A stretch of 43,596 nucleotides of DNA from Desulfovibrio sp. GTDB lineage: Bacteria > Desulfobacterota > Desulfovibrionia > Desulfovibrionales > Desulfovibrionaceae. Shown one piece after another: positions 1-43,596 of the stretch (position 1 is its first letter; each line of letters starts with the position of its first letter). The stretch lies in assembly GCA_031290615.1 (NCBI GenBank), contig JAITNF010000049.1, forward strand, positions 1 through 43,596, written 5' to 3'. The translations under genes and the position numbers were made by a program. The notes below the pieces were generated by a model. The model was not told the DNA's origin. It did no database searches and worked only from the letters and a program-made list of their open reading frames with translations.

Positions 1-215
1 GCTCGTTCCATGAGCACCTCACCATCATATCCCTTGTCCGCGATCAGGTGTATCGGCATCTATTCCAGCGACAAGTTGCGAACTTGAGTACAATCCGCTG
101 TGGCGTCTTTTGTAACAAACATTCCGACCGGCATGCCATGCGCATCCGCGGATAGATGTATTTTTGAGGTGACTCCCCTTTGATCCATGCAAAAAACTTT
201 GTGTTTCAAGAACAT
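1..215 (-). pseudogene. IS5-family transposase fragment (DDE domain), interrupted
   Basis: Read on the minus strand, this encodes part of a DDE transposase of the IS5 (IS427-like) type. The frame has RGVTSKIHLSADAHGMPVG followed by HLIADKGYDGEVLMER, which fit the first and second catalytic Asp regions of that family. The frame runs from an ATG at 213-215 and is broken by an in-frame TAG at 60-62, just before MPIHLIADKGYD. The window starts inside the gene, so the C-terminal end with the catalytic Glu is not seen. The N-terminal half of the transposase is absent upstream. I infer a dead copy. Another IS5-type fragment, carrying the N-terminal part, lies at the other end of the window. Confidence 0.75.
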
Positions 216-559
216 TACATGATTTTCACTCAATTTTCAAGCCTGTTGACACTTTCTAGATCACATGAACGGTTACGAAAAAAGACTCACAAGAGGCTTA
301 TTCCGGGGATCCGCCGGGACGCTCCATAAGTTGTATCTGTAAAAGTTCCGACTGCGGAGCGTTTGTGACGGGCCAAGCCGGGCTGATTTGCCGGATAGAT
401 TTCCATCATCAACGTGACTTAACAGCTTGCTGTAAAAGTTAGTTATTAAATTTTCTATAATAAATTAAATATATTGTCATGTAAAAAGTATTTCCCTCGT
501 ACTTGTTTCAGGGTAGCAGCTAAGAGGATGGATTGCACCTTCTTAATGGCTGTTTCACA
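216..559. other. Intergenic stretch without recognisable gene
   Basis: No convincing reading frame, RNA gene or terminator is visible here. The left part adjoins the IS5 fragment and may be decayed IS sequence. The right part is AT-rich, with runs such as TTATTAAATTTTCTATAATA. Confidence 0.4.
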
Positions 560-815
560 TACCCATGATGCGCCGTTACCTCTGCTTCTCCCGCTGTTCT
601 TCCTGTTACGGCATATTGTTCCGTAACCATTCGACTGCCGTGATTACCTTGTCGCCTTCAGGACTGAAAATCTGTGCCGTTATCTGTTCGGCATATCTTT
701 CCAAGAATCAGGTGTCTGTCGTATCGTCCTTGCGCTTTTTTGCGCCCGTGAAAATGCCTATAGGCCGAAGATGGACATCGCCATGATACCAAGTACGTTT
801 AACAGGCCGTAATCA
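560..815 (-). pseudogene. Unidentified gene remnant
   Basis: On the minus strand one frame reads VKRTWYHGDVHLRPIGIF, then TGAKKRKDDTTDT, a TGA stop, then FLERYAEQITAQIFSPEG and DKVITAVEWLRNNMP before a TAA. The residue mix looks like real protein on both sides of the internal stop, so this is probably a decayed gene. I do not recognise the family. The plus-strand frame at 565-786 is Cys/Ser-rich and looks like the shadow of this one. Confidence 0.3.
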
Positions 816-908
816 ATATTATTATTCAATTTTTGTTCGGACTTAAATCAAAATTGCGATCTGCCACGCGTTCCGGTTTCGGACGGCAAAGCCTGCCTAA
901 AATCGGAA

Positions 909-1673
909 TTATATCCCCAACTGACTGAAACCGCAATCGGCGTAAACAATCTCGCCGGTTACGGCGGTAGCCAGATCAGAGGCCAGAAAGGCGGCAACGC
1001 CCCCCACATCGGCGGTGGTGACGTTGCGGTGCAGAGGCGCTGACTCCTCCACGCGGATGAAAATATTTTTAAGGCCGGACACGGCGGAGGCCGCCAGAGT
1101 TTTGATGGGGCCAGCGCTGATGGCGTTTACGCGTACGCCTTTTTCGCCAAGATCCAGGGCGAGATAGCGCACGGAGGCTTCCAGGGCGGCCTTGGCGACC
1201 CCCATGACGTTATATCCTGGGAAGATCTTGGTGGAGCCATGGTATGTCATGGTGATGACGGAAGCGCCTTCCCTCAGAAACGGGGAAAAGGCGCGGCAGA
1301 GAGCCGTGAGGGAATAGGCGGAAACTTCCATCGCCAGCTTGAAGCCGTCGCGCGAGACATTTATGTACGGGCCTGTCAGATCCTCGCGGTTGGCAAAGGC
1401 GACAGAGTGCACCAGCACGTCGATGCCGCCCCACTTTTCCTTGATGAATTCGGCGGCCTCTTCTATCTGGGCGTCGTCGCATACATCGCACGGAAAGATG
1501 AATTCGGCGCCAATTTCTTCACTCAGAGGCTCCACACGTTTTTTGATGGACTCCCCCACATAGTTGAATGCGAGGCGCGCGCCATGTTCTCTGAAACAGG
1601 ATGCAATGCCCCAGGCTATGCTTTTATTGTTGGCAACGCCAGTAATCAGAGCTTTTTTTCCGTTTAACAGCAT
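909..1673 (-). CDS. fabI: Enoyl-[acyl-carrier-protein] reductase (NADH), FabI type
   Basis: FabI does the last step of each fatty-acid elongation cycle, reducing trans-2-enoyl-ACP with NAD(P)H in the cytoplasm. The 254-residue length is normal for FabI. It has the divergent SDR nucleotide-binding start ALITGVANNKSIAWGIA. The YNVMGVAK segment supplies the catalytic Tyr and Lys with six residues between them, the FabI spacing rather than the three-residue spacing of FabG. ATG at 1673 is supported by a GGAG ribosome site (AAGGAGTAAAAC). It lies downstream of purC on the same strand with a 186-base gap, so it may be separately transcribed. It complements the fab cluster at 5-10 kb, which lacks an enoyl reductase. 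Confidence 0.95.
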   Translation of the reverse strand: MLLNGKKALITGVANNKSIAWGIASCFREHGARLAFNYVGESIKKRVEPLSEEIGAEFIFPCDVCDDAQIEEAAEFIKEKWGGIDVLVHSVAFANREDLTGPYINVSRDGFKLAMEVSAYSLTALCRAFSPFLREGASVITMTYHGSTKIFPGYNVMGVAKAALEASVRYLALDLGEKGVRVNAISAGPIKTLAASAVSGLKNIFIRVEESAPLHRNVTTADVGGVAAFLASDLATAVTGEIVYADCGFSQLGI

Positions 1674-1859
1674 GTTTTACTCCTTGGTTCCGATTCCAAA
1701 CAAAAATTGAGTCCCGCAATTTTATGTATCATCTGCGGCTGGATGCCGCGCATTTAACATATTATCATCCTGTCGAAAAAGTCTTTTCAGATTTTTCCAA
1801 AGAGGCCTTGTCGTAAGTGCGGCTGCAACAATTCCTACAGCTCATTTTTCAACGAGTTG

Positions 1860-2753
1860 CTAAAATATTTTTTCGCCGGTCAAAATTTCATACGCCTCCC
1901 GATAGCGAGCGGCGGTGGCTTCAATCACGTCGTCGGGCAGATCTGGCGGCGGCGCCTGCATATTCCATGGCTGTTTTTTCAGCCAGTCGCGCAGATACTG
2001 CTTGTCAAAGCTAGGCTGCCCTTGGCCCGGTCTGTATTCCGCAGCCGGCCAGAAACGGGAGGAATCAGGCGTGAGCACCTCATCAATTAAATGCAGGCGC
2101 CCGTCAATCATGCCGAATTCAAATTTTGTGTCCGCTACAAGGATTCCGCGCCCGGCGGCATACGACCGGCCAGTTTCATAAATGGTCAGGGAAATTTTTT
2201 TCGCTTCTGCGGCTGTCGCCTGCCCAAGCAAGCGTGCCGCTTCGTCCACGGAGATGTTTGCATCGTGCTTGCCTAGATCGGCTTTGGTGGACGGAGTGAA
2301 GATCGCCGGATCCAGTTTGTCGGCTTCACGCAGTCTGGCTGGCGGTTTGTGACCGCACAGGCTCCCGCTCGCCTGATAGTCCTTCCATCCGGAGCCTGTG
2401 ATGTAACCGCGCACGATGCACTCCACTGGCAACGGCGTTGCCTTGCGCACAAGCACGGCGCGCCCCTCCAGCATGTCCGCGTAGGGCGCAAGCGGCTCGG
2501 GGAAGCGGCTGATGTCGCTTTCAAGTAAATGGCAGGGGACGACGTCTTTGAACTTCTCCATCCAGAACAGGGTGATTTTATTCAAAATCACACCCTTATA
2601 GGGGATGGATTCGTTCATTACTACGTCAAAGGCGGACATGCGGTCAGTTGCCACAATCAGCAGGGTGTCGTCGTCAACGGCGTAGATGTCGCGTACCTTG
2701 CCGCGCGAAGACAGGGGATAGACTTTAATATCTGTTTTTACAACAAGTTGCAT
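1860..2753 (-). CDS. purC: Phosphoribosylaminoimidazole-succinocarboxamide synthase (SAICAR synthase)
   Basis: PurC joins CAIR and aspartate using ATP to give SAICAR in purine synthesis. The 297-residue protein has the family landmarks: the N-terminal ATP-site segment LLIVATDRMSAFDVVMNE, the segment ECIVRGYITGSGWKDY, and DTKFEFG further on. It is the longer form (about 300 residues) rather than the roughly 237-residue E. coli type. ATG at 2753 is preceded by GGAAAG. It starts 30 bases after the hisD stop on the same strand, so hisD and purC are probably co-transcribed. Confidence 0.95.
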   Translation of the reverse strand: MQLVVKTDIKVYPLSSRGKVRDIYAVDDDTLLIVATDRMSAFDVVMNESIPYKGVILNKITLFWMEKFKDVVPCHLLESDISRFPEPLAPYADMLEGRAVLVRKATPLPVECIVRGYITGSGWKDYQASGSLCGHKPPARLREADKLDPAIFTPSTKADLGKHDANISVDEAARLLGQATAAEAKKISLTIYETGRSYAAGRGILVADTKFEFGMIDGRLHLIDEVLTPDSSRFWPAAEYRPGQGQPSFDKQYLRDWLKKQPWNMQAPPPDLPDDVIEATAARYREAYEILTGEKIF

Positions 2754-2783
2754 ATATCTTTCCAGGGACGTTGAAATTCTGTT

Positions 2784-4085
2784 TCATACAAGACGCGCTT
2801 CCACGGAGCGGGCGTGAGCTTCCAGCCCTTCCAGGCGGGCTAACGCCGCGACAGCCGTCGCGTTTTCCCGTACAAAAGCGGGAGATGCCGCGATGATGCT
2901 GGTTTTTTTGCAGAAGGTCTGCACGGAAAGGGCTGAGGCGAAACGTGCCGTGCCCATGGTCGGCAATACATGGTTCGGGCCAGCAAAGTAGTCTCCAACA
3001 GGCTCCGGACTGTGGTTGCCCAAAAACACGGCTCCGGCATGGCGGATCAGGGGCAACATGCTCCAGGGATCCGCGGTGCAGATTTCTATGTGCTCCGGGG
3101 CAACCATGTTGGCTATGGCGACGGCTGTTTTCATGTCCGGCGTGATGACTATGGCTCCCCAGTCAAGCAGGGAGCGGGCTGCTGTTTGAGATCGGGGCAG
3201 GGTGGCGCACTGTTTTTCCAGCTCGCGCTGAAGGCTGGCCGCCAAGGCGGGGGTGTCAGTAACGCATAAGGCCGAGGCTAAAGGATCGTGCTCTGCCTGG
3301 GAAAGCATGTCGGCCGCGATCATGGCGGGATTTGCCGTAGTGTCTGCCAGGACAAGCACTTCGCTGGGGCCGGCGATCATGTCTATGCCGACGCCGCCGT
3401 GGCAGAGACGTTTTGCTGTTGTCACCCAAATATTGCCCGGTCCGGCGACAACATCCACAGGGGGCAGGCTCTCCGTGCCGAAGGCAAGGGCTCCGATGGC
3501 CCAAGCTCCGCCAACACGGTAGATTTCATCAATACCCAGCAGATGAGCCGCCGCCAGAATGACGGGATTGACGCTACCGTCACAGCGCGTCGGGGTGCAT
3601 ACCGCGATGCGTGGGGCTCCGGCGACCTGCGCGGGGATAGCGTTCATGAGCAGAGAAGACACCAGGGGAGTACCGCCCGCCCGCCCGCCCGGCACATACA
3701 GTCCGACGGCGTCCACCGGCAGAACACGCTGGCCGAGAATGGAGCCGTCCGTCCGCGTCATGAACCAGGATTTTTCCGTCTGAGCTTCGTGAAAGACACG
3801 AATATTGGCGGCAGCCGCGCTGATGTGCTCCCTGTGTTCCGGGGGCGTCAGCTCGGTGGCGAGGGCGATGTCACGCGCGCTCACACGGAGGGGCGGGGAA
3901 AAATTTGGGCAGTCAAAGCGGCGTGTGTAGTCACACAGGGCCGCATCGCCATTTTTCCGTACCGCCGCAAGAATCTCGCGCACACTGTTTTCCACACTTT
4001 GGCCGGGGGTGTTGCGGGCCCTGAGCCATTGACCAGCTTTGGGCCATTCCTGTTCACTATGTAACGTCAGTATGCGGCATGTCAT
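2784..4085 (-). CDS. hisD: Histidinol dehydrogenase
   Basis: HisD catalyses the last two steps of histidine synthesis, oxidising L-histidinol to L-histidine with two NAD+. The 433 residues match the usual length. Visible motifs are YVPGGRAGGTPLVSS, GPGNIWVTTAKR, SQAEHDP (zinc-binding Gln and His), VAPEHIEI (the catalytic Glu-His pair), PVGDYFAGPNHVLPT (zinc-binding Asp and catalytic His), and a C-terminal LEGLEAHARSVEAR (zinc-binding His). I chose ATG at 4085 because AGGAA lies just upstream. The frame stays open to a TTG at 4112, which would add nine residues but has no better ribosome site. No other his genes are in the window. Confidence 0.95.
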   Translation of the reverse strand: MTCRILTLHSEQEWPKAGQWLRARNTPGQSVENSVREILAAVRKNGDAALCDYTRRFDCPNFSPPLRVSARDIALATELTPPEHREHISAAAANIRVFHEAQTEKSWFMTRTDGSILGQRVLPVDAVGLYVPGGRAGGTPLVSSLLMNAIPAQVAGAPRIAVCTPTRCDGSVNPVILAAAHLLGIDEIYRVGGAWAIGALAFGTESLPPVDVVAGPGNIWVTTAKRLCHGGVGIDMIAGPSEVLVLADTTANPAMIAADMLSQAEHDPLASALCVTDTPALAASLQRELEKQCATLPRSQTAARSLLDWGAIVITPDMKTAVAIANMVAPEHIEICTADPWSMLPLIRHAGAVFLGNHSPEPVGDYFAGPNHVLPTMGTARFASALSVQTFCKKTSIIAASPAFVRENATAVAALARLEGLEAHARSVEARLV

Positions 4086-4112
4086 GTTTTTTCCTGTTGG
4101 AGAAAAAATCAA

Positions 4113-4705
4113 GCCCGAACACTCGGCGTGTTCGGCGTAGGTGAATTGCGCGTCATCGGTGTGTTGCCGTAAATTTTTTGGGCGCCGGCTTTTTTTATTG
4201 GGTGAACAATCTGAATTCAGATTACATATTTTTATGTAAAATGTCGAGTGTCTTCACGGCGGATGTCAGGGCTGACGCATCCAAAACCAGCGATTATTTG
4301 GAATAACAGGGCGTTATGAAATCATATTTAAAAAAATTATGTAGTAATTTAAGACTATTACAGACTTAACGCGTCTGTCCTGCGGCGGATGTTTCTTCCG
4401 TGTTGCGCCGCCCTATATGCTGACAATCTTGCGGACTCTGTTCTGGAACAGATGGAACTCATGACGCATTCATTGGCATTCTGTGCTGTGACGCTGATCA
4501 GGATGTCGCCGCGGTGACGCCGCACTCAAGGCCCGGTTCTGCTTTGACGTGGTCAGTCTGACCCCTTTGGCCGGATTCACGGGTTCGGGGCGTGAGGGTA
4601 CCGCTGTCTTCATGGTTATGACCGCTGAGGAATGAAGTGGTGGCAAAAATGCGCATCTTTCTGTTGCCGCTGAAAAATAAATCCTGATAAAACCCTCCCG
4701 ACGGC
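4113..4705. other. Intergenic region between hisD and rpmF, possibly holding a decayed gene
   Basis: No intact gene. A short inverted repeat, CGAACAC TCGGC GTGTTCG, lies at 4116-4134, close upstream of hisD. Around 4470-4640 on the plus strand, two protein-like stretches in different frames (AFIGILCCDADQDVAAV, then ALKARFCFDVVSLTPLAGF ending in a TGA) suggest a frameshifted remnant, which I could not identify. The rest is AT-rich and featureless. Confidence 0.35.
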
Positions 4706-4734
4706 TGGACAACAGCATAAAAATTTACTATACT
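4706..4734 (+). promoter_or_regulatory. Sigma70-type promoter for the rpmF-plsX-fab operon
   Basis: A -35 box TGGACA (4706-4711) and a -10 box TATACT (4729-4734) are separated by exactly 17 bases. Both are one mismatch from consensus. It faces rpmF, about 220 bases ahead of its start codon. This is a by-eye prediction. Confidence 0.55.
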
Positions 4735-4955
4735 TATCACTCTTAATTCGATTTTCAGCATTATTGATCAGTAATTCCTTATATGATCTGAAACTTCCCC
4801 CTCCTAGGGAGGAGCAATCCATAACGGCTCTTGTCCGTAGGGAATGGAGTTAGTTGGCGGACGGAGAGTACTGTGGATTAAAACCATATGGAATCAAATT
4901 TATTCACAAACGCTGTACGGCATTAATGATGCCGCACGGCGACGAGGAGACTTTC

Positions 4956-5141
4956 ATGGCTGTTCAACAGAATAAAAAATCCCGTTCCCGCAAGGGGATG
5001 CGCCGTTCTCACGACCATATTCCCACACCCTCCGTTATTTTTTGCTCCTGTGGGGAGCCCACGCTACCCCACAGCGTTTGTCCGGCCTGCGGTTCCTACA
5101 AGGGCCGTAAGGTGGTTAAAAGCAAGAGCAAAGAGTCCTAG
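4956..5141 (+). CDS. rpmF: 50S ribosomal protein L32
   Basis: L32 is a small zinc-ribbon protein of the large ribosomal subunit. The 61 residues begin [20 protein letters not shown], the typical L32 N-terminus, and contain the CSCG...CPACG metal-binding ribbon. I chose ATG at 4956 because of a strong ribosome site, GAGGAGA, at 4944-4950. The same frame is open back to 4854, but those 34 extra codons do not resemble L32. It leads the fatty-acid gene cluster, the usual rpmF-plsX arrangement in many bacteria. Confidence 0.96.
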
Positions 5142-5174
5142 AACAGCTTTCGTAGCTTTACGGATTCGGGGAAC

Positions 5175-6209
5175 ATGAGTGAGCGCCCTGTCATAGCGGT
5201 GGATGTCATGGGGGGGGACTTTGGTCCTTCCGTTGTGGTGGAAGGTGCCGTTACTGCGGCCCGGCTTCATGACGTACATGTTCAGCTTGTGGGCGACACC
5301 GGCAAGATAGAGGACGAGCTGCAAAGACTCGGCGTTCAGGACGTGTTCTGTAACATTATCCATGCGGACGATGTGGTGCACATGAACGAAAAACCTTCTG
5401 ACGTCCTGCGCCGCAAAAAAAACGCTTCCATCCAGGTGGCGTGCCGTCTTGTCAAGGATGGCGCAGCCCATGCCGTTGTGAGTGCCGGGCATTCCGGGGC
5501 CACCGTCGCCTGCGGCATGTTTATCCTAGGGCGTCTGCCCGGTGTGGAGCGCCCTGCCCTTGTCGCCATGCTGCCCACGGAGAAAAAGCCCGTTGTGGTG
5601 GTGGATGTGGGAGCCAATGTGGATTGCCGTCCCTACCATCTTTTTCAGTTCGGACTCATGGGAGACGCCTTTGCCCGCGACATCCTGGGCTATGCCGCGC
5701 CGCGCGTGTGCATTCTGAGCATAGGGGAGGAGGAAGGCAAGGGCAATTCTCAGGTCAAGGAAGCCTACGAGCTTCTGAAACTGGCGCAAAATTTGAATTT
5801 TGTGGGCAATGCCGAAGGCCGCGACATTTTTGTCGGGGATATTGATGTCGTCGTCTGCGACGGTTTTGTAGGCAACGTCGTCATCAAGATGAGTGAGGGC
5901 CTTGCCACTTCGTTGACGCGCATGATCAAGGGCGTCTTCAAGACGGGCCTGCTGCCCGCCCTAGGGGGGCTGCTCACCCGCAAGGCCTTTCGCCGTTTTG
6001 TCCGTACGATAGACTACGCGGAGTACGGCGGCGCGCCGCTTCTAGGTTTGCAGGGGCTTGCCATTGTCTGTCACGGCCGGTCCAATGCCTGCGCCATGGG
6101 CAATGCCGTTAAAATGGCCGGGGCATATGTGCGCAAGGGAACAAGCGCTCGCCTTGCCGAAATTATTCTAGCCAATGAAGAATTGACGCGTTTTTCCCGC
6201 GCCATTTAA
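5175..6209 (+). CDS. plsX: Phosphate acyltransferase PlsX
   Basis: PlsX converts acyl-ACP and phosphate to acyl-phosphate, the substrate of PlsY, so it links fatty-acid synthesis to phospholipid synthesis at the membrane. The 344-residue protein starts VIAVDVMGGDFGPSV, the PlsX signature, and continues with the family pattern VSAGHSGATVACGMF and VVVDVGANVDCRP. ATG at 5175 follows GGGGAAC. It lies 33 bases after rpmF and 24 bases before fabH, in the same operon. Confidence 0.95.
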   Translation: MSERPVIAVDVMGGDFGPSVVVEGAVTAARLHDVHVQLVGDTGKIEDELQRLGVQDVFCNIIHADDVVHMNEKPSDVLRRKKNASIQVACRLVKDGAAHAVVSAGHSGATVACGMFILGRLPGVERPALVAMLPTEKKPVVVVDVGANVDCRPYHLFQFGLMGDAFARDILGYAAPRVCILSIGEEEGKGNSQVKEAYELLKLAQNLNFVGNAEGRDIFVGDIDVVVCDGFVGNVVIKMSEGLATSLTRMIKGVFKTGLLPALGGLLTRKAFRRFVRTIDYAEYGGAPLLGLQGLAIVCHGRSNACAMGNAVKMAGAYVRKGTSARLAEIILANEELTRFSRAI

Positions 6210-6233
6210 CAAACGATAGATATCCTTATCCTT

Positions 6234-7220
6234 ATGACTACACTTTGCCGCTTGGCCTCCCTGCGTGCGTATACACCGGACACTGTCGTCACCAACGACG
6301 ATTTGACAAAGTTTACCGACACGAACGACGCATGGATTGTTTCGCGCAGCGGCATCAGGGAGCGGCGCCGTCTTGCGGACGACGAAAACGCCTCCGACCT
6401 CGCCCTGACTGTTGCGGAGAGCGCTCTTGAGGCTGTGGGCATGGAAGCGCGCGAACTGACACATATCATAACGGCTACCTGCACCCCGGACTTTCTTTCG
6501 CCTTCTGTGGCCTGTATTCTCGCTGGCAAGCTTAATGCCGGGCCTGTCATGGCCTTTGATTTCAGTGCCGCTTGCTCAGGTTTTTTGTACGGCCTGTCCC
6601 TGGTTCGCAGCATCCTGGCGGGAAATCGGGACGCGAACATCCTTTTTGTCTGCGTCGAGGCCTTAACCCGCCGTCTGAACTGGGCCGACCGTTCCACCTG
6701 CGTGCTTTTCGGCGACGGCGCGACGGCGTGCGTGTGCTCGGGCGTAACCCGCCCGGACGATGCGACGGTGGACGACGTTATCTGCAAAAGTGACGGCGCC
6801 ATGACCGACCTCCTTGCCATCGGCGGCGGTACAGCCTGCCGGTACGGCCTCGGGCAGCCCGTGGGTCCGGATTTTTTTGTGCAGATGAACGGCCGGGAGA
6901 CCTACAAGCATGCTGTGCGCCGCATGACAGAAGTCTGCGAGGAAATTCTTGGGCGCAACCATCTTGCCATGGGGGATGTGAATCTTTTTGTGCCGCATCA
7001 GGCCAATATCAGGATTATTGAGGCCGTCGGCAACCGTCTGGGCGTGGAAAGTGATCGCGTTTTCACCAATGTCGAGCGCTTCGGCAACACCTCCTCTGCC
7101 TCCATACCAATTGCCCTGGCACAAGCCCGGGCGCAGGATCTCGTTCGTCCGGGGGCGCGGGTGCTTGTGACGGCCTTTGGGGGCGGTCTGACTTGGGGTG
7201 CGGCTCTGTTACGTTTTTAG
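6234..7220 (+). CDS. fabH: 3-oxoacyl-[ACP] synthase III (KAS III)
   Basis: FabH starts fatty-acid synthesis by condensing acetyl-CoA with malonyl-ACP. The 328-residue protein carries the Cys-His-Asn triad of the family in the segments DFSAACSGF, FVPHQANIRI and ERFGNTSSAS. The C-terminal AFGGGLTWGAALLRF is also typical. ATG at 6234 has no clear ribosome site, so it may depend on translation through plsX, which ends 24 bases upstream. Confidence 0.95.
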   Translation: MTTLCRLASLRAYTPDTVVTNDDLTKFTDTNDAWIVSRSGIRERRRLADDENASDLALTVAESALEAVGMEARELTHIITATCTPDFLSPSVACILAGKLNAGPVMAFDFSAACSGFLYGLSLVRSILAGNRDANILFVCVEALTRRLNWADRSTCVLFGDGATACVCSGVTRPDDATVDDVICKSDGAMTDLLAIGGGTACRYGLGQPVGPDFFVQMNGRETYKHAVRRMTEVCEEILGRNHLAMGDVNLFVPHQANIRIIEAVGNRLGVESDRVFTNVERFGNTSSASIPIALAQARAQDLVRPGARVLVTAFGGGLTWGAALLRF

Positions 7221-7252
7221 TTGTGAAAATTTTCGGATACAGGTAAAAAAAT

Positions 7253-8023
7253 ATGATTGCACCATACTTTACGCAGGCCTTGGATAGCGAAACGCCTTCC
7301 GCTCTTGTGACCGGCGCTTCGCGCGGCATAGGCAGGGTTGTGGCTAAAACTTTGGCCGGGGCTGGCTACCAAATTCTGTTTACCTATGTTAGCCGTTCCG
7401 TGGAAGCCAAGGCCACGGCGGACGAAATTGCCGAGGCGGGGGGGAGCGCTGCCGCCTTTGCCCTGAATGTGGAAGATTCCGTTGCGGTGGCGGCTTTCTT
7501 TGCGCTGGAAATCAGGGACAAAGTCAATCTTGCCGTGTTGGTAAACAATGCTGGCATCACTAGGGACGGTTTTCTCATACGCATGAAGGACGAGGACTTT
7601 GACAGGGTCATGGCCGTCAACGCACGCGGCGCCTTTTGCTGTATGCGTGAAGCGGCGAAGATCATGAGCAAAAACCGCAAAGGGCGTATTGTCAATATAT
7701 CATCTGTGGTAGGCCAGACTGGCAATGCCGGGCAAGTCAATTACGCCGCTTCCAAGGCGGCCTTGCTGGGGCTCACAAAGGCCGCCGCCAAGGAATTGGC
7801 AGCGCGACGGATAACCGTCAACGTCGTGGCGCCGGGCTTTATCGAAACTGACATGACGGCCGGGCTGAGCGAGGAAATGCGGGCCGCCTACGAGGCGTCC
7901 ATCCCTCTAAAACGCATGGGCACGGCTCAAGAAGTGGCCGATGTCGTAGCCTTTTTGGCTTCGGACAAGGCGGCGTATATTACAGGACAGGTTCTGGCCG
8001 TGAACGGCGGTATGTACTGCTGA
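7253..8023 (+). CDS. fabG: 3-oxoacyl-[ACP] reductase
   Basis: FabG reduces 3-oxoacyl-ACP with NADPH in each elongation cycle. The 256 residues have the SDR motifs in order: VTGASRGIG (nucleotide binding), NNAGITRDG, the catalytic Ser in IVNISSVVGQTGNAGQ, the YAASK catalytic Tyr-Lys pair, and APGFIETDMT. The N-terminus (MIAPYFTQALDSETP) is about 10 residues longer than in many FabG proteins, so a later start cannot be excluded. It sits between fabH and acpP. Confidence 0.94.
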   Translation: MIAPYFTQALDSETPSALVTGASRGIGRVVAKTLAGAGYQILFTYVSRSVEAKATADEIAEAGGSAAAFALNVEDSVAVAAFFALEIRDKVNLAVLVNNAGITRDGFLIRMKDEDFDRVMAVNARGAFCCMREAAKIMSKNRKGRIVNISSVVGQTGNAGQVNYAASKAALLGLTKAAAKELAARRITVNVVAPGFIETDMTAGLSEEMRAAYEASIPLKRMGTAQEVADVVAFLASDKAAYITGQVLAVNGGMYC

Positions 8024-8043
8024 ACGCGGCTGTTGCGGCTCTT

Positions 8044-8068
8044 CGGATAAAAACGCCGTTTTTATCCG
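8044..8068 (+). other. Stem-loop between fabG and acpP
   Basis: A perfect 10-bp inverted repeat, CGGATAAAAA / TTTTTATCCG, encloses the loop CGCCG. It lies 21 bases after the fabG stop and 60 bases before acpP. The T-run is inside the stem rather than after it, so it is not a standard terminator. It could attenuate transcription or act as an RNA-processing site that lets acpP be expressed differently from its neighbours. Confidence 0.55.
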
Positions 8069-8127
8069 GAACCGGAAATTGAATTATTAACCATAGTGCG
8101 GATTGTCTGGAAATCCGGGAGGACAGA

Positions 8128-8364
8128 ATGTCTGAAACTGCAGCGAAAGTCGTGAAAATCATTATGGAACAGTTGGGCGTCATGGAGGATGACGTGAAGC
8201 CCGGAGCCTCTTTTGTTGAGGATCTCGGTGCGGACTCCTTGGATTTGACGGAACTAATCATGGCTATGGAAGAGGAATTTGATGTTGAAATAGCCGATGA
8301 CGACGCTCAGAATATTCTCAAGGTCGAGGATGCTGTCGCCTATATCGAAAACAAAAAGAAGTAG
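8128..8364 (+). CDS. acpP: Acyl carrier protein
   Basis: ACP carries growing acyl chains on a phosphopantetheine arm. The 78-residue acidic protein has the attachment motif [10 protein letters not shown], with the modified Ser in DSL, and the usual EEEFDVEI helix. A strong ribosome site, GGGAGG at 8117-8122, precedes ATG 8128. Its position between fabG and fabF is the classical one. Confidence 0.97.
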
Positions 8365-8434
8365 TGTTTTCTGCGCCGCCGGGTTTCCGCTATATGCCGG
8401 TGGCGTAGAAAAAATTGCCTTTACAGGAGGTTGT

Positions 8435-9682
8435 ATGTCCAGTCCCCGTGTTGTGATAACCGGTGTGGCCGCTGTTACGCCCCTTGCCGACAACATTGAA
8501 ACCACCTGGAAACGTCTTGTCGCTGGTGAATCCGGCATTGCGGCCATTACGCTTTTCGACGCTTCGGCCTATGCTTCCCGTATTGCGGGGGAGGTGAAAA
8601 ACTTTGCCCCCGAGGCTTTCATGCCGTCCAAGCAGATGCGGCGTATGGATCGTTTCACACAGTTCGCCGTGATCTCGGCAAAGATGCTTCTTGAGGATTC
8701 GGACTTTGCCGTCACTCCCGAAAACGCCTTTGAAACAGCCGTTATTTTGGGCATTGGCCTTGGCGGACTCCACACACTGGAGACATGGCACGCCAAACTA
8801 CTGGAATCCGGGCCGGACAAAATTTCCCCCTTTATGATTCCCATGCTCATTTCCAACATGGGGCCGGGGCAGGTATCCATTTTTACCGGGGCCAAGGGGC
8901 CGAATATCGTCACCACCTCTGCCTGTGCTTCCGGCATCCACGCCGTAGGCACGGCCTGGAGTGAAATGCTGCTGGGACGGATTTCGGCGGCCATTTCTGG
9001 GGGGGTGGAGGCCACAGTCACGCCCTTGGGCGTGGCGGGATTTACCGCTATGAAAGCCCTTTCCACGCGCTACAACAACGATCCCGCCAAAGCTTCGCGG
9101 CCTTTTGACGCCGGGCGGGACGGCTTTGTCATCGGCGAAGGTGCTGGGCTTATCATGTTGGAAATACTGGACAAAGCTATAGAGCGCGGCGCGAAAATCT
9201 ACGCGGAAGTTGTCGGTTACGGCGCTTCCGGCGACGCTTGGCACATGACGGCTCCCAGAGAGGACGGTGAAGGCATGGCAAAGGCCATGCAGAACGCCCT
9301 GCGCGAAGCTGGCATAAGTCCGTCGGCCGTCACTCACATCAATGCCCACGCCACTTCCACGCATCTCAATGATATTACGGAAACCAGGGCCATCAAGCTT
9401 GTTTTCGGCGACCACGCCAAAAAACTTAAAATTTCAGCCACTAAATCCATGACTGGCCATCTTTTGGGCGCGGCGGGCGGCATTGAAACCGTGTTCACGG
9501 CTCTGGCCCTGCACAGGGAAACGCTGCCCGGCACCATCAATCTGGAGCTTCCTGACCCTGAGTGTGACCTGGATTACTTGGCAGGCGGCTCCGAAAAGAT
9601 TGCCTGTGAATATGCCATGTGCAATTCTTTCGGTTTTGGCGGCACCAATGCGAGTCTGATTCTAAAAAAATATCAGGGATAG
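8435..9682 (+). CDS. fabF: 3-oxoacyl-[ACP] synthase II (KAS II)
   Basis: FabF elongates acyl-ACP by decarboxylative condensation with malonyl-ACP. The 415 residues carry the Cys-His-His triad: TTSACASGIHA, NAHATSTHLND and KSMTGHLLGAAGG. I chose ATG at 8435 because AGGAGG lies at 8425-8430 and SSPRVVITG is the normal N-terminus. The frame is open back to 8297 but overlaps acpP there. The stop is 3 bases before glyA. Confidence 0.96.
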   Translation: MSSPRVVITGVAAVTPLADNIETTWKRLVAGESGIAAITLFDASAYASRIAGEVKNFAPEAFMPSKQMRRMDRFTQFAVISAKMLLEDSDFAVTPENAFETAVILGIGLGGLHTLETWHAKLLESGPDKISPFMIPMLISNMGPGQVSIFTGAKGPNIVTTSACASGIHAVGTAWSEMLLGRISAAISGGVEATVTPLGVAGFTAMKALSTRYNNDPAKASRPFDAGRDGFVIGEGAGLIMLEILDKAIERGAKIYAEVVGYGASGDAWHMTAPREDGEGMAKAMQNALREAGISPSAVTHINAHATSTHLNDITETRAIKLVFGDHAKKLKISATKSMTGHLLGAAGGIETVFTALALHRETLPGTINLELPDPECDLDYLAGGSEKIACEYAMCNSFGFGGTNASLILKKYQG

Positions 9683-9685
9683 CCC

Positions 9686-10924
9686 ATGTACGAGATCATG
9701 CTTCAAGATATGGAAGTCGCCAGGGCCATCATGCTGGAATCTGACCGGCAGGTGAGCAAACTGGAGCTTATCGCCTCCGAAAACTTTGTTTCTCCTGCCG
9801 TGCGGGAGGCTCAAGGAAGCGTTCTCACCCATAAATACGCTGAAGGTTATCCCGGCAAGCGTTATTACGGTGGCTGCGAGTATGTGGATATGGCCGAAAC
9901 ATTGGCTCTGGACAGGGCAAAAAAACTTTTCAGTTGCGACTATGCCAACGTGCAGCCACATTCCGGCTCCCAGGCCAACATGGCGGCCTATTTTGCATGT
10001 TTAAAGCCCGGCGACTGCATCCTTGGCATGAATTTGTCTCACGGTGGCCATCTGACACACGGTAGTCAGGCCAATTTTTCCGGTCGTTTTTTCCGGGTGG
10101 TTTCCTACGGCGTTGAGCGGGAGACTTGTCGCATCGACTACGATGAAGTTTCCGCCCTCGCGCGGGAGCACAAACCCGCCGTCATCATGGCTGGAGCCAG
10201 CGCTTACCCGCGCCGTATAGACTTTTCCCGTTTTCGGGCCATAGCGGACGAGGTCGGGGCAAAGCTTTTTGTGGACATGGCCCACATCGCCGGACTTGTG
10301 GCTGTCGATCTGCACGAAAGCCCCATCCCCCACGCACACGTCACCACAACAACCACGCACAAAACCCTGCGCGGCCCGCGCGGCGGCATGATTCTTTCCG
10401 GCGAAGACATGGGCAAAACCCTCAACAGCCAGATATTTCCCGGTATCCAAGGCGGCCCGCTAATGCATGTCATCGCAGCCAAAGGTGTGGCTCTTGGGGA
10501 AGCCCTGCGTCCCGCCTTTGCCGACTATCAACGGCAGATTGTGAAAAACGCGGTGGCGCTCGCGCAGGAGCTCATGGATGCGGGGTACGTCCTTGTTTCC
10601 GGTGGAACGGACAATCACCTCATGCTGGTGGATCTGACAAATATCGACATCACCGGCAAGGAAGCCGAACACATTCTTGACGAAGCCGGCATTACGGTGA
10701 ACAAGAACACCGTGCCCTTTGAGACACGCTCGCCCTTTGTCACCTCCGGCATCCGTCTGGGCACGGCTGCTCTGACCACGCGAGGCATGAAGGAAGACGA
10801 CATGCGCGTGGTCGGGGCCTTTATTGCGGAGGCCCTTGAAAAGCGCGGCAGCGCCACGGACATTGAGAAGCTACGTAAAAGGATTGAGGAATTTGCCCGC
10901 GTCTTCCCACTGTTCACTTGGTAA
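9686..10924 (+). CDS. glyA: Serine hydroxymethyltransferase
   Basis: GlyA is a PLP enzyme that interconverts serine and glycine and charges tetrahydrofolate with a one-carbon unit. The 412 residues show the family signatures: [24 protein letters not shown], and the PLP-lysine region [14 protein letters not shown] at 9686 is preceded by AGGGA. It is tightly packed after fabF and overlaps or abuts rnc, so translation is probably coupled. Confidence 0.97.
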
Positions 10925-10926
10925 AT

Positions 10927-11649
10927 ATGGCTCTTGCACGGAATTGCTTGTCACCGTCTGCCCGCGCTGCCCTTGAAGCGCGTCTTGGGCATGTTTTTGT
11001 GCGTCCGGAACTGCTCACGCAGGCGTTGACGCATTCCTCCATTGCCAATGAAAGCGCGGAGGAAGGGATGGGACACAATGAACGCCTAGAGTTTCTGGGC
11101 GACGCCGTGCTTGAATTGTGCGTGTCCATCGCGCTTTTTCGGCGTTTTCCCGTAGCGCGCGAGGGGAATCTTTCCGCCATGCGTTCAAGGCTGGTGAGCG
11201 CCAATTCTCTGGCAAAACTTGCCAGAGAGCTGGGGCTTGACAAAATGCTTTTGTTGGGACGCGGGGAGGAGATACAGGGCGGTCGCGACCGCGATTCTGT
11301 TCTGAGCGACGCTTTTGAGGCCGTGTTCGCGGCCGTGTATGAGGATGGCGGCTTTGCTGCTGCCTCGGCGTCGGTAGAGCGCGTTTTCGCGCTTCTCTGG
11401 CCGGTGATTGGCGAGTCAGTACACCAAGCGAAAGATTATAAATCCCGTCTTCAGGAAAAAATCTTAGAGGTTTTCAAAGAACTACCGATATACCAGAGGA
11501 TGGCTTCGCGCGGTCCGGACCATGCACGCATCTTTGAGGTGATGTTGCGTCTGCCGGACGGGCGGGAATTTTTAGGTAGCGGCACAAGCTGCAAGCGTGC
11601 GGAGCAAAACGCCGCATGCGACGCCCTTGCAGCGTTGCAACAGGAGTAG
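10927..11649 (+). CDS. rnc: Ribonuclease III
   Basis: RNase III cuts double-stranded RNA, including rRNA precursors. The 240-residue protein has the nuclease domain with HNERLEFLGDAVLEL (signature) and DAFEAVFAAVYED (second metal-binding cluster). A C-terminal double-stranded-RNA-binding domain begins near the DYKSRLQEKILE segment. I chose ATG at 10927, 2 bases after the glyA stop. A TTG at 10918, overlapping glyA, is an alternative. It is the last gene of the operon. Confidence 0.94.
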   Translation: MALARNCLSPSARAALEARLGHVFVRPELLTQALTHSSIANESAEEGMGHNERLEFLGDAVLELCVSIALFRRFPVAREGNLSAMRSRLVSANSLAKLARELGLDKMLLLGRGEEIQGGRDRDSVLSDAFEAVFAAVYEDGGFAAASASVERVFALLWPVIGESVHQAKDYKSRLQEKILEVFKELPIYQRMASRGPDHARIFEVMLRLPDGREFLGSGTSCKRAEQNAACDALAALQQE

Positions 11650-11949
11650 CCTTCGCCATAAGCGGTTATCCGCCCGCGTGTAGCCGCTCAAGGTGTGTGA
11701 GCTGAGTGCATGAATCCAGGTCAGATCTGGTGTAATTCCGTGCATGAAAGTGTTCATCGTGTCCACAAGAACATGGTGGACTCTTTTGCCTTGTATACGG
11801 CAAGTCCGCTTTATAAAGTTCCCGTGCAAAAAAATTGCTGGGTCGGTTCAGAGAAAGGAGCTGGTGAGTTACGCGGGAGGCGGCGCATGGCTTGAGTCTG
11901 CGCGGATGCTGTAAGGCCCCCCGGCGTCAGCCGGAACTGCCATGCTTAT
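11650..11949. other. Intergenic stretch after rnc
   Basis: No gene is recognisable. The small open frames here have no ribosome site and no protein-like pattern. The right part may be the decayed N-terminal portion of the peptidase pseudogene that follows. Confidence 0.35.
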
Positions 11950-12634
11950 AAAAACCAGCTCACCGCTTGCATGTTGTGGGATATTCCGAACCGGTTGACT
12001 GAGTTTTGTCCCTTGAAAAATTACAGGGACATCTGCACTTACTCCCGGACATGCCGAATGCCATTCTCTATGTGACCTCCTGCTACTCACGGCGATGGGG
12101 ATTCTTCCTCGCCAATGAGGCCGCGCGAAAAGCTGAAACATGGCCTATATCACGCGAAAATCGACGCGATTCTCGCCCCTGGAAACCCGACATACGGGGA
12201 ATTGCTGATTTCGGGAAATGAACAGAAAGAAATATTTCTCACTAATAATTAGCTCTCCGGCTCTGTAGTCATGGCGAAACTGGCAAGTTGTCTGCTTTCG
12301 GGGCCTCGGCGACACATATCGTAGCGTATATCCACTTGAACGTGAATATATTTAAATAGCGCATTGTCGCTGGCTTCAACCTGACCTGCATGGGAGACGA
12401 GAGAACTTATTCCTATCTTCCTAACCGCAAGGACGGCACGCTTGTCGACAGGATGGCGCTGCATGTGCTAAACATTTTTATCCTAGTTTTGTCAGCTACA
12501 GCTTCCTGGATTATAAAAGTGACGAGTGGCAATACTGCGAGTCCGGGATAGACCTGTCGTTCTGTTCCGTTATGCGGACAAAATATAGCGCGTATCCCGA
12601 ATATCACACGTCACTGGACGATGCGGATACATAA
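11950..12634 (+). pseudogene. DUF4910/DUF2172-type (M28-like) aminopeptidase, broken
   Basis: Pieces of one protein occur in order but in shifting frames on the plus strand. They are LHVVGYSEPVD, an in-frame TGA, then [94 protein letters not shown], and [17 protein letters not shown] before a TAA at 12632-12634. From memory these match the DUF4910 aminopeptidase family, often found in polysaccharide-biosynthesis loci. At least one nonsense change, several frameshifts and a likely deletion after the YGELL segment make it inactive. The family's CHP segment after YGELLI is missing. Confidence 0.75.
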
Positions 12635-12701
12635 CGGTCGCCGATAAAATGAGACAATAAAAAGGGCTCGACAAGGGCCGGTTGGCTACCCGAAACAGGA
12701 A

Positions 12702-13739
12702 TTATCCCCGGGCAGCGTTCATAAATTGTAGCAAAAGCAGCATAGCCACAAAGCAGGCGGGCGCAAAGCCAGTCAATGTCTGGCCCCAGGAAAGCCTGAG
12801 AGCTGTTTTGCAGCCGACGGTGATGCAGCTCAGGCTCCATACAAAACCCGTCAGGGAGCCTATAAGCGGAATGGCGCACAAAAGTGACGGGGCCGCGCTG
12901 TAGGCGATCACCTGGAAGACAATGGAAAAATTCGCCCTGTCGGGCGCAAGAAAACGGTAGCCCAAATGTATGATTCCGGTAAAAAAATACAGTTCCAGAA
13001 CAAGCATGCCGGTTCTGAGCAGAACTGTCATGGCAATGCTTGTCTGCGGGGCCAGCATGGTCAGCAATTTTTCAAGCTGTGGATCCGGAGTCGTTCCGGG
13101 GGTCATGTATTGCAGCAGTATATAGCCCCAAAAGAGCTCTACAAGAATCTGGACAACACTCACAACTAGATAAAAGCTCAGAGCCCGCATGGGGCGCAAC
13201 TGCGGCCTGAATGCCGCGAAAAAGCGCGGCGCGGCAAACATGACGCGTAAAAGCGTGTAATAAAAAGCGGCAATCCAGCCGTGTTCGTCCGGAGCCTCCT
13301 CCCACGGATTGTCAGAGGGTGCATCCCCCTCCTCGCCGGACTGCCCTTCAAAATGAGCAGCCTCACGGCTGCAGGCGCGGCTGGCGGTTAGGCGTATATC
13401 TTCTTCGTCTTCCGGGGTATTTTTTTTATGCGCATTTTTGCGCGGCGGGCTGGCGGGCACTCCCGAGTCGCTACTGGAGAGCGACGGGATCCGCGCTTCG
13501 TCATGCTCAAGGTCTGTACGGCTAGGCACAACGGCGCCGAATGGCAGGGGATCGTCCACATCAGCGGCGGTGCGATGCGTCAAATCCGGAGTGTCGGGCA
13601 GCGCTTCCAACACACCTTCGGCCTGGGAAAAACGAAAGCGGCAGGAACAGTGTGGGCAGGTAGCGATGATAGAACACGCAGGCATTTTTTCCGGCGGTAC
13701 TTCTTTGGAAAACGCGCAACGTGGACAAGTGATGATCAC
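12702..13739 (-). CDS. Zinc-ribbon and Yip1-domain membrane protein
   Basis: Function unknown. The 345-residue protein starts with a short zinc ribbon (CPRC...CPHC, MJ0042 type) in residues 1-36. A long polar, charged linker follows to about residue 150. The C-terminal half is hydrophobic, with about five membrane helices (for example LSFYLVVSVVQILVELFWGY and MLVLELYFFTGIIHLGY) resembling a YIP1 domain. It begins with GTG at 13739, supported by GGAG eight bases upstream. It is transcribed alone, towards the peptidase pseudogene. Confidence 0.75.
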   Translation of the reverse strand: MIITCPRCAFSKEVPPEKMPACSIIATCPHCSCRFRFSQAEGVLEALPDTPDLTHRTAADVDDPLPFGAVVPSRTDLEHDEARIPSLSSSDSGVPASPPRKNAHKKNTPEDEEDIRLTASRACSREAAHFEGQSGEEGDAPSDNPWEEAPDEHGWIAAFYYTLLRVMFAAPRFFAAFRPQLRPMRALSFYLVVSVVQILVELFWGYILLQYMTPGTTPDPQLEKLLTMLAPQTSIAMTVLLRTGMLVLELYFFTGIIHLGYRFLAPDRANFSIVFQVIAYSAAPSLLCAIPLIGSLTGFVWSLSCITVGCKTALRLSWGQTLTGFAPACFVAMLLLLQFMNAARG

Positions 13740-14049
13740 GGTATAGACTCCTTGAAACCCGAATTGCCTGCAGGGTATATTAATTTTTGTCTATATTTTT
13801 TTACGGACTCGCGCAAGCGATAATACAGGAAAAAAGGAAAAAAATAATCCGTATTGTTACTTGATGCTACAGTAGGTTGGCCACGTTTTTTATATTTTTT
13901 GGAGATTTTCCCTCGGCCGATTTCGATTTGTTGAGCGCTGGAATTGCATAGTTACCTCTTTAAATTTATCCCGTTCTATCGTATATTCTTGAAGCGATAA
14001 TTGCTATGGAAACCGGTCACCATAACAAAAACAAACAGGATTATGCCTC
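13740..14049. other. Divergent intergenic region between the Yip1 gene and nrdJ
   Basis: About 310 AT-rich bases that must hold the promoters of both flanking genes. I could not assign promoter boxes with confidence. I looked for a cobalamin riboswitch ahead of the B12-dependent nrdJ and saw no recognisable B12-box. AGGA at 14037-14040 is the nrdJ ribosome site. Confidence 0.4.
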
Positions 14050-16314
14050 ATGATTTCTATGCCGAAAAATCTGCCTCATCCTCAATTGCCGAAAAATACT
14101 GAAGTTGTCTTGCAAAAACGTTATTTACGCAAAGAATTTGACGGCGAGATTCAGGAAACGCCCAGAGATCTTTTTTGGCGTGTGGCCGCGACCATCGCCG
14201 GGCAGGAAGTCAACTATGAGCAGTCTTTTCACAAGGCGGAAGAACTTGCGTGTGATTTTTACCATTTGATGATAAACTGGAAATTTCTGCCCAATTCCCC
14301 CACGCTGATGAATGCGGGAACTGATCTGGGGCAGCTTTCCGCCTGTTTTGTCCTGCCTGTGGGCGACTCCATCGAGGAGATTTTTGACGCCGTAAAACAC
14401 GCGGCCATGATACACAAATCCGGCGGCGGCACCGGCTTTTCTTTTTCCCGCCTGCGCCCGGGCAAGAGCCGCGTCGGCTCTACAGGCGGCGTGGCTTCCG
14501 GTCCAGTTTCTTTTCTGCGCATCTTCAATACGGCCACGGAGCAGATCAAGCAGGGCGGCACGCGGCGCGGCGCAAATATGGGCATTTTGCGCGTGGATCA
14601 CCCCGATATTCTGGAATTTATCCGCGCCAAAGAAAAGGAAGGTGAATTCAACAATTTCAACCTTTCCGTGGGTCTGACGGAAGCCTTCATGCAGGCTGTG
14701 GAAAAGGACGAATCCTACGATTTGCGTACACCCGACACCGGTGAAGTAAAGGAGCGCCTGCGCGCTAGCGACGTCTTTGACCTGCTTGTCAAAAAAGCAT
14801 GGCAGTCCGGGGATCCCGGCATCGTCTTTCTGGATCGCATCAACCGCGACAACCCAACGCCGGAACAGGGCGAGATGGAATCCACCAACCCCTGCGGCGA
14901 ACAGCCCCTTTTGCCCTATGAGGCGTGCAACCTGGGTTCCCTTAACTTGGCCCCGTTCTATGTGCCTGGTCATAATAAAGAGGATGACCCGGCCAAAAAC
15001 GGCATAGACTGGGAAGAACTCCGGAGGGCGGTGCAGCTTGCCGTGCGCTTTCTGGACAATGTCATTGATGCCTCGCGTTTTCCCCTTGAGCGTATTGATC
15101 GGACCGTACGCAAAAACCGTAAGGTCGGCCTCGGCGTCATGGGTTTTGCCGATCTGCTTTATGAACTGGGCATAGCCTACAATTCGGAGCAGGGAGTCCA
15201 ATTGGCCGAGCGAGTCATGGGCTTTATTCAGGAGGAAGGACACAAGGCTTCGAGCACGCTTGCCGGGGAGCGCGGTCCTTTTCCCGCCTATCCGGAATCC
15301 GTGTACGCCAAACAGAAAAAGGGTCCTTACCGCAACGCCACGGTCACCACCATAGCGCCCACGGGAACCCTTTCCATCATTGCCGGTTGCTCCTCGGGTG
15401 TGGAGCCCCTCTTCGCCCTCTGCTTCACGCGCAATATTCTGGACGGCGAGCGGCTTGTAGAAGTGAATCCGCATTTTGAGACGGCCCTCGCCGAGGCCGG
15501 CCTCGCCGGGCACGAAATCATGGACAGCATTGTTGCCAAGGGATCTATACAGGATATGAACTTTCTGCCGGCAACGTTGCGCCGTATTTTTGTGACGGCC
15601 ATGGACATAGATCCCATCTGGCATCTGCGGATGCAGGCGGCCTTTCAGCGCCATACGGACAACGCGGTTTCCAAAACGGTCAATCTGCCCAACAGCGCGA
15701 CCGAGCGGGATATTTATGATATTTATCGGGCGGCCTACAGGGAAGGCTGCAAGGGCGTCACCGTTTACCGCGACGGCTGTAAAAGCGTGCAGGTGCTGGC
15801 AACCGGCGAAGGCCAGAAAAAAATGGACGTTGGCGTGGGCGATCCTGACTCCAAATATATTTCCTCTGTGCGCAAGCGACCAGACATGGTTCAGGGCTTT
15901 ACCCAGAAGGTACAGACTGGCTTGGGCGCCATGTACCTGACCGTGAACGAGGTGGACGGTCAGCCCTTTGAGGTTTTTGCCACTATTGGCAAATCCGGAC
16001 GTTCCATCACGGCAAAGGCCGAGGCCATAGGCCGGCTTGTTTCTCTGGCCCTGCGCTCAGGGGTGCATGTGCGGGATGTGGTGACACAAATAAAGGGCAT
16101 AGGCGGCGAACACCCAGTTTTTCGCGGTAAGGGGCTGCTTCTCTCCATCCCCGACGCCATTGCCTGGGTGCTGGAAAAGCGCTATCTCAATCACGCGAAC
16201 ATCGGGGAAGTCAACGATCTGGAAGCCCAGCGCTGCTCAGAATGCGGCGAAATTCTGGTGTGTCAGGAAGGTTGTCTTATTTGCCAGGCGTGCGGTTTTT
16301 CCCGTTGCGGATAA
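14050..16314 (+). CDS. nrdJ: Adenosylcobalamin-dependent (class II) ribonucleoside-diphosphate reductase
   Basis: This enzyme makes deoxyribonucleotides using adenosylcobalamin as radical source, so it works without oxygen. The 754-residue chain has the reductase core, including SACFVLPVGDSI, the GGGTGFSFSRLRP loop, and the NPCGEQPLLPYEACNLGS segment with the Asn-x-Cys-x-Glu active site. The C-terminal tail is Cys-rich (CSECGEILVCQ then CLICQACG), as in the NrdJ/NrdZ type. There is no N-terminal ATP cone. ATG at 14050 has AGGA nine bases upstream. A second in-frame ATG lies at 14059. Confidence 0.95.
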   Translation: MISMPKNLPHPQLPKNTEVVLQKRYLRKEFDGEIQETPRDLFWRVAATIAGQEVNYEQSFHKAEELACDFYHLMINWKFLPNSPTLMNAGTDLGQLSACFVLPVGDSIEEIFDAVKHAAMIHKSGGGTGFSFSRLRPGKSRVGSTGGVASGPVSFLRIFNTATEQIKQGGTRRGANMGILRVDHPDILEFIRAKEKEGEFNNFNLSVGLTEAFMQAVEKDESYDLRTPDTGEVKERLRASDVFDLLVKKAWQSGDPGIVFLDRINRDNPTPEQGEMESTNPCGEQPLLPYEACNLGSLNLAPFYVPGHNKEDDPAKNGIDWEELRRAVQLAVRFLDNVIDASRFPLERIDRTVRKNRKVGLGVMGFADLLYELGIAYNSEQGVQLAERVMGFIQEEGHKASSTLAGERGPFPAYPESVYAKQKKGPYRNATVTTIAPTGTLSIIAGCSSGVEPLFALCFTRNILDGERLVEVNPHFETALAEAGLAGHEIMDSIVAKGSIQDMNFLPATLRRIFVTAMDIDPIWHLRMQAAFQRHTDNAVSKTVNLPNSATERDIYDIYRAAYREGCKGVTVYRDGCKSVQVLATGEGQKKMDVGVGDPDSKYISSVRKRPDMVQGFTQKVQTGLGAMYLTVNEVDGQPFEVFATIGKSGRSITAKAEAIGRLVSLALRSGVHVRDVVTQIKGIGGEHPVFRGKGLLLSIPDAIAWVLEKRYLNHANIGEVNDLEAQRCSECGEILVCQEGCLICQACGFSRCG

Positions 16315-16323
16315 CGTACTAAA

Positions 16324-16347
16324 ACAGGGGCGTAATCCCGCCCCTGT
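16324..16347 (-). terminator. Rho-independent terminator of the frd operon (possibly shared with nrdJ)
   Basis: A 9-bp inverted repeat, ACAGGGGCG / CGCCCCTGT, with a 6-base loop lies between the convergent nrdJ and frdD. On the minus strand it is followed at once by TTTTAG, fitting a terminator for the frd genes. On the plus strand no T-run follows, so it would be weaker for nrdJ. Confidence 0.7.
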
Positions 16348-16389
16348 GTCAAATCCGTATCCCGAAGAGCAATCTCTGTCAGAAAAATA

Positions 16390-16755
16390 TCAACATTTGA
16401 AAAGGCTGATCAGGCTGAGCACGGTTATGAGCAGAGCCGCGCCGTAGCACAGTCGCGCGCGTCCGGCGGTCCAGGCCTTGAGATCGTGCAGGCAATGCAC
16501 AATGCGGTGCAGTCCGTACCAGGCCGTCAGCGAGATAAAGAGGGCAAGCAGAAGACGCCCGAAAAAGGTATTTATAAATTTATAGAACAGCGCCGGATCA
16601 TCTCCGCTCCCGAAGTAGGGATACAGCAACAGAAGGGAGAGGAAGAGCGCCGGAGCGCAGATGGCGCTGAACATGCCGCCCACTCCGAACAATCCCCAGA
16701 ATATCGGCTCGTTCGTCCGTTTGCTGGTTCCTCGGTGGTTTGTCGTGTCGTTCAT
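16390..16755 (-). CDS. frdD: Fumarate reductase membrane subunit D
   Basis: FrdD is one of two membrane anchors that bind menaquinol and hold FrdAB at the inner side of the cytoplasmic membrane. The 121 residues include NEPIFWGLFGVGGMFSAI, close to the E. coli FrdD start, and YGLHRIVHCLHDLKAW, close to its second half. Three hydrophobic helices are visible. I chose ATG at 16755 because AAGGAGA precedes it. The open frame extends 29 codons upstream into frdC sequence without FrdD similarity. It is the last gene of the operon. Confidence 0.92.
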   Translation of the reverse strand: MNDTTNHRGTSKRTNEPIFWGLFGVGGMFSAICAPALFLSLLLLYPYFGSGDDPALFYKFINTFFGRLLLALFISLTAWYGLHRIVHCLHDLKAWTAGRARLCYGAALLITVLSLISLFKC

Positions 16756-16766
16756 TGATAGTCTCC

Positions 16767-17126
16767 TTAAACTACGGACAATAATAACGTCAGAACGCTG
16801 AATCCGACGGTAACTGCCCACAGGCCTTTCATCAAGCTGCATAGTTTCTCTTCCGGAAGATTCAACGCCTTGGGCGTCAAATCAAACCAGGTTTTGGTGT
16901 GCAGCACCGCCGCCAGCAGGGCCATAAAGCTGAGTAGGCAGATAATGGGGTTCTGGACAAGCGTGGCAAAGGTTTTCGGCGAAAAGAGAAAGAGTAGAAG
17001 GAACAGACTCGCAAGGACGGAAAAGACGGAGCTTGTCTCGCGCAGCATGTAAAAGCGGTAATAGGGATTGCTCTTCCACCACCAGCAGTCGATTTCTTTC
17101 ACATAGGGCTTACGCTTTGTTGCCAT
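16767..17126 (-). CDS. frdC: Fumarate reductase membrane subunit C
   Basis: FrdC is the other membrane anchor of the quinol:fumarate reductase. The 119 residues start [18 protein letters not shown] and contain YYRFYMLRE and [14 protein letters not shown]. These match E. coli FrdC, including the Glu known there to take part in menaquinol oxidation (last residue of YMLRE). This is the haem-free, two-anchor (type D) architecture, unlike the single dihaem cytochrome b anchor (type B) described for Desulfovibrio gigas. Its start overlaps the end of frdB by 17 bases, with AGGAGG as ribosome site. Confidence 0.92.
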
Positions 17127-17877
17127 GAGAGGCCTCCTTGTTTTTCTTGCAGTTCAAGATGGAAGTCACAAAGCTCAGGGCGCTTTCCACCTTGCACTGT
17201 TGCAGCGCCGCCGCCGGGTCGGCATGCTTGGGGCACACTTCGGAGCAATATCCCACAAAGGTGCAGGACCAGACGCCGGTTTTTGTGTTCATGGTCTGTA
17301 CGCGTTCGTCCCGCCCGTGATCCCGGCTGTCGAGATTGTACCGATGACCGATGGTAATGGCAGCCGGTCCCAGGAAGGCTGGATTGAGCCCGAACTGCGG
17401 GCAGGCTGCGTAGCACAGTCCACAGTTTATACACATGGAAAACTTGTGGTAGCGGGCCAGTTCCGTCGGCGTCTGCGTGTTGGGGCCCTCTGCCGGTTTG
17501 CGGGCATTGCCGATGACATAGGGTTTGAGGGCCTCTATATACTCCAGAAAATGTGTGAGATCCACCACTAGGTCCCTTTCAACAGGGAAGTTGGCCAGAG
17601 GCTCCACAATGGCTCCGTCGGAATAATTCCTCAGGAAGGTCTTGCAGGCGAGTTTGGGTACGCAGTTGACCATGACGCCGCAGGAACCGCAAATGGCCAT
17701 GCGGCAGGAACTGCGAAAAGACAGATCCGGGCACACACAGTCCTTGAGGTATTGCAGGCCGTCAAGGAGCGAGGTCTGATCGTCCCACGGAATTTCATAC
17801 GGCACAAGATACGGAGCATTGTCTTTTTCCGGATTGTACCGTTGTACCTTCAGAAGCAGTTTTTTCGCATCAGCCAT
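17110..17877 (-). CDS. frdB: Fumarate reductase iron-sulfur subunit
   Basis: FrdB carries electrons from the membrane quinol to the flavin subunit through three clusters. In the 255 residues I see the [2Fe-2S] motif ([11 protein letters not shown] with a later Cys), the [4Fe-4S] motif [12 protein letters not shown], and the [3Fe-4S] region [14 protein letters not shown]. The segments [15 protein letters not shown] and [15 protein letters not shown] are strikingly like E. coli FrdB. ATG at 17877 (MADAKKLLL) has AAGGAG upstream. It overlaps the frdA stop by 8 bases. Confidence 0.95.
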
Positions 17878-19666
17878 TGCCCTTCTCCTTGTTTTTATTG
17901 TCTTGAGAAGCGCCTTCAGCTCCGTACACACGTTTGGCCGGCTGCAGTTTGGTTATTTTTACCGACTCGTATTCAATGCGCGGCGCGGCGTCCTTGTTAT
18001 AATACGCCAAAGAATGCTTGAGGAAGTTTTCGTCGTCGCGTTGCTGGTAGTCTTCGTCAAGCCGCTGGTGCGCTCCACGCGATTCACGGCGTTCTATGGC
18101 TGAATGGGCCATAGCCTCCGCCACATTCAGACCATACGATATTTCAATCAGGTTGAGCACATCCGTGTTGAAGACGGAAGCGGAGTCGACGACGCCCACG
18201 TTCCTGACGCGGTCCTGCAACTCGGCGAGCTTGTCGACGGTGTTCCGCATGAGTTCTTCAGAACGGTAAATGCCGCATCCCTCTTCCATGGAGAGGCCCA
18301 TTTCGTTGCGAATGGTTACCCATTTTTCCTTGCCTTTCTGCTGCAGGATGGTCTTGAACCGGCTTTCCGTATCATCGGCCTGGGCGTCCAGAGCAGTGGG
18401 CGACACTTTCACGCCTTCCTTGCTACGCTGCGCGGCCCAGCGCCCAGCGGCCTCGCCGAAGACCAGAAGTTCGGCCAGGGAGTTGGAGCCCAGTCGATTG
18501 GCCCCGTGCATGCCGATAGACGAGCACTCACCGACGGCGAAGAGTCCCTTGATGCTAGTTTCACAATTTTTGTCAGTGGCTATACCACCCATGGTGTAGT
18601 GCGCCGTCGGGCGAACCGGGATGGGATCGTTGATGGGGTCAATGCTCATGTACTGCATGGACAACTCGCGAATAAAGGGCAGGCGCTCCAGAATTTTTTC
18701 CTTCCCAAGGTGGCGAATATCCAGGAGGGAGACGTCTCCGTGCGGAGTGCTGACCATGCGGCCAGCCCGCCATTCGTGCCAGAAAGCCTGCGAAACCTTG
18801 TCGCGCGGTCCAAGTTCCATGAATTTCGGTTTTGGCTGACCCATGGGGGTTTCCGGTCCGAGTCCATAATCCTGCAGATAGCGGTATCCGTTTTTGTTGA
18901 GCATCAACCCGCCTTCTCCGCGGCTCGCTTCCGTAATCAGGATACCGGACCCCGGCAGACCTGTCGGGTGGTACTGCACGAATTCCATGTCTCTCAGAGC
19001 GACGCCGCGGCGATAAGCGATGGACATGCCGTCGCCCGTGACAATACTCGCGTTGGTGTTGTAGCGGTAAACGCGGCCGGCTCCGCCGGTGGCGAACACT
19101 ACCGCGCCGGCGCGGATCTGCAGCAGTTCTCCTTCAATCATGTTCAGCGCGACAACTCCGGCGGCTCGTCCGTCCTCCTCTAGGAGATCAAGGATGAAAT
19201 GTTCGTCCAGACGGCGAATCTGCGGGTACTTCAAGCTGGTCTGAAACAGGGTGTGCAGCATGTGGAAACCGGTTTTGTCCGCCGCGAACCATGTGCGGGG
19301 CACTTTCATGCCCCCGAAGTTGCGCACGGCGATGCTTCCGTCTGGATTGCGGCTCCAGGGGCAGCCCCACTGTTCCATCTGAATCATTTCGCGCGTACAG
19401 TTCTGGACAAAATATTCCACCACGTCCTGTTCGCAAAGCCAGTCTCCGCCGGAAACGGTGTCGCTGAAGTGCAGTTCGAGAGAATCGTTGTCCTGCCAGA
19501 CGGCAGCCGAGCCGCCCTCCGCCGCCACCGTATGGCTGCGCATGGGGTATACTTTCGAGACAAGAGCGATATTCAGGCCTGGGCTAGTTTCCGCCGCCGC
19601 AATAGCGGCACGCAGACCGGATCCGCCGCCGCCTATAATGGCAATATCGAAGTTCAGCGTTTGCAC
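17870..19666 (-). CDS. frdA: Fumarate reductase flavoprotein subunit
   Basis: FrdA holds covalent FAD and reduces fumarate to succinate. The 598-residue chain starts (GTG) [20 protein letters not shown]. It has the flavinylated His in [16 protein letters not shown] (about residue 45), then [53 protein letters not shown], and [13 protein letters not shown]. It matches E. coli FrdA almost throughout, even to a Lys/Glu-rich C-terminus ending KEKGNG (KEKANG in E. coli). I chose GTG at 19666 because GGAGG lies eight bases upstream. A TTG at 19672 is too close to that site. Confidence 0.95.
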
Positions 19667-19701
19667 ATTCAAAACCTCCGGAAGTAAAGATGCCTATATA
19701 T

Positions 19702-19713
19702 GTTAGTACTAAC
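19702..19713 (-). promoter_or_regulatory. 12-bp perfect palindrome upstream of frdA
   Basis: GTTAGTACTAAC reads the same on both strands. It lies 36 bases before the frdA start codon, next to an AT-rich TATATA segment that could be a -10 box. It sits in the 112-base gap between larA and frdA. It could be an operator for a dimeric regulator, but I cannot name one. Confidence 0.3.
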
Positions 19714-19778
19714 CAACCACCCACAACTGTGAAAAAATGAAATAACAATGAAAATGCTCCGGTCATACGCCTGATTGT

Positions 19779-21044
19779 TCAGTGACGGGGTACCGGCAAC
19801 ACCAGCGAACCTTCGGGGAGATAGGCCCATGACGCGGAGGTGCCGTGTTTCTCCAGTGCCGCATCCACAGCTTCCTGAAGCGTGGCGGCTTTTTTGGCCC
19901 AAAGGAGCGAAGTTTCGTCCGTAGTCAATGCGGAAATCCAGTAAACTTCCTTTTCCGCCGCAACCTTGGCAAAGGCGAAGGCCTTGTGTGCGCCCAGCAC
20001 AAAGTTGGCCCTGATTTCCCGCGTCACTTTTGTCGGTTCCCAGCGGCGGCGTATCCATTCTTCAAAAATGGCTTCTCCCCAGCTCTCCGTGCATTCCGCT
20101 GCGACAATGATGGTTCCGCCGGGCCGCGTAATGCGGTCGGCGTGGTCAAGGCCCTTTTGGGCTTGATACACGTTGATGTCGCGCGGGCGGCCGCTGGCGC
20201 AAGTGACGGTGACATCCACAAAGTTGTCAAAAGGAGCTTCATACATGTAAGCGGAAACGTCAACGGCCTTGCGCCAGGCCGCATGCACGTCGCCGCCGGC
20301 CACATAGACAACTTCTTTGGCAGAGTTGGTGACCACATTCAGAATAAAGTCCACGCCCACCTGTCTGGCCGCTTCAATCATTTCGTTGCTCACGGGATTC
20401 TTGTCTATATGGGGCAGAGAATCCATGAGTTCCACCATGCGGGCGTGGTTTTTTTTCACGATTTCCTTGGAGGCCAGGCCGGGCAAGATGGATTTTCTAC
20501 CGCCGGAATATCCCGCGAAATAGTGGGGCATGACAACGCCTAGGGTAATCAGAAAGTCGGCTTCCACAACCATGCGGTTGACGATGAAATCATAACCGGA
20601 TTTTAATGTGCCTAGTTTTGTCAGGTTGGATTGGTCCGTGCCGTCGTGATTGATTATTTTGAAGCGGCGGACAATTTCTTCGCCGTAAACCTCAAGGTTC
20701 TGTTTTTCGGTATGCGGATCATGAATGCCCAAGGCGATGACAAGCGTTACCTGTTCGTCCTTGATGCCGACCTCGGCAAACATTTCCAGCAGGGGAGGAA
20801 AAAGTATCCCGTATGGCGTTGGGCGCGTGATATCGTTGACGACAATGACGACTTTCCGCGGCTTTTTGGCGCGCAGCATGTCCAAGAGCGGCGGCGTGCC
20901 CACGGGATTTTTCAGCATTTCGCGCGTTTGTCCCAAGGGATCCTGCAATTTTTCCCTGCGGCCGGAGAGCATGGTTGTGGGTTTGATGCTGTCTGGAAGG
21001 GTAAAATGCAGACAAGATCTGCCGTAGGCCAGTTCATACTGCAT
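19779..21044 (-). CDS. LarA-family nickel-pincer-dependent racemase
   Basis: LarA enzymes interconvert the stereoisomers of 2-hydroxyacids with a covalently bound nickel-pincer nucleotide. The 421 residues show the conserved NDITRPTP (Arg), ALGIHDPHT (catalytic His), MPHYFAGYSGGRKSILPG (second catalytic His, and the Lys that binds the cofactor) and KNHARM (nickel-binding His), so it looks active. ATG at 21044 has GAGGAA upstream. The frame extends 35 codons further without family similarity. It lies between a dicarboxylate transporter and frdA, not in a lactate locus, so malate or a similar acid is a plausible substrate (inference). No larB, larC or larE, needed for cofactor synthesis, is in the window. 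Confidence 0.85.
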   Translation of the reverse strand: MQYELAYGRSCLHFTLPDSIKPTTMLSGRREKLQDPLGQTREMLKNPVGTPPLLDMLRAKKPRKVVIVVNDITRPTPYGILFPPLLEMFAEVGIKDEQVTLVIALGIHDPHTEKQNLEVYGEEIVRRFKIINHDGTDQSNLTKLGTLKSGYDFIVNRMVVEADFLITLGVVMPHYFAGYSGGRKSILPGLASKEIVKKNHARMVELMDSLPHIDKNPVSNEMIEAARQVGVDFILNVVTNSAKEVVYVAGGDVHAAWRKAVDVSAYMYEAPFDNFVDVTVTCASGRPRDINVYQAQKGLDHADRITRPGGTIIVAAECTESWGEAIFEEWIRRRWEPTKVTREIRANFVLGAHKAFAFAKVAAEKEVYWISALTTDETSLLWAKKAATLQEAVDAALEKHGTSASWAYLPEGSLVLPVPRH

Positions 21045-21124
21045 GGCTTTTTCCTCACACAACAGTTGGGCTGTTCGATTTGAATTATTGGAGCAGGTTG
21101 CGCAACAGGGCTTGGTTCCTCCGC

Positions 21125-21167
21125 CGAGCAGCAAATCCTGCTGTTTCAAAGAAGAACTTGCTGCTCG
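21125..21167 (-). other. Stem-loop between transporter and racemase genes
   Basis: Perfect 10-bp arms, CGAGCAGCAA (21125-21134) and TTGCTGCTCG (21158-21167), enclose 23 bases. It lies in the 145-base gap after the transporter stop. No T-run follows on the minus strand, so it may protect or process the mRNA rather than terminate it. Confidence 0.45.
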
Positions 21168-21189
21168 CCTGTTATTGCGGTCTGCAAAA

Positions 21190-22644
21190 TCAGAAGGACA
21201 GAGCTGTGGGAAACCAGTACATGGCGAATACTACGTATACGGCGAAGAAAATGAAGCCGTATATGGCCCCGAACGCCCAGAAGGTTTTCTTCTCAATATA
21301 GCCGGTATTGTAATACACCGGGCTCGGGCCTGTGCCGTACGGCGTGAGTATGCCCATGATGCCGAGACTTCCGGCAAGCATCATGCCGAGCAGCTTCATG
21401 TCAATGCCTGGCACGGCCGCTCCGGTCGCCAGCAGCACGGGCATGATGGCTGTGGTGTGCGCCGTGAGGCTGGCAAAGAAATAGTGCGAGAAATAGAAAA
21501 ACGCCAGTAGGCCGAACAGCACGATAGCCGTGCTTGAGCCGGCAAGATGGCTTGCGAAGATCACGCCGAGCCACTTGAGGAAGCCGACGCGTGCAAGGCC
21601 CGAGGCCATGGCCACCAGGGTGGCGAACCATGTCAGGGTATTCCAGGCGCTTTTGTTGGAAACGACGTCGTCCCAATTGATGATGTCCAGAATGACCATC
21701 AGGCAGAGCACAAAGATAGCGACCATCGTGGCGTTCATGACTTTGCTGCCGAAAATCCAGAGCAGCAGGGCGAGCAGGGCCATGATGGCCATGAGCCATT
21801 CCTTGCGGGTGGCGGTGCCGAGTTTTTCAAGCTCGCTCGTGGCCCATTTGGGCGTCTCGGGGAATGCTTTCTGGGTCGGAGGATAAATCGCATAGGTAAT
21901 CAGCGGAACCAAAATGAAAAGTATGACGCCCGTCGGCAGCATGCACCAGAACCACTGCATCCAGCTCATGGTTACCGCCGCGGGATCAGTCACGCCCGGC
22001 GCTTTGCCGATGAGCGATATGGCCAGCAGGTTCGGCGCGAGGCCCGTGAAGAACATGGAACTGGTGACCGACGTTGTGGCAATGCATATCCACATCAGGT
22101 ACGCGCCGATTTTACGCGGCTCTGAATTGGGAAGGGAGCCGTACATGGGCGGGATGTTCTTGACCACAGGGTATACCGAACCAGCGCTACGGGCGGTGTT
22201 GGATGGGATGAACGGGGCTAGGGCGAGGTCGGAGAGGGCCGTGGCAAAACCGAGGCCCAAAGCCTTGCTGCCGAGTTTTTTCATGAGGAGCAGGGCAATG
22301 CGTTTGCCGAGGCCTGTCTTTTCGTAACCCATGGCGAACATGTAGGCGACAAAAATCAGCCACACAGTGCTGTCCACAAAACCGGAAAGCGCCCAGTTGA
22401 GAGAGCCGCCCAACGTGGCGGCTTTGCCGTCCGGCATGGGCACCAGTCGCAGGGATCCTGCCAAGGTAACGCCGATAAGTCCAACGGCGGAGTTGGGTAG
22501 AGGTTCAAGAATGAGAGCAAGAATGACGCCAAGGAATATGCCGAGGTAACGCATGGCGTTTACCGTCAGTCCGTCCGGAACCGGCAGAAGCCAGATCAGG
22601 GCCGTGGCGGTAATGGGAATAATAGCGCTTACTCTTTTATCCAT
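21190..22644 (-). CDS. Divalent anion:Na+ symporter (DASS family), C4-dicarboxylate/citrate type
   Basis: An inner-membrane transporter of the SLC13/DASS (CitT/TtdT/YflS-like) family for di- or tricarboxylates. The 484 residues are mostly hydrophobic, with more than ten membrane segments. Family segments include FIPSNTARSAGSVYPVVKNI (an SNT substrate-binding motif) and SSTAIVLFGLLAFFYFSHYF. The C-terminal PYGTGPSPVYYNTGYI is typical of CitT/TtdT-like members. ATG at 22644 (MDKRVSAIIPI) is supported by GGAG. Neighbouring fumarase and fumarate reductase genes point to malate, fumarate or citrate as substrate, possibly in exchange for succinate (inference). Confidence 0.88.
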   Translation of the reverse strand: MDKRVSAIIPITATALIWLLPVPDGLTVNAMRYLGIFLGVILALILEPLPNSAVGLIGVTLAGSLRLVPMPDGKAATLGGSLNWALSGFVDSTVWLIFVAYMFAMGYEKTGLGKRIALLLMKKLGSKALGLGFATALSDLALAPFIPSNTARSAGSVYPVVKNIPPMYGSLPNSEPRKIGAYLMWICIATTSVTSSMFFTGLAPNLLAISLIGKAPGVTDPAAVTMSWMQWFWCMLPTGVILFILVPLITYAIYPPTQKAFPETPKWATSELEKLGTATRKEWLMAIMALLALLLWIFGSKVMNATMVAIFVLCLMVILDIINWDDVVSNKSAWNTLTWFATLVAMASGLARVGFLKWLGVIFASHLAGSSTAIVLFGLLAFFYFSHYFFASLTAHTTAIMPVLLATGAAVPGIDMKLLGMMLAGSLGIMGILTPYGTGPSPVYYNTGYIEKKTFWAFGAIYGFIFFAVYVVFAMYWFPTALSF

Positions 22645-22724
22645 GGTTTTCTCCGAGTGGATGGGGGTGCCGGAAAACATCAGGGGGCGGCCTCAACGCC
22701 GCCTGCCCGGAGTCGAAACACGTC

Positions 22725-23282
22725 TTAGCTTTGCTTGTAGGGCGCCTGACCTTGGGAGTAGTAGTCATGTCCATCGGCGTCTATGACAACAATGGCGGGA
22801 AAATCCGTGACTTCCATTGCAGCGACGGCTTCTGGTCCCAGTTCTTCATAGGCAAGGACTGTATATTTTTTGATGCTCCGGGCTATGAGCGCGCCTGCCC
22901 CACCCACTGCGGCAAGGTAGGGCACTCCGTATTTTTTTATAGCTTCCACAACCTCGGGCTTGCGATAGCCCTTGCCGATCATGCCCTTGAGTCCTTGAGC
23001 AATGAGAGCGGGAGTGTAGGCGTCCATGCGGCCAGATGTCGTCGGACCTGCGGAGCCGATGGGATGGCCGGGTTTGGCTGGCGTGGGACCGACATAATAG
23101 ACGACTCCGCCGTTGAGATCCACAGGAGGTTTTTCGCCGCGCTGCAGAGTTTCCACAAGGCGTTTGTGCGCCGCGTCGCGGGCGGCTATGATGACTCCGC
23201 TGATGAGCACACTGTCGCCGGCGCGCAGGGAACGCGCCGTCGCGTCGTCAAAGGGTGCGGTAATACGTTTCGGTTCTGACAT
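22725..23282 (-). CDS. Class I fumarate hydratase, beta subunit
   Basis: This is the C-terminal half of the oxygen-sensitive iron-sulfur fumarase (also the L-tartrate dehydratase beta fold), which makes an active enzyme with the alpha subunit. The 185 residues contain LRAGDSVLISGVIIAARDAA, VYYVGPTPAKPG, IGSAGPTTSGRMD, and KGYRKPEVVEAIKKYG. ATG at 23282 (MSEPKRITAP) has AAGGAGG five bases upstream. It follows the alpha subunit by 10 bases. Confidence 0.92.
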   Translation of the reverse strand: MSEPKRITAPFDDATARSLRAGDSVLISGVIIAARDAAHKRLVETLQRGEKPPVDLNGGVVYYVGPTPAKPGHPIGSAGPTTSGRMDAYTPALIAQGLKGMIGKGYRKPEVVEAIKKYGVPYLAAVGGAGALIARSIKKYTVLAYEELGPEAVAAMEVTDFPAIVVIDADGHDYYSQGQAPYKQS

Positions 23283-23292
23283 ACGTGCCTCC

Positions 23293-24138
23293 TTACAGCA
23301 CCACTTCCGCATGGCGGGCGGCATGGCAGTTAATATTCACGGCAACAGGCAGGCTCGCTATATGGGTAGGATACCATTCCACGTTTACTTTCAGGGCTGT
23401 TGTTCTACCGCCAAGACCGGCTGGGCCGATACCGGTTTTGTTGACAAGGGTGAGCAGCTCTTCTTCAAAGGCCGCATAACGGGGATCGGGATTTTTTGAT
23501 TCCACATCGCGCGCGCATGCCCATTTGGCGCAGAGACAGGCCGTTTCCATATTTCCGCCGATACCGACGCCCACGATCATGGGCGGACAGGAGTTTGGGC
23601 CGGCGGTGACGACGGTGTCCAGAACAACTTTTTTGACGCCTTCAATGCCGTCAGCGGGGACAAGCATTTTCAGAATGCCCTTGTTTTCCGACCCTGCTCC
23701 CTTGGGCGCTAGTCGCAGACGCAGACCGTTCCCCGGTACTATGCGGATGTGGATAACGGCCGGTGTGTTGTCCCTTGTGTTTTTGCGTTCAAAAAGCGGC
23801 TCGGCCACAACGGATTTGCGCAGATATCCATCAACATAACCGCGACGGATTCCCCCGTTGATGGCGTCCTCAAAATTGCCTCCGATAATGCGCACACCCT
23901 GTCCGAGTTCGGCAAAAACCACGGCCAGCCCGGTGTCCTGACAAATGGGCATGGTTTCGTCCCTGGCGATATCTGCGTTTTTCAGAAGCTGACCAAGAAC
24001 ATCCTTGCCCACAGGCGAAGGTTCGGATTTCAGCGAGGTTCTGAATCCGTCGTAAACATCTTTCGGTAAAACACAGTTTGCCTTGATGGCCAGATCGGCT
24101 ATGGCCTTTGTAATAGTTTCCGAGGAGATTTCCCGCAT
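23293..24138 (-). CDS. Class I fumarate hydratase, alpha subunit
   Basis: The alpha subunit binds the catalytic [4Fe-4S] cluster that interconverts malate and fumarate. The 281 residues have the three expected cluster Cys regions: MPICQDTGLAVVF, GPNSCPPMIVGVGIGG, and ETACLCAKWA. The split alpha/beta form is common in strict anaerobes. L-tartrate dehydratase is a close relative and cannot be excluded from sequence alone. ATG at 24138 has GGGAGG upstream. It is the first gene of the presumed eight-gene block that continues to frdD. Confidence 0.92.
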   Translation of the reverse strand: MREISSETITKAIADLAIKANCVLPKDVYDGFRTSLKSEPSPVGKDVLGQLLKNADIARDETMPICQDTGLAVVFAELGQGVRIIGGNFEDAINGGIRRGYVDGYLRKSVVAEPLFERKNTRDNTPAVIHIRIVPGNGLRLRLAPKGAGSENKGILKMLVPADGIEGVKKVVLDTVVTAGPNSCPPMIVGVGIGGNMETACLCAKWACARDVESKNPDPRYAAFEEELLTLVNKTGIGPAGLGGRTTALKVNVEWYPTHIASLPVAVNINCHAARHAEVVL

Positions 24139-24177
24139 ACAGTTTGCCTCCCTTGTTTTGTGCCATTATTAGCAGGT

Positions 24178-24400
24178 ACAGCTTTGGCGTCAATAACAAA
24201 GGCGGGATATTTTGTCTTCAGCCAAGACCCCACTCTTGCCGGATCCCGCTCAAAAGCACGTTCGGGCCGGTTTTTGAGCAGGCAGTCCCCATGCTTTCAT
24301 GTAGCGCCCCACTGTCCACTTGGAGACGGACATCCAAAAATAGTTTGGAAGGCTCAAGGACCGGCGCAGAATTGTCATGCGCTATGACCCGATGCGCTTA
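24178..24400 (-). pseudogene. IS630-family transposase remnant
   Basis: On the minus strand, SKWTVGRYMKAWGLPAQKPA is followed after a one-base frame change by AFERDPARVGSWLKTKYPAF. Both fit the N-terminal helix-turn-helix and linker of IS630 transposases (usual pattern TVGRYLKRWGL.PQKP ... YP.I...AKA). Only about 70 residues remain and no catalytic Asp region is seen. It lies directly upstream of the fumarase gene in the same orientation, so the operon's control region may include IS-derived sequence. Confidence 0.7.
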
Positions 24401-24460
24401 TACCTTTTTCTCCGTTATTTGTTAGGTGTCATTTTTACCTTAAGCCCAGAGCAGATTAAC

Positions 24461-27400
24461 TCACGCTTCGCGCGCAGGAAGCGCGTTATTTTCAGCGGCG
24501 TCCTGTCCCCTGAAACGCTGGCCGTAATGTTTTTGCAGGCGGCGGGAGATTTTTTCCATATAATAGTAGTAGACCGGTGTGATGTAGAGGGTTACTATTT
24601 GGGAAAAGCATAAGCCGCCCACAACGGCGAGTCCCAAGGGCCGCCGCGCCTCCGCCCCGGTTCCCAGACCGATAGCGATGGGCAGAGCGCCCATAAGTGC
24701 AGCAATGGTGGTCATCATAATGGGTTTGAAACGCACATGGCAGCCTTTGGTGATGGCCTCAAGCGGCGTCAGGGAGGAATCTCGCCGCTGAGCCTCCAAG
24801 GCGAAGTCAAGCATCATGATGGCGTTTTTCTTAACAATGCCAAGCAGCATAATCATGCCCACAAAGCCGTATAGGTCAAGTTCCATGCCAAAGAGCCACA
24901 AGGTTGTGAGTGCCCCGAAGCCAGCCGAGGGCAGCCCTGAAAGTATGGTCAGGGGATGTATGAAGCTCTCATAGAGAATACCCAGCACGAGATAGATAAC
25001 CACAATGGCCAGAATCAGAAGCCAGCCCATGCCCGATAGGGATTTTTGGAAAGCTTGGGCCGTGCCTTGGGATTCCGCATGGACGGAATCGGGAAGAAGC
25101 GGTCGCGCCGTTGCCTCCACGGTAGCCACTGCTGGCCCCAGAGCGACGCCGGGCCTGAGATTGTAGGCAATGGTCACTGCCGGAAATTGTCCGGCATGGT
25201 TGACAGCTATGGGTCCGATGCCCGGTGAAAGCTGCGCCAGCGAATCCAGCGGCACCAGCGAACCGTCTTTGGAGCGCACATAGAGCCGGGAAATGCTGGC
25301 GGCCTCCTGCTGGAAACGTTTCTGCAATTCCACAAAAACCCTGTAGTCATTGGTCGGTGCGTAGATGGTTGAAATCTCGCGTGAGCCGTAGGCGGATTGC
25401 AGGGCAAGCTCTATTTGCTGCGGGCTCACGCCCAAGGCCGCCGCCCGGTTGCGGTCGATGGTGACGCGCAATTCGGGATTTTTGATCTGCAGGTCGCTGT
25501 TCACGTCTTGCAGTTGCGGCAGTTTGCGTAGAGCTTTTTCCACATTCTGGGCGCAGTCGTACAGGGCCACTATGTCCGGCCCGGAAAGTGTGTACTGGTA
25601 CAACGCCTTGGAGGAGCGGCCGCCGATATTGACGGCGGGTGGCACGCGTAGAAAAACCCGCATAGCCGGAGATACGTTCAGCTCCCTGCGCAGACGCTCC
25701 GCCACTGCGTCAATGCCGGGCCGTTTATCGTGCGGTACAAGGTGTATCATCACAGTGCCGTTGTTCATGCTCTGACTGTCACCCACAATGCCCACCACAG
25801 AGTTGAACCTAGCAATGAATGGCTCATTTTCCAGCACGGTATCCAGGCTGTGCTGGGCATCCGTCATGCCACTGAAGGAAATGCCTTGTTCAGCGTCCGT
25901 GCTGCCCACAAGAAACCCCATGTCTTCGGTAGGCAGAAAACCTTTGGGCATAGTGATGCCCAACCACACAGTCAGCAGGAGCAGAAGTATGGATGCGCCG
26001 AAGGCGGCCAAACGGCGCCGCAGGACAAAAGCCAGCGAGTCGGCGTAGCGCATGGCAAGCCAGTCGAAAGCCCGTTCCAGCTTGCCGTACACGCCTTCGT
26101 AGCCAGCCCTGTGTTGGACGCCGGTCTTCAGAAAATAGGCGCAGAGCATGGGTGTGAGTGTGAGGGAAACCACGCCTGAACACAATATGGCTCCGATGAT
26201 CACGACCGCGAATTCACGGAAAAGTCGCCCCACAATTCCGCCCATGAATAATACTGGTATGAAGACTGCCGCCAAGGAGATGGTCATGGAAACAATGGTG
26301 AAGCCGATTTCAGCCGAACCGTCGTAGGCGGCAGCAAGCGGATTTTTGCCGGATTCCTGGTGGCGGACAATGTTTTCCAGCATGACGATAGCATCGTCCA
26401 CCACAAAACCCACGGCGAGCGTCAGGGCCATGAGGGAAAGATTGTCCAAGCTGTAGTTCAGCACGGACATGACGGCAAAAGTGGAAATGACGGACATGGG
26501 CAGGGCTAGACTCGGGATGATGGTGGCGGGCAGGTTGCGCAGAAAAAGAAAAATGACCAGTACCACCAGAAAAACCGTAAGTACCAAAGTAAGTTTGACG
26601 TCCGCCACAGATTCCCGGATGGACTCCGAACGGTCATAAAAAAATTCCACTTCGACGGAAGGCGGCAGTTGCTGCAGCAGACTTGGAAAAAGCCTGCGGA
26701 CGGCGTCCACTACCTGGACGGTGTTGGCTCCGGGCTGGCGCTCTAGGGCAAGGGTTATGCAGGGCACGCCGCCGTTGCCCCAGGCAGTTTGTTTATCCTG
26801 CCGCACGCTGTCCACTACGACGCCCAGATCATTGAGGCGTACCGGCGCGCCGTTGCGCCAAGTTACCACAACTTCGCCGAAGGCTTGGGCGTTGAACAAC
26901 TGGCCGGACGACTTGATGAAACTGGCGCGTTTGGCGCCGTCTAGGGAGCCTGTGGGCAGCATGGAATTGGCGTCAGCCACCGCGTCGGCCACTTCGTCAA
27001 TGCCTAGGCCCCGCGAGGCTAGTTCGTCCGGGTCAAGCTGAATGCGCACAGCGTACTGTTTTTGTCCGTAAATGGTCACCTGCGCCACGCCAGCCACCAT
27101 GGAAAGGCGCTGGCCGATGAAGGTATCCGCGTATTCGTTCAGGGCATAGAGCGGAAGGGTAGAGGAGGAAACCCGTAGATATAGGATGGGCAGATCAGCC
27201 GGGTTGACCTTGCGGAAGCTTGGGGGCGTCGTCATGTTGGGGGGCAGCCGGCGTTGGGCAAGACCGATGGCTGATTGCACGTCCAGCGCGGCCGCGTCAA
27301 TGTCTCGGTCAAGGTCAAACTGGATGGTGATGCGGCTACGGCCGGTGGCATTGACCGAGGAGATGGAGTCAATGCCAGCTATGGTGAAAAACTGTTTTTC

Positions 27401-27601
27401 CAGCGGCGTCGCCACAGAGGCGGCCATGGTTTCCTGGTCAGCGCCGTCGAGGTCGGCCATGACCATGATTGTGGGGAAGTCCACATTGGGCAACTGGTTC
27501 ACCGGCAGGGAAAGATATCCAGCCGAGCCGAAGAAGAACATTCCCAGCATGAGCAGGGTAGTGGCTACAGGGCGACGGATGAAAAAAGCGGTAATATTCA
27601 T
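24461..27601 (-). CDS. RND-family (HAE1) efflux pump inner-membrane protein, AcrB/MdtB-like
   Basis: A proton-driven drug-efflux transporter that normally works with a periplasmic adaptor and an outer-membrane channel. The 1046 residues have the standard layout: an N-terminal helix then LPVNQLPNVDFPTIMV, a large periplasmic loop, helices with VVDDAIVMLENI (the proton-relay Asp pair), a second periplasmic loop, and a C-terminal helix bundle. The length is full. ATG at 27601 has no clear ribosome site. No adaptor (AcrA-like) or TolC gene lies on either side, which is unusual. Confidence 0.93.
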   Translation of the reverse strand: MNITAFFIRRPVATTLLMLGMFFFGSAGYLSLPVNQLPNVDFPTIMVMADLDGADQETMAASVATPLEKQFFTIAGIDSISSVNATGRSRITIQFDLDRDIDAAALDVQSAIGLAQRRLPPNMTTPPSFRKVNPADLPILYLRVSSSTLPLYALNEYADTFIGQRLSMVAGVAQVTIYGQKQYAVRIQLDPDELASRGLGIDEVADAVADANSMLPTGSLDGAKRASFIKSSGQLFNAQAFGEVVVTWRNGAPVRLNDLGVVVDSVRQDKQTAWGNGGVPCITLALERQPGANTVQVVDAVRRLFPSLLQQLPPSVEVEFFYDRSESIRESVADVKLTLVLTVFLVVLVIFLFLRNLPATIIPSLALPMSVISTFAVMSVLNYSLDNLSLMALTLAVGFVVDDAIVMLENIVRHQESGKNPLAAAYDGSAEIGFTIVSMTISLAAVFIPVLFMGGIVGRLFREFAVVIIGAILCSGVVSLTLTPMLCAYFLKTGVQHRAGYEGVYGKLERAFDWLAMRYADSLAFVLRRRLAAFGASILLLLLTVWLGITMPKGFLPTEDMGFLVGSTDAEQGISFSGMTDAQHSLDTVLENEPFIARFNSVVGIVGDSQSMNNGTVMIHLVPHDKRPGIDAVAERLRRELNVSPAMRVFLRVPPAVNIGGRSSKALYQYTLSGPDIVALYDCAQNVEKALRKLPQLQDVNSDLQIKNPELRVTIDRNRAAALGVSPQQIELALQSAYGSREISTIYAPTNDYRVFVELQKRFQQEAASISRLYVRSKDGSLVPLDSLAQLSPGIGPIAVNHAGQFPAVTIAYNLRPGVALGPAVATVEATARPLLPDSVHAESQGTAQAFQKSLSGMGWLLILAIVVIYLVLGILYESFIHPLTILSGLPSAGFGALTTLWLFGMELDLYGFVGMIMLLGIVKKNAIMMLDFALEAQRRDSSLTPLEAITKGCHVRFKPIMMTTIAALMGALPIAIGLGTGAEARRPLGLAVVGGLCFSQIVTLYITPVYYYYMEKISRRLQKHYGQRFRGQDAAENNALPAREA

Positions 27602-27684
27602 GATATTAGAAAAATGTCCGTGCCTAAGGCGTGTATTTTTTCACTATTATGATGCCCAACAGCCGTATTTGATCGCGCTTGTAA

Positions 27685-28688
27685 AGATTTGTCAACAGCA
27701 CCTGGTCTGCCTGGGTTCCAATGATTGTCGGCAAACCTGGCGCTGGTCTTGTAACGGGCCCAGTTTATACTACTACAAACTAGACAGTTGCAGGACTTAA
27801 GAGCTTCACGACATTGCCGGTTATCCCCTCAAGTATTGTGAAGGTAGCCGATATAACTGAACCAACACTTCCGGCTACAAAGGCGCAGGTCTATACGACC
27901 GTCAATTATGGCACGGATGGAGCGTGGAAAAATCCAGAACAATTTGTTACGCCTGGTACCTATTGTATGAGGGGAAATGACTATACTATTCTGGATGTGA
28001 CTTCTTCCAGCTGGGGAGTAACGGTTTTACCGGCGTATTATGGTAATGCTCCGTTACCTTACTATAACTACATAACGCAAATTGCCATTAACAACTTCCT
28101 TGGAACAAGTAATGTTCCTGGACGAGTATTCATTCGTCAGCGGAAAGGCCAATATGTTGATGGAACAGAGACGCCTACCTGGACTGGCTTGAGATATTTA
28201 CGACAAACACCAGGGATATAGGCCCGAGTACGCTTGATACTACATATACTCCAGGATGGTACTTCTCCGAGACGGGTATTACGATTAAAGGAGCTACAAC
28301 TAATGGCTTTACTCTAGAGGTTATGGAAGGATTATTCAGAGGTGTACACCAGGCAGATGTTTTACAACGTCTAACCGGAAGGCACGCCAGTACAGGTGTA
28401 GATGTTATTTGGGAAAGGCGTCGTCGTATAGGGACAACAGATACCTGGAGAGATTGGGCACAAGTCCTAATAGCCGAAAATAGCCAATCTACAGCGGTAA
28501 CTACCGTCTATACTAGTACTCCTCAAACAATAGCAGATCAAAAGATTTTCACCACCAATCCTGTCATCCCGGGAGCAAGTGCAGTCATCCTGGATGCCAC
28601 AGATACGACTCATGCTGCTACCAGGGCTGAGGTTTACGCGACAATCCAGGCAATGCTGCAAGATTATCTTGGTGGGCAAACAGGCTAA
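27685..28688 (+). pseudogene. Modular phage tail-fibre-like protein, broken
   Basis: Two copies of one module occur on the plus strand. The first contains STWSAWVPMIVG, then VYTTTN-stop-TVAGLKSFTT, then PVIPSSIVKV and ATKAQVYTTV. The second contains DTWRDWAQVLIA, VYTSTPQTIADQKIFTT, PVIPGASAVI and ATRAEVYATI. Aligning them shows that the TAG at 27781-27783 replaces the Gln codon (CAG) of the other copy. The frame also shifts near 28171-28177, between TETPT and YLDWLEIFTTN. Such repeats with W..W and Thr-rich stretches resemble phage or tailocin tail fibres. AT content is higher than in flanking genes, which suggests foreign origin. A TAA at 27682-27684 closes the 5' side. Confidence 0.55.
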
Positions 28689-28753
28689 ACAAACCAAGTT
28701 AGAAAATGCAAGGTGTTTTGTAGTCCCTGAACCCCCAATGGTGATTTTATATG

Positions 28754-29140
28754 TTGTTCTCCTTCTTAGGTTGGACATTCTGGAGTGCTCATCTTGCCGC
28801 CTTTAGGCCAGCACCAACCGGCAAAGGCTCCAGAGGCAAGAGATTCCCCAAACAGGCTGTCTTCACCGCGGCCGGGCAATATGCGGTTTCGGGACTTTAA
28901 GTACCGACAGGACTGGTTCCTGGCGATACCGGTGAACAATACCAACAAAACAATTCCTTATTCGCCGGAAGGCTAAAGGCCCGACAAAATGGTTTCAATC
29001 CCCGCTGGTTCGGGATAACTGTCCGGAATGGGGATGCACTAGGGGAGCGAAGATTGGGAACCGTCGGAGTTGATACACCAGCCGCCGGGAGGATCAAGGA
29101 CGTCCGCGCGAGCGGTGAAGGGAAGGGAAAGGATGTCTGT
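28754..29140 (+). pseudogene. Unidentified remnant downstream of the tail-fibre-like gene
   Basis: One plus-strand frame reads GWTFWSAHLAAFRPAPTG, GQYAVSGL, a TAA, then VPTGLVPGDTGEQYQQNN, SLFAGRLKARQNGFNPRWFG, ITVRNGDALGERRLGTVGVD and TPAAGRIKDVRASGEG. It is protein-like except for the stop. It could be the C-terminal part of a phage virion or fibre protein, but I recognise no family. Confidence 0.3.
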
Positions 29141-29226
29141 CAAAAAAAACAAACACTGCGAATTTGTTCATTGTCTATTGTCCTAAGTCTCATGACGTTT
29201 GAGTGATGGGACTAGATAGACGTGCA

Positions 29227-29245
29227 GGACACGATCGTCGTGTCC
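29227..29245. repeat. Perfect 8-bp inverted repeat
   Basis: GGACACGA and TCGTGTCC enclose TCG. On the plus strand it is followed by AAAAAA, and on the minus strand by no T-run, so it is not a terminator. Role unknown. Confidence 0.4.
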
Positions 29246-29540
29246 AAAAAATGTTGTTTGGTTAAAACAGTTAGAAAAGATAATCCTACCACGCACGCCG
29301 CCAGTGACTTTTCAGTGTGTTTTTAGAGGAGGGGGGTATTATATTTTCACGGACACCGGCCAAAAAGAACCCTTTGGTGGTGTTTTTTATTCTTTGTCAT
29401 TCCATGATTTTTCGTTTTCCCTGGACTTTTTGTGGGGCTGGAATTTACCCATGCACAAAACAACTCCACCTGGTTGAAGATAAAAGCGAAGTTAATTTAC
29501 CTGTGTCAAAAAAGCGGGGCTATAGCGGGGCAAAATGACC
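29246..29540. other. Intergenic stretch before tRNA-Val
   Basis: Apart from one terminator-like hairpin (29354-29388), no gene is recognised. The open frame at 29317-29538 has no ribosome site worth trusting and no family pattern. Confidence 0.35.
29354..29388 (+). terminator. Probable rho-independent terminator
   Basis: CACC..CCAAA and TTTGG.GGTG pair, with a small internal bulge, around AAGAACCC. TTTTTT follows on the plus strand. It would end transcription coming from the tail-fibre remnants. Confidence 0.45.
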
Positions 29541-29547
29541 TTCGAAC

Positions 29548-29582
29548 AAAAAAGGCCTCCCGGTGATCCCCCGAAAAGCCTT
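29548..29582 (-). terminator. Rho-independent terminator after tRNA-Val
   Basis: Read on the minus strand, AAGGC and GCCTT pair around an inner CGG/CCG stem, followed by TTTTTT. It begins 9 bases after the tRNA 3' end. Confidence 0.6.
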
Positions 29583-29590
29583 GATATCCC

Positions 29591-29666
29591 TGGTGGGCAG
29601 TACAGGACTTGAACCTGTGACCCTCGCCGTGTAAGGGCGATGCTCTCCCAACTGAGCTAACTGCCC
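29591..29666 (-). tRNA. tRNA-Val (anticodon TAC)
   Basis: The minus strand folds into a full cloverleaf. The acceptor stem is GGGCAGT / ACTGCCC, the D-arm is TTAGCTCAGTTGGGAGAGC, and the anticodon stem is TCGCC / GGCGA around CTTACAC, giving anticodon TAC (valine). The T-arm carries GTTCAAGTC. The 3' CCA is encoded in the DNA. tRNA genes are common phage integration targets, and phage-like remnants lie next door. Confidence 0.95.
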
Positions 29667-29792
29667 GAAACCATTTTAGAGTAGACACTCTCGCTCAAAA
29701 ATGCAAGCAGAATTTCACTCTGGTGATGATTTTATCACACAACTATTTGTATTTGCTGATTGTCCTCTCTGCAAAAGCTAAACTCTTCCAGG

Positions 29793-32700
29793 CTACACAT
29801 CAAAAAGCATTTCCAGATCATCCCTGGAAAAAGATTTCCAGGTGTCACTGCCCGGAATAATGGTCTCGGCTATATCACGCTTGCTGTCCTGCAGCTTGAC
29901 AATTTTTTCCTCCACCGTATTTTCGCAAATGAGTTTGTAAGAAAAAACTTGGCGCGTCTGCCCAATACGGTGGGTACGGTCAGTCGCCTGGCTTTCCACC
30001 GCTGGGTTCCACCACGGATCGTAGTGAATAACATAGTCGGCGGATGTGAGATTCAGTCCAGTGCCGCCCGCTTTGAGCGAAATGAGAAAAATGGGGATAT
30101 TTTGATTGTTGTTGAATCTGTCTACTATTTCCAGGCGTTCCTTGCTGGCACCGTCCAGATAGCAGAAGGGCATTTTTTCGACCTCAAGCCATTGGCGTAT
30201 GATGTGCAGCATCCGCACAAACTGCGAAAACACCAGCACCTTGTGCCCACCTTCCACAATTTCCGTAATCATATCCTTGAAGGCGTCAAACTTGCCGGAG
30301 GACAGATTATTGGTAAAGCCGGGTAATTCCATCTTCAGCAGACGCGGATGACAGCATATCTGACGCAGCTTGAGCAACGCGTCCAGAATGGACATCTGGC
30401 TTTTGGCAATGCCTTTTTCGTCCACATCCGTCAGCACCTGCTCGCGCAGCTTGCGGGCAAGAGCCGTATACAGTTCCGCCTGAGCGTCTTCCAGAGCGCA
30501 AAATGTCACATGTTCGAGTTTCGGCGGCAAATCACGGGCCACTTCCGCCTTGGTGCGGCGCAGAATAAAAGGCCGCACGCGAGCGCGCAGATGGTCCAGC
30601 GTTTCCTGGTCTCCATCTTTGATGGGCTTGATAATGCTCCGTTGAAATGCGTGCTGCGAGCCGAGAAAGCCTGGCATGAGAAATTCGAACAGGGACCAGA
30701 GTTCAAAAAGGTTGTTTTCAATGGGCGTGCCCGAAAGACAGATGCGCACGCGTGAATTCAGACGCCGTACTGAACGGGCCGTGATGGTGCTGGGATTTTT
30801 GATGTTCTGAGCTTCATCAAGAATCACGGCGTTGAACTCGTATTTCTCCATTTCTTCCAGGTTACGGCGTAACATGGCATAGGTGGTCACAACCAGATGC
30901 GCGTGTGTCGCCTGTTTGAAGAGATCCTCCCGCCTTGTCCCATAAATAATGACGCGCTTTAGCCCCGGAACAAATTTTGTCGCTTCACGCTCCCAGTTGG
31001 GCAAAACTGATGTTGGCACGACAATGAGATTGGGCCTTTCGTGACGGCACTCCACCATGTACTGAATAAAGGCAAGGGCCTGCACAGTTTTGCCGAGGCC
31101 CATTTCGTCGGCCAGAATACCGCCGAAACCGTATTCAAAAAGGAAATTTAGGTAGGAAAGCCCCTGTTGCTGGTAGCCGCGCAGATCTGCCTTGAGTCCC
31201 TTGGGTGGGGATATGGGCGTAATTTCCCGGAAAGAACGGATTTTTCCCCTCAGGGAGTTCCAGAAAGAATCTGTTGAGGCGTTGGGCATGTCGTCCAGTA
31301 ACGTGTCCAGCACCGTGGCCTCGTATTGCTGAAATTTGTTTTGCGGCGGCCTGGAGGGATCAAGTCCCAGACGTTTCAACCTGTGGGAAAGTTTTGTCAG
31401 CCAGGATTCCGGCAGGCTTGTATAGGAACCGTCCTTGAGTTGCACATAGCGTTTGCCTCGCGTCCACGCCTTCCAAATTTTTTCCAGCGGCATGCTTTGC
31501 CCATCGTAATCTACCGTCACATCAAGCGAAAACCATTTTTCCTTTTCATTGGTCGACACCTTGGCCGTGATGTCGGCCTGCGCAGCCCGCACCTTGTAAC
31601 GGGTTAGGGCACTCTCGCCGTAAACGCGGTAATACTCCACCATGCTGGGGTAGGAGTCGAGCAAAAAGGCGATGGCTTCTTCCGCCTCCAGGAACCAGAG
31701 TTTGCTTGAGCGCGACTGAAATCCAGTTTTGACAAGTTCGTCAAGCAGTTGCGCTTCTTCCTCCTGGTGGCGACGCACCAGATAGGTTTTGCCTAGATAG
31801 GTGTAGCTGCCTGTCTGGAAATCCGGATTGGGCCCGTTGATGGTGAACTCACCGTGCACGGTTTCGTAGATATTGTCTATTTCCAGCGTTAAGAGGCTTC
31901 CCTCCTCGTCCAGGAACAGTTTGGGATTGTAAGTAGTTGGCTGGAAAATTGGGGCTATGAGTTTCAAAAATTGTTGCGGACTGTAGAGTTCCGAGTCGGG
32001 CAATTTTGTCCAGACCCTGTCCAGAAATTCTGAAATATCCTCGTGTGGCACGACGAAGGGCTCGTGTATGAGCCTGTGCACTAGCCTCGTTTGCAACGAC
32101 GTCTGCACCGGATAAAATTTGTGGTTAAAGCATACCCACAGGGGCATCTGCCCATGAAAGGTAATGGGGACCTGTTCGGCGTGCGGAGTGTTGTCATTAC
32201 ACTTTTCGTCAGACTGGCGTATGGGCAGGGGCTGGTGCCCCTCACGCTGAATGAATACATCAAAATGCAGGCCCATGTCATCCAAAACAGGCTTGAGCTT
32301 TAGGGCAAAGGTCGTATTTTCAATGGAGCAGGGCTGATCCGTGTCTTTATAGAGCAGATAATACTCGTTGCGCACGGCCCAGAAAAACCAGGAAAGCAAT
32401 CCGTCCGGCAATTCAACTCTGTGGCCGTAGTACTCAAGGTAGCGTCCGATCTGTTGGGCAACTGCTGGCAACTGCGGAGATGATTCACACCAGTCTGGAT
32501 TTGTGATAATCTGTTCCAGTGTTATTTCCGTATGCACGCTGGAAAGTCCTCTCTTATTTTGGCGAGCCCGGAAAAAGGACACAAGCAGCCGGCTCTCTTC
32601 CGGCGTGAAGCGGAAAATAAGATAGTACTGGCCCGGCTCCGCCTCCATGGTGGTGGAGAAAAAACTGCGGAAGCACCGTCTCCAGTCCACTGCGACAGGC

Positions 32701-33044
32701 GGCGCTTCGTTCGATTGGCCCTGCTTCCGGCGCAGGCCTTCCATGAAGCGCATGGCAAGCGCCGCCGCATGACGGCAAACACACGAGAAGGAGTCCTCGC
32801 AGTTGCAGCGGCTGGTTGTTGAGTTGTCCGTAAGGGAAAAGTGTAGCGACGGCGTGTATAATTGAAGCTCTTCTCCCTGGATGGTGCCCTGTACCTCCCA
32901 GATTTCGCCATCCTGGATATTTATTTTTTGCACACCGTTGTCCATGAGTATATACTTGGCCATGTCGCGGACGTATTCCGGCACGGCGTCGTGCAGAAAC
33001 CTGCTGCACATCTCATTGATGAAATCCAGTTCTGAACGGCTCAT
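29793..33044 (-). CDS. SWIM zinc-finger and SNF2-family ATPase/helicase
   Basis: A DNA-dependent ATPase of the SNF2/HepA class; the cellular role in bacteria is uncertain (DNA or RNA-polymerase remodelling). The 1083 residues start with an N-terminal region holding a SWIM zinc finger (CNCEDSFSCVCRHAAAL, near residues 80-95). A long family-specific middle follows. The SNF2 core has ADEMGLGKTVQALAF (Walker A, near residue 643), LDEAQNIKNPST (Walker B), LSGTPIENNLFELW, then the helicase C domain with KAGGTGLNLTSADYVIHYDP and DRTHRIGQTRQVF. I chose ATG at 33044; the open frame extends 80 codons into the next gene's region on the other strand. It diverges from the solute-binding protein gene across only 51 bases. 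Confidence 0.92.
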   Translation of the reverse strand: MSRSELDFINEMCSRFLHDAVPEYVRDMAKYILMDNGVQKINIQDGEIWEVQGTIQGEELQLYTPSLHFSLTDNSTTSRCNCEDSFSCVCRHAAALAMRFMEGLRRKQGQSNEAPPVAVDWRRCFRSFFSTTMEAEPGQYYLIFRFTPEESRLLVSFFRARQNKRGLSSVHTEITLEQIITNPDWCESSPQLPAVAQQIGRYLEYYGHRVELPDGLLSWFFWAVRNEYYLLYKDTDQPCSIENTTFALKLKPVLDDMGLHFDVFIQREGHQPLPIRQSDEKCNDNTPHAEQVPITFHGQMPLWVCFNHKFYPVQTSLQTRLVHRLIHEPFVVPHEDISEFLDRVWTKLPDSELYSPQQFLKLIAPIFQPTTYNPKLFLDEEGSLLTLEIDNIYETVHGEFTINGPNPDFQTGSYTYLGKTYLVRRHQEEEAQLLDELVKTGFQSRSSKLWFLEAEEAIAFLLDSYPSMVEYYRVYGESALTRYKVRAAQADITAKVSTNEKEKWFSLDVTVDYDGQSMPLEKIWKAWTRGKRYVQLKDGSYTSLPESWLTKLSHRLKRLGLDPSRPPQNKFQQYEATVLDTLLDDMPNASTDSFWNSLRGKIRSFREITPISPPKGLKADLRGYQQQGLSYLNFLFEYGFGGILADEMGLGKTVQALAFIQYMVECRHERPNLIVVPTSVLPNWEREATKFVPGLKRVIIYGTRREDLFKQATHAHLVVTTYAMLRRNLEEMEKYEFNAVILDEAQNIKNPSTITARSVRRLNSRVRICLSGTPIENNLFELWSLFEFLMPGFLGSQHAFQRSIIKPIKDGDQETLDHLRARVRPFILRRTKAEVARDLPPKLEHVTFCALEDAQAELYTALARKLREQVLTDVDEKGIAKSQMSILDALLKLRQICCHPRLLKMELPGFTNNLSSGKFDAFKDMITEIVEGGHKVLVFSQFVRMLHIIRQWLEVEKMPFCYLDGASKERLEIVDRFNNNQNIPIFLISLKAGGTGLNLTSADYVIHYDPWWNPAVESQATDRTHRIGQTRQVFSYKLICENTVEEKIVKLQDSKRDIAETIIPGSDTWKSFSRDDLEMLFDV

Positions 33045-33095
33045 AGTTTTAAATAGTAGCACAAGATTGATGCCAAAGGCAACTAAAACAATTCT

Positions 33096-34721
33096 ATGAA
33101 AAGTAATTTTTTTTCGATTTTTCGCGTACTGTTTCTGGCTCTTGCTCTTTGCGGAATTCACGCCATCGCCCAAGCGGACAAAATCCCGGAGGATACGCCC
33201 GCCTTCGGCGATCGCATCATTTTCGGCAACATCGGCGAGGCGTCCAATCTGATCCCCTACCTCACCACGGATTCGGCCTCGCACGAAGTGGCGGATCTCA
33301 TTTTTGTCGCGCCCCTGCGCTATAACGGTAAATTACAGATAGAACCATGGGCGGCAGAGCATTTCAGCGTGGAGGAGGAGGGTCGGCTTCTGCGCTTTAC
33401 CCTGCGCAAGGGCATCATGTGGGAAGACGGACGAGAGCTGACGGCGGAAGATGTTGCCTTTACTTACAGGGTCATCATTGACCCCGCAACGGCAAGCCCA
33501 TATGCCGACGATTTTTTACGCGTCAAGGAATTTCGGGTGACAGGCAGCCACAGTTTTGAAGTGATCTATGAAAATTTTTTCGCGCGCGCCATTGCCTCAT
33601 GGATGAATCCCATTTTGCCCCGCCACATCCTGGAGGGACAAAACATACGCAACACCATCTTTTCCCGCAAACCTGTGGGAGCCGGACCTTACCGTCTCAA
33701 GAGATGGGATCCGGGCAGCCTCATTCTGTCTTCCTCGCCCACCTATTTCATGCGCCGTCCGCACATTGCCGAAACGGTATACCGCATTATTCCGGATACG
33801 GCCTCCATGTTTATGGAAATCCGCGCCGGTCATCTGGACGTAATGGATCTGAATCCCATGCAGTATCTGCGGGAAACGAACGGTCCCGCATGGCGTGAAA
33901 ATTTCAAAAAATACCGCTATCTGGCATCCGTCTATATTTTTTTGGGTTTTAACATGGAACATCCTTTTTTCAGGGATGTGCGCGTGCGCAAGGCTGTGTC
34001 CCTTGCTATAAATCGCGAGGACATTGTCCGTGGCGTGATGCTTGGCCAAGGCGTGACGGCTTTCGGGCCTTTCAAGCCCGGAAGCTGGGCCTACCATCCC
34101 CGGCTGACCCCGGTGCGCCATGACATGGCTGCCGCACGTGTCCTTCTGGCCGATGCCGGGTTCAGGGACGAAAATGGCGACGGTATTCTGGAGAAGGACG
34201 GCAATCCCTTTTCTTTTACCATTTTGACCAATCAGGGTAATGAGCAGCGTATTCTGACGGCCGTGGTCATACAGCACGAGCTTGCCGCCATCGGCATTAA
34301 CGTGCGCATACGCACGGTGGAATGGGCTGCCTTTATCCGCGAATTTGTGCACAAAGGACGCTATGACGCCATAATTTTGGGCTGGACCATTCCGCAGGAT
34401 CCTGATATTTATCCTATATGGCATTCTTCCGGCGCACGGGAAGGCGGACTCAACATTACCCGTTATCACAACAGCGAAGTGGACGAGTTGTTGGAAAAGG
34501 CGCGCGCCACGCCGGATCAGGATAAGCGAGCCGAATTATACTATCGTGTCCAGGAAATTTTGGCCGAGGAACAACCCTATTGTTTTCTTTTCGTGCCCTA
34601 CGCTCTGCCCGTCATACAACGGCGTTTCACGGGCATAAAGCCCAATCTGGCGGGCATAATGTACAATTTTGAAGACTGGTGGGTTCCGCAGGAGAAGCAG
34701 CGCTACACGGTGACGCCGTAA
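33096..34721 (+). CDS. Periplasmic peptide/oligopeptide-type solute-binding protein (SBP family 5)
   Basis: The binding component of a Dpp/Opp-like ABC importer, in the periplasm. The 541 residues begin with a signal peptide (positive MKSNFFSIFR, hydrophobic VLFLALALCGI, likely cleavage after AIAQA). The family-5 pattern follows: LRFTLRKGIMWEDGRELTAE, DVAFTYRVI, VGAGPYRLKRW, DVRVRKAVSLAINREDIV, and a C-terminal NSEVDELLEKARAT segment. ATG at 33096 has no strong ribosome site. No permease or ATPase gene follows; instead there is a large inverted repeat and a broken gene, so partners must be elsewhere or lost. Confidence 0.92.
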   Translation: MKSNFFSIFRVLFLALALCGIHAIAQADKIPEDTPAFGDRIIFGNIGEASNLIPYLTTDSASHEVADLIFVAPLRYNGKLQIEPWAAEHFSVEEEGRLLRFTLRKGIMWEDGRELTAEDVAFTYRVIIDPATASPYADDFLRVKEFRVTGSHSFEVIYENFFARAIASWMNPILPRHILEGQNIRNTIFSRKPVGAGPYRLKRWDPGSLILSSSPTYFMRRPHIAETVYRIIPDTASMFMEIRAGHLDVMDLNPMQYLRETNGPAWRENFKKYRYLASVYIFLGFNMEHPFFRDVRVRKAVSLAINREDIVRGVMLGQGVTAFGPFKPGSWAYHPRLTPVRHDMAAARVLLADAGFRDENGDGILEKDGNPFSFTILTNQGNEQRILTAVVIQHELAAIGINVRIRTVEWAAFIREFVHKGRYDAIILGWTIPQDPDIYPIWHSSGAREGGLNITRYHNSEVDELLEKARATPDQDKRAELYYRVQEILAEEQPYCFLFVPYALPVIQRRFTGIKPNLAGIMYNFEDWWVPQEKQRYTVTP

Positions 34722-34749
34722 GGCCGCTTATTGCGTGGACAGTCTCTCT

Positions 34750-34835
34750 GGTGTAAAAATTTTTCGGTCCCGACATATCCAATTGATATTGGTTGGATAT
34801 GTCGGGACCGAAAAATTTTTACACCCCAATATCAA
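34750..34835. repeat. Nested long inverted repeat (33-bp perfect arms plus a second 10-bp pair)
   Basis: Positions 34750-34782 and 34793-34825 are perfect reverse complements (33 bp), each containing AAAAATTTTT and CGGTCCCGAC. The 10-base spacer TTGATATTGG (34783-34792) is itself the reverse complement of CCAATATCAA, which immediately follows the right arm (34826-34835). The order is A-L-A'-L'. RNA or single-stranded DNA could fold as A/A' with L as loop, or as L/L' with A' as loop, but not both. It starts 28 bases after the solute-binding protein stop, so it could act as that gene's terminator. It could also be a mobile-element end or the product of template switching. Confidence 0.9.
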
Positions 34836-34842
34836 GAGGTTG

Positions 34843-35165
34843 TCATGCCGAAAACACTGATTTTTGGCGGCGTGACAGACCTGTGGGCCAAGTGCTCGTA
34901 TGTGTGCTGGCGCAGCGCGGGTGGACGATGCCGAAACCTGCCACAGGGAAGCGCAGCTTTTGAACTGCACTCTGCCCGACGCCTTGGTCCGCATCGTCAA
35001 CGATCTTGGACAAACAAGGGTACAGCACAGATTTCGTCTTTTTCGAGGAAATCCGGACGCCTTGGCGCGAGGATAACGACCCCAAATTCGACATCAGTCT
35101 ATAGTTGCATAAAGTTCGCTGGAGAGCAGGCCGTACTCAACAAAAGCCACGTCCCTGAAGTCGGA
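34843..35165 (+). pseudogene. Unidentified broken gene
   Basis: It begins MPKTLIFGGVTDLWAK after AAGAGG. The protein-like reading then jumps frames: VLAQRGWTM, ETCHREAQLLNCTLPDALVR, IVNDLG, and YSTDFVFFEEIRTPWREDND with PKFDISL before a TAG. The N-terminus hints at a nucleotide-binding (SDR-like) fold, but that is weak. At least two frameshifts make it non-functional. Confidence 0.4.
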
Positions 35166-35500
35166 CCCGGCCTGCGCTAGACCAAAAAACCTGGAGCGGC
35201 TTGCCCGCCGCCGCAAATAAACTTGTGCAGGCAAGTGTCGGTTACGGAGCCATTCCCGCGCGTTGCCCCCACGTTCCTTTCAGTCTAGGTAAATGCGGCT
35301 CTGAAAGCACCATGATTTTGTCGGATATGTCATGAGGTCCATGTGCTGCACTGATACCATCTAACTCAGTGGTTTCTTAGAGCATTTAATGTTTGAGATG
35401 CTTGCTTTACGGCAGACAAAGCCCGCCTGTAAGTATCTTGCGGAGCGGAGCAACATTTTCAAAGTTGATCTGCTCTAACCAACGAATGATAACGCCGAAC
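35166..35500. other. Intergenic stretch between the broken gene and tilS
   Basis: Short protein-like runs occur on the plus strand (for example NKLVQASVGYGAIPARCPHV) but no gene is identifiable. It probably continues the decay of the preceding locus. No terminator is obvious for tilS. Confidence 0.3.
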
Positions 35501-35502
35501 GA

Positions 35503-35541
35503 TGTCATTGCGAGCCAGCGAAGTGGGCGTGGCAATCCATG
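35503..35541. repeat. REP/MITE-like dispersed repeat forming the 3' end of tilS
   Basis: The sequence TGTCATTGCGAGCCAGCGAA followed by GTGGGCGTGGCAATCCATG matches the pattern GTCATTGCGAG...GCAATCCAT, known to me as a dispersed palindromic repeat in many bacterial genomes. Its ends ATTGC and GCAAT are inverted. It lies inside the end of the tilS reading frame and encodes the last residues MDCHAHFAGSQ and the stop codon. Confidence 0.65.
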
Positions 35542-36590
35542 CCTTTTGCCGTTTTGAGGTAAAAAACCACCGCGCCTCCGGCAAGGTGGGCCTCCACCCC
35601 GCCTGGTAGTTGAAAACGCGCATTGCCGCGCCCTTTCGCCAGAGCCGCGTCCAAGGCGAGAAGCGTGTCCGCCCTGGCTTGTCTCCTCCTGCCCGTAATC
35701 GACACTCGCGAAAAAATAGAAAGCGCCCTGTGGTAAAGGCGCAATCGGACGGCCGGATGCCGGCCGCGCAGCAATTCGCGGGGCAGAGTAAGACAACACG
35801 CGTCCATTCTCCAAGGATGTTTTTGCAGCAATTCGTCCAGAATTTCTTCCCAGTAATCGCCATCTATTTGAGCAAGCCGCCACAATTCGCCGATTTTTTT
35901 GTCCAGTGAAGGATTTTCTTTCAGGAGCAAGGGCAAAACGGTATGGCGGAGCCGGTTGCGTTTGAAACGCAGATCCGCATTTCCCGGGTCTTCAAACCAG
36001 TCAAGGCCGCATTCCAGCAAAAGCGCCTCAAGATCTCGCGGCTTCACAAAGAGCAGAGGGCGCAAAAGACGCCTGCGATCGTCGCGGGCTTTCATGCCGC
36101 CCAAGGCGGGCCAACCAGCTCCCCGCGTGAGCCGCATGAGCACGTCTTCTGCCAAATCGCCGCTGTGGTGCCCGAGAACACTGTATTCCGCTTCCCTTGC
36201 CGCGCGTTCATCTTCAAGTAACTCGTAGCGGAGCTTGCGTCCGGCCTCCTCAATACCCAAATGTTCCCTGCCCGCAAGGCCCAAAACGTCGACTTTCCTT
36301 GAAACGCAGTCAATGCCGAATTCCGCGCATTGGGCCGACACGCGCGCGGCAACGGCACCAGCCTCTGGCAGGAGGCCGTGATCCACCGTCAGGGCGAAAA
36401 TACGCAGGTCAAGGCGCTGCGCGAGCAGGCACAAAACAAAGACCAGCGCTGTGGAGTCTGACCCGCCGGAAACAGCGGCCAGCAGTCGAGTACCCCTTTT
36501 GAGGCCCAGGGTGAGAAGGAAGCGCTCCACACAAAGGCACAGTCTGGCGGAAGCCGGTGAAAGATTGTGAATATCCGGGAAAAAAGGCAT
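35505..36590 (-). CDS. tilS: tRNA(Ile)-lysidine synthase
   Basis: TilS uses ATP and lysine to modify the wobble C of the CAU-anticodon tRNA-Ile, so that it reads AUA. The 361 residues have the PP-loop AAVSGGSDSTALVF near the N-terminus, then LTVDHGLLPEAGAVA, YSVLGHHSGDLAEDVLMRL, and DPGNADLRFKRNRLRHTVLP, all family landmarks. The ATG directly follows the hemA TAA (TAAATG), so translation is probably coupled. The C-terminal MDCHAHFAGSQ is encoded by a dispersed repeat and is not family sequence, so the native end has been replaced. Confidence 0.93.
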   Translation of the reverse strand: MPFFPDIHNLSPASARLCLCVERFLLTLGLKRGTRLLAAVSGGSDSTALVFVLCLLAQRLDLRIFALTVDHGLLPEAGAVAARVSAQCAEFGIDCVSRKVDVLGLAGREHLGIEEAGRKLRYELLEDERAAREAEYSVLGHHSGDLAEDVLMRLTRGAGWPALGGMKARDDRRRLLRPLLFVKPRDLEALLLECGLDWFEDPGNADLRFKRNRLRHTVLPLLLKENPSLDKKIGELWRLAQIDGDYWEEILDELLQKHPWRMDACCLTLPRELLRGRHPAVRLRLYHRALSIFSRVSITGRRRQARADTLLALDAALAKGRGNARFQLPGGVEAHLAGGAVVFYLKTAKGMDCHAHFAGSQ

Positions 36591-37862
36591 TTACGAATCT
36601 GAATCCAAGTTGAATATTTTTCGTACGGCGCTGATGCGGGTATTATTGCCTTCCTCATGTTTGTCGCCGTGTTTCAAAAACATGATTGGTCCATGGTGCA
36701 ATTTGTGTACCAGCGACTTTGCCATGGTTTCCAGCGTTTCACGCAGGTTCTCATCACGGGAGCCCAAGCGTTTAAGCGTTCTGGCAACTTCTTTCCCCGC
36801 CATGCGTTCTCCGCGGCCAAGCAATTCGACAAGGGTGGGCTGCACGTCAAGCATGTCAAGCCATCCGGCAAAATCTGCCACTTCCTCGTCCACAATTTCG
36901 CGGGCGCGGTTGGCCTCGTCACGGCGGTTGTCCAGATTTTCTTCGACCACTTCCTTAAGGTCGTCAATGTCATACAGATAGACGTTGTCAAGGCTGTTGA
37001 CGTCTGGGTCTATGTCGCGCGGCACGGCGATATCTATAAAAAACATGGGACTGTTTTTGCGGGTTTTGAGCACGGCACTGATGTCTTTGGCCCGAATAAC
37101 CGGCCTGGGGGAGCCGGTGGAGGTGATAATGATATCCACGGACGGTAGAAAATCAGTCAGGCGTTCCAAGGGCACGGCGCGGCCGTGAAACTGTTTCGCA
37201 AGTTCTTCCCCGCAGGCGACAGTGCGGTTTGCCACAAGTATTTCGTCAACACCGTTTTGCAACAGATGGGTGGCAGCCAGTTCCGCCATTTTTCCCGCCC
37301 CCACCAGCAGAACCTTGTGCCGGCGCATGTCGCCGAATATGCGTCTAGCAAGTTCCACTGCCGCATAGCTGATGGATACGGCATTGGCTGCAATCGCCGT
37401 TTCCGTGCGTACACGTTTGGCGACGGAAAAAGATTTATAGAGCAGACGGTTCAATATAACGCCAGTGGTCCGGCACGCCGCCGCCTTGCGGTAGGCCGCC
37501 TTCAACTGCCCGAGTATCTGCGGTTCACCCAAAACCATGGAATCCAGACTGGAGGCCACGAAAAAAATATGCCGCACGGCTTCAAGGTTTTTGTGAATAT
37601 ATATATAAGGCCGGATGTTCGTTATGCTGGCGTCGCGCGCCCTGGCCCAGCATTGCAGCATTTGCTCCGTGATATCCCCTTTACCAGCAGCTAGAAGTTC
37701 CACACGGTTGCAAGTGGAGAGAATCAGGCTTTCTTGTATGGCTCCGACGCACGGTACGGCCCAGCGCTCCGGGTCACAGCAGTCGTCCAGGGCAAACCGC
37801 TCGCGCACATCCACTCCCGCCGTGCGGTGATTGAGTCCAACAAGATAAATATTGCTGTCCAT
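36591..37862 (-). CDS. hemA: Glutamyl-tRNA reductase
   Basis: HemA reduces glutamyl-tRNA with NADPH to glutamate-1-semialdehyde, the first step of tetrapyrrole synthesis. The 423 residues have the N-terminal YLVGLNHRTAGVDVRERFAL, the catalytic Cys in ILSTCNRVELLA (about residue 50), and the NADPH domain LLVGAGKMAELAATHLL. A C-terminal dimerisation helix region follows. It lies 10 bases after the ccsA/hemX-like gene and runs directly into tilS. Confidence 0.96.
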   Translation of the reverse strand: MDSNIYLVGLNHRTAGVDVRERFALDDCCDPERWAVPCVGAIQESLILSTCNRVELLAAGKGDITEQMLQCWARARDASITNIRPYIYIHKNLEAVRHIFFVASSLDSMVLGEPQILGQLKAAYRKAAACRTTGVILNRLLYKSFSVAKRVRTETAIAANAVSISYAAVELARRIFGDMRRHKVLLVGAGKMAELAATHLLQNGVDEILVANRTVACGEELAKQFHGRAVPLERLTDFLPSVDIIITSTGSPRPVIRAKDISAVLKTRKNSPMFFIDIAVPRDIDPDVNSLDNVYLYDIDDLKEVVEENLDNRRDEANRAREIVDEEVADFAGWLDMLDVQPTLVELLGRGERMAGKEVARTLKRLGSRDENLRETLETMAKSLVHKLHHGPIMFLKHGDKHEEGNNTRISAVRKIFNLDSDS

Positions 37863-37872
37863 GAGAGCGGAA

Positions 37873-38700
37873 TTATCCCCGAATAAACGTATGGTGCGTA
37901 TTCATAATTGTATTGATCACCACAAATGAAAAAAGACAGAGCAAAAAAATACATACGGCCCATCGCGCCGGTTTGCGGCCTTTCCATTCCATGATCAGGC
38001 GGTAGTGAAAAAGAACGCCGAAGACAAGCCAGATGACAATGCTCATCACTTCCTTGGGATCGCCGGTGACGGAAGTGCCGAAAACAGGCTCGGCCCAAGC
38101 CATGCCTGAGATAATGCCCAAAGTATAGAGCGGAAAGGCCGTCAGTACGGCAAAAGCGTTGATTTTGTCCAGCAGGAAAATGGCAGGCATATCCTGCCAG
38201 AATCCTGGCATATGCTGTTTGTTTTTGATGCGCCCTTCCAGAAAGAGAAAAATTAGGCCGGCGAAAAAGGCAATGGACAGAAGGCCTAAACTTGAAAAAA
38301 GGGCGCCTATGTGTAACGCGTAGAAAGAATTTTGCACGGATGCGGGCAACGTCACCACGGCGTCAAGACATGGTAGGGATACGGCAAAAAGCGCAAGGCA
38401 CAAGGGAACGGAACAAAGCAGGGGGGTCGCCTGCCGCACTCCGCGCCACACAACGATGCCGCCGAGCATGACAAACCAGGCGAGTAACTGTATGTAAGCA
38501 CCAGCGCTCAAACCATCCGGCATGGTTTTGTGAAAGCCGAGCAGAAGCATGAGCGTCTGGCTGGCGAATGCCAGAACCGTCAGCCAGATGCCGAGACGCC
38601 GCAAAAAAACGCTACGCGTCCTCACCCAGGCAATGCCGCAAAAACTTGCCGTGCCAAAAAGAACAAGGACGAATATGGTGGAAACTTCAGGTGACATCAT
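37873..38700 (-). CDS. CcsA/HemX-type cytochrome c assembly or haem-synthesis-associated membrane protein
   Basis: A 275-residue membrane protein with about eight hydrophobic segments. The region GMAWAEPVFGTSVTGDPKEV corresponds to the CcsA WWD haem-handling motif (WA..WG..W.WDPKE), but several Trp are replaced. It is therefore closer to the HemX-like relatives that sit beside hemA. ATG at 38700 (MMSPEVSTIF) is supported by GGAGG six bases upstream; ATG 38697 is equally possible. It overlaps the end of sirC by 14 bases and precedes hemA, so it may influence HemA or haem supply rather than cytochrome c assembly. Confidence 0.8.
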   Translation of the reverse strand: MMSPEVSTIFVLVLFGTASFCGIAWVRTRSVFLRRLGIWLTVLAFASQTLMLLLGFHKTMPDGLSAGAYIQLLAWFVMLGGIVVWRGVRQATPLLCSVPLCLALFAVSLPCLDAVVTLPASVQNSFYALHIGALFSSLGLLSIAFFAGLIFLFLEGRIKNKQHMPGFWQDMPAIFLLDKINAFAVLTAFPLYTLGIISGMAWAEPVFGTSVTGDPKEVMSIVIWLVFGVLFHYRLIMEWKGRKPARWAVCIFLLCLFSFVVINTIMNTHHTFIRG

Positions 38701-39406
38701 CAAGGACCTCCGCAAGCAAGGGAGCCAGCTGGGCATGCAGTGCTACCGGCAGTTCAGCAGTAAGCCATGCGAGGCAGGACACGTCATCCCCGTCAGTCAG
38801 CCATTGCTGCAAAGGAGATGCGGCCAGTTTTTGCAAAATTTTTTTATTTTTTTCCACATCGCCGGGCAAGTCAAGAATCAGGGGACGTAGCAGCCCGAGC
38901 AAGTACGCCGTCCGCCTTCGCGGAATAAGCCAAGCCTCAAGTTCGTCACGCCAGCGACGCGCCAGAGCGGGGCTCGCGCCGTCCGTGGAAAGCGCAATTG
39001 CAAGCCGCCCCTGCCTAGCTACAGCGGGAAGAAAAACATTTCCCCGCTCCGGTGGCCCCGCGCAGTTGCACAACACTCCCGCTTTCTGGCAAAATCGGGC
39101 AATGCGGGAATTTTCAGCCTTGCTGTCGGTGGTGGCGAAAACTAGAATTTTTCCCCGCACGTCTTCCGGCGAACAGGTCCTGCACTCAAAGCGAACGCGG
39201 TCGTCTTCAAGAATATCCCAAGCCTTTTCGGAAGGGGCCGTCGTATCCAGGGCCAGAACAAAAGACGGATTGCTGACAAGAAGGCGTGAAAGCTTGCGTA
39301 GACCAACTTCGCCGATGCCGACAACAAGACAGTGCCGGTTTTTCAGAGAAAGAGAAAGGGAATATAACGGCGCGTGGCTTTCCATTGTCGCAAAAGTGTT
39401 TTCCAT
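38687..39406 (-). CDS. Precorrin-2 dehydrogenase (SirC/Met8-like, siroheme branch)
   Basis: It oxidises precorrin-2 to sirohydrochlorin with NAD+. In Desulfovibrio this feeds siroheme and, through the alternative pathway, haem. The 239 residues have an N-terminal Rossmann segment LVVGIGEVGLRKLSRLL and the family segment LVFATTDSKAENSRIARFCQ. NCAGPPERGNVFLPAVARQG and LAIALSTDGASPALARRWRD follow. No methyltransferase domain is fused. ATG at 39406 lacks a ribosome site. ATG at 39385, seven residues later, is an equal alternative. Confidence 0.88.
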   Translation of the reverse strand: MENTFATMESHAPLYSLSLSLKNRHCLVVGIGEVGLRKLSRLLVSNPSFVLALDTTAPSEKAWDILEDDRVRFECRTCSPEDVRGKILVFATTDSKAENSRIARFCQKAGVLCNCAGPPERGNVFLPAVARQGRLAIALSTDGASPALARRWRDELEAWLIPRRRTAYLLGLLRPLILDLPGDVEKNKKILQKLAASPLQQWLTDGDDVSCLAWLTAELPVALHAQLAPLLAEVLDDVT

Positions 39407-39655
39407 CGGCCGCGGGGGCGGCGCGATTCCCTTTAAGGATATTCAAGCTTGTATCAGTGTATCGCGGCGGCGCGGTTTTGGCAATATCAAAGAAATATCG
39501 TGGAGATCGCTCCATTTGCATATTGTCATTGTCATTTACAATCCGGCGCTTGCAAATGCTTTGCGCATCAGGTTAACGACCTTTGGGGCGCGCCCCTTTG
39601 CTGAGCATAAGTCCCAAGTCTTGTCGGTATATTTCCGGTAAATAATATTCATTTT

Positions 39656-39870
39656 CGTCTGAGTCGTATCGGCTACCGAGATGCCGAAACCGGCAACCAC
39701 TTTCGCCTGTCCGCCAAGACCATCGCCGATATTTATAAAGAGCGGTGGCAAATTGAGATTTTCTTCAGGTAAATCAAAAACAATCTGCTCATAGATGGTT
39801 TTGTCGGCAACTCGGAAAACGCCGTGAACTTTTTCAGAAAGTTTTCATTTATAGACAGATGAAAGCTATA
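39656..39870 (+). pseudogene. IS4-family transposase remnant (C-terminal part)
   Basis: The plus-strand frame reads RLSRIGYRDAETGNHF, then RLSAKTIADIYKERWQIEIF, FR, a TAA, then IKNNLLIDGFVGNSENAV. This is the YREK region of IS4 transposases (IA.IYK.RWQIELFF.WIKQNL.I..F.G.SENAV). The TAA stands where the family has Trp, and the usual VFLTNNF segment is missing between ETG.HF and LSA. It is a dead fragment. Confidence 0.75.
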
Positions 39871-39890
39871 GTCCGCATTTTTAAAAATCT

Positions 39891-40118
39891 GAGGCGATTG
39901 TTAAATCGCGCCAAAGTCGTAACATAGATTCAACAGCCTTGTATGATTTGGAGATGACCTTCTCCTGTGCGCTTGCCTTGACCATAAAGGCTTTTGTGGG
40001 ATCAAACAGCACTCCTTCGGCAAACACGGCCCAGTCTATTCGCGTCATTTTGTTTACCAATGTCGCTGTCGCCCCGAATATCCCGATTTTTTCTTCAAGG
40101 CCAATATCCGGCGGTCTA
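39891..40118 (-). pseudogene. Unidentified open reading frame remnant
   Basis: A stop-free minus-strand frame ends at a TAA (39891-39893) and includes GLEEKIGIFGATATLVNKM, TRIDWAVFAEGVLFDPTKAF and MVKASAQEKVISKSYKAVES, then MLRLWRDLTIASDF. The composition is that of a real globular protein. The only ATG (40048) would give 52 residues. I recognise no family. It sits between IS4 and IS110 fragments. Confidence 0.35.
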
Positions 40119-40149
40119 ACGCATTCAGCCGAAGCGGCACTCCGTCTTC

Positions 40150-40425
40150 ACCTCTTTTGCGGCGTTCAATCCCCTGTATCGCAATGCTGGCTGCCGGGCA
40201 AGCAAAGTCCGCAGTCGCACACCCCTTGCCGGCGGATGCTCTGTATCTTGTTGCTCAACGGATTTGGCGCGGACAAAACGTGTTCCGGGATGCATGAGCG
40301 CTTCGTGGCTCGCCCTGGTGTCAGCGGCATAGGTTTTGTTGCGATGCCCCGGAAATGCCTTTAAAAACCCGAAAAGGTTTTTGGCAATATCCAAACCAGC
40401 ATAGTGAACTTTCTTTATGGCCTGC
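40150..40425 (-). pseudogene. IS110-family transposase remnant (N-terminal part)
   Basis: On the minus strand KVHYAGLDIAKNLFGFL is the start of an IS110 DEDD transposase. GTRFVRAKSVEQQDTE is the later conserved segment (usual FVPVKS.EQQ). Between them the sequence is shortened, and after it the frame is lost. It is fused in frame to the IS1 fragment upstream, giving a misleading 293-codon open frame at 40125-41006. Confidence 0.65.
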
Positions 40426-40529
40426 CTCCATACTTGGCGATCCTCACCGGATGACGCCGTTTGCGTTAATAATAACCTGCCTTGTTGGTTAGATGGAGGC
40501 GTGTTAATCACATCAAATGATAGCGGTAT

Positions 40530-40781
40530 CGCTGTAGTCTCTTCCAATGCAATGCGTGTGCGCTTTGCCGACAACATGATGTCCTGACGACGGCATATTC
40601 TTGAATTTTTTCCATTGACCGGTATAAATATGCATTTCTCCAGGTGTTTCACTTTCTGATACAAGCTCTGGAAGGTTGCAGTATCACGATTGCCGGGCAC
40701 CTGGTCCACAGTTCTCCGTGTGCCCCGGACAAAGCCGTTTTTCACCACCAGTTCCGACTTGCAGGTTTTGCATATTGCCAT
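40530..40781 (-). pseudogene. IS1-family transposase remnant (InsA/InsB, deleted)
   Basis: It begins at ATG 40781, after GGAGGGAAGT, with MAICKTCKSELVVKNGFVRG, the InsA zinc ribbon. It then jumps by deletion to the InsB segment VPGNRDTATFQSLYQKVKHL. After a frame change it continues IYTGQWKKFK and HHVVGKAHTHCIGRDYSDTA, which fits the IS1 motif GK.HT..IE..NS..RH.L. The ribosome site is still good but the protein is truncated. Confidence 0.7.
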
Positions 40782-41106
40782 ACTTCCCTCCAGGCAAAAA
40801 CTGCGTAACCTTGACCATTTTCCTTCTTCAGCGTACCAGTTTGCCTGCCCGAACTGCCAACACCCGTCGATGATTTCCTTGCGCAGTTCGTTGAAACAGC
40901 GGTGGGAGGCCGGCGCAATAAGGCTAGCCAGCTGCTGGGGCATCGTGCTCCAGTAGTATGGCCTGCGTAGAAGACCGTTCCGCGTGGGTTGCACGGCATC
41001 AGACACTCACGCCGGAAGAAAAAGAAAACACCACAGCGCTACCGCGAATAAGGGTGGCTGTGAACACACGGGCATGACGCAAAAAAACATGCGTCCGATC
41101 ATCCGG

Positions 41107-42936
41107 TTATACCTTTCTCTTGGTCCCAGCCATCCGATAGCGCCTGTGCGCGGAAAGTTCCGTCTTGCGAAGCCGGATGGATAGGGGAGTTATTTCCACC
41201 AGCTCATCCTCGCGCACAAAATGCAGGGCATATTCCAGCGTCATTTTTTTCACTGGCGTCAGGATCACGTTTTCATCTTTTCCGGCGGCGCGCAGATTCG
41301 TCAATTTTTTTCCCTTGGTCGGGTTCACGTCAATATCGTTGTCGCGATTGTGCTCGCCAACAATCATGCCTTCATAGACAGGGTCACCGGGTTCCGCAAA
41401 AAGAGTACCCCTAGGCTCAAGGTTAAACAGCGCGTAGGCCACCGCCACGCCAGCCCTGTCCGCGACTATGGATCCGAAAAACCGCGTGGGGAAATCTCCA
41501 CGCCAAAGCTCGTAGTTGTCCAAGTAGGAGTTCATGATTCCCGTGCCCTTAGTGTCCGTTAAAAATTCGTCGCGATAACCGATAACCCCTCGCGATGGCA
41601 CGTAAAATTCCAGACGTACCCTGCCTGTACCGTCGTTGGCGCAGTTAATCATCCGTCCTTTGCGTTGCGTCAGCTTTTCCGTCACAATGCCCATAAAAAT
41701 TTTATCACAGTCCACATACAAATGCTCAATGGGTTCCAGCACAGTGCCGTCAGTGGCATTTTTCAGTATTACCTGGGGACGCCCCACAGACAACTCAAAA
41801 CCTTCACGACGCATGGTTTCTATGAGAATGGCCATCTGGAATTCTCCACGTCCCTTTACCAGAAAGGCATCGCGGTCTTCTGTTTGTTCTAGGGAAATGG
41901 CGACATTGCGCAGGCTTTCTTTAGCGAGGCGGTCCTCAATAGCTCTGCTCTGCACAATTTTGCCCTCTTGCCCGGCGAGTGGAGAAGTGTTGATGCCGAA
42001 GCGCATGGCAACCGTGGGTTCGTCCACCCGAATGCGCGGCAGCGTCCTGGGGTTTCCGCGTGTGCAGATGGTGTCGCCGATGGCGACATCTTCAATGCCC
42101 GCCAGAACAACTATATCCCCCGGTCCGGCCGACTCAGTTTCTTTCAGTTGCAGGCCGTCGTAGACTTGCAGCCTGGTGACGCGTAGGGGGGTTGCGCTGG
42201 CGTCTTCCCTCATGCAGACAAGGCTTTCCCTAGCCGCCACGCTACCGTGCACAATTTTACCGACGGCCAGCCGTCCCAGATAATCGGAATAGGCCAGATC
42301 CGCCACCAGCATCTGAAACGGTTCTGCCGGATCGTATGACGGGCCGGGGATCCGCTCCAGAATTGCCCGGAATAGCGGCGTCAAATCTTCACGCGCGGCG
42401 TTAGCGTCTGCCATGGCGACGCCGTCGCGGCCGACGGCGTACAAAACGGGAAATTCTAACTGTTCTTCATTGGCGTCCAGATCAATAAAAAGGCCGTAAA
42501 TTTCGTCCAGCACTTCCGACGGACGGGCGTCTTTGCGGTCAATTTTGTTGATCACTACCAACACGGTCAGTCCTGCGGCCAGAGTTTTGCTCAACACAAA
42601 ACGCGTCTGCGGCAGCGGTCCTTCCGAAGCGTCAACCAGCAGAATGGCGCCGCTCACCATGGAGAGCGCGCGCTCCACCTCACCGCCGAAGTCCGCATGG
42701 CCAGGCGTGTCTATAATATTGATTTTCACCCCCTGCCAAGTTACCGCGCAGTTTTTGGCGGCTATGGTTATGCCACGCTCACGTTCCAGGTCCATATTGT
42801 CCATGACGCGATCGTCCACATGCTGATTGGCGCGAAAGACGCCGCTGTGCCTGAACATCGCGTCCACCAGAGTTGTCTTGCCGTGATCCACGTGGGCTAT
42901 AATCGCCACATTGCGAAGTGTGTTGTTGTGCCGCAT
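41107..42936 (-). CDS. typA: Ribosome-associated translational GTPase TypA/BipA
   Basis: TypA is an EF-G-like GTPase that helps ribosome assembly and stress adaptation. The 609 residues have the G1 motif [10 protein letters not shown], the switch region [27 protein letters not shown] (G3) and [12 protein letters not shown] (G4). A TypA-specific C-terminal domain ends [21 protein letters not shown] chose ATG at 42936 ([13 protein letters not shown]) because AAGGA lies four bases upstream. The frame is open 28 codons further without similarity. Transcribed alone. Confidence 0.96.
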
Positions 42937-43275
42937 GTCATCCTTGCCTGAATCGAATTGGGAAAACGTCCTTTTATACAAATTACGGCTTAATGCCAAG
43001 AGTGAACTTGAAAAGTGCAAAAATAAAACCGGAGCTGAACCAGCTCCGGCGGCTGCAAAAATGGTTTCGTCGGACGGAGCTTCAGAGCGGATAAACTTTG
43101 AAAAAGTTGAACATCCCTGTGAGTATTCACCTGTAACTCATTACCACAAAAGATTTTCAAGCTGGCTTTGCCTGATGTAATACAAGCATCTCAATCGTGA
43201 AATGTTCTGGGCTCAGGACTCATTAATTGCGCAAATTATGAATATGGGACATCCCTTCGTCTGAAGGTGACATCT
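42937..43275. other. Region upstream of typA
   Basis: It should contain the typA promoter on the minus strand, but I could not assign boxes with confidence. It also holds a strong terminator-type hairpin (43020-43049). No gene is recognised between that hairpin and the IS5 fragment. Confidence 0.4.
43020..43049 (-). terminator. Rho-independent terminator or attenuator ahead of typA
   Basis: A perfect 9-bp stem, CCGGAGCTG / CAGCTCCGG, with loop AAC is followed on the minus strand by TTTTATTTTT. It lies 84 bases before the typA start and points towards typA. Either it ends a lost upstream gene, or it lies in the typA leader and attenuates it. Confidence 0.75.
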
Positions 43276-43491
43276 AAGCAGTTTTTTTATCTTTCCGTCA
43301 ACAATCTGAACGTATTCGTCCGCATTTTCCGCTTTCACATGATATTTTACGAGTAGACGACATGAAGGTGATAAAAGGTGATAAGTGGAATAATTTACGT
43401 CATCAAATATGGTCTTCAATGGAAAGATGAGCCGCATGAATACGGCCCATATAAAACATTGTATAATCGTTGGCTCCAGGTTCTGTCGTGA
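43276..43491 (+). pseudogene. IS5-family transposase N-terminal fragment, frameshifted
   Basis: The plus strand reads FLSFRQQSERIRPHFPLSHD and ILRVDDMKVI. After a frame change it continues SGIIYVIKYGLQWKDEPHEY and GPYKTLYNRWLQVLS before a TGA. This is the IS5/IS427 N-terminal domain. The frame change is caused by an exact 10-bp tandem duplication at 43365-43384 (AAGGTGATAA twice); removing one copy restores MKVISGIIYVIKYG in one frame. The rest of the transposase does not follow within the remaining bases. Confidence 0.7.
43365..43384 (+). repeat. 10-bp tandem duplication
   Basis: AAGGTGATAA occurs twice without a gap. Since 10 is not a multiple of 3, it shifts the frame of the IS5 transposase in which it lies. 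Confidence 0.9.
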
Positions 43492-43596
43492 TTCATTCTA
43501 TCCACAAAAAGAATTGCCACGATTTGAACAAAACCCAATTCCGGCCCAACGTATGGATCGTTTATGCACATTTGACCACTTGCCATATTCTGATGA

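Follow-up and report, generated by a model that had tools for sequence, protein, structure and literature searches.

Fumarate respiration based on Frd has already been published for Desulfovibrio with reduced genomes that are related to the one considered here. For 'Ca. Desulfovibrio trichonymphae' Rs-N31 and Desulfovibrio ZnDsv-02, with genomes of 1.4 and 1.6 Mb, PMC7608387 describes an FrdABCD of gammaproteobacterial affinity, reports the absence of malate dehydrogenase, and proposes sulfate/fumarate respiration with H2. Exchangers of the DASS transporter family, such as LaINDY, are characterized in PMC7553777 by an arginine at the Na1 site, a histidine at the Na2 site and a second histidine. 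Among LarA-type proteins, the malate racemase group possesses an NPN-binding arginine, lysine and histidine together with a catalytic histidine pair (PMC7583248), and a further rule places histidine or glutamine followed by lysine at the positions of LarA W358 and T359 (PMC11770544). In PMC7583248, the discoverers of the malate racemases name their in vivo role as an important remaining question, and suggest growth on both malate enantiomers. Fumarase and fumarate are mentioned nowhere in the main texts of these two racemase papers, nor is a racemase in the main text of PMC7608387, and the open-access literature searched yielded no link between fumarate respiration and a malate racemase.

The window (the whole stretch of 43,596 nucleotides of Desulfovibrio DNA that was analysed) contains a gene cluster in which these elements stand side by side, and which probably constitutes a module for D,L-malate/fumarate respiration.

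Organization of the gene cluster

Eight open reading frames between 16390 and 24138, all on the minus strand, encode in order fumarase alpha, a fumarase/hydro-lyase beta subunit, a DASS transporter, a LarA family protein, and FrdA, FrdB, FrdC and FrdD (Table 1). The earlier note had described eight same-strand genes in this order, and the description holds: all are in the ORF list and each is placed in its family by Pfam and NCBIfam. The likely starts of fumB, the DASS gene, larA, frdA, frdB and frdD lie slightly off the longest ORFs, and the GTG of frdA aligns with the start of E. coli K-12 FrdA.

Table 1. Features of the cluster, with gene coordinates running to the likely start
Feature	Position	Strand	Basis
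Sigma-70-like promoter candidate ahead of fumA, TTGACG-17-AATAAT	24165..24193	-	consensus match only, 10/12 bases
Fumarase (class I) alpha subunit, 281 aa	23293..24138	-	PF05681, PRK06246
Class I fumarase-type hydro-lyase beta subunit, 185 aa	22725..23282	-	PF05683, PRK06842
DASS-family dicarboxylate transporter, probable exchanger, 484 aa	21190..22644	-	TIGR00785, residues
LarA homologue, LarAH6/Mar2-like, probable nickel-pincer-nucleotide malate racemase, 421 aa	19779..21044	-	NF052593, 6d6z
frdA, fumarate reductase flavoprotein, 598 aa, GTG start	17870..19666	-	TIGR01176
frdB, iron-sulfur subunit, 255 aa	17110..17877	-	PRK12385
frdC, membrane anchor, 119 aa	16767..17126	-	PF02300, PRK04987
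frdD, membrane anchor, 121 aa	16390..16755	-	PF02313, NF003977

The genes are separated by 10 (fumA-fumB), 80 (fumB-DASS), 145 (DASS-larA), 112 (larA-frdA) and 11 bases (frdC-frdD), and the pairs frdA/B and frdB/C overlap. We infer that the eight genes are co-transcribed; the 145- and 112-base gaps around larA could hold separate promoters or transcript ends. Between 16200 and 24600, the minus strand has five promoter-like matches, one directly before fumA and four inside ORFs, and five terminator-like matches, all within ORFs and all by consensus only; on both strands of the region, the promoter-like matches number 8, as against 4.6 (sd 2.1) in shuffles. A 12-base palindrome at 19702 before frdA, GTTAGTACTAAC, was rejected as an operator, being absent from the corresponding gaps of two related loci (L005 and L007).

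The fumarate reductase

Judged by family models and alignment, FrdABCD is an E. coli-type quinol:fumarate reductase. FrdA scores 1024.8 with TIGR01176 (cut-off 932.7) and is identical to its K-12 counterpart at 414 of 598 positions (69%), including H45, E50, H233, T245, E246, R288, H356 and R391, which we take to be the FAD-histidine and the individual dicarboxylate-binding and active-site positions. FrdB, with 416.7 for PRK12385 (cut-off 333) and 68% identity, retains all 11 cysteines of K-12 FrdB. The two membrane anchors are less similar: FrdC matches PF02300 with 91 bits and K-12 FrdC at 57 of 119 positions (48%), its best NCBIfam model, PRK04987, lying below cut-off (105.8 bits, cut-off 143), and FrdD matches PF02313 with 93.9 bits, NF003977 with 100 (cut-off 60) and the K-12 protein at 50 of 115 positions (44%). 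Both align with chains of 1kf6. Five pattern matches for virus-borne FrdA included no relative of this protein.

The DASS transporter

The transporter matches TIGR00785, a model whose name specifies sodium coupling, with 451 bits, and in the PDB it matches nothing but LaINDY and two dicarboxylate transporters from chloroplasts. Its PSNTAR and HYFFASLTAH motifs align with R159, H392 and H401 of LaINDY, and the exchanger arginine and two histidines are present in all ten DASS proteins compared. Because these residues are present, malate-in/succinate-out exchange appears likelier for this protein than sodium-driven uptake. The DASS model and the PDB titles do name such proteins sodium-coupled symporters. 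Despite that family name, sodium-driven uptake was not retained as the default, since the residues at the sodium sites are replaced as in the exchangers.

The LarA homologue

With 488.4 bits, the LarA homologue falls just below the cut-off of 500 for NF052593, the malate racemase family LarAH6, which is nevertheless by far the best of the six NCBIfam families (the next scoring 347.8); its best PDB match is Mar2 (6d6z, 278 bits). The 14 positions checked for catalysis, cofactor and substrate binding all carry the expected residues, among them D71, R74, H108, H174, K184, H200, Y293, Q294, K297 and H353-K354. Thus the NPN-binding R74, K184 and H200 and the catalytic pair H108 and H174 are all kept. 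H353 and K354, within GAHK, align with the GAHK of Mar2 and agree with the rule for the W358/T359 positions, a motif that is common to all 23 aligned rows and hence does not separate subgroups. The cofactor genes larB, larC and larE (the last through TIGR00268, which we take to be LarE) are found in the same 1.59-Mb draft, each above its model cut-off. Together, these features suggest a LarAH6-like protein, although not a filed member of LarAH6, that probably works as a malate racemase.

Furthermore, dN/dS values for larA of 0.096/0.715 against L005 and 0.160/1.187 against L007 show that the gene is under purifying selection and has been maintained in a reduced genome. Plasmid-borne relatives of LarA (E<=1e-20) occur in 15 of 72,556 records, all at less than 60% identity, the ten listed being at 27-33%.

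Recurrence of the cluster in related genomes

The same gene order, which the earlier note had proposed to look for in other genomes, occurs exactly in one Desulfovibrio MAG (L007) and, with two genes inserted, in a second (L005); chance adjacency is therefore rejected. The codes Im, Ncb, Hs and Md in the isolate names presumably denote termite hosts. Flanking genes mostly differ between the loci; an RND-family gene lies upstream in L007 too, though at only 22% identity. The earlier note's term 'portable' was not adopted: although the flanks mostly differ and Frd resembles that of E. coli, a non-systematic inspection revealed neither a transposase nor an integrase.

This FrdA is found in 10 of 199 family genomes, and the frd cluster includes fumAB in eight of the ten, the DASS gene in seven and larA in three. 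Elsewhere, a DASS-fumarase-frd core occurs with a different type of fumarase, and the racemase lies either within that core or apart from it. The two fumarase types of the frd clusters share about 51% identity and part in a 100/100 split, while the frdA genes there are 72-84% identical. That two types occur despite such similar frdA suggests that one fumarase type has taken the place of the other, and that the function of fumarase is linked to frd.

The position of larA raises the question as to whether the working unit is only DASS-fumarase-frd, serving L-malate/fumarate respiration, with the racemase an accessory or a hitchhiker belonging to another pathway. In four of the ten frd genomes larA lies on a contig other than that of frd, and three more have no match at E<=1e-40; the frd module can therefore do without larA. 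Five genomes possess DASS-fumAB-frd without an adjoining larA: in G131, G078, G194 and G173 it is on a separate contig, two such contigs being shorter than 8 kb, which limits the estimate of distance, and in G158 it has no match at the same threshold. Conversely, 7 of the 14 frd loci examined have larA less than 10 kb from frd, a biased count, as four of the seven were found with LarA as the query, and the conserved residues and dN/dS show that larA has been kept in this reduced genome. An accessory or hitchhiking racemase is considered unlikely.

The fumarase pair and the substrate of the racemase

The alpha subunit matches PF05681 with 376.8 bits and surpasses the cut-off of 276 for the fumarate hydratase model PRK06246 with 392.3, its best solved relative is the fumarate hydratase 7xky (176 bits), and it is the sole PF05681 match in the genome draft. 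A second class I fumarase was not found at E<=0.001 in this 93.6%-complete draft. The beta subunit matches PF05683 (191 bits), PRK06842, an 'Fe-S-containing hydro-lyase' (261.7, cut-off 238), and TIGR00723, FumA C-terminus/TtdB (177, cut-off 145); its best solved relative is fumarate hydratase 2 (123.7 bits), presumably from Leishmania.

The beta subunit is assigned less specifically: its top model names an Fe-S hydro-lyase without stating the substrate, and with PRK06043, the model named for fumarate hydratase, it reaches 139.4, below the cut-off of 269. This bears on whether the racemase might act on tartrate, or on a substituted malate like 3-methylmalate, the hydro-lyase pair then being a tartrate dehydratase or mesaconase. 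Characterised malate racemases do have a tartrate side activity (PMC11770544), and a LeuCD/DmdAB-like hydratase lies upstream of larA in L005, L006, L008 and L045. However, the fumarase models outscore those of tartrate dehydratase, firmly for alpha (169.3 bits for the latter) and less so for beta (90.9, cut-off 264), and the pair was not assigned as a tartrate dehydratase. Moreover, the direct linkage to frd points to fumarate as the product, and no LeuCD/DmdAB-like hydratase is matched at E<=1e-80 in the genome of the window; tartrate or a substituted malate as the substrate is quite improbable. Aconitase-family hydratases convert maleate to D-malate; as a source of D-malate here, the LeuCD/DmdAB-like enzyme was dropped for the same lack of a match.

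Proposed pathway

In the D,L-malate/fumarate respiration that we favor, the DASS exchanger would admit malate, as either enantiomer, or fumarate; the nickel-pincer racemase would convert D-malate to L-malate, and the class I fumarase would dehydrate L-malate to fumarate. The quinol:fumarate reductase would then reduce fumarate to succinate with electrons from hydrogen or similar donors, and the succinate would exit via the same exchanger. Respiration is supported by the gene order, the families, the conserved residues, the cofactor-synthesis genes, the recurrence and the purifying selection, and from these we infer the in vivo substrate of the racemase, the direction of transport and the electron donor. 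The earlier note had outlined uptake, racemisation, dehydration and reduction; the families agree with it, and a dicarboxylate transporter, a racemase resembling the malate type most closely, class I fumarase and quinol:fumarate reductase recur together in related genomes, but simple uptake gives way to likely exchange. Searching the 93.6%-complete draft at E<=0.001 gave no Ldh_1-type (Ldh_1_C) dehydrogenase.

That the cluster is mainly assimilatory, with malate or fumarate taken up for aspartate, as proposed for related ectosymbionts via aspartate-ammonia lyase (PMC7608387), and with frd for redox balance, is very improbable, since a full membrane-bound FrdABCD and an exchanger predicted to export succinate fit respiration better and an E. 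coli AspA query gave no match above 60 bits in the 17 loci examined.

It is possible, if somewhat doubtful, that the cluster is a dedicated D-malate respiration unit, turning both malate enantiomers into precursors of the terminal acceptor through one malate/succinate loop in a hydrogen-consuming, reduced-genome Desulfovibrio. If so, a malate racemase would have a concrete physiological role, fixed beside a laterally acquired fumarate reductase. The racemase's place amid a C4-dicarboxylate exchanger, the sole class I fumarase detected in the draft and a fumarate reductase makes a respiratory role testable.

Comparison with known systems

E. coli K-12 frdABCD has the same four-subunit arrangement and order as the window, yet adjoins ampC and blc, and the 6.5 kb inspected there include neither a fumarase nor a DASS gene nor a racemase. 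Mar2/LarAH6 of Thermoanaerobacterium thermosaccharolyticum, the best solved relative of the LarA homologue, shares its cofactor, catalytic and GAHK residues, whereas the first loop pair is Y-F in the window's protein and Y-K in Mar2. The exchanger-specific arginine and two histidines that PMC7553777 describes for LaINDY are also in the window's DASS protein, for which substrate and coupling are predicted. Lastly, Rs-N31 and ZnDsv-02, as portrayed in PMC7608387, share with the window's draft a reduced genome and a gammaproteobacterial-type FrdABCD. The malate/succinate antiporter proposed there is DcuA, whereas no protein of the window's draft, which is 93.6% complete, matches DcuA/B at E<=0.001; in the low-sulfate life of small-genome, hydrogen-consuming Desulfovibrio, malate/succinate exchange may use a DASS exchanger instead of DcuA.

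The cluster and its flanks

The eight genes of the cluster, from fumA-alpha to frdD, had been claimed by an earlier note to lie on one strand in the order given in the table; the ORF listing bears out this arrangement on the minus strand, and each of the family names was confirmed by Pfam and NCBIfam. In a consensus scan, one promoter-like match stands directly before fumA, and none of the minus-strand terminator-like matches falls in a gap between cluster genes; this pattern is compatible with a single predicted transcript. Further out, two small plus-strand ORFs between the RND pump gene and a tRNA-Val look by eye like phage tail-type proteins, and neither has a Pfam match.

Coordinates of the cluster genes (with likely start codons), their neighbours and related features at loci in other genomes
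Feature	Sequence	Position	Strand	Remark
fumA-alpha	window	24138-23293	minus
fumB-beta	window	23282-22725	minus
DASS	window	22644-21190	minus
larA	window	21044-19779	minus
frdA	window	19666-17870	minus	GTG start
frdB	window	17877-17110	minus
frdC	window	17126-16767	minus
frdD	window	16755-16390	minus
AcrB-type RND pump	window	24461-27601	minus	upstream of cluster; family search
Putative ribonucleotide reductase (by eye), 754 aa	window	14050-16314	plus	downstream; convergent with frdD
Two small ORFs	window	27814-28688	plus
tRNA-Val	window	29591-29666
Two-subunit aconitase-family hydratase	L005	8186-9957		upstream of larA
Two-subunit aconitase-family hydratase	L006	8168-9939		upstream of larA
Two-subunit aconitase-family hydratase	L008	8096-9863		upstream of larA
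Two-subunit aconitase-family hydratase	L045	5168-6926		upstream of larA
LysR regulator and Ldh_1-type dehydrogenase	L006	3125-5100

The racemase and the transporter

Among NCBIfam models, the larA product is matched best by the malate racemase LarAH6 (488.4 bits, cut-off 500), well ahead of LarAH5 (348) and lactate racemase (322), and its closest solved relative is Mar2, the malate racemase of Thermoanaerobacterium thermosaccharolyticum. The 14 cofactor, catalytic and substrate sites checked match the published criteria with one exception, the loop residue following Tyr175, which is Phe here and Lys in Mar2. Apart from two incomplete rows with gaps and a single change in genome G049, the same residue pattern is common to 23 aligned LarA rows; the alignment covers 23 of 34 loci, the other 11 (L028-L038) being 31-34% identical to the window protein. 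In the G049 protein (L016/L044), Lys184, which binds the cofactor, is replaced by Asn, and the remaining checked residues are intact. Furthermore, a profile search places larC, larE and larB in the window's genome, each above cut-off. Comparison of larA with its L005 counterpart gives dN 0.096 and dS 0.715, and larA is therefore under purifying selection.

The DASS protein had been assigned to dicarboxylate uptake. The transporter family stands, but simple uptake gives way to a different prediction. At E<=0.001, it matches only four distinct sequences among solved structures: two dicarboxylate transporters of plant chloroplasts, and two versions of a sequence assigned to the exchanger LaINDY, the name given to PDB entry 6WU1. 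According to PMC7553777, Arg159, His392 and the nearby His401 are kept in exchangers and missing from cotransporters. All three have equivalents in the window protein, and the Arg and two His recur in all ten DASS proteins compared, the window's included. Because these residues are present, malate-for-succinate exchange is the favoured function predicted from sequence, although the DASS family model and the PDB titles read sodium-coupled.

Recurrence and origin of the module

Of the 199 family genomes, 10 encode a window-type FrdA (E<=1e-150). As lower bounds, since several contigs end near the genes, the frd cluster contains fumAB in eight of the ten (exceptions G084, G111), a DASS gene in seven (the G158 copy only 48% identical) and larA in three (G000, G063, G123). 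A further DASS-family gene of G123, 21% identical and adjoining larA on the opposite strand, was left out of these counts. Four genomes carry larA on a separate contig (G078, G131, G173, G194), and three have no larA match at E<=1e-40 (G084, G111, G158). G084 and G111 (1.7-1.8 Mb) carry frdABCD, with no match to fumarase, DASS gene or racemase nearby in the stretches examined (L096, L097). LarA relatives themselves are found in 51 of the 199 family genomes (E<=1e-40) and, at E<=1e-120, in two of 395 genomes of a phylum sample, both of the window's genus.

The named kin of the window are four Desulfovibrio MAGs (L005-L008), found with LarA as query, so that their larA linkage is biased. A search for the same order in other genomes recovered it exactly in L007. 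L005 has it with the hydratase inserted between DASS and larA, and L008 reads hydratase-larA-fumAB-frdABCD, with no DASS match within its 19.6 kb. In L006 the set is divided between the two strands: DASS, hydratase and larA share one, fumAB-frdA opposes them, and between these halves are a LysR regulator, a candidate for control of the split cluster, and an Ldh_1-type dehydrogenase.

The hydratase subunits are of HacA/LeuC and LeuD/DmdB type, and the L005 and L006 proteins score under the leuC and leuD equivalog cut-offs. It lies immediately upstream of larA in L005, L006 and L008, and a TctA gene intervenes in L045. We take it to be a possible maleate/D-malate or citraconate hydro-lyase, in which case it could feed D-malate to the racemase. 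G063 and G123 also have the hydratase, there adjoining a dehydrogenase of Ldh_1 type that shares about 50% identity with that of L006 (L103:2489-5438; L104:6000-8675).

Two fumarase types, about 51% identical to each other, occur in these clusters. The window shares its type with L005 and L007, and the nine other rows of the 12 compared carry the second type (split 100/100). As FrdA identity to the window protein remains at 72-84% over the same loci, the simpler reading appears to be that one fumarase pair took the place of the other inside the module.

Identity to E. coli K-12 is 414/598 (69%) for FrdA, 165/244 for FrdB, 57/119 for FrdC and 50/115 for FrdD. Outside the family, FrdA at E<=1e-150 was found in five genomes of other families in the 395-genome sample, 46-56% identical. 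In a midpoint-rooted tree of 20 rows, E. coli FrdA groups among 14 Desulfovibrionaceae proteins (clade of 15, support 100/100), with G063 and L006 at 96/91, and five other Desulfobacterota rows fall apart from this clade. PMC7608387 reports gammaproteobacterial affinity for FrdABCD of two related genomes. Because E. coli is the single gammaproteobacterium included, the tree does not settle the direction and number of frd transfers.

Proposed pathway and comparison with known systems

Gene content, residues and recurrence most likely reflect a malate-to-succinate pathway, for which substrate and flux, like co-transcription, are predictions. D- or L-malate would be imported in exchange for succinate, D-malate racemised, L-malate dehydrated, and the resulting fumarate reduced with quinol, the succinate then being exported.

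The window is an entire contig of a 1.59-Mb draft (92 contigs, 93.6% complete), and we take the isolate codes to point to termite gut. Together with resemblance to the reduced-genome Desulfovibrio ectosymbionts described in PMC7608387, these codes make a termite-gut origin likely.

Fumarate respiration based on frd is already published for such Desulfovibrio, as PMC7608387 attests. In the main texts of the open-access papers searched, a malate racemase tied to fumarate reductase, Desulfovibrio or fumarase returned only PMC8307300, whose matching passage gives it as one line of a reaction list. Nothing was returned there for D-malate with fumarate respiration and racemase, nor for termite with racemase, Desulfovibrio and malate.

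The window's draft yielded no second class I fumarase, no Ldh_1_C protein (present in seven of the ten frd genomes) and no DcuA or DcuB, which the same search finds in E. coli as a control. The two related ectosymbionts, as described in PMC7608387, similarly have no malate dehydrogenase; unlike the window's draft, both have DcuA, whose role the DASS exchanger may take in the window's genome.
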